Below, in pieces: positions 1 to 46,515 of a stretch of 46,515 nt of DNA. The notes under the pieces were generated by a model. The model worked only from the letters and a program-made list of their open reading frames with translations. It did no database searches and was not told the origin of the DNA. The stretch is taken from contig JAJSAH010000015.1 of NCBI GenBank assembly GCA_024274875.1, positions 1-46,515 of the forward strand, in the 5' to 3' direction. A program made the position numbers and the translations under genes. Within the stretch, counting starts at the first letter, position 1, and every line of letters starts with the position of its first letter. Source of the DNA: an archaeon. Lineage in GTDB: Archaea > Micrarchaeota > Micrarchaeia > CAILAH01.

Positions 1-1773
1 AACATTTGCACCAGAATTATTGGTGGTAACATTGATTATGTAAGAATTTAAGGTGTTTGCATAATAAACAGCCGACTCAAAATCATGTATAACGCAGTTC
101 TGGACGGTTATGTTGCTCCGACCACTCGCATAAATGCCGTAATCATCTGAACGAATCCCTGTAAGCGTTGCGCCAAGACAATCTAAAACCACATCGTTGG
201 CTCCAATGTTTATGCACTGAGTTTTGAGTGTTGAAGAAATGTCGCCGGTGAAGCACACCTTATTGTACTGCGTATCAACAGCAACATTGCACTCGCCGCA
301 AGACGAGCAGTATGCATCGCAATCGGTGTCGTCTTTAACTGCATAACCTGAAAACGAGCTCACTTCAAACCTGTATATGTTTGATGAAATGCACTCTGCA
401 TCTGATGAACTGTAAACCGCGCCATTAGATATTATATCGCTGCTTGTTAATGGAAGACCGGATTTTTTGTATATGGTCAGCACACTTAAAGGTGCGCAGG
501 CTTGAACACTCAAAGTGATGTTCGCAGGCACATTTATTTGTTCAACGCCACCTATTGAAGGATCGAGCGATACGAAATCTGAACCAATCTTTAAATTGGG
601 ATTGTTGCTGAAATTGCCCATAAATGCATAAGTAAGGTTTAGGAATGAGTATTTAAGGCATGTTTTAAGGGATGAATCGTAGCACAAAGAAAGCGAAGTG
701 AAGTTGTTTTCGGGGTGGCCTGAAGCATCAGTGTTAAATGCAATGTATCTGGATGCGTTGTAAATAGTTGTGTTAGTGAATAAATTGCTCTCAGGGAATA
801 TGTTGGGCGTGGAGTTAGAGAATTGCAATGCCGGCGCCCAATCGTAACCGTAGCCGCTTGAATGCAATGTTAAATCTGTGAAATTGTTGTAATTTGATCC
901 GTCCTTCACTAATAATGAGTGAGTTGCAAAGTATGATATGCTTACATTATCAAATGTGGAAGAATTCGTGTTGTAAACATTCAACCCTATTGAACCTGCA
1001 TCTGTGCCCCCCTGTATTACTGCATCTTGGATACGCGTGTAATTTGCATTGCTCAAACTGATTCCGTTGCTGAATGAATTATGTATTCTGCAGTTGAGAA
1101 CAGTTGCATTAAGAACGTTTGAAAACTGCATTCCATCTGAACCTGAACCCGATATGTTTGAATCGGAAATCTCAATCAAATGTGAATCAGATATGCTTAT
1201 GCCAGCAGCCAATGTGTCGGTTAAATCTATGTTTGAGAAGGTTATGTTATACACATCGCTTGCTGATGCTCCTACACTGTTGTTGCGCCACGTCCCTTCA
1301 ACAATTGAATGGTTCTCAGTTGTGGTCCCGCCGCTGATATACGCTGCATATGTGTTGTTGTATGCAGTTATGTTCTGCGCTAAGGTGTTGTTAACATTAT
1401 AAAACATTACACCTGCGGAAACCCCCATGACTGCGCTTGTTTCCGTATAATTGCTTAACACGCAGTTTTTTACGGTAACATTCTTCAGCGAGCCGGGGCT
1501 GGTTCCTGCGAATACTCCAAAAGAATTGTTGTCCGAAAGCGAATAATTCCCGGTTATGTTGTTCCCTTGGCAATCAAAGATTACATCAGAACTTGATATG
1601 AAAATGCATGTTTCAAGAGCGAATGAATTAGAAGTGTTAACCCCGTAAAGCGGCCCGGATATGTAATAGTCGCCAGGGGAATCAATTGTCATACACTGAG
1701 TTATTTGAGTTTGCGCATAAGCAAGGGATAATGAGATAAGCACGATTAATGAAATAAACGTCTGCGCGCGCAT
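1..1773 (-). CDS. Secreted right-handed beta-helix (NosD/PbH1-like) surface protein, partial
   Basis: The frame stays open from ATG at 1773 to the left window edge (591 codons), so the C-terminus is missing. Residues 1-20 form a signal peptide (MRAQTFISLI followed by VLISLSLAYA). The rest is rich in Asn, Ser and Thr, with repeated short beta-strand units such as VKNC, DCQGNNITG and DCLGATLTG, typical of parallel beta-helix (PbH1/NosD) proteins. Around residues 477-494 a cysteine-rich linker (DCDAYCSSCGEC) separates two helical domains. There is no lipobox, so the protein is probably exported as an S-layer-like, adhesive or glycan-binding surface protein; the function is inferred. An AT-rich TATA-like stretch at 1795-1806 lies 27 bp upstream, fitting a leaderless transcript. 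The exact ligand cannot be told. Confidence 0.8.
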   Translation of the reverse strand, partial: MRAQTFISLIVLISLSLAYAQTQITQCMTIDSPGDYYISGPLYGVNTSNSFALETCIFISSSDVIFDCQGNNITGNYSLSDNNSFGVFAGTSPGSLKNVTVKNCVLSNYTETSAVMGVSAGVMFYNVNNTLAQNITAYNNTYAAYISGGTTTENHSIVEGTWRNNSVGASASDVYNITFSNIDLTDTLAAGISISDSHLIEISDSNISGSGSDGMQFSNVLNATVLNCRIHNSFSNGISLSNANYTRIQDAVIQGGTDAGSIGLNVYNTNSSTFDNVSISYFATHSLLVKDGSNYNNFTDLTLHSSGYGYDWAPALQFSNSTPNIFPESNLFTNTTIYNASRYIAFNTDASGHPENNFTSLSLCYDSSLKTCLKYSFLNLTYAFMGNFSNNPNLKIGSDFVSLDPSIGGVEQINVPANITLSVQACAPLSVLTIYKKSGLPLTSSDIISNGAVYSSSDAECISSNIYRFEVSSFSGYAVKDDTDCDAYCSSCGECNVAVDTQYNKVCFTGDISSTLKTQCINIGANDVVLDCLGATLTGIRSDDYGIYASGRSNITVQNCVIHDFESAVYYANTLNSYIINVTTNNSGANV

Positions 1774-1805
1774 ATACTATTATTTTATCTTAATCTTTTA
1801 AATAT

Positions 1806-2594
1806 TCATAACACTGCGGAATCAAGCGCGTGCCTGCATACGCAATCATCATACAGCAAACTGCGCATGGATGCGCTAATAAGTTTCTTTGCGTTCTCGG
1901 AATTGCTTTTCATCGTTTTAATAACTTCGTCAACAGATACTGCGCGCTCCTTCCATACATCATAATCAGTAACCATGCATATTGGCTGGTAGCAGATTTC
2001 CTTCTCTCGCGCAAGCTGCGCCTCCGGAACAAGAGTCATTCCAATAACATCTGCGCCGAACATCCTGTACATTTCCGATTCGGCCTTTGTGCTGAACCTT
2101 GGTCCCTGTATGCATATGTATGTTCCTGAATTATGATACGCCAAGCCTAACTCAGAAGCGGATTTTGAAAGAATGCTGCGAGTTGTTGCGCAGAACGGTT
2201 CAGCCATGCTTACATGCGCAACCTCGCCGCCTTCATAATAAGTATATGTGCGTTCGCGCGTGTTGTCTATAAACTGGTCTGGAAAAACAAAATCTCCCGG
2301 TTTTATGCGCTCTCTAAGCGAGCCGACTGCCATTGGTGCTAAAATTAGCTCGACACCCAACTGTTTGAGCGCGTATATATTTGCCCTATACGGAACTGCA
2401 TGCGGAGGATGAATATGCTTTTCACCATGGCGCGGGATGAACGCAATCTCAACTCCATCATGCCTGCCCAAAATTATGCTAGAAGAAGTGTTTCCATAAG
2501 GGGTGTGGAGTTTAACAGCGCGCGCATTCTCAAGCATCTGAACATCATACACTCCTGTGCCTCCGATTATTCCTACTTTTGCGCGAAGTTCCAT
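1806..2594 (-). CDS. mtnP: S-methyl-5'-thioadenosine phosphorylase
   Basis: This 262-residue cytosolic purine phosphorylase cleaves 5'-methylthioadenosine (the by-product of spermidine synthesis) to adenine and methylthioribose-1-phosphate. Visible family motifs are the phosphate-binding GGTGVY near residue 11, RHGEKH near 55, GPRFSTKAES near 165, GMTLVPEAQLARE near 185, and TDYD near 209. The aspartates of TDYD are the known discriminator for 6-amino purines, where guanosine/inosine-type enzymes have Asn, so MTA specificity is favoured. Length is normal for the family. It starts 53 bp from the divergent folC with a shared TATA box (2617-2624). The spermidine synthase that makes its substrate is in this window at 16188. 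Confidence 0.93.
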   Translation of the reverse strand: MELRAKVGIIGGTGVYDVQMLENARAVKLHTPYGNTSSSIILGRHDGVEIAFIPRHGEKHIHPPHAVPYRANIYALKQLGVELILAPMAVGSLRERIKPGDFVFPDQFIDNTRERTYTYYEGGEVAHVSMAEPFCATTRSILSKSASELGLAYHNSGTYICIQGPRFSTKAESEMYRMFGADVIGMTLVPEAQLAREKEICYQPICMVTDYDVWKERAVSVDEVIKTMKSNSENAKKLISASMRSLLYDDCVCRHALDSAVL

Positions 2595-2616
2595 ATTTTT
2601 TTATGCGCAAGAATAA

Positions 2617-2624
2617 TTTTATAT
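2617..2624. promoter_or_regulatory. Shared TATA box, mtnP/folC divergent promoter
   Basis: TTTTATAT is centred at 2620.5, exactly 26.5 bp from both start codons (2594 minus, 2647 plus). Archaeal TATA boxes sit about 25-27 bp upstream of transcription starts, so both mRNAs would be leaderless. Confidence 0.65.
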
Positions 2625-2646
2625 CATTGGGAGTATAAGTCTGCGC

Positions 2647-3768
2647 ATGAATGAAGAAATAATTAGGGAACTGTATGCAATGAAACGAGGCGGAAACCGC
2701 GAACGGTTTGCAGATGTTATGAGATTGCTCGGGGATCCGCAGGAAAATTTTTCGGCAATAAATATTGTGGGGACAAATGGAAAGGGTTCTGTTGCAAAAA
2801 TGGTGTATGATGCGTTGCTGCTCGACGGCAAAATAACAGGAATATTCACTTCTCCACATCTGCAGAATATTCGCGAGAGAATTGAATGCTGCGGAAAGCT
2901 GATTTCTGAAAAGGAGTTCGTGAGAAAATATTATGAAGTGAAGAATACGTGTGGAGAAATGGGATTTTTCGAGGTGATGACTGCTATAATGTACTTGCAT
3001 TTCTCCGATATGGATGTTGAGTATGGTGTGCTGGAAGCAGGGTTGGGCGGAAGGCTCGACCCAACAGGCATAGCTAAACAAGTTTGCGCTGCGATCACAT
3101 CAGTATCCATCGACCATGAAAACATGCTCGGCAAAAGCATTGATGAAATTGCAAGGGAGAAAGTTGCGATTGCGAAAAATGGCTGCAAGCTGTTTGCAGG
3201 GCATGGCATTAAAAAAAGGATGGTTGCTGAAAAAAATGCGATAATATGCCAAGAGTATGAAGGAGAAATTGGGATGGAAGGACCGTGGCAGAGAACAAAT
3301 GCCGGGGTTGCATTCGAAATGTGCAAGTGGCTTGGATTGAAAGAGAACACAGTTAAGAATGCAATAAAAAATGCAAAGCTTCATGGAAGGTTCGAGAGGT
3401 TGGGCAATGCAGTGCTTGATGTGGCGAAAAATGTTAGGGGTTGGAAAAATGTTGCAAAATATGTTGAATCGCTTAATGAATTTGACGGTGCAGAAGTATT
3501 GTTTGCGTGCAAAAGAGGAAAGGAGAGGAGGATATCAAAAGAATGCTTTCCAAAAAACTGCTGCATTACCTTAACAACATTTCCTATCGAAAGCCCGCCT
3601 TACAGCGCTGATCCTATAAAAATTGCAAATAAGATTGAAGGCGCGAAGATTGAAAATAATGCGTTGGAAGCGATGAAGAACGCGCTGCGCAATGGCAGGA
3701 AAATTATAGTGTACGGCTCATTCTACCTGGTTGGAGAAGCATCAAAAATGTTTTATCGCATTGAATAG
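2647..3768 (+). CDS. folC: FolC-type Mur ligase (folylpolyglutamate/dihydrofolate synthase family)
   Basis: This 373-residue ATP-dependent amide ligase of the Mur superfamily would add glutamate to a pterin or folate-like acceptor. The P-loop GTNGKGS lies near residue 41, followed by the FolC signature SPHLQNIRERI near 71; the substrate region LEAGLGGRLDPT lies near 128, and SVSIDHENMLG carries the metal/ATP histidine. LHGRFERL corresponds to the WPGRLE motif, and the C-terminal VYGSFYLVGE is diagnostic of FolC. It is shorter than bacterial FolC (about 420-430), with a trimmed C-terminal domain. Whether the acceptor is folate, methanopterin or F420-like cannot be told from sequence. Its 3' end overlaps the convergent HNH gene by 16 bp. 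Confidence 0.85.
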   Translation: MNEEIIRELYAMKRGGNRERFADVMRLLGDPQENFSAINIVGTNGKGSVAKMVYDALLLDGKITGIFTSPHLQNIRERIECCGKLISEKEFVRKYYEVKNTCGEMGFFEVMTAIMYLHFSDMDVEYGVLEAGLGGRLDPTGIAKQVCAAITSVSIDHENMLGKSIDEIAREKVAIAKNGCKLFAGHGIKKRMVAEKNAIICQEYEGEIGMEGPWQRTNAGVAFEMCKWLGLKENTVKNAIKNAKLHGRFERLGNAVLDVAKNVRGWKNVAKYVESLNEFDGAEVLFACKRGKERRISKECFPKNCCITLTTFPIESPPYSADPIKIANKIEGAKIENNALEAMKNALRNGRKIIVYGSFYLVGEASKMFYRIE

Positions 3769-4661
3769 AACGAATTAACCATATTCTTCATCAACAGGTT
3801 GAGGGTCTGAGTGAGCCCGTAATATACGCTCTCATCCCTGAAATACCTGATGAGCTGAAGGGTGTTAATCACATTGAATAATATTATTGCCGGATCGATT
3901 CCGATTGCTTTTGGGCATGGCATGCTATTCATGCCGCGCTCATACATTGAAATAATTATCTCAATGCCCTTGCTATTGTTATGGCAGGATTTGCAAATCG
4001 TAATGCTGTTCCGCGATGAGTCCGGGCCCCCATACCTTTTTGGAATTATATGGTGCGTGGTAAGGTTTGATTTTGAACCGCAAATCTTGCATCTTTGGGT
4101 GGTGTGGTTTCCGTTCTTTCTGCGGGATTTTGTGGTTTGCGGCTTCGCTGCCGATTTAAGCGAGATTAAATATGATATGCGTTTTGACATGTATTCAATG
4201 TTAGTGAAATATGCATTTTCATACTTTGATGAAACGCGGACATATAAAGAGTCGCGGAGATTCCTGGGAGAAAAAAGAAAAGGGTGAAATACGTTCGATG
4301 AAGTTATTATTATATCGCATCCTTCATATGTCTTATCTCTCATTATGGGCTTCTTGCGAGCGTCAGAAAGCAGGGAGAGTGATGCAAGCAGTTCTATGCC
4401 CCTGCGAGCGGGCCTGAGATTTCTGCCTACTGGATTGTCGATGACAGCATTTACAAACCCTTCTTCCATGAACACTTTTGAAGTTTTATCTATGCTTGAT
4501 TTCATTTTTCTGAAATCGGATGCGCGCAGTGTGCAATCAAGCTCATAAATAGATAATACTGGGCTGATAAGGCATCCTATATGCCTGCGAATCTGTTTTC
4601 TCTGGACATCATCGCAAAAAATGCTCTTCACTTTCATGCGTTTTTGAGATAGGAAAAGCAT
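3753..4661 (-). CDS. HNH endonuclease domain protein
   Basis: A 302-residue protein with a C-terminal-half HNH nuclease module: zinc-type CKICG near residue 190, then HHIIPKRYGG (catalytic His pair), then ITICKSCHN. The first 180 residues are basic, have no family I recognise, and may bind DNA or RNA; about 60 residues follow the nuclease. ATG at 4661 is chosen because it lies 28 bp from the shared TATA box; an alternative ATG at 4637 is possible. No integrase, intron or restriction gene is adjacent, so a homing, defence or housekeeping role is undecided. Its 3' end overlaps folC. Confidence 0.75.
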   Translation of the reverse strand: MLFLSQKRMKVKSIFCDDVQRKQIRRHIGCLISPVLSIYELDCTLRASDFRKMKSSIDKTSKVFMEEGFVNAVIDNPVGRNLRPARRGIELLASLSLLSDARKKPIMRDKTYEGCDIIITSSNVFHPFLFSPRNLRDSLYVRVSSKYENAYFTNIEYMSKRISYLISLKSAAKPQTTKSRRKNGNHTTQRCKICGSKSNLTTHHIIPKRYGGPDSSRNSITICKSCHNNSKGIEIIISMYERGMNSMPCPKAIGIDPAIILFNVINTLQLIRYFRDESVYYGLTQTLNLLMKNMVNSFYSMR

Positions 4662-4684
4662 TTAAACCCTTAGAAAATGCTCAC

Positions 4685-4694
4685 ATATATAATT
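4685..4694. promoter_or_regulatory. Shared TATA box, HNH/DUF2207 divergent promoter
   Basis: ATATATAATT lies 25.5 bp before ATG 4715 (plus) and 28.5 bp before ATG 4661 (minus). There is no SD at either start, so both transcripts are probably leaderless. Confidence 0.65.
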
Positions 4695-4714
4695 GTTGAG
4701 CGAGAAATTAGCAT

Positions 4715-6424
4715 ATGAAAATGAAACATCTAATATTATTTTTAGCGTTAATGATGTGTTTATCGTTCGCCAAAGTATACTATATTCCTTCTGCTGAAAT
4801 AAGTTATACTATCTCTGGAAATGGGCTTGTGCATGTGAAGGAAACTATTCACTACAATTTGATCTGCGAAGGAGATAAGTTTCGCGAATTATATATCGCA
4901 AAGCCTCCTGAATTGGAGATTATGAATCCATCAGGGAGCTGCACTGGGGATGACTGTTCATTTAGGGTAGATGAACCGGGCAAATCAGTCAGCGGAGACA
5001 GGGAATTGGTGCTCAGTTTAAGCAAGGGATGCGGTGAAGTTTCCGCAATATTTGAGTATGATGTGAAAGCCATAAAACTGTACAATGATACTGCGCAGTT
5101 CTACTATAAACTTTGGGGAGATGAATGGGAGAAGGCGACAAAACTTACTGTAAATATTATTATGCCTGGAAATGCTGCCGAGACAGAGCATTTTTTGCAT
5201 TACTCATATCCTGAGAAACCGGAAGTGATAATGCAGTCAAACAAGATTATTATTCGCACGGAGCAGCCTGCCGGGCAGATGCTTGAAATCAATCTGCTAA
5301 TGCCTCTTGCATGGTTCGAGGAAAGCGAATATTACTATTACGACCTGAAACATTCAAAAAAAGACATAATTGAAGCGGAAGAGTATGACAGAACCATCGG
5401 GAGAGTGCTGGATAAAATAATCCTGCTCGCATTTGCGCTGTATTTTATCGCGGCGCCTTTGTTGGTTGCGGCGTTTGCATACTTAAAATATGGAAGAGAG
5501 TATTCCGCAGAACAAATAGGATACTCGGGCATATACGAGCATGAACCGCCAAGCGCGCATAGGCCTGCAGAATGCATTTTCTTTGCAAGCGGAGATTATG
5601 AATATAAGGGTAAGGAACTTTCCAACGCAATCTCAGCGACCCTAATGTCTTTTGTAAATAGGGGAATAATGGATGTGGAAGAGAGAGGCAAGGATGTTGT
5701 GTTTAGAATTATTGGTGAAAACAAAGATTTGGCTGAATATGAGACAGACCTGCTCAACTACTTGAAATCAAAATTCCATGATGAAGAAATAAGCCTGAAA
5801 AGGTTTGAAAAGGAAGTGGCGCCAAAACGGGAGTTTTACACATTCACCAAAAAATGGGCAGAGAAAGTTGCAAAGGGGATAGGCACAAAAAAATACATGG
5901 ATGAAACGGGATATGGGCTGGCAAGCAAGTTTATGGGAGCGCATATATTATCGATATTTGTGTTGATGTTCTGCGCCGCTTCTGCATTTTCATTTGAGCA
6001 GTTTATATTGTTGATGGGCGGGCTGTTCATAGATATTGGAATAATGATTTCATTGTCCAAAAAAAGTGTGTATGCGCGATGGACAAAAGAGGGCAGACTG
6101 CTAAATCTGAAATGGAACAACTTCAAGAAATATTTGGCTGATTTCAGCGCGCTTGAAGAGCATCCGCCAGCAAGTGTTAAGCTGTGGGATGAATACATGA
6201 CATATGCAATCGCGCTCGATGTTGCGGAAAAAACGATAAAAGCAATGAAAAAAGTTGCACCGCAATTCATTCCAAAAACAAAAGTTGCCAGAGTTTACGG
6301 AAGCGGGTATGTTGCGTATGCGCTTGCATCAAGCGTAAGGCCTACTTACACTCCCTCTTCCGGATCCAGCAGCATGGGAGGATTTGGAGGAGGATTTGGA
6401 GGCGGAGGTGGAGGAGCGCGCTAA
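4715..6424 (+). CDS. DUF2207-family membrane protein
   Basis: A 569-residue protein with an N-terminal signal peptide (residues 1-19, ending LSFA), then an extracytoplasmic beta-rich DUF2207 domain (about 20-215). A transmembrane segment follows at about 233-258, then a cytoplasmic alpha/beta region, then two more segments at about 405-448. The C-terminus is a low-complexity Ser/Gly tail (GGFGGGFGGGGGGAR), a hallmark of DUF2207/YciQ-like proteins. The function of the family is unknown. The gene ends in a 4-bp mutual stop overlap with the convergent ankyrin gene. Naming is by family resemblance; confidence in the domain is good. Confidence 0.82.
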   Translation: MKMKHLILFLALMMCLSFAKVYYIPSAEISYTISGNGLVHVKETIHYNLICEGDKFRELYIAKPPELEIMNPSGSCTGDDCSFRVDEPGKSVSGDRELVLSLSKGCGEVSAIFEYDVKAIKLYNDTAQFYYKLWGDEWEKATKLTVNIIMPGNAAETEHFLHYSYPEKPEVIMQSNKIIIRTEQPAGQMLEINLLMPLAWFEESEYYYYDLKHSKKDIIEAEEYDRTIGRVLDKIILLAFALYFIAAPLLVAAFAYLKYGREYSAEQIGYSGIYEHEPPSAHRPAECIFFASGDYEYKGKELSNAISATLMSFVNRGIMDVEERGKDVVFRIIGENKDLAEYETDLLNYLKSKFHDEEISLKRFEKEVAPKREFYTFTKKWAEKVAKGIGTKKYMDETGYGLASKFMGAHILSIFVLMFCAASAFSFEQFILLMGGLFIDIGIMISLSKKSVYARWTKEGRLLNLKWNNFKKYLADFSALEEHPPASVKLWDEYMTYAIALDVAEKTIKAMKKVAPQFIPKTKVARVYGSGYVAYALASSVRPTYTPSSGSSSMGGFGGGFGGGGGGAR

Positions 6425-6999
6425 TCAAATCTTCCTGCCTTCCATATCTCCAATAAATGCAGTATTTCCATATTATTTGACTCTGCTGCAATATCACGGG
6501 ATGTTATGCCATTCTCACAGCATGCGTCCACATCTGCACCCAAGCTTATTAAAAATTCAACTATATCCACATGCTCGCTCCAAACTGCCCACATCAGCGC
6601 GGTTTCGCCGTGCTCGCTGCGCGCATTTACATCCGCGCCCATTTGGGTGAGAAGTTCAACTGATTTCATGCTTCCGTTCCGCGCAGCCCACATCAATGCA
6701 GTTCCAATCCCAAACTTGCCCTCCTCAATGTTCGCGCCTTTGGAAACCAAAAAATACACTGACTGAATGTCATCATTCATCGCTGAACGGATTAACGCAG
6801 TATATCCCCTCTCATCCTTTGCATCGATATCCGCACCAGAATACACCGCATTTGCAATGCCTTCAAAATCGCAGGACCTGGCGGCCTTCAGCAAGGATTT
6901 ATTCTTCGCGTCCTGCTGTTCTACTCTCAGCTTCTCCAAATCAAAAAGCTTTGCCTGCTTTGGTTTTGCAATAAAAACTGGCTTCTTATTCGCTTTCAT
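6421..6999 (-). CDS. Ankyrin-repeat protein 3 (last of three tandem genes)
   Basis: A 192-residue protein with about five ankyrin repeats (units such as GYTALIRSAMNDD, GTALMWAARNGS, GETALMWAVWSEH, each followed by a ...LL...GADV turn). There is no signal peptide and no catalytic domain, so it is a soluble protein-binding scaffold. ATG at 6999 is preferred over the GTG at 7008, because that GTG belongs to the SD (AAGGTG, 6 nt before the ATG). The start lies inside the 3' end of the preceding gene (14-bp overlap), so the three ankyrin genes are an operon. The partner is unknown. Confidence 0.85.
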   Translation of the reverse strand: MKANKKPVFIAKPKQAKLFDLEKLRVEQQDAKNKSLLKAARSCDFEGIANAVYSGADIDAKDERGYTALIRSAMNDDIQSVYFLVSKGANIEEGKFGIGTALMWAARNGSMKSVELLTQMGADVNARSEHGETALMWAVWSEHVDIVEFLISLGADVDACCENGITSRDIAAESNNMEILHLLEIWKAGRFD

Positions 7000-7747
7000 A
7001 TAAAACACCTTTTGCTTTATTATTGACTGATCCGATGCGCACCCTTATCTCGCGGGGCAACCGATCAATAATATCAGGATGCAGATTCGTATCCGCGCCT
7101 TCTTCCTTAAGAAGCAATGCCATATCATAATGCCCACTCAAACAAGCATGCATGAATGCAGTAAATCCATCAATATCTTTTGCGTCAATATCCGCATTAT
7201 ACTGTAGAATAACCCTGGCATTGTCTTTTCTCCCGTTCTTCGCGCAGTACATCAGCGGAGTTAGAGATAATTCATCTGATGCGTTCGCATCAGCGCCTGA
7301 TTCAAGAAGCAACTCAACTTCACGAGGGCCGGAAAATATGCATGCATAAAACAATTCCTTTTCTAACTTGTTTCTCTGTTTGTGCTTTGAAAGAAGCAGG
7401 CGCAAAAGAGATTCTTTCGCTGAACCTGGAAAAAGCAGTGTGTATGTGATTGCGCTTTTGTTATACTTGTCGCGAAGATGGATATCTGCGCCGCCCTCAA
7501 GCAACAACTCTGCAATCTTAATGTGCCCATTGCAGCAGGCAACCATTAAAGGAGTTCTTCCAGAAGCATCGCGAATGTTGGGGTCAAAACCTGTCTCCAA
7601 AAGCAGTTCTATGCCCTTGAAATTGCCTTCTGCCGCATAATCAAAGAAACGGTCTATCACATTTTTGTTGAATCTCTGTTTCGATTGAATGAATTTTTTT
7701 GCGGGCTTCTTATTTTTCTGGGAACCTTTTTTTAGAGAAGTTGCCAT
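6986..7747 (-). CDS. Ankyrin-repeat protein 2
   Basis: A 253-residue protein. A Lys-rich N-terminal tail (residues 1-28) is followed by six to seven ankyrin repeats (GRTPLMVACCNGH, LTPLMYCAKNGR, GFTAFMHACLSGH) interrupted by one degenerate unit around residues 100-130, and a short non-repeat tail. SD GGTG stands 5 nt before ATG 7747. The upstream gene's stop TGA is part of that SD (AGG TGA), giving translational coupling with a 4-bp gap. It is a cytosolic scaffold by family; no target can be named. Confidence 0.87.
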   Translation of the reverse strand: MATSLKKGSQKNKKPAKKFIQSKQRFNKNVIDRFFDYAAEGNFKGIELLLETGFDPNIRDASGRTPLMVACCNGHIKIAELLLEGGADIHLRDKYNKSAITYTLLFPGSAKESLLRLLLSKHKQRNKLEKELFYACIFSGPREVELLLESGADANASDELSLTPLMYCAKNGRKDNARVILQYNADIDAKDIDGFTAFMHACLSGHYDMALLLKEEGADTNLHPDIIDRLPREIRVRIGSVNNKAKGVLYESE

Positions 7748-7751
7748 AATA

Positions 7752-8633
7752 TCACCTTGTTTTATTCAAAAGCTTAAGAATCCTCTTTGCTCCTTTGGAC
7801 CTAAACGAAGATAATTGCATATAGGACTTTAGCGTATTTCCTGAACTGTCTTTAATATTAACATCCGCGCCTTTTTTAATGAGCAGTTCAGCCACATCAT
7901 AGTTCCTGTATAAATGCGCGTGCAGAAGAGCGGTTTTTCCAACATTATCAACAGCATTAATATCTGCTCCGCGCTTAATCAACAGTTCAACATTGCCAAG
8001 AGAGTTTCCCTTAGCTGCCTGCATAAGCAATGTTATGCCATCGGCACCAGCTAAATTTGCATCTACACCTTTGTCAAGGAATTGCTTAAGGATGCTGGAA
8101 TTGCTGAACCATGCGGCATACATCGCTGCCGCGTTTCCATTGTTATCCATAGCATGCACATTCGCTCCCTTCCCAATAAGCAGGTTTGCGAGAGAAAATA
8201 CATTGTTTATGCATGCGTGCATTAAGGGAGTTTTCCCATCACCATCAGCCAAATTTACATCTGCACCGTGCTCAATTAAGTGTTCCGCAATGTCAAAATG
8301 CCTGTTGTCAAGCGCGTAAGAGAGAGCTGTTCTCCCATGCGCATCAGAAATATGGGTAACCGCTCCCTTAGATATCAAAAATTTCACCATATCTAAATCT
8401 CCTCGCATGCTGGCAAACATAAGCGGAGATTGGCCTTCGGAATTAAGATAATTTGCGCTCGCGCCTTTTTTGATTAAGCGTTTTGCCTGCTTCAAATCTC
8501 CTATTTTCACAATTTCAAAAAGCTGCTTGCTTAAATTGATGCTTTTCTCTTCCATCGCATTCTCGTGCATCTTCTTAAATTCCTCACTCCTCCTGCGAAA
8601 AAGAGGAATGCGGCGAATAAACTTGAATGCCAT
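7752..8633 (-). CDS. Ankyrin-repeat protein 1 (first of three tandem genes)
   Basis: A 293-residue protein. A basic helical N-terminus (about residues 1-40, FRRRSEEFKKMHENAM) is followed by about seven regular ankyrin repeats such as GQSPLMFASMRGD, GRTALSYALDNRH, GKTPLMHACINN and GKTALLHAHLYRN. The frame is open to 8738, but that would overlap the DUF134 gene. ATG 8633 has a strong TATA (TATATATATA, 8651-8660) about 22 bp upstream, so a leaderless start there is preferred and makes this the head of the ankyrin operon. There is no signal peptide. Confidence 0.85.
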   Translation of the reverse strand: MAFKFIRRIPLFRRRSEEFKKMHENAMEEKSINLSKQLFEIVKIGDLKQAKRLIKKGASANYLNSEGQSPLMFASMRGDLDMVKFLISKGAVTHISDAHGRTALSYALDNRHFDIAEHLIEHGADVNLADGDGKTPLMHACINNVFSLANLLIGKGANVHAMDNNGNAAAMYAAWFSNSSILKQFLDKGVDANLAGADGITLLMQAAKGNSLGNVELLIKRGADINAVDNVGKTALLHAHLYRNYDVAELLIKKGADVNIKDSSGNTLKSYMQLSSFRSKGAKRILKLLNKTR

Positions 8634-8650
8634 ATCAAAGTTCAAATTTT

Positions 8651-8660
8651 TATATATATA
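8651..8660 (-). promoter_or_regulatory. TATA box of the ankyrin operon
   Basis: TATATATATA lies in the 34-bp gap between the end of the DUF134 gene (8668) and ATG 8633. Its placement supports initiation at or next to 8633 and separates the ankyrin operon from the metal-type operon upstream. Confidence 0.6.
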
Positions 8661-8667
8661 AACCTTT

Positions 8668-9063
8668 CTAAACATAGGGTGCGCTGCAGTTCGGGCAAAG
8701 TTTAGGCATGCCGAGCTTATCTGGGAATTTCCATTCATAACCGCATCTTTTGCATCTGTATGTTTTCAAGCGAGATCCGGGCATGCGCACTTCGCCGCCT
8801 TCTATTATTATTCGCTTGCCATTCACCAAAGCATCAGCTATTTTTGCACGCGCCTGAACAAGAATGCGGTGGAAGGTTGGCTGAGAGATGCGCATCTTCT
8901 CAGCGCAGGCGCTTTGGTCAAGACCTTCATAATCGCTCAATCGCACCGCCTCAAATTCCTCAAACGCAAGCTGAATCACAGGAGCATCAACGCTTGCAGG
9001 GGGGCCAAATGCCCTAATTTTCGGACAGTAAGATACGCGCCTCCATCTTCTCCTTGGGGGAAT
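8668..9063 (-). CDS. DUF134 family DNA-binding protein, probable ATT start codon
   Basis: A 131-residue protein by this call. The DUF134 N-terminus (RRRWRRV ... FGP) is encoded upstream of the first in-frame ATG/GTG (GTG 8979), so a start there would delete conserved sequence. The frame is open back to 9075 with no ATG, GTG or TTG. The only well-placed codon is ATT at 9063, 5 nt after SD GAGGTG, the same geometry as neighbouring genes. The middle holds the helix-turn-helix (EGLDQSACAEKMRISQPTFHR). The C-terminus is a zinc ribbon (CKRCGYEW, CPNCSAPYV). It is probably a transcription factor for its own operon. The NifX-like gene ends 4 bp upstream, with its TGA inside the SD. Confidence 0.8.
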   Translation of the reverse strand: MPPRRRWRRVSYCPKIRAFGPPASVDAPVIQLAFEEFEAVRLSDYEGLDQSACAEKMRISQPTFHRILVQARAKIADALVNGKRIIIEGGEVRMPGSRLKTYRCKRCGYEWKFPDKLGMPKLCPNCSAPYV

Positions 9064-9067
9064 AAAA

Positions 9068-9385
9068 TCACCTCGCTACAGATTCAGCTGCTGATTTGGA
9101 ATCAATTCCTAAATTAACTATGTGCAAGGAAATTCCTCTCTCATTCAACGCGCGCTCAAGATTAGGGCCTGCTCTCGTGCAAACAAAATCGGTCACTCCT
9201 TTATCACTGAGAATTTTTGCAACTGAAAAACCTGCGCCTCCGCCTCCAACAGCGAACGGGTTTGATACGACCTCTAACAAAGAAAGGCCTTCTCCAAAAA
9301 TCAAAATGTACGGCGCGCGAGCAGCCAAATCGCTTATTTTGGATTCGGGAAGATCTCCTGAGGATGCTACAGCTATTTTCTTCAT
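9068..9385 (-). CDS. NifX/NifB-type dinitrogenase iron-molybdenum cofactor family protein
   Basis: This 105-residue protein has the MTH1175-like fold used by NifX/NafY-type metal-cluster carriers: KKIAVASSG at the start, a central AGFSVAKILSDKGV, then VTDFVCTRAGPN. No nitrogenase genes are nearby. Members of this family in non-diazotrophs commonly accompany DUF134 and DUF5320 genes, as here, so a metal-cluster binding or sensing role is inferred. An SD (AGAGGTG, 7 nt) precedes ATG 9385, and the gene overlaps the preceding permease gene by ATGA. Confidence 0.83.
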   Translation of the reverse strand: MKKIAVASSGDLPESKISDLAARAPYILIFGEGLSLLEVVSNPFAVGGGGAGFSVAKILSDKGVTDFVCTRAGPNLERALNERGISLHIVNLGIDSKSAAESVAR

Positions 9386-9891
9386 TTTTCATCACCTCTT
9401 AACATTATTCCGCCTACAAATCCGTTTATGGTTGAAAAAAGTATTGTTAATCCGGTCAATAATAAAACATAATTTAAATTAAAATAAGAGATCATTAAAG
9501 GGAGAAGGGGTATTTTTATTGAACGATTGTATAAAAATGCAATAATGTATTTTGAATCAAGACCTTTCGCCTTCAGTTCTGATAATAATGGATACCACAT
9601 ATATATAGGTCCAGAGGAAAGGATGCCTCCTATGATTGCAATAACCCATTTATGCTCGTCTTTCTTCATCAAATCCATAACTGGTTTAACTGGAATTAAG
9701 TTAATGAAGAAAGTGAATGCATAAACGGCCGCAACCAAAGGAATCAACTGGACCAATAAAGATAATGAGTTATTGAGCGAGGCACTAAAAACAGATGGAT
9801 TTGAGGCATATAAGCAAGCATATAAAATAACCAAAATAACGATGAAAATTGTTGTTCCACCTATCTTTCCATACATCTCCAAAACATTCAT
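9382..9891 (-). CDS. Permease half-protein 2 (DUF318/ArsP-like)
   Basis: A 169-residue integral membrane protein with about four to five hydrophobic helices. The conserved loop GGILSSGPIYMWYPLLSEL is followed by FLYNRSIKIPLLPL. The fold resembles one half of permease-family (DUF318, ArsP-like) exporters. ATG 9891 is chosen (GGTG 5 nt upstream); a GTG at 9897 is part of the SD region. It overlaps the stop of the preceding permease half by a few bases, so the two halves are probably made together and assemble as a heterodimer. The substrate is unknown; a metal or metalloid is plausible from the operon. Confidence 0.72.
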   Translation of the reverse strand: MNVLEMYGKIGGTTIFIVILVILYACLYASNPSVFSASLNNSLSLLVQLIPLVAAVYAFTFFINLIPVKPVMDLMKKDEHKWVIAIIGGILSSGPIYMWYPLLSELKAKGLDSKYIIAFLYNRSIKIPLLPLMISYFNLNYVLLLTGLTILFSTINGFVGGIMLRGDEK

Positions 9892-9893
9892 AA

Positions 9894-10322
9894 TCACACC
9901 ATCAAATAAATAATGATTCCTATTAGTATCGCAGATAGAAATGCAAGGGCGTTTCTAACTATTGCAAATCGTTTTCCAAGAATCATAGATTCGGCAGGAA
10001 ATTGCACTATCCCAACAGTAACCCATGAAATTAAGAACGCAGTAACAGCTGCAATGCTCGCGCCTTCTTTTAGAAATTCACCAGATAAGATATAACTTGT
10101 AATTGGATTGCCTGCGAGAACGCTGCCGAATCCCGCCCCAATTACTGAATCAACCAACACATTGCCTGTAAAAAAGAAAGGTATTGCGCCAGTCGAAATC
10201 AAGGATTTTACTAAACCTATAAGAAGCACTATCCCTATAAGTACAGGGAATGTCCTTTTTATGTTTTGCAGGGTTTTTTGGGCGGATTTTATTATAGATG
10301 GCTTAAAAGACCCTTTAACCAT
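9894..10322 (-). CDS. Permease half-protein 1 (DUF318/ArsP-like)
   Basis: A 142-residue membrane protein with four predicted helices. It carries the loop GFGSVLAGNPITSYILSGE, which parallels the SSGPIYMW loop of the next gene, as expected for two inverted or duplicated halves of one transporter. ATG 10322 has GGAGG about 10 nt upstream and lies inside the end of the DUF5320 gene (31-bp overlap). It belongs to the operon from 10528 to 8668. The exact transported species cannot be read from sequence. Confidence 0.72.
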   Translation of the reverse strand: MVKGSFKPSIIKSAQKTLQNIKRTFPVLIGIVLLIGLVKSLISTGAIPFFFTGNVLVDSVIGAGFGSVLAGNPITSYILSGEFLKEGASIAAVTAFLISWVTVGIVQFPAESMILGKRFAIVRNALAFLSAILIGIIIYLMV

Positions 10323-10528
10323 CGCATGCGTTCCTCCATGTACGAGATTTCTTCCTCAATGGCTGCCCTATCAGTAGTTGCTGTTGCGTTAAATCTGTAT
10401 CCTCTTCCTCTCCATCCAAAACCTGGCCCAAAACCTCTTCCGCGCCTAAAACTGCGGGGGCATGAGCCAAACCATCTGCCTGTTCTAGGTCCGTGACCAA
10501 ACGGTCCTGTTCCATCGCCAAAAGGCAT
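10292..10528 (-). CDS. DUF5320 small Gly/Arg/Phe-rich protein
   Basis: A 78-residue protein. The N-terminus MPFGDGTGPFGHGPRTGR is the DUF5320 signature, followed by a Gly/Arg/Phe-rich stretch (RGRGFGPGFGWRGRG). A C-terminal helix (AAIEEEISYMEERMRWLKGLL) suits a coiled coil. There is no export signal. The family is regularly encoded beside NifX-like and DUF134 proteins, as here, and its role is unknown. The start is firm: SD GAGGTGAT with GGTG 5 nt before ATG. It is the first gene of the five-gene operon. Confidence 0.85.
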   Translation of the reverse strand: MPFGDGTGPFGHGPRTGRWFGSCPRSFRRGRGFGPGFGWRGRGYRFNATATTDRAAIEEEISYMEERMRWLKGLLSHL

Positions 10529-10582
10529 ATTATCACCTCTTTTGAATTATAATTCATATTGTTGAATATATATTCATATAAA

Positions 10583-10590
10583 TTTATAAA
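10583..10590 (+). promoter_or_regulatory. TATA box for the thioredoxin-CcdA gene
   Basis: TTTATAAA is centred 27.5 bp before ATG 10614. A second symmetric AT box, AATATATATT (10564-10573), could serve the minus-strand DUF5320 operon, whose leader carries an SD. Confidence 0.5.
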
Positions 10591-10613
10591 TGTTTTGGCT
10601 GAACAAAAAGAGC

Positions 10614-11702
10614 ATGCAAAACAAATATTTTGCGCTCGGCGTGTTATTTCTACTCAGTATATCATATGCAATCAACATAGATTTTTACTATGGAATTGGT
10701 TGCCCGCACTGCGCAGCAACCGAAAAAATATTTGAGAAGCTCGGAGAAGAGTATGAGCTGAACATCACATGGCATGAGGTATATTATGATTCCGCAGAAA
10801 GGCAAAGAATGTTCAAAGAGTATGAAAGGTTTGGGCTTGACCCTATGAAAGGAGGGGTGCCAACTACAATTGTGGATGGAAAAAGCTTTGTGGTTGGGGA
10901 ATTAAAGGAAGAGCATTGGAGGGAGTTATTTGACCTGTGCGAGCAAGGAAAATGCCCTGAGGAGGTAATATCTGAAAAAGACTTTGCCAATAAAGTTGAG
11001 GAGAAGGATACTGCATCAACGCTTACATGGCCTGTGCTCATAGGAGCTGCAATCGTTGATTCAATAAATCCGTGCACAATAGCAATAATGGTGCTCTTGC
11101 TTAGCACAATCATGTATACAAAAGGGAGAAAAGAAACCTTGTCAGCAGGAATCTTGTTTGCTGGAGTTATATTCATAATGTACATACTTTACGGGCTTGG
11201 AATCATTAAGGCGATAACCACGCTTGAGATTACGCATATATTCTATGCAGTAGTCACACTGGGCGCGCTCGCGCTTGCAATAATGGAGTTAAATGCGTAT
11301 TTCAACTATAAGCCAGGATTTTTCGCGGTTGAAATGCCGATGTTCTTAAGGCCATATGCAAGAAAAGTTACTGAAAATGCAACATCCCCTTTTGGAGTGG
11401 TGGCAGCTGCAATGTTTTGCTCGCTGTTCCTCATTCCTTGCTCATCTGGCCCTTATTTAATGGTCCTTGGGATGATTGCAAAAGCAGTTACCTTAAAAAC
11501 GCTCACATACTTAGTTGTGTATAATTTATTCTTTATTGCTCCGATGGTCATAATAACGCTGCTTATATATTTTGGAAGAACGACCGTGGAAAAAATTGGA
11601 GAGGCAAAGGAGAAATACATTAAGCATCTGCACTTAATTTCAGGGATCATACTGCTTGGCCTGTTCTTAATAATGATGAATGAGTTAATAAAATATATTT
11701 AA
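10614..11702 (+). CDS. Thioredoxin-CcdA fusion (DsbD-like thiol-disulfide membrane protein)
   Basis: A 362-residue protein: signal or anchor segment (1-20), an extracytoplasmic thioredoxin/glutaredoxin-like domain with active site CPHC (30-33) and a cis-Pro loop GGVPTTIV, then six or so helices of the CcdA/DsbD transmembrane family. The paired cysteines DSINPCTIA and FLIPCSSGPY are the two membrane redox cysteines. It would move electrons from cytosolic thioredoxin across the membrane to exported proteins. The start at 10614 is preferred to 10590 because TTTATAAA lies 27 bp upstream and it yields a clean signal peptide. It ends in a 4-bp mutual stop with the next gene. Confidence 0.88.
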   Translation: MQNKYFALGVLFLLSISYAINIDFYYGIGCPHCAATEKIFEKLGEEYELNITWHEVYYDSAERQRMFKEYERFGLDPMKGGVPTTIVDGKSFVVGELKEEHWRELFDLCEQGKCPEEVISEKDFANKVEEKDTASTLTWPVLIGAAIVDSINPCTIAIMVLLLSTIMYTKGRKETLSAGILFAGVIFIMYILYGLGIIKAITTLEITHIFYAVVTLGALALAIMELNAYFNYKPGFFAVEMPMFLRPYARKVTENATSPFGVVAAAMFCSLFLIPCSSGPYLMVLGMIAKAVTLKTLTYLVVYNLFFIAPMVIITLLIYFGRTTVEKIGEAKEKYIKHLHLISGIILLGLFLIMMNELIKYI

Positions 11703-12256
11703 TTGGATGAGAGAATTGCCTCTCCGTCCACCACGAGCTCCACTCTGTCCGTTATTCTGAATATTGCAATGCTGCTGTTTGATAGTTTGTAGCAGTTGCT
11801 GTCTGGGGAAATCCCAAAAAACTCGTACAACATTGCCCTGAATACTCCGCCATGCGATACAACGAGTATCCTGTCATCTTCTATGTGCTTAGAGAAAACA
11901 TTCATAAGAAATTTTGAGATGCGGTTCACGAACTCGTAAAATGTTTCCCCTTCTGGAACGCGATCCGAATAAACGATGTTGAGTTTGCTTTTATTAACTC
12001 CTTCATAAAGACCGAAGCATCTCTCAGCAAGCATAGAATCAATAACAACTTTCTGGTTAGAGATAGCATGCGCAGTTTGATAGGCGCGCAGCAAAGGGCT
12101 TGAATATACTTCCGCAAAATTAATGCGAGAAAGTTTGTCCGCAAGCAGTGCAACATCTTTAAAGCCCTTGCATGACAAAGGCACATTCTTGCACCCATGA
12201 ATCTTCTTTTTATGCGACCACTTTGTTGCTCCGTGCCTAACAAACCAAATCTCCAT
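11699..12256 (-). CDS. Histidine phosphatase (phosphoglycerate-mutase-like)
   Basis: This 185-residue protein is of the histidine phosphatase superfamily. The catalytic RHG (FVRHGATKW) lies near residue 6, EVYSSPLLRAYQTA carries the second arginine region, a family acid loop AERCFGLYEG follows, and the second catalytic histidine is in VVSHGGVFRAM. The substrate is not predictable; small archaeal members include broad phosphatases and cofactor-independent phosphoglycerate mutases. ATG 12256 is chosen over TTG 12280: it places RHG at the usual position and lies 26.5 bp from the shared promoter. Confidence 0.85.
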   Translation of the reverse strand: MEIWFVRHGATKWSHKKKIHGCKNVPLSCKGFKDVALLADKLSRINFAEVYSSPLLRAYQTAHAISNQKVVIDSMLAERCFGLYEGVNKSKLNIVYSDRVPEGETFYEFVNRISKFLMNVFSKHIEDDRILVVSHGGVFRAMLYEFFGISPDSNCYKLSNSSIAIFRITDRVELVVDGEAILSSN

Positions 12257-12277
12257 GCTCTCTTTCGAGCGTAAATG

Positions 12278-12287
12278 CAATAAAAGG
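12278..12287. promoter_or_regulatory. Shared TATA-like box, histidine phosphatase/lysS
   Basis: CAATAAAAGG (CCTTTTATTG on the minus strand), centred 12282.5, lies about 26 bp from both ATG 12256 and ATG 12308. It is the least symmetric of the shared boxes. Confidence 0.5.
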
Positions 12288-12307
12288 TTTTCTATGATTA
12301 AATTAGC

Positions 12308-13807
12308 ATGGAAGATTTAAAGAAAATGCACTGGTCAGAGATTATCGCCAAAAGGATTGCTGAAAAAAAAGATGTGCCGTTTGTGGTTGCAGCTGGGATT
12401 ACTCCAAGCGGGCCAGTGCACCCTGGGACGTTGTGCGAATTCCTTTACGCTGACGCAATTGCTAAACAATTAAGTAAATACGGAAATGTTCATTATGTGT
12501 TTATATCTGATGATCTTGATGACCTTGATTCTGTGCCTGAACCGCTGAAAGAGCATAAAGGCGCGATCGAAAAGGAGATTGGAACGCCGCTCGCATACGC
12601 AAAAGACCCTGAAGGATGCCACGAGAGTTTTGCAGAACACTTTATCACTGAGACGCAGAAAATTATGGAGATGTTTGAGGTTTTCCCGGAATTTGTGAGA
12701 GCCAGCAAACTATACCGACAGGGAAAGTATGATGATTATGCTAAGCAGATGTGCGAAAAAAAAGATGCTGTAAAGGAGATTGTTAGGAAAAGCTCGCTCA
12801 AAGAAAGCATGCCTAGCGATTGGTTTCCAATAATACCTATATGCGAAAAATGCATAAACTCTTCAAAAAATGTAGTTATGGAGTATGCTGGCGGGATGTA
12901 TAAATATAAGTGCAACAGATGCGGGCACGAGGGGGAAGACAGGATTGAAAACCATAGGTATAAGTTAAGGTTCCGGCTTGATTGGCCGACAAGGCAGAAA
13001 TTTCTGCATGTTGTTGCAGAAGGCGGAAGCGTTGACCACCACACAAAAGGAGGAACTATAAGCACTTTGATTGCTGTGCATAAGGAGTTTTATGATGAAG
13101 AGCCACCTTACATGTATAAGTTTGGATTTCTAAAATACAAAGGGAAAAAATACAGCAAGAGCAAAGGGATTGGGCACACAGTTAATGAGATGATTGATTT
13201 GCTGCCAATTCCTGTGATTAAGTATGCCTTGCTCAAACCAGATGTTCAGGAAGATAAGGAATTTGTTATCAGTAAGGAAACATTGTTTAAGATGTTGGAT
13301 GATTTTAAGCGGGCATCTGAGATAAAAAAAGATGATGAGAAAGTGTCAAGAGCGGATAGAAAAAGAGCTATTTCATACGAATTGTGCAATGTAAAGAGAG
13401 TCTGGGCGGCCGATCCAAGCGATATGGTTCTGTATTACAACATATACGGCAATTGGGAGAAAGTGAAAGAAAAAACTGGGGATGAATCCGGCGTGGAAAT
13501 GCTAAAAGAGTATATCCAGAAATGGATTGAGAGAGATCTTGTTCCAGATAGGTATATGTTTAATATCTTGCTTGGAAAGTGCGAAGATAAAGTTGTAAAG
13601 TCGTTTGTGGAAAAGCTTGATGAAAATATGGGTGCAGAAGAAGTTCATAATCTTGTGTTTGAGACGGCCAAACAAAATAACATTGAGCCGAAAGAAATGT
13701 TTGCAAGATTGTATATGTGGCTTATAGGAAAAGAAATGGGGCCAAGATTGGGAAAACTTATCTACGCAATAGGGATAGAAAAAGTGAAAAGTTCTATTCT
13801 TGATTAA
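12308..13807 (+). CDS. lysS: Lysyl-tRNA synthetase, class I
   Basis: This 499-residue class I LysRS is the archaeal form, unrelated to the class II enzyme of most bacteria. The HIGH equivalent is in ITPSGPVHPGT (near residue 31) and the KMSKS equivalent is YSKSKG (near 281). A zinc module CEKC ... CNRCG lies near 178-200. The C-terminal helical anticodon-binding region ends with WLIGKEMGPRLGKLI. It charges tRNA-Lys with lysine in the cytosol. Its 3' end overlaps the convergent Nudix gene by 14 bp. Confidence 0.96.
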   Translation: MEDLKKMHWSEIIAKRIAEKKDVPFVVAAGITPSGPVHPGTLCEFLYADAIAKQLSKYGNVHYVFISDDLDDLDSVPEPLKEHKGAIEKEIGTPLAYAKDPEGCHESFAEHFITETQKIMEMFEVFPEFVRASKLYRQGKYDDYAKQMCEKKDAVKEIVRKSSLKESMPSDWFPIIPICEKCINSSKNVVMEYAGGMYKYKCNRCGHEGEDRIENHRYKLRFRLDWPTRQKFLHVVAEGGSVDHHTKGGTISTLIAVHKEFYDEEPPYMYKFGFLKYKGKKYSKSKGIGHTVNEMIDLLPIPVIKYALLKPDVQEDKEFVISKETLFKMLDDFKRASEIKKDDEKVSRADRKRAISYELCNVKRVWAADPSDMVLYYNIYGNWEKVKEKTGDESGVEMLKEYIQKWIERDLVPDRYMFNILLGKCEDKVVKSFVEKLDENMGAEEVHNLVFETAKQNNIEPKEMFARLYMWLIGKEMGPRLGKLIYAIGIEKVKSSILD

Positions 13808-14441
13808 AACATGCTCCGATGGCTTTAAGCGCATACGGATCTATCTTCCCTTCATCGCCCATTTTCATAATCTCTTCCTTTGAAAACCATCCGTGCTCCT
13901 GCGCTTCGTGGTTCAGTTTTACATCATCAGGGTTTTTTGCCCTGCATGCATAATCAAAAAATATGAAATGCCTCTTCTTCCAAAACTCGGGTCCGTGTAT
14001 GAATTCATGCGTGAGCACATGTTTTACATCATACACATCTAAATTTGTCTCCTCCTTAATTTCCCTTATAAGAGCTTGCTCAATCGTCTCGCCCAGCTCA
14101 ATATGACCTCCAGGAACAGTGTATTTGCCATTCCATTTATGAGATTTCATAAGAAAAATGCGGCCTTCAGTATCAAATATGACTGCGCCAGCAGTGGGTT
14201 CTGGAAAGATTTGATGCTCCTTTACAAGAGAGATTGCATCAAGCAGCCCATACGCATAATCAGAACATCCAAACGAAGTAAAATAATCGCCGTTGGCATA
14301 ATAGTGTTTTGCATCTGCGCAATAATGCTCCGCCAATTTATATTGCACAGGGAACATATGTTCAAAGCGCTTTAGCTCTGAAAGATATGATTCAAGCTCT
14401 TTTATGCTTCTTTCTGCCCTTTGTTTTTCGTCAAAAGCCAT
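13794..14441 (-). CDS. DUF357-Nudix hydrolase fusion
   Basis: A 215-residue protein with two domains. Residues 1-78 match DUF357, an archaeal helical domain (AEHYCADAKHYYANGDYF ... CSDYAYGLLDA). Residues 80-210 are a Nudix hydrolase with a complete Nudix box, GHIELGE-TIEQALI-REIKEE-TNL, preceded by GKYTVPG. It would hydrolyse a nucleoside diphosphate derivative; substrate unknown. DUF357 may bring a partner or RNA. ATG 14441 lies 25.5 bp from the shared TATA box, fitting a leaderless mRNA. Confidence 0.88.
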   Translation of the reverse strand: MAFDEKQRAERSIKELESYLSELKRFEHMFPVQYKLAEHYCADAKHYYANGDYFTSFGCSDYAYGLLDAISLVKEHQIFPEPTAGAVIFDTEGRIFLMKSHKWNGKYTVPGGHIELGETIEQALIREIKEETNLDVYDVKHVLTHEFIHGPEFWKKRHFIFFDYACRAKNPDDVKLNHEAQEHGWFSKEEIMKMGDEGKIDPYALKAIGACFNQE

Positions 14442-14462
14442 GCTGCCTTATGGTGTTGCATT

Positions 14463-14470
14463 TTTATAAA
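14463..14470. promoter_or_regulatory. Palindromic shared TATA box, Nudix/prenyl synthase
   Basis: TTTATAAA is a perfect palindrome centred at 14466.5, exactly 25.5 bp from ATG 14441 (minus) and from ATG 14492 (plus). It is the cleanest example of the single-box divergent promoter in this window. Confidence 0.7.
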
Positions 14471-14491
14471 TGTTGAATGCGGAAAATAGCC

Positions 14492-15484
14492 ATGGGGAAT
14501 ATAAAGGAAAGAATAAGCGAAGCTGCAGCCAAAGTGGAAAAATGCATGAGAGAAATCATGCCTGACAAAGAGCCAAAAAGCGTCTATTCGCTTGCATGGG
14601 ATTTCATCGAGAGAGGAGGAAAAAGAATTAGGCCATATTTGCTGCTTTCTTGCATAAGGGCATTTAACGGAAATGAAGAGGATGGGTTGGAGATTGCAGC
14701 TGGCATAGAGATATTTCATAATTTTACGCTTGTGCATGATGATATAGAGGATGCATCTGATATGAGAAGAGGAAAACCGTGCCTGCACATAATTCATGGG
14801 GTGCCTTTGGCAATCAACGCTGGAGACGGAATGTTTGCGCATGTGTTCAAAGCTGTATATGTATCTAAACTGCCTCCAGATAAAAAGTCATCAATAATCG
14901 GAATGATGTCTGATGCATTCATATCTGTTGTTGAAGGGCAGGGATATGAGCTTGAGTGGATACAAAATAACAATTGGAATATTACTGAGGAAATGTACCT
15001 GAAAATGGCTGGAGGAAAAACTGGCGCTCTGATAAAAGCATGTTCGGAGATTGGCGCGTACATCGGCGGAGCAGAGGAAAAAGAGATTGAGGAGATGGGA
15101 AGGTTTGGTTATGAAATTGGGCTGGCGTTTCAAATACAAGATGATGTGCTCAATCTAGTGGGAGAGGAAGAAAAATACAAAAAGGAGATTGGTGGAGATA
15201 TAAGAGAGGGCAAGAGAACGCTTATTGTTATCAACGCGCTGAATAAACTTGAAGGAAATGAAAAGCGCAAATTGATAGATATACTCTCCAAAAAAGAAAA
15301 CACCAAAGATGAAATAAATGACGCAATACAAATGCTCAAATCATGCGGTGCGATAGATTATGCTAAAAAATATGCTCATGAACTTGTAAAGAATGCAAAA
15401 AAAAGATTGGATGCAGTTAAAAACGAGGAGGCAAGAAAAGAGCTGGATTTGCTTGCTGACCTCTTCATAAGGAGAGAGGTATGA
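14492..15484 (+). CDS. Polyprenyl (geranylgeranyl/farnesyl) diphosphate synthase
   Basis: This 330-residue trans-prenyltransferase makes isoprenoid diphosphates for archaeal lipids. GGKRIRP near residue 44, the first aspartate-rich motif LVHDDIED followed by MRRGKP, and the second motif FQIQDDVLN near 211 are all present, with KTGALI between them. Chain length is not certain; the two residues before the first motif (T and L of FTLVHDD) are not bulky aromatics, compatible with C20. The start at 14492 rather than 14477 is chosen from the TATA spacing. It overlaps the flavin reductase gene by ATGA, so the two are co-transcribed with speE. Confidence 0.88.
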   Translation: MGNIKERISEAAAKVEKCMREIMPDKEPKSVYSLAWDFIERGGKRIRPYLLLSCIRAFNGNEEDGLEIAAGIEIFHNFTLVHDDIEDASDMRRGKPCLHIIHGVPLAINAGDGMFAHVFKAVYVSKLPPDKKSSIIGMMSDAFISVVEGQGYELEWIQNNNWNITEEMYLKMAGGKTGALIKACSEIGAYIGGAEEKEIEEMGRFGYEIGLAFQIQDDVLNLVGEEEKYKKEIGGDIREGKRTLIVINALNKLEGNEKRKLIDILSKKENTKDEINDAIQMLKSCGAIDYAKKYAHELVKNAKKRLDAVKNEEARKELDLLADLFIRREV

Positions 15485-16179
15485 TGGCTAAAGAGTACGA
15501 AATGAGAGTGTCAAAAGTTAAGGAATGGTGCGATGGCATAAAATCCATATACCTAGAGTATGTTGGGAAAGAAAAGATGTTGTTTAAATCGGGGCAGTAT
15601 GTATTTCTTAAAACTGTGCTGGAAGGAAGCCCTATCGTAAGAGCATATTCAATTGCTTCAACACCGCATGATGAGCACATAGAAATCCTGTTCAGAGTTG
15701 TTGGAAAATTCACTAATTATCTGAACCAATTGCAACCAGGAGATAAAATCACTATGGTGGGGCCGTTCGGGACATTCAGCATAGATGAAGCGAGACACAA
15801 CAAAGTTGTGTACATAGCTACTGGCACAGGAATAAGCCCGCTGTTGAGCATGTTAAGAACTATGTTCATAGAAAATAAGTGCAATAGATATGAAAAAATT
15901 GTGTTTATATATGGAACTAGGTATAAGAGCATGTTGGTATGCAAAGAGGAATTCAGAGAGATGGAAAAAATATGCGATAATTTTGAGTTTGTTCCTGTGC
16001 TGAGCAGAGAAAAGGAATGGGAAGGCAAAAAAGGGCATGTGCAAGATGTGTTGTCCGAGCACATATTCAAGGATTGCGATTATTTTGTGTGCGGGCTTCC
16101 AGCTATGACTGATGATGTGAAGAGAATGTTGCTGGAGAAGGGGATTCCAGAACAGGATATTCATACAGAGAGATATTAG
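15481..16179 (+). CDS. FAD/NAD(P)-dependent ferredoxin reductase-like protein
   Basis: This 232-residue protein is of the ferredoxin-NADP reductase superfamily. FAD is bound by RAYSIAS (near 54) and GKFTNYLNQLQPGD; NAD(P) is bound by ATGTGISPLLSM (near 112) and the C-terminal CGLPAMTDDV; it ends in an aromatic (ERY). There is no iron-sulfur domain, so electrons go to or from a separate carrier. It lies between a prenyl synthase and spermidine synthase. A reductant for lipid saturation (geranylgeranyl reductase) is one guess, not shown. ATG 15481 follows GGAG by 6 nt; a second ATG directly follows. Confidence 0.85.
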   Translation: MMAKEYEMRVSKVKEWCDGIKSIYLEYVGKEKMLFKSGQYVFLKTVLEGSPIVRAYSIASTPHDEHIEILFRVVGKFTNYLNQLQPGDKITMVGPFGTFSIDEARHNKVVYIATGTGISPLLSMLRTMFIENKCNRYEKIVFIYGTRYKSMLVCKEEFREMEKICDNFEFVPVLSREKEWEGKKGHVQDVLSEHIFKDCDYFVCGLPAMTDDVKRMLLEKGIPEQDIHTERY

Positions 16180-16187
16180 GTGATTTG

Positions 16188-17141
16188 ATGAAATTTGTGT
16201 TTGAAAACCTTGAGAAAAGCTTTGGAACATATATAACTGCATCAAAAATCTTGTATAAAGGAAAAAGCAAATATCAAAATATTTTGCTGTTTGAGAATGA
16301 GAAATATGGAAAAGTGCTCAGGCTTGATAAAGCATTTCAGACGAGCGAATACGATGAGTATATGTATCATGAACCGCTTGTGCAACCAGCAATGTGTTCG
16401 CACCCCAACCCAAAAAATGTTCTTATAATAGGAGGCGGCGATGGGGGGGCTCTTGAGGAAGCGCTTAAGCACAACTGCGTTGAGAAAATCACAATGGTTG
16501 AGCTAGATGAAGATGTTGTTAAAGTCGCAAAGGAACATCTAACAGAAATAAACAAAAACTCTTTTGAAGACGAGAGAGTTAGATTGGTTTTTGGGGATGG
16601 AATTAAATTCATAAGAGAGTGCAATGAGAAATTTGATGTTATAATATTAGACCTGACTGACCCGTATTCTATATCAACATATTTATACACTGACAAATTC
16701 TATGGTGAAATTAAAAGCAGGCTTAATGAAGGGGGCGTGCTTTCAGCGCATGCAGAGATGCCTTTTGTGCTTGATGAGATCCATGTTAGAATCGTGAAAA
16801 CACTAAGGACTGTGTTCAGGCATGTTGGGGTTTTTTATAATTTTGTATCTGTGTATGGCACTATGATGGGGTTTGTTAACTGTTCAGATGCAATAAACCC
16901 AAAAGAGATAAGCGAGAATGAGATAGATGAACGGCTGCGCGAAAGAGGTGTTGGAGACCTAAAAATATATGATGGAAAGATGCATAAAGCATACTTTACG
17001 ATACCTGTGATTATGAGGAAAAAGTTCGATGATGAAAATGTTGATATAATTACTGAAAAAAGCGTGATAAGCGCATACGATGAGCTGAATGAGATAAACA
17101 TAGAAGAGGAGATTAAAAAATCTTTTAATGAATTGAAGTGA
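16188..17141 (+). CDS. speE: Spermidine synthase (polyamine aminopropyltransferase)
   Basis: A 317-residue cytosolic enzyme moving an aminopropyl group from decarboxylated S-adenosylmethionine to a diamine, releasing methylthioadenosine. IIGGGDGG near residue 78 binds the nucleoside; MVELDEDVV binds ribose; DLTDP near 154 corresponds to the catalytic D(S/T)TDP; YHEPLV near 62 is the substrate tyrosine-histidine motif. The C-terminus is about 30 residues longer than typical and charged. ATG 16188 has GGTG 5 nt upstream, and the preceding stop TAG is the start of that SD (TAG GTG). Confidence 0.93.
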   Translation: MKFVFENLEKSFGTYITASKILYKGKSKYQNILLFENEKYGKVLRLDKAFQTSEYDEYMYHEPLVQPAMCSHPNPKNVLIIGGGDGGALEEALKHNCVEKITMVELDEDVVKVAKEHLTEINKNSFEDERVRLVFGDGIKFIRECNEKFDVIILDLTDPYSISTYLYTDKFYGEIKSRLNEGGVLSAHAEMPFVLDEIHVRIVKTLRTVFRHVGVFYNFVSVYGTMMGFVNCSDAINPKEISENEIDERLRERGVGDLKIYDGKMHKAYFTIPVIMRKKFDDENVDIITEKSVISAYDELNEINIEEEIKKSFNELK

Positions 17142-18018
17142 ACTGCTTGTATGATGAGAGAGCATCGTTCGAGCTTATTAGAATATATGGGGTGCAGTTA
17201 GCGGCGCTCCATTTTATTCCTTTGGAATGCCTCATCCCCATCAAATTCTCTGAGTTTGTTGCATTCTCTGAACATCCAAGCGCGGCGTATCCCTTTCCAT
17301 CAACTGAAAACACTATCCAATAATCGCCTGGTTTAACCTCCTTAGGAGATGATTGCAAGAGAATGAACCTCCAATCATATTTTATCTTCCCTATAGAAGT
17401 GTCCATACCAATTATGCTATCTTTGGACGGCGTGTTGTTGTTGTCTGCGTGGAGAGAGTAATGTATAGTTGAGTTGAATTCTGAGATGCTTGTTGTCCGC
17501 ATAATTAATGCGCCTATAGTGTATATTTGCAAACTGTTGTCGAAATGAACCTTTGTTGCGTATGCGCGCATATCATTTATGTTTGTGCTGTTCGATTGGT
17601 TGAGCGATGATATTTCGTATGGATTTATATTGAGGGAAATGTGCGCGAAATTATTTGTTGCGTTGTTATCTATGTATTTTGATGAATTTAGAGGAGAAAT
17701 GTGCGCGCTTATGTTAACCTTTCCATTGTAATATGCCGGCACCTCAATTCTTTTTGCCTCATTGCCTGAGCTGATGTACTGCGCCGCCTGCCTTCCATTT
17801 ATCTTCAAAACAACCCTGTAATCTGCATCAGCGCTGCTGCTCATAGTTGATATCTCTAATGGAATTGAAGATGAAAGATGCGCGGGCGTGGAATTGTCCG
17901 CATTAATTGACACTATGCTGAAATCCACTGCAACGCCTCTGGCCCCTTTCTCCTGCTGCAAACATCCAGCAAAAGCCAGCATTAATAACAACACAGCCGC
18001 AAGCATTTCTTTGCGCAT
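17125..18018 (-). CDS. Secreted lipoprotein of unknown function
   Basis: A 297-residue protein with a signal peptide and lipobox (LAFAGC, Cys near residue 19), so it is probably lipid-anchored outside the membrane. The mature part is beta-strand-like and rich in Asn/Ser/Thr with many N-x-S/T sequons (NNATNN, NQSNST), consistent with a glycosylated cell-surface protein. Residues 30-125 resemble a CARDB or Ig-like fold (RVVLKINGRQAAQYI then NGKVNISAHI). There is no catalytic motif. Its 3' end overlaps speE by 17 bp. Confidence 0.75.
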   Translation of the reverse strand: MRKEMLAAVLLLMLAFAGCLQQEKGARGVAVDFSIVSINADNSTPAHLSSSIPLEISTMSSSADADYRVVLKINGRQAAQYISSGNEAKRIEVPAYYNGKVNISAHISPLNSSKYIDNNATNNFAHISLNINPYEISSLNQSNSTNINDMRAYATKVHFDNSLQIYTIGALIMRTTSISEFNSTIHYSLHADNNNTPSKDSIIGMDTSIGKIKYDWRFILLQSSPKEVKPGDYWIVFSVDGKGYAALGCSENATNSENLMGMRHSKGIKWSAANCTPYILISSNDALSSYKQFTSIH

Positions 18019-18056
18019 AGGATTAAGTTGGGCATAATAAAATAATAAAACTATTT

Positions 18057-18266
18057 TCAGTGCAGAATGCGAATGAGAAGGAATACGAGTGATAATATGA
18101 TTGCAAGAAATATTATGAATATTGCGTAAAATGGGACCTTAATGCCTTCTAAAGCAACAAAAGTTGCAAATGTGGTTGGGAGGGGAACAGACAATATTGA
18201 GAAAATCAAGAATATGCACACAAATACAAACAGAAATACCCCAAATATATAAATCCACTCTTTCAT
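18057..18266 (-). CDS. Small two-helix membrane protein
   Basis: A 69-residue protein with two hydrophobic helices (about residues 5-27 and 46-67) joined by a short loop (LPTTFATFVALEGIKV). No family is recognised. It is taken as real because ATG 18266 is 28.5 bp from the TATA box it shares with alaS, and the gap to the lipoprotein gene is only 38 bp. Confidence 0.6.
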   Translation of the reverse strand: MKEWIYIFGVFLFVFVCIFLIFSILSVPLPTTFATFVALEGIKVPFYAIFIIFLAIILSLVFLLIRILH

Positions 18267-18290
18267 AATATACTTATATCTCCATCTTCA

Positions 18291-18298
18291 TATTTAAA
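18291..18298. promoter_or_regulatory. Shared TATA box, small membrane protein/alaS
   Basis: TATTTAAA, with the palindromic core TTTAAA, is centred 18294.5: 25.5 bp before alaS ATG 18320 and 28.5 bp before ATG 18266 on the other strand. Confidence 0.6.
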
Positions 18299-18319
18299 CT
18301 TTATGGGATGTAAAAAAAC

Positions 18320-20941
18320 ATGGATAAGAGCGCGCTCAGGAAAAAATTTGCGGAAAAGCATGAAAAACACTATAAAGTTGCGATGTTTGAGGAAGAGGGA
18401 TTCAAAAGGCATAAGTGCAAGAAATGCGGTGCATATTTTTGGAGCTTGGTTGAGAGCGATACATGTGGAGATGCAGAATGCGAACCGTATTCATTTTTTA
18501 AAAAGGAATGGGAGCAAGGGGACTATACAGGGATGTGGAAAAAATTTGCTGGTTACTTTAAAAAACACGGGCATGAAGTAGTAGGAAGGTATCCTGTTAT
18601 AGCAAGATGGAGGCCTGACCTGCACTTTACCATAGCGAGCATCATTGATTTTATGAGATTGGAGCAGGGAAAGGTGACGTGGGAATACCCAGCAAACCCG
18701 CTCGTTGTTCCTCAGATGTGCCTGAGATTTCCAGACATAGATAATGTTGGAATCACTGGGAGGCACCACACAAGTTTTATTATGGCAGGACAGCATGCCT
18801 TTGATGACGGCACTGTTAAATATTGGAAAGATGAAACAATCAAATACAACTATGGATACCTAACAGAAGTGCTTGGAGCGCCAAAAGAAGAGCTTAGGTA
18901 TAAGGAGGATGTTTGGGCAATGCCTGACCTAAGCTCTTTTGGGCCGTGCCTTGAAACTTTCACCAGAGGAATGGAGCTTGTAAATTCAGTGTTTACTGAA
19001 TATACGCTAAAAAGCAACCGCATCGCAGAGTTAGATATGAAAGTCATAGATGTTGGATGGGGTTTTGAAAGATTGGTTTGGTACAATTCAGGAGCGCCAA
19101 CAAGCTATGATGCAAGCTTAGGATATGCTGTTGAATGGATGAAGAGGAAATCGGGCGTAAAATATGATAAGGAGATGTATTTGAAATATGCAAAAATTGC
19201 GGGAACATTAGATGTTGATGAACACCGCAATATAGAGGAAATGAAACAAAAAATTGCAAAAAGCATAGGAGTTGGATATTCAAAGATACAAAAAGAATTT
19301 GGGCCGTTGGAGGCAGTGTATTCTATTGCAGACCACACGAAAACGCTCGTGTTTGCGCTGGCGGATGGCGCTTTGCCAAGCAATGTTGGTGGAGGATACA
19401 ATCTAAGAGTTGTGTTAAGAAGGGCGCAATCTTTCATACATAAATATGATTTTGATTTTGAACTGTTAGATGTGGCAAAACTTCATGTAAATTATCTAAA
19501 ACCTATGTTTCCAGAACTTAAACAAGTTACAGAGTTTATGGATGATGTATTTGCGTTGGAGATTGAGAAATATGAAAAAACAATTGCGCATGCAAAAAAA
19601 AGAATAGCAACTTTAGCAAAAAAAAGCGGGGGAAATATTCCAGAAGAGGTTTTAGTCAGAGAGTATGAATCAAATGGAATAACTCCTGAAATAATTAAAG
19701 AAGTTGCGGAAGAAGAGAACTTTTCAATTGATGTGCCAGATGATATATATTCAAAAATTACTTCAAAGCACATATTCTCAAAGAAAAAGGCAGAGGAGCA
19801 GAAATACAACCCTGCATCTTATCCAACAACAGAGTTATTGTATTATAGAAGTGATGGGCTTGCGTATGAGTGCGATGCAAAAATCATAGGAATTCAGAAA
19901 GACGCGCTCATACTTAACAAAACTTGCTTTTATCCTGAAGGAGGAGGGCAAGCATACGACAACGGCGTGATAAATCAAAGCGAGGTTAAAGAAGTGCATA
20001 AATATGGAGGAGTTATATTTCATGTTGTTAAGGATGCATCTAAATTTAAGGTAGGGGAGGTTGTGCATTGCAAAGTTGATAAGGAGAGAAGAGATGCGTT
20101 GAGAAGGCATCATACTGCAACGCATATTATCGGCGGGGTGTGCAGAAAACTGCTTGGGAATCATGTGTGGCAAGCAGGAGCGCATAAAGATGTTGATAAG
20201 GCAACGCTGGATATTACTCATTATAAAGCCCTCTCAGAAAAAGAGATTTCTAATATCGAAAAGGAAGCAAATGATATCGTATTGGAAGGGCATAATGTAG
20301 ATATAAAAGAGTATGAGAGGGGAGAAGCCGAGCAAAAATATGGGTTCATACTATACCAAGGAGGGGGCTCTCCTGGAAAACGAATAAGAGTTGTTAAAGT
20401 TGATGATATTGATGTGGAAGCGTGCGGCGGGCTGCATGTATTCAACACAAGGGAAATTGGATGCGTTAAAATCATAAAAACTGAAAGAATCCAAGATGGA
20501 ATTGTGAGATTAACTTACTGCGCTGGAAAGGCGGCAGTGGCGCAATTTCAAAAAATGAGCAAAATATTGCAGGAATCGGCAAGAGTTTTCTCAGTAACTC
20601 CTGAAGACCTAACGAAAACCTGCGAAAAATTTTTTGAGGAATGGAAACGCGAGAGAAAACTCAACCAAAAATATGAAGAGATTATTGCTGAGCAATACGC
20701 TGATAATTTGAGCGGTGTTGTGGAAGTTGATAACATAAGCAAAAAACTTATGCTGGAAATAGCAAAAAAAATTGCAGCGAAAGGAAAATTTGCGCTTATG
20801 ATTAATAAAGAAGGTTTTGTGGTTGCTGCTGCTGGAAAAGGAAGCGGGAAAAATGCAAAAGAAGAGATGGAAAAACTGTTCAAAAAAAGAGGAAGAGGAT
20901 CAGGAGGAGGTAGCGAAACATTGGCAATGGGAAAGCTTTAA
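18320..20941 (+). CDS. alaS: Alanyl-tRNA synthetase (archaeal type)
   Basis: This 873-residue class II synthetase starts with the archaea-specific N-terminal zinc element CKKC ... CGDAEC (about 33-54), followed by the catalytic core (GRYPVIARWRPDLHFTIAS, GITGRHHTSF, motif 3 near 345). The editing domain has HHTATH near 596 and CGGLH near 701, the metal-binding set that removes mischarged Ser or Gly. The C-terminal region holds a coiled coil and a Gly-rich DHHA1-like end (AAGKGSGK, GRGSGGGSETL). It ends immediately before the convergent ATPase gene. Confidence 0.97.
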   Translation: MDKSALRKKFAEKHEKHYKVAMFEEEGFKRHKCKKCGAYFWSLVESDTCGDAECEPYSFFKKEWEQGDYTGMWKKFAGYFKKHGHEVVGRYPVIARWRPDLHFTIASIIDFMRLEQGKVTWEYPANPLVVPQMCLRFPDIDNVGITGRHHTSFIMAGQHAFDDGTVKYWKDETIKYNYGYLTEVLGAPKEELRYKEDVWAMPDLSSFGPCLETFTRGMELVNSVFTEYTLKSNRIAELDMKVIDVGWGFERLVWYNSGAPTSYDASLGYAVEWMKRKSGVKYDKEMYLKYAKIAGTLDVDEHRNIEEMKQKIAKSIGVGYSKIQKEFGPLEAVYSIADHTKTLVFALADGALPSNVGGGYNLRVVLRRAQSFIHKYDFDFELLDVAKLHVNYLKPMFPELKQVTEFMDDVFALEIEKYEKTIAHAKKRIATLAKKSGGNIPEEVLVREYESNGITPEIIKEVAEEENFSIDVPDDIYSKITSKHIFSKKKAEEQKYNPASYPTTELLYYRSDGLAYECDAKIIGIQKDALILNKTCFYPEGGGQAYDNGVINQSEVKEVHKYGGVIFHVVKDASKFKVGEVVHCKVDKERRDALRRHHTATHIIGGVCRKLLGNHVWQAGAHKDVDKATLDITHYKALSEKEISNIEKEANDIVLEGHNVDIKEYERGEAEQKYGFILYQGGGSPGKRIRVVKVDDIDVEACGGLHVFNTREIGCVKIIKTERIQDGIVRLTYCAGKAAVAQFQKMSKILQESARVFSVTPEDLTKTCEKFFEEWKRERKLNQKYEEIIAEQYADNLSGVVEVDNISKKLMLEIAKKIAAKGKFALMINKEGFVVAAAGKGSGKNAKEEMEKLFKKRGRGSGGGSETLAMGKL

Positions 20942-23239
20942 CTAAAAATCGTTATTTTTGCTCTTCTCTTCTAACATTTTTATATTATGGGTTAAAATGT
21001 TCTCGAATATATCTTCCCATTCATCATCAACCTTTGCATAATCTACATTTCCCATCTCATCTTCAAGCGATTTAAGAAGTTTATTCGCCCGCGATGATAC
21101 TTCAAGAACAAAATCCATCTCAATAAGTTCAAAATAACCATGCTTCTCGAACGCTCTGTATATCTGCGAATATACTTTGCCCTTAAATGCGGCTTGAAGT
21201 ATCATTTGTTTGGGAGATAAACCTCTTTCATCAGACCTGCGCTTTAAAGCGGGCGGGATAAACTTAAGCTTCAGGTTTTTCTGCAAATCTCCTAATGAAA
21301 TGTCATCTATCAACCATTTGTTTAATTCTTCATTCTCGACAAACCTTGCTCTGCATACAGAATCATCTATATCGTCTCCTCTCTCAAACGCAAATACTTC
21401 AACAAATTTCTTATTGTCTATATCACTTTCATACGCCTTCCCAAGCAACCTGTATGTTGCGCTCTTCCTTCCAAAGCGGATCTTCTTTAGAAAAGTATAT
21501 CTGTCCGTGGCAAACATGCTCGCCGCTGGAATCCCAAAAACCAACTCTAACCTGTCTCTTATATCTTTAAGGCTCTGAGCATGAAGGTTGTATAGCACAA
21601 ACACGCCTGGTTGAGTGTTCAGAAGATTAATTATCCCCTGTATTGCCGCGCGGGATCGCACCTCGTTTATTATGAGCGCCGCATCACCCATCCTTAGAGT
21701 AGCGCTTGTAAGAGCAACTAATGATAATGGGGATCCCCTGCCTGTTTCCATCTCCTGATCTGAAGGCATCGACCGCATAACCCCTATATGAAACCCTCTT
21801 TTTCTGTAAGCTGATACAGGAATTTCCTGAATATCTTGTATAGGAATTATGCGCATTTTTGTGCCAATTGCAATCATTTTTGCTGCGGTAAATGATGTTT
21901 TTCCAACGCCTTTAAGTCCGAGGATTGCTTCTGAAGATCCCAAAAAAACCATCATATCGTCATAACCTGCGAAAAATGCTGAGAAAGATTTATACCTTAG
22001 ATATTCAGCATATGTGAATGGAGTTTCCTTCATTATTCTTAATGCGCCTTGCCTTTCGCCAAATGTCGCTGGCGGACCTTGGAGATGGCAGCGCATATTC
22101 AAACGCTTGAGAACAAGATCAACTATTGGGTTCTGAGATCCGTATGAAACGCTTTTGTCAGTCGCAAGTATGTTGTAAAATAATTGGTCTACTAATTTCT
22201 TATTGTATCTGTAGACTGTGTGGCATATTCCAAACACCGCATGATCTAGGTAAATTGGCGCATTCTCCGCATCTATGTAAATATCAGTAACATTTCGTTT
22301 GTCTAAAGATATAATTTCAATTGGTTGGCCCAATCCGGCAACCCATGAAGCGCAAATCCATCCCATCAACAATGCTTGTTGAGGAGTTATATCTATCTTA
22401 TTCTCTCCAGCATACTCTATGAAATATTTCCTGTATTCCCTCTTTTTTTCATCAAACAACATATTGTAATCTTTAACTTGCACGCCTTTTATTGCAGGCA
22501 TCTCGCGGCTTATGAGCTCCCTGGCTTTGTCTATAATCTTGGGGTTTACTGAATCCAGCACAGGATTTGTTATTATATACCAATATGATTCGGAGCCGGG
22601 AACATTGTATAATGTTATTTTAAACCCATAATTTAAATCATACTCTGCGCCTTTTTTATCAAGTTTTGAAGAACCCTCAGGAAGCAAAAGTTCGAGAGAG
22701 TCAACAAAAGTCATTATTTTCATGTTTAAAAGGTGAATGAATGCTTTTCTCATATCGCCTTTTTCTTTCACCAAAGAGTACATTTTTGTCTCTCTAAGTT
22801 TTTTTAATATTCCATTCAACCATGCTTTGTATTTTTTGTATGCTTCATAGAATGCAGCACGCGTTGGTTGGGGCTCATTGTATTCAATGATAGTGCGCTC
22901 TGCCAACAGAGGATTCATCATCAATTCTTCATACAATTTATTCATTGTCTTGCGCCTTAACTCATAGGCGTCGTCGTCTTCCCTGCCGTACAATTTTTTA
23001 TCCAAAACCAGCTTCTCAACTTGTTTGACAAAACGTATGTAGGACATTACTATATCAACCTTTTCTCCTTCAAGCTCAAACACTAATTGCTCTTCGTACC
23101 TTATCTTCTCAAAATCCGTTCTTACTAAAGTGACCATTGCGCGGATATTGTTAGATATGAAATCCGGACTCATGAATTCATAAGGAGAATTTATGCAATC
23201 AAAAACCAACACGTTGCCTTTTATGTTCATTTCACACAT
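20942..23239 (-). CDS. VirB11/GspE-like secretion-type ATPase, divergent orphan
   Basis: A 765-residue protein. The C-terminal ATPase has Walker A GLKGVGKTS (about 441-449), an Asp-box region IQDIQEIPVSAYRKRG, a Walker B-type DAALIINEVR (about 519-528) and NLHAQSLKDIRDRLE, which aligns with the GEVRG ... TLHA His-box region of archaellum, pilus and type IV secretion motors. Several usually fixed residues differ (N for G before EVR, N for T before LHA). The 400-residue N-terminal half includes a region like the N-terminal domain of FlaI-type proteins. No membrane platform protein (FlaJ/TadC) or pilin is in the window, so its partner is unknown. A second ATG lies at 23230. Confidence 0.75.
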   Translation of the reverse strand: MCEMNIKGNVLVFDCINSPYEFMSPDFISNNIRAMVTLVRTDFEKIRYEEQLVFELEGEKVDIVMSYIRFVKQVEKLVLDKKLYGREDDDAYELRRKTMNKLYEELMMNPLLAERTIIEYNEPQPTRAAFYEAYKKYKAWLNGILKKLRETKMYSLVKEKGDMRKAFIHLLNMKIMTFVDSLELLLPEGSSKLDKKGAEYDLNYGFKITLYNVPGSESYWYIITNPVLDSVNPKIIDKARELISREMPAIKGVQVKDYNMLFDEKKREYRKYFIEYAGENKIDITPQQALLMGWICASWVAGLGQPIEIISLDKRNVTDIYIDAENAPIYLDHAVFGICHTVYRYNKKLVDQLFYNILATDKSVSYGSQNPIVDLVLKRLNMRCHLQGPPATFGERQGALRIMKETPFTYAEYLRYKSFSAFFAGYDDMMVFLGSSEAILGLKGVGKTSFTAAKMIAIGTKMRIIPIQDIQEIPVSAYRKRGFHIGVMRSMPSDQEMETGRGSPLSLVALTSATLRMGDAALIINEVRSRAAIQGIINLLNTQPGVFVLYNLHAQSLKDIRDRLELVFGIPAASMFATDRYTFLKKIRFGRKSATYRLLGKAYESDIDNKKFVEVFAFERGDDIDDSVCRARFVENEELNKWLIDDISLGDLQKNLKLKFIPPALKRRSDERGLSPKQMILQAAFKGKVYSQIYRAFEKHGYFELIEMDFVLEVSSRANKLLKSLEDEMGNVDYAKVDDEWEDIFENILTHNIKMLEEKSKNNDF

Positions 23240-23258
23240 AAATTATGTGTAGCACTGA

Positions 23259-23270
23259 AATTATAAAAAT
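23259..23270. promoter_or_regulatory. TATA region between the VirB11-like gene and the beta-sandwich gene
   Basis: AATTATAAAAAT lies about 25 bp from ATG 23239. The same box would start the plus transcript near 23291, giving the gene at 23302 a short leader containing GGTG. Confidence 0.45.
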
Positions 23271-23301
23271 AATTGCGTCTTAAAATAATTGGTGTTTTTG
23301 C

Positions 23302-23667
23302 ATGGTGTTAATCCCTTATGATCTGAAAGTTGAGTTTTCTCCACTTAGGTTGAAAAAAGGCGATGAAAGGCCTGTTGAGATGAGAGTGAAAGTTAGAAAC
23401 CTCGACAGCGAAGAGAATTTAACGAGCGTGGTTGTCGAGATACCAAAAACTGTCGGTTTTGATAGGACAGGGTTTGTGAATAGAAAAGAAATAAGGATAG
23501 GAAAGATGCTTCCAAATGAAGAAAAGGATTTTAAGGTAGATTTATATTCCCATACAAAAACTGAGCAAGGGAGTTATAGAATAAGAATTATTGCGAATAA
23601 ACATTACAGAGGGTATTCTCATATCTTATCAAATGCTGTGAAGGAAGCGACATTAAGGATTGTATAA
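23302..23667 (+). CDS. Conserved beta-sandwich (CARDB-like) protein
   Basis: A 121-residue protein without signal peptide or membrane segment. Alternating hydrophobic strands (VEMRVKVRNLD, SVVVEIPKTVGFD, DFKVDLYSHTKTEQGSYRIRII) suggest an Ig/CARDB-like beta-sandwich such as those in archaeal proteins that bind partners. No catalytic residues are apparent. A GGTG sits 7 nt before ATG 23302. It ends 2 bp from the convergent winged-helix gene. Function unknown. Confidence 0.7.
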   Translation: MVLIPYDLKVEFSPLRLKKGDERPVEMRVKVRNLDSEENLTSVVVEIPKTVGFDRTGFVNRKEIRIGKMLPNEEKDFKVDLYSHTKTEQGSYRIRIIANKHYRGYSHILSNAVKEATLRIV

Positions 23668-23669
23668 TT

Positions 23670-23933
23670 TCATTCTTCTTTAAAAACATCCATTATTTGG
23701 CCTAACAGAGATGAGATTGTTTTTCCCTTATCTGTAAGCACGACTATCTTTTTCCTGCCCTCTTTTTTATAATCTATAATGCCGAGGTTATAATACTGAG
23801 TCAAAACATTCATAGTATGCAAATATGTAAGGCCAGTTTCCCTTGAAATTGATGAAATATACCAAGTTCTTGAAGAATCGCGCAACAAGAGAAGCACATA
23901 TGCAGGCCTCTCCCTGATGAAAGGTATAATCAT
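23670..23933 (-). CDS. Winged-helix transcriptional regulator
   Basis: An 87-residue single-domain winged helix: helices at PAYVLLLLRD and ISSISRETGLTYLHTMNVLTQYYNLGI, with the recognition helix around TYLHTMNVL, and the wing IDYKKEGRKKIVVLTDKGK. It resembles MarR/ArsR-like archaeal regulators without an effector domain. ATG 23933 is preferred to TTG 23948 from promoter spacing (27.5 bp to the TATA). A 7-bp inverted repeat encloses that shared TATA box and may be its own operator. Confidence 0.82.
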   Translation of the reverse strand: MIIPFIRERPAYVLLLLRDSSRTWYISSISRETGLTYLHTMNVLTQYYNLGIIDYKKEGRKKIVVLTDKGKTISSLLGQIMDVFKEE

Positions 23934-23949
23934 ACTCTTCAATTGCAAT

Positions 23950-23971
23950 TAAGTAATATATAATTTACTTA
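23950..23971. promoter_or_regulatory. TATA box inside a 7-bp dyad (putative autoregulatory operator)
   Basis: TAAGTAA (23950-23956) and TTACTTA (23965-23971) are perfect inverted copies around the 8-bp box TATATAAT. A palindromic AATTGCAATT directly precedes it at 23941-23950. The divergent flanking genes are the winged-helix regulator and a PRC-barrel protein. Confidence 0.55.
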
Positions 23972-23992
23972 CAATATATGCTTGGTGGTACA

Positions 23993-24244
23993 ATGGCATT
24001 GAATATAGCTGACTTGTATGGAATGGATATATTCACATCCAGCGGAAAATTCGTTGGTAAGGTTCAGGATGTAATTTTGGACCTTGAGAAAGGTGAAATC
24101 ATAAGAATTTCTATGGAGCCTTTAAATAATATAAGTTCGAGAGAGGAGGCAAGGAAAACGCTCAAAGAAAAGAGCATTTTATATAAGAATGTTAAATCTG
24201 TGGGAGATGTAGTGATCGTGAACGATAATTATATGGAAAGATAG
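23993..24244 (+). CDS. PRC-barrel domain protein
   Basis: An 83-residue protein matching the PRC-barrel beta-barrel: NIADLYGMDIFTSSGKFVGKVQDVILD, followed by GEIIRISMEP and the C-terminal VKSVGDVVIVND. This is the usual small archaeal form, related to the barrel of ribosome maturation factor RimM and photosynthetic reaction centre subunit H. Its role in archaea is unclear. ATG 23993 is chosen over ATG 23978 because GGTGG lies 5-6 nt upstream and the transcription start predicted from the TATA box falls near 23986. Confidence 0.85.
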   Translation: MALNIADLYGMDIFTSSGKFVGKVQDVILDLEKGEIIRISMEPLNNISSREEARKTLKEKSILYKNVKSVGDVVIVNDNYMER

Positions 24245-24271
24245 GGGGGAGAGTTCGAGTAATCCCTTATA

Positions 24272-24535
24272 TTATTTATTTTCTGATGGGTTTTTGAATA
24301 TTTCTATGTCCGTTATTTTGCATTTATACACAATTATATCTTCAGAAAAGCTCATAAAAAATTCATCTATGTGCTTTTCGTGTTGGGAAGTGGTTAGTAT
24401 TACTGATTTAGTTGCTTTTCTTATAAAAGGTGTGTTTTTGTTCAGATGATAATAGAATCTTCTTTTAATTTTATGTATATGAGAGGGGTTTTTTGGGATT
24501 ATATCATATACATACATTATGTTGTATTTGGACAT
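24272..24535 (-). CDS. Small Cas2/VapD-like ferredoxin-fold protein (tentative)
   Basis: An 87-residue protein whose pattern suits a Cas2/VapD-like single ferredoxin fold. A first strand, IMYVYDI, ends in the Asp position that is conserved in Cas2; a basic helix HKIKRRFYYHLNK follows; then KATKSVILT, similar to the QNSVFEG segment of Cas2; then a helix and the last strand EDIIVYKCK, like the DSVIIYKL end of Cas2. No cas1 or CRISPR array is in the window. It could be a nuclease, a toxin-like protein or an unrelated ferredoxin fold. ATG 24535 has a TATA-like TTTTTTAA about 25 bp upstream. Confidence 0.45.
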   Translation of the reverse strand: MSKYNIMYVYDIIPKNPSHIHKIKRRFYYHLNKNTPFIRKATKSVILTTSQHEKHIDEFFMSFSEDIIVYKCKITDIEIFKNPSENK

Positions 24536-24643
24536 ATGTAACTATAGATACAAAGATTTTTTAACATTAATAATATATATTACTGGAAGTGACCCCTCCC
24601 ACTAATAGCTCTAATAATATATTTTTTATTTTTAACTAATGTT

Positions 24644-25633
24644 ATGATTGAAATAGATGGGAGTTATTTAGAAGGCGGCGGGCAAATACTTAGAACATCC
24701 CTTGCTTTAAGCGCAGTATTAGAGCTGCCGTTTCATATTAAAAATATTAGGGCAAACAGGCCTAAAAAAGGGATGATGCCGCAGCATCTCGCTGCAGTGA
24801 AAGCCGTTGAAGAGATTACCGGAGCAGATGTTTCTAATATAAGTTTGTCATGCGCAGAGTTTGCTTTCAAACCAGGGAACATTTCAAGCGGAAAGTATTT
24901 TTTTAATATAGGGACAGCAGGATCTGCAACATTATTGTCTCAAATGATTATTCCAGTGCTTATTTTCTCAAAGAGCGCAAGCACCGTTAAAATAAAAGGA
25001 GGCACGCATGTAATAAAATCACCCTCATATGAGTATTTTAATCATTGCTTCCTGCGAAACATAAGTATGATGAATGCCCGCGTGCGCTCTGAGATGCTGG
25101 CGCCAGGGTTTTATCCAAAAGGAGGGGGCATTATAAAATTAGATATTCATCCAAGCGCGCTTCAAAGATATGATTTTATAAATAGGGGCAACGCAAGGCA
25201 TGTTAAAGTATACATTATTTCATCTAATCTTCCTTCCCATGTAAATGCGAGGGAGAAAATGCATTTGTTAAAGGCGATGCCAGAAGCAGAAATAATTGAT
25301 GAAAATTATAATGAATTAAGCGCAGGAAATTGCATAACGATAATAGAAGATTATGATAAATTTAGCATAGGTGTTGATGAATTAGGGAGGGTTGGCAAAC
25401 CAGCTGAAAAGGTTGCGAGAGATGCATTGAGTAATTTCTCGCACGAGCGATCACATAATGGCGCAGACAATAATATGGTTGATCAACTGTTGTTATATAT
25501 TGCCCTTGCTGGAAAAGGCAGCATAAAATATGATAAAATATCCAACCACGCAAGAACAAATATGTATGTAATTTCACAGTTCACTGGAAATAATTTTGAA
25601 GTGGATGATGAATCAAAAACTATTTTTTATTGA
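24644..25633 (+). CDS. rtcA: RNA 3'-terminal phosphate cyclase
   Basis: This 329-residue enzyme converts RNA 3'-phosphate to a 2',3'-cyclic phosphate through a covalent AMP-histidine intermediate. Family landmarks are EGGGQILRTSLALS near residue 10, ANRPKKGMMPQHLAA, GTAGSATLLSQ near 87, GGTHVIKSPSYEY near 119, GFYPKGGG near 158 and the nucleophile His in SNHARTNMYVISQF near 302. The length is close to typical (about 340). The catalytic set looks intact. It overlaps thiI at the 3' end by 14 bp; with introns in both tRNA genes here, a link to RNA repair or splicing is possible but unproven. Confidence 0.94.
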   Translation: MIEIDGSYLEGGGQILRTSLALSAVLELPFHIKNIRANRPKKGMMPQHLAAVKAVEEITGADVSNISLSCAEFAFKPGNISSGKYFFNIGTAGSATLLSQMIIPVLIFSKSASTVKIKGGTHVIKSPSYEYFNHCFLRNISMMNARVRSEMLAPGFYPKGGGIIKLDIHPSALQRYDFINRGNARHVKVYIISSNLPSHVNAREKMHLLKAMPEAEIIDENYNELSAGNCITIIEDYDKFSIGVDELGRVGKPAEKVARDALSNFSHERSHNGADNNMVDQLLLYIALAGKGSIKYDKISNHARTNMYVISQFTGNNFEVDDESKTIFY

Positions 25634-26963
25634 TTATTTTATTGTATGATGATGTTTTTATTCCAACGCATTCATACCCGAGCGATTTAAGTTTATCGCA
25701 CTCAATCTCTGCCAGAACCCCTTCTTTGCAAGTTATAACATAAAAAATGCCTTTGTCAAGATTTTTTATGTTTATGCTTTGCGCATCAATGTTTATCATT
25801 TCGTGTTTTTTAGGTATATTTATTGATGCGGCGTGCGAATGCGTCAATGTAACTATAGATACATTATCAACAGCCCCACTTATCTTTTTATATTGCGCTT
25901 CAACATCACTGCCGCTTGCAGAAGTTTTTACAGCGCCCTTTGAAATATTGCATAACTCCCCAACTCTTATGGATAGATCATACGTCCCTATATTTTTTGC
26001 AATGCGCACCACTTCTTCTTTGTCAAATCCAACTATTGGCCTGATAAAAAGGCAGTTAATTCCTTCCTGTATTGCTGCAATATTTCTTATTGTTTGGGTT
26101 GACACCTGTCCAATACTCTCTCCAGTAATAACTGCATCAAGCTTTTTTTGTTTGCATATTTTTTCAGCAATTTTATAGAATGCTTTTTTAAGCACGACTT
26201 GAGAATAGGCTGGAGCAACGCATTTTTTAATTCGCTCAACTATTTCAACTCCTTCTGCGACCATAAAATCTATATTATGGCCAGGACACCATTTATCAGT
26301 TAGAGCTTTGCACACATTCAAAACATTGTTAAGATTTTGCTCTCCGCCCAAATTTATGAATAGGAAAGAAGGTTTGCACCCTCTTTTCATAACATACCAT
26401 GATGCTACAGGAGAATCTAACCCTCCGGAAAACAGCACAAGAACTCTTCCCTCAGCTCCCAGCGGAAGTCCGTTTGGACCGGAGCATTTTTTATCATAAA
26501 TATATGCAACATTATTTGCTATTTCTACATATATGTTAATATCCCAGTTTTCAAGGTCAACTTTTGCACCGCATTTTCTCACATACTCTCCAACCACTTT
26601 CTGCACATCCATCGAATTAAACGCATGCTCCCCTTTTCTTCGCGCAGTAATTCGAAATGTCTTTCCTTTAACCTGTTCTTTGTACATTTCAGCAACGTTG
26701 TTGCCGAGTTCATTGAGATTTAAAAAATGGACTATTTTTACCAGCGCATAATATGATATCCCAAAGACATATTTTAGTTTTTCGAGGAGCCTTTCTTTTG
26801 AGCTTTTTTCCTTAGGAAAAAGGTAAATTCTTCCTCTATCTATTTTCAAACTAAATTCATTTGATATTTTCTTTATATTGTCCAACAATATCCTTTCAAA
26901 TCTTTTTTTTGTTTTTTTACCTTTAAGCCAAATCTCTGAATATGCCACAAGTATGCATTCCAT
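25620..26963 (-). CDS. thiI: tRNA 4-thiouridine synthase ThiI with a vestigial rhodanese region
   Basis: A 447-residue protein: N-terminal ferredoxin-like and THUMP domain (about 1-165) that binds tRNA, then a PP-loop AANH domain with LFSGGLDSPVASW (near 176) and GESIGQVSTQT. The last 60 residues (VITCKEGVLA ... LKSLGYECVGI) align with the end of the bacterial ThiI rhodanese domain, including its catalytic Cys loop (CxxGV), but the start of that domain is reduced. It makes s4U8 in tRNA and may supply sulfur for thiamine. ATG 26963 lies about 27 bp from a shared TATA box. Confidence 0.92.
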   Translation of the reverse strand: MECILVAYSEIWLKGKKTKKRFERILLDNIKKISNEFSLKIDRGRIYLFPKEKSSKERLLEKLKYVFGISYYALVKIVHFLNLNELGNNVAEMYKEQVKGKTFRITARRKGEHAFNSMDVQKVVGEYVRKCGAKVDLENWDINIYVEIANNVAYIYDKKCSGPNGLPLGAEGRVLVLFSGGLDSPVASWYVMKRGCKPSFLFINLGGEQNLNNVLNVCKALTDKWCPGHNIDFMVAEGVEIVERIKKCVAPAYSQVVLKKAFYKIAEKICKQKKLDAVITGESIGQVSTQTIRNIAAIQEGINCLFIRPIVGFDKEEVVRIAKNIGTYDLSIRVGELCNISKGAVKTSASGSDVEAQYKKISGAVDNVSIVTLTHSHAASINIPKKHEMINIDAQSINIKNLDKGIFYVITCKEGVLAEIECDKLKSLGYECVGIKTSSYNKIINKK

Positions 26964-26984
26964 GTTATTGTCGAGATGGCAAAC

Positions 26985-26996
26985 ATAATAAATATT
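26985..26996. promoter_or_regulatory. Shared TATA region, thiI/GATase
   Basis: ATAATAAATATT is centred about 26990.5: 27.5 bp from thiI ATG 26963 and 25.5 bp from ATG 27016 of the glutamine amidotransferase. Confidence 0.55.
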
Positions 26997-27015
26997 GCTT
27001 TTGCAAACATCTATG

Positions 27016-27777
27016 ATGAGAGAAGTGCTGTATGTTGATGTAAGACCAAAATATGAGAACGAGGCAATTTCCAGAAGATTGCAAAAAAAACTTGTAATTC
27101 CAAAAAAATTCGGCTCGTGGTCGCATTATTTGATAAACGAAGCGTTGAGAGGGACTTGCAGATGGTATGAATCCAAGTTAGATTATCTTAATGCGTGGGA
27201 GGACCTAAGCATTCCTGATGGATACGATGCATATATTATAGGCAGCAGGGGAAAAAGCTCTTCTTCCGACACAGATTCTTTGCGCATGGATGAATTTTTG
27301 GATTGGAAGGCAAAATTTGTTGAGTTGTTAAAAACCCAACTCAATAAAAAGAAATTTATTGGAATATGTTTTGGCCATCAACTGATTGGCCTTGCGCTTG
27401 GATTGGATGCAGTTAAGATGAACCGCAGTTTTTATGGGTTAATCCCAATAGATGCATTTAAATTTAAGAATATATTTTTATCGTATCATCGCTATAGATT
27501 GTGCGCAAAGCAGTTAAGCAATATGTCTTTCATCAAATCGCGCGGGATTATACAGATCTTGATTAAGAATGGATTTGTCCCAAGCGTAGGGTTTCAATTT
27601 CATCCAGAATACGGCGCATCTCTGTTTGGGATTCAAGCATACATTGCAAGATACGGCATGCGCAGTAGCGTTTTAAAAAATAAGCAAAAATTGATAAATT
27701 CCTCGCTTAGAATTTTAGATTTATCTTATGATTTTTTGGAAGGTAATCGCAATGTGTGGAATAATTGTATGCAGTGA
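27016..27777 (+). CDS. Class I glutamine amidotransferase (GMP-synthase-like)
   Basis: A 253-residue protein with a GATase1 domain. The nucleophile elbow is GICFGHQLIGLALG (Cys near residue 118), and the rest of the triad is in FQFHPEYG (near 196). YIIGSRGKSS forms the oxyanion region. It lacks a fused synthetase domain and would release ammonia from glutamine for a partner. Its last 26 bp overlap the AsnB-Dph6 fusion gene, which suggests coupled expression. An in-frame ATG at 27013 is an alternative; ATG 27016 fits the promoter spacing better. Confidence 0.85.
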   Translation: MREVLYVDVRPKYENEAISRRLQKKLVIPKKFGSWSHYLINEALRGTCRWYESKLDYLNAWEDLSIPDGYDAYIIGSRGKSSSSDTDSLRMDEFLDWKAKFVELLKTQLNKKKFIGICFGHQLIGLALGLDAVKMNRSFYGLIPIDAFKFKNIFLSYHRYRLCAKQLSNMSFIKSRGIIQILIKNGFVPSVGFQFHPEYGASLFGIQAYIARYGMRSSVLKNKQKLINSSLRILDLSYDFLEGNRNVWNNCMQ

Positions 27778-29695
27778 GCATTATGCAGATATTGACGGCG
27801 CTGAATCAAGTGTTTCGCACAGGGGCGCATCATCTCATAAGAGGATATGCAAAGACGGCATTGTTTTTTCACATTTCCTTCATTCAGTAGTTGGAAATAA
27901 TATTGTTCAGCCATTTGAAGGCAGGGGAATTCTTGTTGCTAACTGCGAGATTTATAACTGGAAGCAGCTTGCTGAAGAGCACGGCATTTCCGCGCGCAAT
28001 GATGCCGAAATGTTGTTTAAGCTGCTTGAACGCGCAAAATTAGATGAGAACAGTTTGTTGCAGCTTATTAATGAATTAGATGGGGATTTTGCGTGCGTTT
28101 ATTACAGAGAAGGCACAATGATTGCGTTCAGGGATCCAATAGGAGTCAACCCTTTGTTTTATTCTCTTGATCCTTTGCTGTTTGCTTCTGAAAGATGCGC
28201 TGCGCCAGCGCAATTAAGAGAACTGCATCCTAGGCATATTCTTGTGCATAAAATGGCGGCTAATAAAACAAAAAGCATTTACAACAATATTTTTAGTTTG
28301 GCTGAGCATTCTCAATCATCATCTTATAAGAGCATAGAACGCGCATTGCTCGATGCAGTTGACAAAAGGGCATGCGAAGCAAAATCGGGCATTTTGTTCT
28401 CAGGAGGCATAGATTCTGCGTTCATTGCTTTAAGAATGCAGGAAATCGGAAAGCGAATTGCATTATATACAACAAGCGTTGGCAGGAGTTCTAGTGATTT
28501 AGACGCATCAAGAGCGTTTGCAGATGCGCATGGGTTTGAGTTAAAGGAAATTAATGTTTCTTATGATGAGCTGCTTTCTCACATTCCGAAAATCTGCAGC
28601 ACTATAAGTTCGTGCGATTCGGTTAAAGTTGGTGTTGCGGTCCCCATATACTTTTCTGCTATGTCTGCGGCTAGGGACGGCATTAAAGTATTATTTTCAG
28701 GTTTGGGGTCGGACGATATATTTGCTGGATATCACAGATTTAGAGGAGGATATAACATTCGCAATGAACAGCTAAGCTCATTGAGAAGCATATATGAAAG
28801 GGACACTTATAGAGACAACACTGCATGCATGAGAAACCATGCTGAGCTTAGGGTTCCTTTCCTTGATAAAATATTGGTGCAGGAATGCCTGCGCGCTCCA
28901 GAAAAATGGCTTCAAGACAAGATGATTCTGCGCAAAATATTGATGCATCGTTATTCATTAGACAAACGATTCTACGGCAGGCCAAAAAAGGCAGCGCAGT
29001 ATGGTTCAAATTCAATGAAATGCCTGCGCAAGCATGCAAAGAACCAAGGAAAAACAATAAATTCTTTCTTATTTCGTTTGCACCCTCGTAAGAATATAAA
29101 ACTTGGTGCGCTTTACACTGGGGGAAAAGACAGCGCATATGCATTGTATTTAATGGCGCTAAGAAACTATGATATTTCTTGTTTGATTACAGTTAAAAGC
29201 TCTAACCCGCATTCATTCATGTTTCACACTCCGAGAATAGATGCCGTTGAAAACCATTCTATTTTAATGAGCATTCCGTTAGTGAAGGAGAAAAGCGCAG
29301 GAGACAAAGAAAGGGAGCTTATTGACCTGCGCAAAGCAATACACCGAGCAATAAAATTATATGGGGTAGAAGGCGTAATAACAGGGGCGCTGTATTCAGA
29401 TTATCAACGTTCTCGGATAGAAAAAATATGCGATGAGCTTGGCATTAGGGCGTTCTCTCCTTTATGGCATGTCGATCAGGAAACGCACATGAAAAGGCTC
29501 CTTAAAGACGGGTTTAAGTTCATCATAACTTCCGTGTCTTCTGAGGGTTTAGATGAGAGTTGGATTGGCAGAGTTTCCGATGCGCAAATGCTTGAAGACC
29601 TAAAGGTTCTCAGCAAAAAATATGGGATCAACATATCAGGAGAAGGCGGCGAGTATGAATCTCTTGTTGTAGAATGCCCATTGTTCAAAATTTAA
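27752..29695 (+). CDS. Asparagine synthetase-diphthine ammonia ligase (AsnB-Dph6) fusion
   Basis: A 647-residue fusion. Residues 1-180 are an Ntn-type glutaminase: MCGIIV puts Cys2 at the N-terminus, with SHRG, NCEIYN, LDGDFAC and RDPIGVNPLFYS. Residues 185-430 are an asparagine-synthetase PP-loop domain with ILFSGGIDSAF (215-225) and FSGLGSDDIFAGYHR (315-329). Residues 450-647 are a Dph6-type PP-loop ATPase with YTGGKDSAYALY (about 455-466), GALYSDYQ, HMKRLLKDGFK and the closing GEGGEYESLVVECPLF. All nucleotide-binding motifs look intact. Asparagine synthesis and the final amidation of diphthamide on EF-2 both need ammonia, so glutaminase-fed amidation by Dph6 is an attractive inference. ATG 27752 is fixed by the Cys2 requirement. 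Confidence 0.9.
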   Translation: MCGIIVCSEHYADIDGAESSVSHRGASSHKRICKDGIVFSHFLHSVVGNNIVQPFEGRGILVANCEIYNWKQLAEEHGISARNDAEMLFKLLERAKLDENSLLQLINELDGDFACVYYREGTMIAFRDPIGVNPLFYSLDPLLFASERCAAPAQLRELHPRHILVHKMAANKTKSIYNNIFSLAEHSQSSSYKSIERALLDAVDKRACEAKSGILFSGGIDSAFIALRMQEIGKRIALYTTSVGRSSSDLDASRAFADAHGFELKEINVSYDELLSHIPKICSTISSCDSVKVGVAVPIYFSAMSAARDGIKVLFSGLGSDDIFAGYHRFRGGYNIRNEQLSSLRSIYERDTYRDNTACMRNHAELRVPFLDKILVQECLRAPEKWLQDKMILRKILMHRYSLDKRFYGRPKKAAQYGSNSMKCLRKHAKNQGKTINSFLFRLHPRKNIKLGALYTGGKDSAYALYLMALRNYDISCLITVKSSNPHSFMFHTPRIDAVENHSILMSIPLVKEKSAGDKERELIDLRKAIHRAIKLYGVEGVITGALYSDYQRSRIEKICDELGIRAFSPLWHVDQETHMKRLLKDGFKFIITSVSSEGLDESWIGRVSDAQMLEDLKVLSKKYGINISGEGGEYESLVVECPLFKI

Positions 29696-29753
29696 GGCAA
29701 TTAACGAAAGCAATATATTATAAATATTATTGTCGACTTTGTTTTGTGGTAAT

Positions 29754-30395
29754 ATGACCTTGTTGGATACATTTTATGCGCAGTTGACGAGCAATCTTAT
29801 GGTATATACCCCCAATGTTCTTTTGGCGCTTGCCATACTTATTGTGGGGTATGTTGTCGGAAAAGTTGTGGACGCCATACTTAAGGCGGTGCTTAAAAAA
29901 GCGGATGTGGATAAGTATTTCAGAAAACCAAGCTTGCCTAAGATATCTGAGTTTGTTCCTTTTGTGTGCAAGTGGTATGTATATTTAGCATTTATCAGTG
30001 CAGCGTTTTCTCAAGAGGTGCTTGGCATACCGATGATTGCCTTATGGGTTGCAAGCATAATGTCATTCATACCTAATGTGGTTGGTGCGGCCGTCATTCT
30101 CTTTGTTGGATATGTGTTGGGCCAGTGGCTCAAAGACACAATTTCAGTAAAAAGGAATGTATACGCTGAGATAACTGGTAACACAGTGCTTTTCTTTGTT
30201 ATGTATGTGGCTCTTGCGATGGCTTTAAATTTGCTATCCATTCCAACCACGCTTATAGAAATGATACTAGTGATTGTTGTTGCATCTGTTGGTTTAGGCC
30301 TCGCCATCGCGTTGGGGTTAGGTTTAAAGGATGTTGTGCGAGAGATATCTTTTGAGTTTGTTAGGGCGCAGAGATCTAAGGTAAGAAAGAAATAA
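29754..30395 (+). CDS. MscS-like small membrane protein (conserved TM-helix repeats)
   Basis: A 213-residue membrane protein with four hydrophobic helices arranged as two similar units (NVLLALAILIVGYVVGKVVD and NVVGAAVILFVGYVLGQWLK). These are the conserved TM-helix repeats seen with MscS-type channels, and the closing GLGLAIALGLGLKDVVREI is like the MscS pore helix. No cytosolic MscS beta domain follows, so channel activity is only a suggestion. TTATAAATA near 29722 and GTGGT before ATG 29754 support the start. Confidence 0.78.
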   Translation: MTLLDTFYAQLTSNLMVYTPNVLLALAILIVGYVVGKVVDAILKAVLKKADVDKYFRKPSLPKISEFVPFVCKWYVYLAFISAAFSQEVLGIPMIALWVASIMSFIPNVVGAAVILFVGYVLGQWLKDTISVKRNVYAEITGNTVLFFVMYVALAMALNLLSIPTTLIEMILVIVVASVGLGLAIALGLGLKDVVREISFEFVRAQRSKVRKK

Positions 30396-30419
30396 TTGCT
30401 TTCTTTTTTATTATATTTT

Positions 30420-30887
30420 ATGAAGCTCCTTTTTGATGAGATGCTCAGGAACACTGCATCGTGGATGAGGATTTTTGGCGTAGATTCGGCATATTTCCAT
30501 CCATCGAGCGATAACGAGTTGATAGAGCTTGCAAAAAATGACAACCGCATATTAATAACTAGAGATAAGGAGCTTGCCAACAGATGCAAAAAACACGGCG
30601 TTAAGAGCTTGCATATAAATGAGGTTAACATAAAAAAACAACTGAAGTTTATTGTGCAGCGTCTTAACATTAAGCTAAATTTTCCGGGCGCAACCCGGTG
30701 TCCTGAGTGCAACGCTAAACTGCTGGTTGTGCAAAAACAATTAGTTAAAGGGCTTGTCCCTCCTGATATATTTAAAGAGCGCAAAAAGTTTTGGATTTGC
30801 CAAAAATGCAACAAAGCATACTGGAAAGGTTCTCATTGGAAAAGCATATTGAAGATGCATTCTTATTTGGTGTCTGGCATGGAATAA
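30420..30887 (+). CDS. Mut7-C RNase (PIN-like) domain with zinc ribbon
   Basis: A 155-residue protein. MKLLFDEML-NTASWMRIFGVDSAYF and RILITRDKELANRCKKHG carry the acidic residues of the Mut7-C/PIN-like fold, followed by HINEVN. A zinc ribbon closes it: RCPECN ... WICQKCNKAYWKGSHW. Such proteins are predicted RNases found across archaea and bacteria; the substrate is not known. ATG 30420 begins the conserved MKLLFDEML. It follows the MscS-like gene by 24 bp and overlaps the convergent nuclease by 25 bp. Confidence 0.87.
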   Translation: MKLLFDEMLRNTASWMRIFGVDSAYFHPSSDNELIELAKNDNRILITRDKELANRCKKHGVKSLHINEVNIKKQLKFIVQRLNIKLNFPGATRCPECNAKLLVVQKQLVKGLVPPDIFKERKKFWICQKCNKAYWKGSHWKSILKMHSYLVSGME

Positions 30888-31609
30888 ATTCCATAGTTGG
30901 TTTTTGCAACGAGCCCGCCGTTATCATATATCATCAGCTCATCTCCATCATAATTGAACACATGCTTGCACAACCCTATGTTTTTGCTGTCGGATTCGCA
31001 TCCTTCATGTATGGTTATTTTTTCATAAGGGGGTATGCGCAATTTTGCATTGAACCGGTGAGATGATGAAGTATCGCGTATTATTGCAAATGTATCTATA
31101 GTTACATTACACTCATTCCTTACCTCAAACTCCATCCCAATCTTCTCAACAACCACACACTCGCTCGCATTGCTGCGCTTCCACATACATCCCATGCTCT
31201 CCACTCCTTGATGTTCCGCTTTCACATATGCTTCCCACTCATCAACATCTCCATGGTATGCATTTGCCAAACCTTTCTCAAGCATTTTTTTGTTAATGTT
31301 CTCGCCGTTCAGGTATACTTCCGCCAGCACTCTTCCATACTTTCCCCTCCCGTACTCAACCACTCGCACGTTTTTTAGCAGAATCGCTTTTTCCAGATAC
31401 TCCTTTGCTTCATCATAGCATAATTCCCCTTTTTCAGGGGCATTTATGCCAGCCAGCCGCACTCTCGCGCCATTATCCAACTCAATTGTATCACCATCTA
31501 TAACATCAGATACGTATGCAGTTCTGCCTATGCATCCAAGAATTAATATTGAAAATATAAGCGCGATTATTTTAACCGCACATACTTTATAGTGGTTTTG
31601 TGGTTGCAT
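30863..31609 (-). CDS. Lipid-anchored SNase-like nuclease with lamin-tail domain
   Basis: A 248-residue protein. A signal with lipobox (LILGC) is followed by a staphylococcal-nuclease domain: VIDGDTIEL (metal Asp), VRLAGINAPEKGE (catalytic Arg and Glu), and GRGKYGRVLAEVYLNG with the second Arg. Residues about 150-245 look like a lamin-tail domain (FEVRNECNVTIDTF ... NYDGDELMIYDNGGLV). It would act outside the cell, cutting nucleic acid for nutrition or uptake. ATG 31609 lies inside the upstream gene (43-bp overlap). The alternative of a later start is limited because no other ATG precedes the hydrophobic core. Confidence 0.85.
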   Translation of the reverse strand: MQPQNHYKVCAVKIIALIFSILILGCIGRTAYVSDVIDGDTIELDNGARVRLAGINAPEKGELCYDEAKEYLEKAILLKNVRVVEYGRGKYGRVLAEVYLNGENINKKMLEKGLANAYHGDVDEWEAYVKAEHQGVESMGCMWKRSNASECVVVEKIGMEFEVRNECNVTIDTFAIIRDTSSSHRFNAKLRIPPYEKITIHEGCESDSKNIGLCKHVFNYDGDELMIYDNGGLVAKTNYGIYSMPDTK

Positions 31610-32025
31610 TCCGACTCACTTTCGCTATATTCATCATCAATTATTTCAAATGCGTAATATGTGCCGTCTTCGTTCTTGTTAATATATGTGTGGCCCACTT
31701 TCACATATTCGCAATCAACGTACCCTCCTTCAGAAAGATATCCTGAATCAGGTATATCTTCCGCTCCTATTTCGTTCAATTGCACTGCGCCTAAATCCAC
31801 CCAGTTTCCGCATATTCCCGGATCTTCCGTGCACCACGGCTCATTTGAAATATCTCCTTCCATCCACTCAGCATATTCCCCTTTGCTGAATGAGAATGCG
31901 CTGCGCTGAGGATCAGATGAATCGAGCACTATTGTTTTTTCTCCAGTTCCAGCTCCGCCTTGCCCTTCAAGCCCGCATACGCTCAAAAGCATAGCAAACA
32001 ACCCAATTACAAGAACTTTTTCCAT
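31567..32025 (-). CDS. Small secreted lipoprotein-like protein
   Basis: A 152-residue protein with a signal peptide (MEKVLVIGLFAMLLSVCG) that contains a lipobox-like LSVC. The mature part is acidic with several cysteines (EPWCTEDPGICGNW, YVDCEYVKVG, ECNHKTTI) and probable beta structure. No family is recognised. ATG 32025 is chosen over 32058 because TATAAATTTTAAA (32041-32053) lies about 22 bp upstream. It is co-transcribed with, and overlaps, the secreted nuclease gene, so they may work together. Confidence 0.7.
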   Translation of the reverse strand: MEKVLVIGLFAMLLSVCGLEGQGGAGTGEKTIVLDSSDPQRSAFSFSKGEYAEWMEGDISNEPWCTEDPGICGNWVDLGAVQLNEIGAEDIPDSGYLSEGGYVDCEYVKVGHTYINKNEDGTYYAFEIIDDEYSESESECNHKTTIKYVRLK

Positions 32026-32040
32026 ATTCTGCCTTTTGTG

Positions 32041-32053
32041 TTTAAAATTTATA
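32041..32053. promoter_or_regulatory. TATA region between the lipoprotein gene and tRNA-Trp
   Basis: TTTAAAATTTATA lies 22-25 bp before ATG 32025 on the minus strand, and would start the tRNA transcript about 10 nt before its first base (32083) on the plus strand. Confidence 0.45.
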
Positions 32054-32125
32054 AGCACTCTTAATTTAACTTATGCGTTTATGGGGCCATGGTGTAACCT
32101 GGCAGCACGGCTGGCTCCAGAAGAA

Positions 32126-32162
32126 GGGTGAATGGGGCACATCCCCCTTCCCCCTTCTCAAC
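32126..32162 (+). repeat. Intron direct repeat, copy 1
   Basis: A 37-nt unit beginning GGGTGAATGGGGCACATC and ending CTTCTCAAC. It folds internally as GGGG-CACAT-CCCC. The second copy is at 32211-32246, 85 bp downstream, identical except for one C missing from a C run. Confidence 0.9.
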
Positions 32163-32210
32163 CCACCTACCCCCTGATTTAGCGGGTGTTTTTGGTGGTG
32201 TTGTTTAGGT

Positions 32211-32246
32211 GGGTGAATGGGGCACATCCCCTTCCCCCTTCTCAAC
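32211..32246 (+). repeat. Intron direct repeat, copy 2
   Basis: A 36-nt second copy of the unit at 32126-32162. It is followed by AAGGAG instead of CCACC, so only this unit, not its surroundings, is duplicated. Confidence 0.9.
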
Positions 32247-32375
32247 AAGGAGTTGGTTTAATGAGCTCGTTCAGAGCGATGATTGCAATACTGGAGCAAG
32301 CCATTCATGGCATAAATGCCGTGTAAAAGAAGAAACCAGCAAATCGGGGTTCAAATCCTCGTGGCCCCATTCTTA

Positions 32376-33416
32376 TTATTTGCTGGGTTCAGGGTATGCT
32401 TCTTGAACAAGAGTTTTCAACTCTTGCGCTTCAAAATGCTTTCGTATTGGCTCCATAATTTTGCAGAATTCTTCTGCGCACGCATTCTTCAAATCCATCG
32501 GATGCAGTTTTCCGTTAACGAACGCATCCTCCAACTCTTCATATTTTTCAAATGCCACATCGCCCCCAAACTTCTCAGGTCTTTTCACAATGAACTCTTT
32601 CGATTTCTTGTGCAACAATGGGAACAGCACAACTTTTATAAGAGCAAGCACGCCATTGTTTTCCGTTTCTCTTGCAGGGCAGAACGCTTTTGAGAATTTC
32701 TTCTTTATTTCCTCTTTCTCATCAAGCAAGTCGATTTTTGACTCAATCTCTGATGAACTCATCTTTCCACCGCTTAAGCCCGGCAGCATAGGATTCATTA
32801 GATGTATTCTTTTTCTGTATCCGATTTTCGGTAGGTATTCCCTTGCGAACATGAATATTTTTCTTTGGTCAACTCCCCCGAACTGCGCGTCAACGCCCAG
32901 ATGCTCTTCATCCAGCGCCTGCAGTATTGGATAGAGCAACCCGCCCATTTTTGGATTCTCAACCTGTTTAACTACTTCTGCACCGGCCTTTTTTGCATCA
33001 TGCACAGATGCAAGCGAGCTTAACCTATACATATCAAGAGTATATTCCTTACTCAGTTGCATATCCGTCCCTTTTACGAACTTCAGTTTATCTATATTTA
33101 CCCCGATCACTTCCATGAGTTTTTTTATGATTTCTTCATAGTATTTTGTTCTCTTTTCTAGCAAATCCCATGGCGCCTTCATATTGTCAAGGTATGCGTG
33201 CAAATCTGCGAGCAAGATTGTCACTTCGCAGCCAGCATCAAGGAAATCTGCAATCTTCATTATAGGAACAAAATATCCAATGTGCGGTTTTCCGGTTGGA
33301 GCAGTCCCCCAATACACTTTGAGAGATCTCTTCGAAATAATCTCTTTCAGTTCCTCTTTCCCAACAACTTCCTCCAAATTTCTCATAATAACTTCAATTT
33401 TTTCATCATCGTTCAT
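32376..33416 (-). CDS. tyrS: Tyrosyl-tRNA synthetase (archaeal type)
   Basis: This 346-residue class I synthetase has the HIGH equivalent PHIGY near residue 44 and KMSSS near 218. The tyrosine pocket motifs are [20 protein letters not shown] and [10 protein letters not shown] at the N-terminus. The length and the lack of a C-terminal S4 domain fit the archaeal/eukaryotic form. It charges tRNA-Tyr. Its end lies 7 bp from the convergent tRNA-Trp. ATG 33416 is 25 bp from the shared TATA box. Confidence 0.96.
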
Positions 33417-33434
33417 GCTAATTTAATAGCAGAA

Positions 33435-33445
33435 AAATATTTATA
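33435..33445. promoter_or_regulatory. Shared TATA box, tyrS/33468 gene
   Basis: AAATATTTATA is centred 33440: about 24-25 bp from tyrS ATG 33416 and about 27-28 bp from ATG 33468. The start-to-start distance is 52 bp. Confidence 0.6.
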
Positions 33446-33467
33446 CTCAAGAACTTCAATATTTGAT

Positions 33468-33917
33468 ATGCGAATGTTGATGAACGATCTCTCTCCTAAA
33501 CTTAGGTCAAAGCTTGCAAAAAGGAAGGTTTTAAAGAGCAGGCGCAGGTTTGCAAACGTGCTTCTTGATAACATAATCTATGAGCAGGATATCAAAGCGG
33601 TATCACGCCATGCTAGATTGAGCCCCACTCATTTATTCAACCTGTCAAATCTTGCGGAATTGAACTCACTTTCAAACGCAAGATTTAAGGAATGTATTTT
33701 TTTCACAGGGATTGCGGTTGCATCTTATTGGCTTTATAACCATTTCTCATACCTGCACTTTGCCAAACCTGCATCGTACATATTTGGCGGCATGTCATTC
33801 TTGAGCGCGCTTGCGCACACAATTCTGACTTCTGAGATACGCTCAATAAAGAAAAGAATTTTGCATGTCATATCTGCTTCACTCAACCCGATCTTTTCTG
33901 ATCATCAGGATCCGTGA
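33468..33917 (+). CDS. Hypothetical basic membrane protein
   Basis: A 149-residue protein. The first 60 residues are basic and helical (KLRSKLAKRKVLKSRRRF), followed by SPTHLFNLSNLAELNSL. Two hydrophobic segments follow (about 76-92 and 103-121) and a basic end. I recognise no family. ATG 33468 is fixed by the shared promoter; a longer open frame upstream would run antisense into tyrS. Its 3' end overlaps the Cdc6 gene by 39 bp, the longest convergent overlap here. Confidence 0.65.
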   Translation: MRMLMNDLSPKLRSKLAKRKVLKSRRRFANVLLDNIIYEQDIKAVSRHARLSPTHLFNLSNLAELNSLSNARFKECIFFTGIAVASYWLYNHFSYLHFAKPASYIFGGMSFLSALAHTILTSEIRSIKKRILHVISASLNPIFSDHQDP

Positions 33918-34922
33918 GTTTCCCCTAGATCCTCCGCTCTTAATATCTATTATTCCCGACTCAGCTAGTTTGTTTATGTAATTTCTTAATGTTCTGTCAT
34001 TAACATCATTCATTTTTTCGTACAGTTCTCCGGAAGTTATTCTCCCTTCTTGTTTTATTGCATCGATTATGCGCACCTCAATCCCATTTAGTTTTACTTC
34101 CGGTTTTTTCCTTTTCTCAAATGTTTTTATTTTTCCGACCGCCTCTTCTACGCACTCAACGCATAGTTTATTTAATCCTCTGCGTTCAGCAATCCTTGCC
34201 GCGCTCAGCAAAATGCTTATGCCTTTCCTCGCATCTCCTTTGAATTTGTATGCGTATGCCGCGCACAATGCAATGGCTTCTGGATCATAACTGGAAAGCG
34301 CCAAGTCGGCCCTGTCTTTCAGTATTTTTTTTAGTTCTGGCACTCCATACGGCTTAAACTCAACATCTCTGCTTATTGCAGAACTTCTTATTCTTGGGTC
34401 GAGATTTGTAACAAGCTCGAAATCATTCACTATCCCAACAACACTCATGTTAACTTTATGCACTTCATTCATTCTGCTTATATCATACAATACATCACCA
34501 TGCCCGCTCGCAATGAGCCGATCCATCTCATCTAAAACAACTACCACCGCATAATTTCTCTTTTTTACAATTTCCGCGGTTCTTTTCAATATATTATCTA
34601 TGCTTACGCCTTTCATAGGGCTTATGAATCCAACGCTTCTTGCAATTTCCACTATTATGTTATGCCGCGTTCCTGCATGCCAGCAATTTATGTAAACTAT
34701 TTTTATCTTATTAGAAAACTCCTCAAGCTCTTTGAGCACAAATTTCAACACAGCTGTTTTTCCAGTTCCGGGAAATCCATGCACCAGCAAATTTTCAGGT
34801 TTTCTCCCATCAAGCGCAATCTTAAAATTATATGTAATATCGCTTATTTCCCTTTCTCTTCCTGGAAGCTTCTTTGGAAGATATTCTGGCAGCATCACAG
34901 CTTCATTGATTATCAATTCCAT
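33879..34922 (-). CDS. cdc6: Orc1/Cdc6 replication initiator
   Basis: This 347-residue AAA+ protein recognises the archaeal replication origin and loads MCM. Walker A is GFPGTGKTA (about 48-56), Walker B VVVLDEMDRL (about 124-133), sensor 2 KGDARKGI (near 228). The C-terminal winged helix (about 268-347, EGRITSGELYEKM, RTLRNYINKLAESGII) binds DNA. Orc genes often flank an origin, but the 51-bp gap upstream holds only a promoter and I see no origin-recognition repeats nearby. ATG 34922 is supported by promoter spacing. Confidence 0.93.
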   Translation of the reverse strand: MELIINEAVMLPEYLPKKLPGREREISDITYNFKIALDGRKPENLLVHGFPGTGKTAVLKFVLKELEEFSNKIKIVYINCWHAGTRHNIIVEIARSVGFISPMKGVSIDNILKRTAEIVKKRNYAVVVVLDEMDRLIASGHGDVLYDISRMNEVHKVNMSVVGIVNDFELVTNLDPRIRSSAISRDVEFKPYGVPELKKILKDRADLALSSYDPEAIALCAAYAYKFKGDARKGISILLSAARIAERRGLNKLCVECVEEAVGKIKTFEKRKKPEVKLNGIEVRIIDAIKQEGRITSGELYEKMNDVNDRTLRNYINKLAESGIIDIKSGGSRGNSRILMIRKDRVE

Positions 34923-34944
34923 TGATTAAATATGAAATGCATCA

Positions 34945-34959
34945 TTTTTATTATTTATT
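34945..34959. promoter_or_regulatory. Shared TATA region, cdc6/antiporter
   Basis: TTTTTATTATTTATT covers the position about 26 bp from both ATG 34922 (minus) and ATG 34974 (plus); start-to-start is 52 bp. Confidence 0.55.
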
Positions 34960-34973
34960 GCAGATTCTTGTCT

Positions 34974-36242
34974 ATGGGTTTATCGGTATCAGAGATGATT
35001 GCGCTCATAGGCGTCATCCTGTTCATAGGTTTTTTTGCTGAAATGATATTCCGCAGGTTTTCAATACCAAACATAGTCATCCTTCTGTTGATTGGATTAA
35101 TATTAGGTCCCATCACCAACACTCTGCCTTCGCGTGATCTTGCAGAGTATGCATCTTTGTTCTCCCCAATTGCTTTGATTATAATTCTTTTTCAGGGCGG
35201 GCTGAATATGAAAATGCGCTCATTCATTAAAGGCAGCCCCCGCGCATTCCTGCTTAGTTTAGTTAATGTTCTTCTCTCAATGTTATGCATTTCTTTGATA
35301 GGAAAATTCATATTTGGGTGGGATTACATTCTTGGTGCAATTCTCGGTGCTATCATAGGAGGGACATCTTCCCCCATAGTAATTCCTCTAATTTCAGAGC
35401 TGAAATTGCGCAAGGATATTAAGAATATCATCACTCTTGAATCAATTTCAACAGATGTTATCTGCATCGTGTTCGCTATTGTGCTGATAAACTATGCTCT
35501 TGGCGCGTATGCACAAGGCGCAGTAGATCCAGTAGGCGTGATAATAAAAAACATATTTACTGCGTTTTCCACAGGAATTGTTATAGGAATTATCGGCGCG
35601 CTTGTATGGACGTGGATACTAAAAAATGCAGGCGAAATTGAGTTTGATTACATACTAACGCTTGGAATTTTATTCATACTTTATTATTTGAGCGAGTATT
35701 TAGGGGGAAACGGCGCAATAACTTCCTTAATGTTTGGCTTAGTGATAGGCAATATAGGATACCTATCATCTATGCTCAGAACAAACATATTCAACATAGA
35801 GAGCGCCCCAATAAAAGAGTTCCATAAAGAGATATACTTTTTCATCGACACATTTTTTCTTGTTTATTTAGGAACCATAGTTGTGCTCACGAATTATCAG
35901 CTTCTTGTGATTGGCGTGCTGTTATCATTGCTTCTCATAGCCCTTAGGTACATCACAGTTCCTGTTCTTATGTATAATACTGGTTTTTCAAGGAAAGAGA
36001 TAGACTTAATGTCAGTGATCTCTGCCAGAGGCCTTGCAGCCGCAGTTTTGGCCCCGCTTCCGTTTACATATGGAATCGCCTCAGCTGAGCTATTTCCGGA
36101 TATAGTGTTCTCAGTCATATTGGCGACAGTGGCAAGCACCACAGTAGGATACATCGTAATAAAACTGAGAGGGAGAGATAAAGATGAAATTGCTCCTAAC
36201 CCCAAAAATCAAAATGATGTTGCTGTTCCGAACACAGGTTGA
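34974..36242 (+). CDS. Cation/proton antiporter (CPA family, NhaP-like)
   Basis: A 422-residue membrane protein with about 12 helices. It has the CPA fold: an N-terminal VIIL-type helix with GLILGPI, FQGGLNMKM, AIIGGTSSPIVIPL, then ITLESISTDVICIVF, the position of the ion-binding acidic motif (here S-T-D), and a late ARGLAAAVLAPLP. It would exchange Na+ or K+ for H+. A 24-residue polar tail ends the protein. ATG 34974 is preferred to 34932 because the extra residues would bury the promoter and add an ill-fitting Cys-rich segment. Confidence 0.88.
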   Translation: MGLSVSEMIALIGVILFIGFFAEMIFRRFSIPNIVILLLIGLILGPITNTLPSRDLAEYASLFSPIALIIILFQGGLNMKMRSFIKGSPRAFLLSLVNVLLSMLCISLIGKFIFGWDYILGAILGAIIGGTSSPIVIPLISELKLRKDIKNIITLESISTDVICIVFAIVLINYALGAYAQGAVDPVGVIIKNIFTAFSTGIVIGIIGALVWTWILKNAGEIEFDYILTLGILFILYYLSEYLGGNGAITSLMFGLVIGNIGYLSSMLRTNIFNIESAPIKEFHKEIYFFIDTFFLVYLGTIVVLTNYQLLVIGVLLSLLLIALRYITVPVLMYNTGFSRKEIDLMSVISARGLAAAVLAPLPFTYGIASAELFPDIVFSVILATVASTTVGYIVIKLRGRDKDEIAPNPKNQNDVAVPNTG

Positions 36243-36931
36243 TTTGGATACAGGACAACCCCTTTCCCATCTATCATTTTGAGCGGAACCATTTTTCTTA
36301 CATGGTTTGTGCCCCTCATTTTAACCACTTCTATCGCAAAATCTCTTACTTCTTTTCTTCTTATTGAGTGTATCGCGATGAATCCATCCGCAAGAAATTC
36401 CACTCCAAATTTTGCCTTCATGTCTCCGGTGTTTGTTGTTTCTCCTTCAGATGTGATTAAAGAAGTAACTTTCCACTTTTTAAGCGCGCTGAACAATTGA
36501 AGTATAGACAATCTTCTTTTATATTCGTTCTCAAACAGCAATGCAAAGGAAGTGACTGAATCAATCACCACCCGCTTTATGTTCTTCTCCTTAACGATAT
36601 CTTCAATAATTGTTCCATCTTTGAAAAACTTATCCACCTCATGAGGCATGTACTGCATAAAATGGAATAATCCGTCTTTTTCAATCTTTTCGAGGTCCCA
36701 TCCAAACCTTTTCATATGCTTATATACTTGCCCCTTATTTTCCTCAAATGTTATGTACAACCCAGCGTCTTTGTGCAAAACGGCTCCGTTGTACAGGTAC
36801 TGCAGCGCGAATGTGCTTTTGCCTGCCCCGGCCTCTGCACCTATCATCATAATTGAGTTTTGCTCGAACCCCCCTTCAATCATTGCATCAAAACCCTCAA
36901 CACCAGTTTGCACTCTATCATTTCCACCCAT
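36209..36931 (-). CDS. KaiC-like RecA-family ATPase
   Basis: A 240-residue single KaiC domain with Walker A GAEAGAGKST (31-40), TFEENKGQVYKHMKRFGWDL, Walker B KRVVIDSVTS (about 117-126) and TSEGE. Archaeal single-domain KaiC-like proteins are signalling ATPases, often linked to roadblock proteins and motility; this one is third in an operon after a roadblock protein and a small helical protein. ATG 36931 has GGTG 5 nt upstream, and the preceding TAG stop overlaps that SD. Confidence 0.9.
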   Translation of the reverse strand: MGGNDRVQTGVEGFDAMIEGGFEQNSIMMIGAEAGAGKSTFALQYLYNGAVLHKDAGLYITFEENKGQVYKHMKRFGWDLEKIEKDGLFHFMQYMPHEVDKFFKDGTIIEDIVKEKNIKRVVIDSVTSFALLFENEYKRRLSILQLFSALKKWKVTSLITSEGETTNTGDMKAKFGVEFLADGFIAIHSIRRKEVRDFAIEVVKMRGTNHVRKMVPLKMIDGKGVVLYPNQPVFGTATSF

Positions 36932-36939
36932 GCTTTCAC

Positions 36940-37128
36940 CTACTCTTTCTCAACAATATTCCTTATCAATTCTTTATTTCCATTCACAAGTTTTGCGAGC
37001 CTATCAACATACTCATTCTCAAACGCCGACTCCTCCTTAATTTCCGACATAACCTCTTCACCGATGGTTCTCGCAATCTTACCGAAAATTTTCTCTGCAT
37101 TGCTAATCATTTTTTCAGGTGAATTCAT
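36940..37128 (-). CDS. Small helical protein in the roadblock-KaiC operon
   Basis: A 62-residue, charged, probably all-helical protein (KMISNAEKIFGKIARTIGEEVMSEI ... ELIRNIVEKE shown in part). There is no membrane segment. It starts directly after the roadblock gene stop (TGA then ATG) with SD GGTG 5 nt upstream, and ends 8 bp before the KaiC start. No family is recognised. An adaptor between roadblock and KaiC-like partners is a guess from position only. Confidence 0.75.
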   Translation of the reverse strand: MNSPEKMISNAEKIFGKIARTIGEEVMSEIKEESAFENEYVDRLAKLVNGNKELIRNIVEKE

Positions 37129-37497
37129 TCACTCACCAAGCAGTTCAGCAACTTTTTTGCTGCTTTTTTCCATGCTTATCAGCACCAAGCCTAAGTTAGC
37201 GTTTTTCGAGATGAGGCATGCAATAATCGCCATGCTTCCAGCTCCTGTCGCCACGAGTTTTCCTTCCGCGCTTTCCACAATGACTTGCTCGAAATTTCCG
37301 AGTTTCAGCTCATTAACCGATGTTTCGGCAGTGCCCACGAGGGCAGCAGTCATCGCAGCAATAGTTCTTGCATCCACATAATTCGGCATGTCGCTTGCAA
37401 CCATCAGCCCATCCCTTCTCACAATCGCGCTCGCATCAATATCGCCAACTTTGCGCAGCTCCGCTAGAATCGATTCAAGTTGCTGTCTTTTTTCCAT
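37129..37497 (-). CDS. Roadblock/LC7 domain protein
   Basis: A 122-residue single roadblock/LC7 domain (MglB-like): LRKVGDIDASAIVRRDGLMVASD, then AAMTAALVGTAETSV, FEQVIVESAEGKLVATGAG and LISMEKS at the end. Such dimers bind or activate small GTPases or ATPases; no MglA-type GTPase is in the window, so the KaiC-like ATPase in the same operon is a candidate partner. ATG 37497 lies about 26 bp from a TATA box, TTTATAAA type, near 37523. Confidence 0.9.
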   Translation of the reverse strand: MEKRQQLESILAELRKVGDIDASAIVRRDGLMVASDMPNYVDARTIAAMTAALVGTAETSVNELKLGNFEQVIVESAEGKLVATGAGSMAIIACLISKNANLGLVLISMEKSSKKVAELLGE

Positions 37498-37516
37498 GCA
37501 TAATAAATGTTGATTA

Positions 37517-37531
37517 ATATTTATAAATAAA
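37517..37531. promoter_or_regulatory. TATA region between roadblock operon and 37558 gene
   Basis: AATATTTATAAATAA serves ATG 37497 at about 26 bp. On the plus strand it would give the gene at 37558 a short leader carrying GGTG 5 nt before its ATG. Start-to-start is 61 bp. Confidence 0.5.
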
Positions 37532-37557
37532 CGCTGCTATTTATATCTGGTGTTCAT

Positions 37558-37968
37558 ATGGCCGCAAAAAAGAAGAAGTCAAAATCAAAATCTAAGAAGG
37601 GCGTGCGCAAGCGCGCAGCAGGTTCAAAAAAGAGAAGGACCGCAAAAAGGAAATCGAAACCAAAGGCCAGGAAATCAAAGCCAAAGTTGACAAAGGAAGA
37701 AAAGAAAATTATAGAGCATATAGAACCAATCATAAAAGAGGACCTTGAAGAAGAGATTAAGGAGGAAATTGAAGCAGAGATTGAAGAAGAGGAAGAGGAC
37801 AACATGCTCAAGATTGCAGTAAGCGTGATACTTAGCACGATACTGACGGCATTGTTTGCCGGCGCAGTATGGTATTTCAATCCATTGCCGGCATCTCAGA
37901 TAACATTGATTTCCATAGTGGTTTGGATAATAGTGACAATAGTGTTGTACTTTTTCCAGAGCAAGTAA
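37558..37968 (+). CDS. Lys-rich tail, acidic stalk and two-helix membrane protein
   Basis: A 136-residue protein with sharp charge zones: residues 1-48 are almost all Lys, Arg, Ser and Ala (KKKKSKSKSKK, KRRTAKRKSK), like a histone H1 tail; residues 50-82 are an acidic helix (EEEIKEEIEAEIEEEEED); two hydrophobic helices follow (about 84-104 and 112-133). If the tail is cytosolic it could bind DNA or ribosomes at the membrane; if outside, polyanionic surface layers. No family is assigned. GGTG stands 5 nt before ATG 37558. Confidence 0.75.
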   Translation: MAAKKKKSKSKSKKGVRKRAAGSKKRRTAKRKSKPKARKSKPKLTKEEKKIIEHIEPIIKEDLEEEIKEEIEAEIEEEEEDNMLKIAVSVILSTILTALFAGAVWYFNPLPASQITLISIVVWIIVTIVLYFFQSK

Positions 37969-37998
37969 TTTAATAAAAAATAATCTCCTTAATTTTTT

Positions 37999-40900
37999 AT
38001 GCGCAGGCTTTTTTTGCTGTTAATATTGTTCTCAGCGCTCTCGCATGCCTCTGCGAACTTTACATATCTTGACCCATCATTTAACAAACCATGGGAGCCG
38101 GTGCTGTTGATAGATCAGAATCTTGCAGTAAGCCTAATAATGAATGAATTTGATGATGATGCCGACCTATCCATATCATACATGAATGATTTTGATGCTG
38201 AGACAACCCGCGAGCTTAGAGATGCAATAAGCCGTGCGAGAGATGCAGATGAGCTTTATTTTGATGTCAAAAATGCGAAAAATGAGATGATTGCGAAATC
38301 GATAAACATATTTGGGGTAGGCACCATAGCAGGAGGTGCCGTTCTTGTCTCCGCGCTTGTTGCGCAATGGGAAATAGCAATAGTTGTTGTATCTGGCGGC
38401 GCGGCATATGTGACTTCGGAAGGTCTTGAATTGATCAACATTATAAAAGAATATTATTCTGGTTTGGTTGATTCTGTTCAAAAGAGCGAGGAAAGCTATA
38501 ACATACTGCTTTCTAAGATAAACCAAGAATATGCGGAATTGGATAGGATGGGAATCACTGCTGAGTCATACAGAGGCCAAAGCTACAATGACATTTCCTG
38601 GGTAAAAACATCCCTTTCCAACATTAATTCTGAACGCCTGGTTGAACGCGAGCAAACTCTTAAATCCCTGCTTTCAACATATTCAACCTCCACATCTGTT
38701 TACGATAGGATAATTTCTAACAGCAAAGCGCAGATTTTTGATATGCTTGATGGCCGCGAATCAGCGTTCTATACGCTTGTCCAGATCTACCTGCGTGAGA
38801 AGAAAATTCAGAATGATGTTCTTGAGGAGCGCGCGTCCCTTCGGTCTTCTGTCTCATCAAAATATTCAGATCTTGAAAATCAACTCAATGAAGTTCGACA
38901 AGATTATGGCGAATTTGTGGATTCGGATATAGTGTATTTCAGAATAAGTTCTATTCAGACAATAGATGCGCCGTACGACCACATAAAAGATGCGGAGGTA
39001 TCTCTTAAGCGCGCGGAAAATAACATTCGCGACGGCGATTCTGCCTATAATTCAGGTTCAGAGGGTTATGTTGCCCGCTCCATAATGATGTATTATGATG
39101 CCGCCGACAACCTTGACTCTGCATATTTTGAGATAAACCGGGCAAGGCAGTTAGGGGAATTTATGCTGAGCTCTGCTGAGAGTGCAACAGAGCTAGAATA
39201 TGCTTCTGCGCTATCAGATGCAGATTCATTTATCCCAACCACCGAAGCAGAGAGCGAACAGCTCAATTCCGCAAGAGCACTGCTTGATGATGCGGAACAA
39301 TTATTGAATAAGCGCGCAAGAACGAAGAGAGAGAGGTTTAACAACCTAAAGCTGGCATACAAAAATTCTGTGCTTGCACGATCATACTTATCCTCCACTG
39401 CGGCATTTTACAGTAATGCTAAGAGCGATGCGCTGTACAAGCTTGAATACTTAAAGAAGGTTATCGATTTAGCCAGCTCAGATGGCATCGAAGTTGATTA
39501 TGAGAGGAGCTTTCACTCTTCTTCAAAAATCCAAGTTGAGAGCGGAAACCTTCCGGCATCTCAGATGATAAACATATCATTGAAATGCACGGAACTTGCT
39601 GAAAGAATATATGTTAGGGCCGGAGCGCAATATTCCAATTTAGGAGTGCGGTTTTCTGAAATTAAGCCATATATGCAGTATTTGGCTGAATTAGATGGAG
39701 AATATCCCAAAGAGTATCTTTCCCTTAAACCGTATCTGAATGCAGATGACAGCATTAATATTCGCAAAGCGCTTGGGCATTACAGCGAGCTTTCATCTAT
39801 GGTAAATTCTTTATACTCTCAAGTTCATATGCGTTCAAAATCCCTTATAATGCAGTCGCTCAAAACTAATTCTCGAGTTTTTGTTGCCTATTCAAACTCT
39901 TCAGTGTGTTTGGATAAACCAGTAAAGAAGAGGGTTGAGTTCTCTACGCACAGCAGTTTGGATCTTATTTATGCGGGACCGTTGACCATAACTATTCCTT
40001 TCAAGCACGATATTACAGATTCTGCGGAGGTTGCCAACCCATGGGAAATGGATTACTCATACTCTTCTGGCAAACTTACTGTGTTGATACCAGAATACGA
40101 AAAGAATGCGCAGTACATTATACAGTGGGAGGATTACGAGACGCTTGCCCGCACAATCTCTGAAGAGCAGGAAGTTCTGCAAACATCCCCAAATGAGGTT
40201 GTTGTTTCATTAACCAACAATATTAAATCCTCAGGAGTTCCGCGTCTTTTAGTGCAGCCTCGTTTTAGCGGTTATGCATATTCGCTTTATTTAGATGGAA
40301 TATTCGTTGGCTCGCACATTGGCGAAGCAACCATAAATCGCGAAATCGCACCTGGCAGGCATGTAATCCTTCAAAAATATGTTATGCGCAACCCATTCCG
40401 CGCATCATTTGATGAAGTTTCTGAATCAACATTTTCCGGTAGGGTTTCCAATCTTCTCCCTATCGATGTTCCTGAAGCATATGTTAAGATAAATCTCCCA
40501 ATACTTAATCCAAGCTCCGTAACGGCATCCTCGTTAGATTGCACAATATTGAAACAGGAGTATGCAGCATTTCCCGACTCAACAGAGCTTTTTATACAAT
40601 TCTCTTCTCTGCCTGCCGAGTCATCATGCTCCATCACTATATACTCTTCTTCAGCGATTGATCCCGAATCAGTTCAGGAGATTATTGATGAGCTGCGCAA
40701 CGATTCAGGAATTGATTCATCAGTAGAGGAGAGGATAGATGAAGCGCAGCGCTACTTGGATGCTGGCGATGCCGACAGCGCATATGAAGCCGCGAACGAA
40801 GCTAAGATCATGTTGGAAGAAAAATCCGAACAGCGGAGAAGGGAAAGCGCCATTAATTCTACTTTAAGCGCGTATAACAAAACAATCCGCTTGCGCATTT

Positions 40901-41841
40901 CAGATTTGATTTCTGTAAATGATAAGCAGGTTCACGATATTGTTTCAAAGGCAAAGATGTACTATGATGCATCTGCGCATGAGATAGATTCAAGCAAAAA
41001 ATTATCCAATCTGCGCAAGGCGGATCGCGAACTTGCAAAGATAGATTCTTTAGTGTATGATAGACTTTCATCATATTCCGAGCAAGCTAATGATTTAAAA
41101 CAGCGTTGGCTATACCTTATTGACAAGGGATATGCAGATGAGCTTCCCGCAGATATTTCTTTAATAGAACAACAGTTATCATCCATATCTTTTTCTGGGG
41201 ACGCTGACTCATCGCTGTTCGATCGCCTTAATGCAATCAGTTCGAACTTATCTACGTTAGAAAGCAAAACTTCGTTAGCTGAGAAGGATGAAAAGAGATG
41301 GGAGTCATCTCTAAAATCTTCTTATAAATCAGCGATATCAAAACTGAAAGCGCACATATCAAAACTGAGCGATGCGTGTTCAACCTCATGCCCGGAAAAT
41401 TTAGTTGCGCACGCAAACTCTTTGCTTACTCTCAACCCTTCTTCCCCCTCGGAATATAAAGATGCAATAAGTTATATCAACGATACGATTTCCAACATAG
41501 CCACTTATGTTCGCACCGAGCAGGAGAGCGCAAATGATGCCATAGGGGAGCTTCGCAAGCTCATAAGCGCAATAACCGATTATGGAGAAAAGCAAACGCT
41601 TGTGAAAAAACTGCACAACATAGAATCGCTGTATGATAAGGGGAAATATTACAGCGCAAAACAATCAGCGTTAACGCTTGCTTCTGCAATATCCTCATCT
41701 CAGGGCTCGGACCAGAACGATTATACTCTTATATTCGCAGGTATTGCAGTGATCTTGCTTTCATTTATCATACTGAAAATGAAAGAGAGGAACACAGGCG
41801 TGCAGGAAGAAATAAAGAAAATACTGAAAAAAGGGCAATAA
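37999..41841 (+). CDS. Giant coiled-coil surface protein with C-terminal membrane anchor
   Basis: A 1280-residue protein. Signal peptide 1-19; an Ala/Gly/Val-rich hydrophobic hairpin at about 92-140; a long Ser/Ala/Glu-rich helical, coiled-coil region to about 650; a beta-rich section at about 650-880 (FSTHSSLDLIYAG, LLVQPRFSGYAYSLYLDG); a second coiled-coil region to about 1240; then a transmembrane helix (TLIFAGIAVILLSFIILK) and a Lys-rich cytosolic tail. The design resembles archaeal surface proteins with a PEGA/DUF-type beta module between stalks. No enzyme motif. A TATA-like TTTAATAAAA lies about 26 bp before ATG 37999. Confidence 0.78.
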   Translation: MRRLFLLLILFSALSHASANFTYLDPSFNKPWEPVLLIDQNLAVSLIMNEFDDDADLSISYMNDFDAETTRELRDAISRARDADELYFDVKNAKNEMIAKSINIFGVGTIAGGAVLVSALVAQWEIAIVVVSGGAAYVTSEGLELINIIKEYYSGLVDSVQKSEESYNILLSKINQEYAELDRMGITAESYRGQSYNDISWVKTSLSNINSERLVEREQTLKSLLSTYSTSTSVYDRIISNSKAQIFDMLDGRESAFYTLVQIYLREKKIQNDVLEERASLRSSVSSKYSDLENQLNEVRQDYGEFVDSDIVYFRISSIQTIDAPYDHIKDAEVSLKRAENNIRDGDSAYNSGSEGYVARSIMMYYDAADNLDSAYFEINRARQLGEFMLSSAESATELEYASALSDADSFIPTTEAESEQLNSARALLDDAEQLLNKRARTKRERFNNLKLAYKNSVLARSYLSSTAAFYSNAKSDALYKLEYLKKVIDLASSDGIEVDYERSFHSSSKIQVESGNLPASQMINISLKCTELAERIYVRAGAQYSNLGVRFSEIKPYMQYLAELDGEYPKEYLSLKPYLNADDSINIRKALGHYSELSSMVNSLYSQVHMRSKSLIMQSLKTNSRVFVAYSNSSVCLDKPVKKRVEFSTHSSLDLIYAGPLTITIPFKHDITDSAEVANPWEMDYSYSSGKLTVLIPEYEKNAQYIIQWEDYETLARTISEEQEVLQTSPNEVVVSLTNNIKSSGVPRLLVQPRFSGYAYSLYLDGIFVGSHIGEATINREIAPGRHVILQKYVMRNPFRASFDEVSESTFSGRVSNLLPIDVPEAYVKINLPILNPSSVTASSLDCTILKQEYAAFPDSTELFIQFSSLPAESSCSITIYSSSAIDPESVQEIIDELRNDSGIDSSVEERIDEAQRYLDAGDADSAYEAANEAKIMLEEKSEQRRRESAINSTLSAYNKTIRLRISDLISVNDKQVHDIVSKAKMYYDASAHEIDSSKKLSNLRKADRELAKIDSLVYDRLSSYSEQANDLKQRWLYLIDKGYADELPADISLIEQQLSSISFSGDADSSLFDRLNAISSNLSTLESKTSLAEKDEKRWESSLKSSYKSAISKLKAHISKLSDACSTSCPENLVAHANSLLTLNPSSPSEYKDAISYINDTISNIATYVRTEQESANDAIGELRKLISAITDYGEKQTLVKKLHNIESLYDKGKYYSAKQSALTLASAISSSQGSDQNDYTLIFAGIAVILLSFIILKMKERNTGVQEEIKKILKKGQ

Positions 41842-41964
41842 CTACTCTTCTTCCTCCTCTTCTTCCTCCTCGTAATCATCCTCCTCTTCCCAATCCATAT
41901 CTTCATCATCAAATTCCTCATCATCTTCGTCCATTTCATCTTCCCAATCATCATCTCCTACCAT
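41842..41964 (-). CDS. 40-residue polyacidic protein
   Basis: A short frame starting MVGDDDWEDEMDEDDEE and ending in nine Glu, with about three quarters of residues Asp or Glu. The DNA is simple-sequence (CTC/TTC/ATC triplets), so it could be non-coding, but the frame is uninterrupted, has a GGTGGAGG signal upstream of ATG 41964, and its TAG abuts the TAA of the giant gene, as in other convergent pairs here. Small acidic tails of this kind act as histone or nucleic-acid mimics in other systems; here that is only a guess. Confidence 0.5.
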   Translation of the reverse strand: MVGDDDWEDEMDEDDEEFDDEDMDWEEEDDYEEEEEEEEE

Positions 41965-42009
41965 ATTATTCCCTCCACCTGATAGGCTCATATCTTTATA
42001 TTTGGATTA

Positions 42010-42018
42010 TTTTTAAAT
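42010..42018 (+). promoter_or_regulatory. TATA box of the PAP2-kinase gene
   Basis: TTTTTAAAT, centred about 42014, lies 24 bp before ATG 42038 and fits a leaderless transcript. The same box could serve the minus-strand acidic gene with a leader of about 23 nt that includes its SD. Confidence 0.5.
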
Positions 42019-42037
42019 GTTTTGAAGTGATATATTC

Positions 42038-43144
42038 ATGCATCCCACGTTTGACGCAGTCACGAGGTTTATAGCTTCCCTCAACCTGCCTTTAATCACC
42101 ACTCTCTCATATTTAATAGATATATATACCCCTATATTGTATGTAATTTCCTTTGTTCTGTTTGCTTCAACTTTGCGCAAAGAAAAAAGGTTCTTCAAAG
42201 CAATAATAACCATAATTATAGCGCTGTTGATTGTGTTTGCGCTCAAGTATTACATACAAATTCCAAGGCCCTGCACGCTTAATTCAGCATATATAAAATT
42301 TGAATGCCCCACAGCTCCAGATTACTCATTCCCAAGCGGCCATACAGTTATTTCCTCCGCGTTTTTAGCTCCTTTGGTTGGCACTGAAGCATTCATGCTC
42401 TTTTTTGCGTTGAATCTCATAGTTGGTTTTTCACGGGTAAATCTTGGAGTTCATTTTGTGAATGATGTGCTGGCAAGCTTTGTAATAGGTTTTTTCACAT
42501 ATGACGTTGTGAACAGGCTTTTTTCAACAGGAACCTTATCTCTCTCCAAACCTAAAAATTTGCTGGATTCATCATTCGAGAACAGGAGGCAATTCCTACA
42601 CATTATAATTGGCGCGCTTCTAATCATTTTAGTGCTAGTTTTTTCAGAAATGTACGGCGCAAATGGAATAGTGTACATAGAATTTCTCGCATTCATCGTG
42701 CTCCAGTTTATGCTTATTATAATAAATGATAAGATGCGAGGTAAAGAAAGCAGAATCTCTCGCATACTGTTTTCCATGTTTGAGCGCACAGGAGTTACGC
42801 CAGGTTATGGCGCATTTTGGTATGGCATGGGCGTGCTGTTCTCATTCGTGTTCATTCAAGACCCAAGCAGATTGATTGCAGTTATCATTGCCTTAGGCAT
42901 AGGTGATGGAATCGCAACAATTTTTGGAAAAGGAGGGAAAATTCAGAATCCATTAAACAAATCTAAAACTATAGAAGGATCTTTTGCATTTTTTCTATCA
43001 ACTGCCGCATTATCATTCCCCTTTATAGGGTTCATTGCAGTCCCTTTTGCATTCATCACCGCGATAGTTGAAGCGCTTCCACCAAAATTCGATGACAATT
43101 TCATGATTCCCCTTGTATCAATAATATTCTTCTCTCTATTTTAA
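42038..43144 (+). CDS. PAP2 phosphatase-polyprenol (dolichol) kinase fusion
   Basis: A 368-residue membrane protein. Residues 1-175 are a PAP2 lipid phosphatase with the three catalytic motifs KYYIQIPRP (about 70-78), PSGH (about 99-102) and SRVNLGVHFVND (about 131-142). Residues 185-368 resemble CTP-dependent dolichol/phytol kinases: RRQFLHIIIGALL, GYGAFWYGMG, GIGDGIATIFGKGG (near 289), KSKTIEGSFA and VEALPPKFDDNFMIPL. One half would remove phosphate from polyprenyl diphosphate and the other phosphorylate free polyprenol, both feeding the polyprenyl-phosphate carrier used for glycosylation. This coupling is inference from domain identity. It ends in a 4-bp mutual stop with fibrillarin. Confidence 0.87.
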   Translation: MHPTFDAVTRFIASLNLPLITTLSYLIDIYTPILYVISFVLFASTLRKEKRFFKAIITIIIALLIVFALKYYIQIPRPCTLNSAYIKFECPTAPDYSFPSGHTVISSAFLAPLVGTEAFMLFFALNLIVGFSRVNLGVHFVNDVLASFVIGFFTYDVVNRLFSTGTLSLSKPKNLLDSSFENRRQFLHIIIGALLIILVLVFSEMYGANGIVYIEFLAFIVLQFMLIIINDKMRGKESRISRILFSMFERTGVTPGYGAFWYGMGVLFSFVFIQDPSRLIAVIIALGIGDGIATIFGKGGKIQNPLNKSKTIEGSFAFFLSTAALSFPFIGFIAVPFAFITAIVEALPPKFDDNFMIPLVSIIFFSLF

Positions 43145-43806
43145 TACTTCTTTTTCAATACAATAAACATGTGATGTTTTTCATATGGATCTAGAGTGAA
43201 GCTCTCCACAACTTCGAACGCTTTGCTCAGAGATTTTATAACCCGTTCATATATCTTCTTTGGCTTTTTGCTAACATCTATTGATTGCGATTTAACAGCA
43301 ATCATTGCAATTCCTTCGCATTTAAGATATTTTGAGTTTTTTATGAGGATTTTATCTTGATCAGGTTGCGCAACATCCTCAAAAATCACATCGACATTTC
43401 CAACATATTCGTATTTTTCGGGGAACCGTGCATCAGCGAGAATTGGCCATATGTTTTCGCGTTTTTCGCATCTTATTAAAAGTTCCCTAATGCATTCAGG
43501 GGAAAATTCAACTGCGTATATCCTGCCTTTATCTCCTATGATGTCTGATATGAAGCTTGCCGTAACCCCTGCCGCAGCCCCGAGATATAAAATTTTTGCG
43601 CCTTTTTTGAACGGCCATGTTTTTAGCCCTCTTTTGATTGCTGCAGCAAGCTTGCTTCTCTTAGGATCCCATATTCTGTATTCTTCATCTCCAATTTTAA
43701 CGATTCTTTCTCCATGTATCCTAAATCCTTTTTGCAGGCTTTTTGTTGCCAGTTTGCCATCAATGACATACACTCCGTATTTATCAGTGCGCTCTAATGC
43801 AGGCAT
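43141..43806 (-). CDS. flpA: Fibrillarin-like rRNA/tRNA 2'-O-methyltransferase
   Basis: This 221-residue archaeal fibrillarin has RIWDPKRSKLAAAI near residue 46, the SAM-binding YLGAAAGVTASF near 73, VEFSPECIRELL, and the motif NVDVIFEDVAQPDQ near 139. It is the methyltransferase of box C/D RNPs, working with Nop5 and L7Ae, which are not in this window. ATG 43806 lies 26.5 bp from the TATA box shared with the thioredoxin gene. Confidence 0.96.
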   Translation of the reverse strand: MPALERTDKYGVYVIDGKLATKSLQKGFRIHGERIVKIGDEEYRIWDPKRSKLAAAIKRGLKTWPFKKGAKILYLGAAAGVTASFISDIIGDKGRIYAVEFSPECIRELLIRCEKRENIWPILADARFPEKYEYVGNVDVIFEDVAQPDQDKILIKNSKYLKCEGIAMIAVKSQSIDVSKKPKKIYERVIKSLSKAFEVVESFTLDPYEKHHMFIVLKKKY

Positions 43807-43828
43807 ATGTGTAATAGGTTATGCACAC

Positions 43829-43836
43829 ATATAAAT
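43829..43836. promoter_or_regulatory. Shared TATA box, flpA/thioredoxin
   Basis: ATATAAAT is centred 43832.5: 26.5 bp from ATG 43806 (minus) and 24.5 bp from ATG 43857 (plus). Confidence 0.65.
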
Positions 43837-43856
43837 TTTTAAAAAACAACTTTTTC

Positions 43857-44240
43857 ATGAAAAATGAACTGCTGTACTTTGTCATTTTTGCAATAATTAT
43901 TCTCATTATTTCACTGATTTCACTGCAAGCTTCGCGCAGCATTGGGCCGGTGGAGATTGCATCAGAGAGCTTTGCAAAATGTCTTTCTGAAAAAGGCGTA
44001 AAGATGTACGGAGCATCATGGTGCCCGCACTGTCAAAACCAAAAGAAAATGTTTGGCGAATATTGGAATTACATAGATTACATAGAATGCTCCACCGCAG
44101 GAGGTTTTGGCGAAGCGAGCGCCTGCATTGATGCCAACATAACAGGCTATCCTACATGGGTGTTCCAGAACGGCGTTCGGAAAGTAGGCGAGCTTTCGCT
44201 TGATGAACTAAGCAGGCTTAGCGGATGCAATACTAGCTAA
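43857..44240 (+). CDS. Membrane-anchored thioredoxin (CPHC)
   Basis: A 127-residue protein with an N-terminal anchor helix (about 5-25) and an extracytoplasmic thioredoxin-like domain: WCPHCQNQK (Cys 56 and 59), a second cysteine pair IECSTAG ... SACIDA and the cis-Pro GYPTWVFQNG. It closely resembles the thioredoxin domain that pairs with VKOR in oxidative folding, though no VKOR gene is seen here. ATG 43857 is chosen over 43821 from promoter spacing and because the shorter form begins at the anchor. Confidence 0.87.
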   Translation: MKNELLYFVIFAIIILIISLISLQASRSIGPVEIASESFAKCLSEKGVKMYGASWCPHCQNQKKMFGEYWNYIDYIECSTAGGFGEASACIDANITGYPTWVFQNGVRKVGELSLDELSRLSGCNTS

Positions 44241-44449
44241 CATCTGAATAGCAATTGCACGATATATCCAATAATGATGAGTGCCATCCCTATGATTGTC
44301 ACAAGCCTTTCTTTATTTATTTCTTCAATAACTACTTCATCGATTTTGTGCTCTCTCTTCATTCTTTCATGCACCATAAGCACGCTTACTCCTATAAGTG
44401 TTGTTCCAACAAGTTCAAAGGTTAGGTAAATAAAATTTGGCAGGCACAT
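44237..44449 (-). CDS. Small two-helix membrane protein
   Basis: A 70-residue protein with two hydrophobic helices (about 8-24 and 48-67) around a charged, helical loop (MKREHKIDEVVIEEINKER). No family recognised. ATG 44449 lies about 26 bp from TTTTTAAAAATG-type sequence (44471-44481), supporting a leaderless transcript. It shares a 4-bp mutual stop with the thioredoxin gene. Confidence 0.6.
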   Translation of the reverse strand: MCLPNFIYLTFELVGTTLIGVSVLMVHERMKREHKIDEVVIEEINKERLVTIIGMALIIIGYIVQLLFRC

Positions 44450-44530
44450 ACCACATTCTTTTTTCAGAACATTTTTAAAAATGAGTCAAAGCAAAAAGGG
44501 TTTGCAAGTTCCATGAGAATTGCATCTTTA

Positions 44531-44557
44531 CTGCTTTAAAGAGGTTTGGGCAAGCAG
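44531..44557. promoter_or_regulatory. CTGCTT/AAGCAG half-sites upstream of the membrane regulator
   Basis: CTGCTT (44531-44536) and AAGCAG (44552-44557) stand just before the likely TATA AATATTTTTAATG (44559-44571) of the gene at 44595. The same core is found in the dyad at the dsbA-like promoter (45102-45137), though in opposite relative orientation. Confidence 0.35.
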
Positions 44558-44594
44558 AAAATATTTTTAATGGCACGGTCCATAAACCATATTT

Positions 44595-45071
44595 ATGGAT
44601 AATAGGACGATAGGATATGCAATGGTCGGCATAGCCTTGCTTGTAGGTTATATAACATTCTCTTTTAACATGGCTTTAAGCGAAATAGTAAATGGTTCAT
44701 GTTCTCACGGGCCTTCGTGCCCAATGTGGGGCACCATAGATTTCCAAACCAATACAGGTCTTGCAATCATGTTTTTCATATTTATGTTTGGTTTATACTT
44801 AATTCTTCGCAAAGATTCTGCTGAAAATAAGATTGAGGTCTCTGCACCCGCACTTAATAACATAAAATTGCAACCGGAAGAGAAAGAACTCATCGCTAGG
44901 ATTCGCTCTGCAGAGGGGTCGATTTACCAATCTGAACTGGTGAAAACAACTGGGTTTAGCAAGGTGAAAATTACGCGCCTTCTCGATAAACTTGAAGGGA
45001 AAGGCATAATTGAGAGGAGGCGGAGAGGCATGACGAACATAGTTCTGCTGAAAAGCAGTATGCGAAACTAG
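44595..45071 (+). CDS. Membrane-bound winged-helix regulator
   Basis: A 158-residue protein. Two N-terminal membrane helices (about 8-28 and 52-71) enclose an extracytoplasmic loop with two cysteines (NGSCSHGPSCPMW). The C-terminal part is a winged helix (EEKELIARIRSAEGSIYQSELVKTTGF in part; recognition helix SKVKITRLLDKLEGKG; wing RRRRGMTNIVLL). Archaeal membrane HTH proteins of this shape are known. The paired outer cysteines make it a candidate thiol or metal sensor for the disulfide genes around it, which is inference. Confidence 0.83.
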   Translation: MDNRTIGYAMVGIALLVGYITFSFNMALSEIVNGSCSHGPSCPMWGTIDFQTNTGLAIMFFIFMFGLYLILRKDSAENKIEVSAPALNNIKLQPEEKELIARIRSAEGSIYQSELVKTTGFSKVKITRLLDKLEGKGIIERRRRGMTNIVLLKSSMRN

Positions 45072-45101
45072 TTTCACAACATTTAATAGATGTTTCAGTT
45101 T

Positions 45102-45137
45102 TTTAGCAGGATGTTTAATATGGTGTTTCCTGCTTAA
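45102..45137. promoter_or_regulatory. Dyad operator around the TATA box of the dsbA-like gene
   Basis: AGCAGGA (45105-45111) and TCCTGCT (45128-45134) are perfect inverted copies, extending to 9 of 10 matching bases (TT[T/A]AGCAGGA). They enclose TTTAATAT (45114-45121), the likely TATA box. A protein bound here would block TBP, so repression is the expected mode. Confidence 0.6.
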
Positions 45138-45156
45138 TGCGTTCAGAGGTGAATGC

Positions 45157-45864
45157 ATGAAGAATGAAAGTATGCTGATTGGTGTGGCAGGCCTCATATT
45201 AGGGGCCATGATTGCGTTTGCATATCTAACGATGTTTGCGCAGGTGCATGACCAGAACAACAATGGAACCTGTCTTGTTGCAGGGATGGATTCAGGCGCT
45301 GAAGCGCCTGCGCAGCAGGAATCTGCAAACATTGCTGAGAAGGTTTCATTGCAAGGGTCTGTCAAGGGAGATCCGAACGCTCCAGTTAAAATTATTGAGT
45401 ACAGCGATTTTGAATGTCCATATTGTGCTAAATTTTACAAAGAAACGCTGCCTTTAATTGAAAAGGAGTATATAAGCACTGGCAAGGCGAAGTTGGAATA
45501 CAGGCATTTTCCGCTTGCATTTCACAAGAATGCGCAGAAGGCAGCTGAGGCTTCAGAGTGCGCAGCCGACCAAGGAAAGTTTTGGGAGATGCATGACATT
45601 ATTTTTGAGAATCAAGAACAGATTGCAATTGATGATTTGAAAACATACGCTGTGCAAATAGGTCTTGATGTGCAGGAGTTTAACGAATGCCTTGATTCAG
45701 GCATCAAATCAGCAAAAATCCGCGATGATGTTGCGAGCGGAAAAGATGCTGGCGTTAGCGGCACCCCATCATTCCTTATAAATGGCAGGTTGGTTGTGGG
45801 CGCACAGCCGTACGCTGTATTTAAACAGGTAATCGATGGGGAGCTGGCGAAAAAATCCTCATAA
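45157..45864 (+). CDS. DsbA-like disulfide oxidoreductase
   Basis: A 235-residue protein with an N-terminal anchor (about 5-27), a linker rich in Ala/Glu/Gln, and a DsbA-family thioredoxin fold: EYSDFECPYCAKF (Cys 88 and 91 approximately), helical insertion with EASECAADQGKFWEMHD, and GVSGTPSFLINGR with the cis-Pro near 202. It acts outside the membrane, oxidising or isomerising cysteines of exported proteins. AGAGGTG sits 5 nt before ATG 45157. It follows the membrane regulator by 85 bp and has a dyad operator of its own. Confidence 0.92.
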   Translation: MKNESMLIGVAGLILGAMIAFAYLTMFAQVHDQNNNGTCLVAGMDSGAEAPAQQESANIAEKVSLQGSVKGDPNAPVKIIEYSDFECPYCAKFYKETLPLIEKEYISTGKAKLEYRHFPLAFHKNAQKAAEASECAADQGKFWEMHDIIFENQEQIAIDDLKTYAVQIGLDVQEFNECLDSGIKSAKIRDDVASGKDAGVSGTPSFLINGRLVVGAQPYAVFKQVIDGELAKKSS

Positions 45865-45893
45865 TTTTTAATTCTTTTTGCATAGTTTTTAGC

Positions 45894-46313
45894 ATGAATG
45901 CAGCCCCCGTGTTCCTGCTAATTCTTACTATATGCAGTTCAGGAATGAACATAACGCGCGAATACGCCATTTCTGAAGCAAAAAAAATTATTGCGGAGCA
46001 GAAGCCCTGCGAAAACCTTACAGATATGGAAATGGTGTTTATTGGAGAATACTATATGGAGAAGATGTTTCCTGGAAGGTACCACACTTCGCTGACTGAA
46101 AGTCCGTTGAATGTTAATAACCTGAACGAATCCTTGCAACTGCACATAAACTTTGCAAGAAAGTATTACTGCGGCGAGGAAGACATAAACGTTTTTCAGT
46201 TTTCCGAGCCTGAAGAGAATGAGGTTCTTTTATATTTCTTTGCATTCCTGTTCATAATGGTTTTGCTGTACTTATTTTATGTAAAAATTCTCAAACCTAT
46301 AAGAATTATTTGA
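45894..46313 (+). CDS. Secreted or membrane-anchored hypothetical protein
   Basis: A 139-residue protein with a short N-terminal signal (MNAAPVFLLILTICSSG), an extracytoplasmic helical middle containing two cysteines (QKPCENLTDMEMVF, ARKYYCGEED) and N-glycosylation sequons (NLTD, NESL), and a C-terminal membrane helix (EVLLYFFAFLFIMVLLYLFY) with a basic end. No family recognised. The two outer cysteines make it a possible client of the disulfide system next door. Confidence 0.7.
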   Translation: MNAAPVFLLILTICSSGMNITREYAISEAKKIIAEQKPCENLTDMEMVFIGEYYMEKMFPGRYHTSLTESPLNVNNLNESLQLHINFARKYYCGEEDINVFQFSEPEENEVLLYFFAFLFIMVLLYLFYVKILKPIRII

Positions 46314-46358
46314 TTTGCAAGGCATGCGCAGAAACATAATGAATGCGGCTGCCGGGAT
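46309..46358. repeat. Direct repeat A, containing a tRNA-Gly 3'-end fragment
   Basis: A 50-bp stretch from TTTGATTTGCAA to GCGGCTGCCGGGAT, nearly identical (about five mismatches) to 46393-46442, which covers the 3' acceptor and start of the T arm of tRNA-Gly. It lies 84 bp away and has no tRNA body attached. Confidence 0.85.
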
Positions 46359-46361
46359 CGA

Positions 46362-46378
46362 GTTTTGCGAAGCAAAAC
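46362..46378. other. Perfect hairpin GTTTTGC-GAA-GCAAAAC
   Basis: A 7-bp stem with GAA loop between the two direct repeats, downstream of tRNA-Gly. A second hairpin, GCAAATC-TTT-GATTTGC, is at 46386-46402. They could be 3' processing or termination structures. Confidence 0.5.
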
Positions 46379-46392
46379 GAGAGTAGCAAATC

Positions 46393-46442
46393 TTTGATTT
46401 GCAATGCAGACGCAGAAACATAATGAATGCGGCTGCCGGGAT
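46393..46442. repeat. Direct repeat B, overlapping the tRNA-Gly 3' end
   Basis: The second copy of the repeat at 46309-46358. Its last 15 bases are the acceptor 3' strand and T-stem start of tRNA-Gly. Confidence 0.85.
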
Positions 46443-46515
46443 TTGAACCCGGGTTTTAGCCTTACTGCGCCTTTGCTTGGCAAGGCCATGTCCTAACCAG
46501 ACTAGACTACAGCCG
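46428..46515 (-). tRNA. tRNA-Gly (GCC) with 15-nt intron, 5' base outside the window
   Basis: The acceptor 3' strand CAGCCGC (46435-46429, minus strand) pairs with (G)CGGCTG whose first base falls just outside the window; discriminator A at 46428. D stem GTC/GAC; anticodon stem TGGCC with GGCTA (one G-T pair); anticodon GCC at 46481-46479; T arm CCGGG-TTCAAAT-CCCGG. A 15-nt intron (46477-46463) follows position 37 in a textbook bulge-helix-bulge: central helix TTGC/GCAG, 3-nt bulges CAA and TAA, inner GC/GC with AAAG loop. Confidence 0.93.

Follow-up and report, generated by a model that had tools for sequence, protein, structure and literature searches.

The window analysed here, a stretch of 46,515 nt from an archaeal genome, carries on its forward strand a gene for a class I glutamine amidotransferase, the end of which overlaps the start of a gene for a large three-domain protein (Table 1). 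From N- to C-terminus, this protein consists of a domain like the Ntn glutaminases, a PP-loop domain like that of AsnB, and Dph6 (diphthine-ammonia ligase). The open reading frame has an upstream ATG at 27728; the start was set at 27752 because the catalytic Cys must be residue 2 (MCGI). The overlap of the two genes is exactly as claimed in an earlier note made from the sequence. Pfam matches are found along the chain in the order GATase_7 (5e-14), Asn_synthase (2e-34) and Diphthami_syn_2 (2.5e-59), and both PP-loops are intact (SGGIDS, residues 217-222; TGGKDS, residues 456-461).

Table 1. Genes and domains around the three-domain fusion (window coordinates). Arg-48, Gly-75 and Glu-364 follow human asparagine synthetase (ASNS) numbering.
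Feature	Position	Strand	Size and residues
Divergent thiI (third PP-loop enzyme)	25620-26963		
Class I glutamine amidotransferase	27016..27777	+	253 aa; C118-H196-E198; lineage-specific neighbour
Overlap of class I gene and fusion	27752..27777	+	26 bp
Ntn glutaminase-like / AsnB-like PP-loop / Dph6 three-domain protein	27752..29695	+	647 aa
Ntn (class II amidotransferase-like) domain	27752..28201	+	approx. residues 1-150; Cys2, Asn64, Glu66, Asp84 kept; Arg-48 equivalent is Leu43, Gly-75 equivalent is Cys65
AsnB-like PP-loop domain	28316..29044	+	approx. residues 189-431; SGGIDS kept; SGEGSDE motif changed to SGLGSDD; Glu-364 equivalent is Leu318
Dph6 (diphthine-ammonia ligase) domain	29099..29692	+	residues 450-646; TGGKDS, YQ (551-552) and EGGEYE (631-636) intact
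Mechanosensitive-channel-like membrane protein gene	29730-30395		

An AlphaFold2 model built on an alignment of 68 sequences is a single well-packed protein (mean pLDDT 93, pTM 0.91). Over about 500 columns its front follows the fold of AsnB from E. coli and of human ASNS; its back superimposes on PF0828/PH1257 with an rmsd of 1.4-1.5 Å, with 42% identity to PF0828 over about 200 residues. The domain order and the model thus bear out the proposal that a single polypeptide unites the three activities' folds. An assembly error as the source of the join was ruled out, because the same three-domain order recurs in dozens of independent assemblies, two complete genomes among them, and because the model is one packed protein.

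The fusion scores 255.2 bits against the NCBIfam family Dph6_archaeal (TIGR03679), above the equivalog cut-off of 197.3. The motif EGGE/D-x-E is a Dph6 signature, as opposed to the B12-type ENGEF/YH (PMC3541065), and the fusion carries the former as EGGEYE. In an alignment of 84 fusions that includes the window's protein, EGGExE (with its E and G positions), YQ and GKD are invariant in all 84. The host genome (833 kb, 90% complete) contains dph2 and dph5, and its EF-2 carries the diphthamide histidine, IHEDPVHRGPAQ. No second dph6 was found there, the fusion being the only PF01902 match, although a missed copy is conceivable in a genome about 90% complete. The fused (or two-domain) protein is likewise the only PF01902 protein in 17 of the 19 related genomes checked; the other two have a stand-alone copy in addition. 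Judging from sequence, the fusion is very probably the diphthine-ammonia ligase of the source archaeon. The Dph6 role and intact Dph6 PP-loop read from the locus earlier are supported by the equivalog score, the kept signatures and the pathway genes, and neither a separate dph6 in the host genome nor loss of Dph6 residues in the 84-sequence alignment was found. The Dph6 domain of the window's protein (29600-29695) stops right after the EGGE strand, without the C-terminal stretch of about 25 residues that stand-alone Dph6 and most fusions have; the same shortening apparently occurs at two other loci (L005, L088) and in Nanohaloarchaea.

The architecture is already known. An AsnB-DUF71 fusion was described by de Crecy-Lagard et al. 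in 2012 in Methanohalophilus mahii, Methanosalsum zhilinae and Nanosalinarum (PMC3541065), and the window's protein likewise holds GAT-II, Asn_synthase and DUF71 in a single chain. These authors proposed the GAT-II domain as ammonia source for both PP-loops, and a reviewer of that paper queried the role of the middle PP-loop (PMC3541065); among the papers that we searched, none has since answered this query. A genome scan, in line with the search suggested in the earlier note, found 117 relatives in DPANN archaea and Methanosarcinaceae; among those listed, the labels are mainly Woesearchaeota/Nanoarchaeota, Nanohaloarchaea, Iainarchaeum/Diapherotrites, Altiarchaeota, Micrarchaeum and Methanosarcinaceae. 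In a tree of Dph6 domains, where the stand-alone copies are micrarchaeal only, a branch supported at 100/99 separates these copies from all the fused proteins, from which we take the fusion to be old. Two micrarchaeal proteins, at loci L090 (G081) and L091 (G009), consist of the AsnB-like PP-loop and Dph6 domains without Ntn (open reading frames of 481 and 540 aa). They are nested inside the three-domain group, so that a secondary loss of Ntn explains them best. One three-domain fusion lies on a contig labelled 'bacterium', with flanking genes like those of three Woesearchaeota-type loci; this label probably reflects a mistake in binning or naming.

The AsnB-like module departs from asparagine synthetase in both of its domains. 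Conservation was counted in the 84-sequence alignment, with 83 sequences scored at the Ntn positions, and pocket and catalytic residues are numbered as in human ASNS (PMC6748925). The equivalent of Glu-364 (Glu-348 of AS-B), in the motif SGEGxDE, is never Glu: it is Leu in 53 sequences, Ser in 25 and another residue in six. In human ASNS the variants E364A and E364Q are inactive (PMC6748925), and Glu-364 sits in the tunnel, adjoining the synthetase site (PMC11615228). Moreover, two residues of the glutamine pocket as defined for ASNS (PMC6748925) are replaced throughout, Arg-48 by Leu and Gly-75, in the motif NGEIYN, by Cys (83/83 each). This altered pocket, present in every relative examined, was absent from the earlier note. 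The same Arg and Gly are kept in all six ordinary AsnB relatives taken from carriers and other micrarchaea; the Glu is also absent from three of these six, which are perhaps not asparagine synthetases themselves. Much else is retained. The catalytic Cys2 is present in 82 of 83 sequences, the Ntn-site equivalents of Asn-74, Glu-76 and Asp-96 are conserved, as is that of Glu-414, and the middle PP-loop reads SGGxDS in all 84. The conservation of these residues together with both PP-loops points to changed function or substrate rather than decay. Given the lost glutamine-binding Arg, the Ntn site could even not be a glutaminase at all.

These counts bear on the bifunctional enzyme envisaged in 2012 and in the earlier note, in which ammonia from the Ntn site would feed both PP-loops and yield asparagine as well as diphthamide. 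The invariant SGGxDS motif speaks for it, as do the Lys and Asp/Arg residues on the substrate side, conserved in most sequences, and the fact that the fusion is the only PF00733 protein in the host genome. However, the residue that is essential in human ASNS is lost in 84 of 84 sequences, and the fusion reaches only 191.7 bits against asn_synth_AEB (TIGR01536), below the cut-off of 267.1. The host also has another candidate route to asparagine. Immediately upstream of its AsnRS lies a 304-aa paralogue of the AsnRS catalytic domain (L150:2527-3441; host contig C12, about 8026-8940) that is closest to the archaeal asparagine synthetase A of P. abyssi (3p8t, E 5e-70), and which is therefore a candidate for a separate AsnA-type synthetase. 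The Methanolobus carriers have GatB and no AsnRS above the cut-off, which implies tRNA-dependent formation of Asn; these methanogens thus appear to make Asn on tRNA. In three of the five Methanolobus carriers checked (G198, G199, G209), no other full AsnB-like match was found. We consider the bifunctional enzyme improbable. Of what had been read from the sequence, the intact SGGIDS loop stands, while an intact asparagine synthetase does not. The suggested tie between asparagine supply and EF-2 modification is unlikely, because the residues are lost, an AsnA-type synthetase appears to lie beside AsnRS here and the methanogens appear to use the tRNA route.

The opposite possibility is that Ntn and the AsnB-like domain have degenerated and now serve structure alone, with Dph6 working on free ammonium as usual. 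The changed glutamine pocket and the loss of the Ntn domain within the fused clade would fit such leftovers. However, at an overall identity of about 40%, Cys2 is present in 82 of 83 scored sequences, and N64, E66, D84 and the two PP-loops are strictly conserved; this is unlike decay, and we give this possibility little weight.

The explanation that we favour, with moderate confidence, is that the fusion is a diphthine-ammonia ligase whose Ntn and AsnB-like module serves the diphthamide step rather than asparagine synthesis. The C-terminal Dph6 domain would activate the diphthine carboxylate of EF-2 with ATP and then amidate it, and the two preceding domains would act together as a single rigid module, shaped like AsnB and dedicated to this reaction. 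The Ntn Cys2 site would free ammonia from an amide donor, either glutamine or, since the Arg that usually binds glutamine is missing, a different amide. We infer that this ammonia would enter the middle domain along an AsnB-type tunnel and reach the Dph6 site past the position of the synthetase-end Glu, here Leu or Ser, ATP at the middle PP-loop probably gating or positioning the transfer. Since Glu-364 of ASNS lies in the tunnel by the synthetase site, Leu or Ser at this position is compatible with a conduit, although this is suggestive only. That glutaminase ammonia might be passed to diphthamide amidation, as the earlier note proposed, is a sensible idea that had already appeared in PMC3541065. 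Several points count against our explanation. The proteins at L090 and L091 have no Ntn domain, so a glutaminase is not always needed. With its glutamine-binding Arg lost, the Ntn site may have another activity than that of a glutaminase. Stand-alone Dph6, for its part, functions without a fused glutaminase, using free ammonium as usual. Finally, at about 90% completeness the host genome could conceal a second dph6.

More tentatively, and at somewhat less than an even chance, we propose that the AsnB module has been converted to a dedicated ammonia-delivery (or second-substrate) module, with an Arg-less Ntn donor site and, next to the oxyanion hole, an invariant Cys that is new; a protein modification would then be driven by a class II amidotransferase whose donor chemistry has changed.

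The middle PP-loop could instead make the fusion a true two-reaction enzyme, in which this domain amidates or adenylates a substrate other than aspartate. Its PP-loop motif, R367, D372 and AAQYGS are strictly or nearly strictly kept though the domain no longer matches asparagine synthetase, and it is retained without Ntn in two lineages. There is also a precedent in another AsnB-family member, which amidates meso-diaminopimelate (PMC8554201). However, a gating or structural role would equally explain the conservation, and the neighbour survey found neither a candidate substrate nor a conserved neighbour gene. This alternative seems unlikely to us, if less so than the bifunctional enzyme.

The class I amidotransferase has a complete Cys-His-Glu triad, as had been stated: C118 lies in GICFGHQ, and H196 and E198 lie in FQFHPE. 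It matches PF00117 (GATase class I) at 5e-11, while all NCBIfam matches fall far below their cut-offs and name no enzyme; a single-sequence structure model reaches a pLDDT of 35, too low to be of use. The intact triad and the 26-bp overlap on the same strand would suit a functional pair in which this protein is a second ammonia source or a regulator of the fusion. However, no homologue was detectable beside the other fusions in the loci surveyed, nor was one found in four genomes of the same family, of which three are incomplete. The two nearest relatives have the order thiI (divergent), fusion, Mut7-C RNase, with no class I gene, whereas in the window the class I gene and the mechanosensitive-channel-like gene flank the fusion. 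Such a pair is in our opinion very improbable. A conserved operon of two glutaminases, as a system, was ruled out by synteny with two sister genera, and the class I gene is lineage-specific. Under the favoured diphthine-ammonia ligase explanation, it is a co-transcribed passenger or lineage-specific extra, not a conserved partner.

Other neighbours were recorded. The divergent thiI adjoining the fusion is conserved in three micrarchaeal genera, and the channel-like gene, which separates the fusion from the gene for the Mut7-C RNase, is absent from that position in two sister genera. Eight Methanosarcinaceae loci encode a PurQ-like class I amidotransferase on the strand opposite to the fusion, at a distance of about 1.6 kb; in the neighbour survey it showed no detectable similarity to the window's class I protein, and a motif scan had found no homologue of the latter close by. 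The survey of genes next to the fusions gave no convincing functional hint.

Across the whole family, the module has lost residues for making asparagine and for binding glutamine in the standard way, but keeps nearly all other catalytic features. By this pattern it is not an ordinary asparagine synthetase, and it is not junk either. If confirmed, this would add a rare case of protein modification driven by glutamine or another amide, and the asparagine-synthetase annotation would go from many archaeal genomes.

Comparison with known systems places the protein closest to the 2012 AsnB-DUF71 fusion, with identical domains in identical order and Methanosarcinaceae and Nanohaloarchaea also among the relatives found here. 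The window's copy differs in lying in a micrarchaeal-type genome, in having a private class I amidotransferase upstream, and in a Dph6 domain that ends soon after EGGE. It resembles stand-alone archaeal Dph6 (PF0828/PH1257, TIGR03679) in sequence, fold and EGGE/D-x-E signature, but is joined to an AsnB-like module, the fused copies forming a separate group (100/99). With E. coli AsnB (1ct9) and human ASNS (6gq3) it shares the Ntn and PP-loop fold (TM 0.76-0.78 to 1ct9, by target length) and, as in asparagine synthetase B, the catalytic Cys and the Asn-74, Glu-76, Asp-96 and Glu-414 equivalents. It differs from the latter by Arg-48 to Leu, Gly-75 to Cys, Glu-364 to Leu/Ser and the extra Dph6 domain. 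Finally, as in beta-lactam synthetase, carbapenam synthetase and the DAP-amidating AsnB (PMC8554201), the AsnB scaffold would be put to another reaction; unlike the fusion, these enzymes have no fused second PP-loop ligase.
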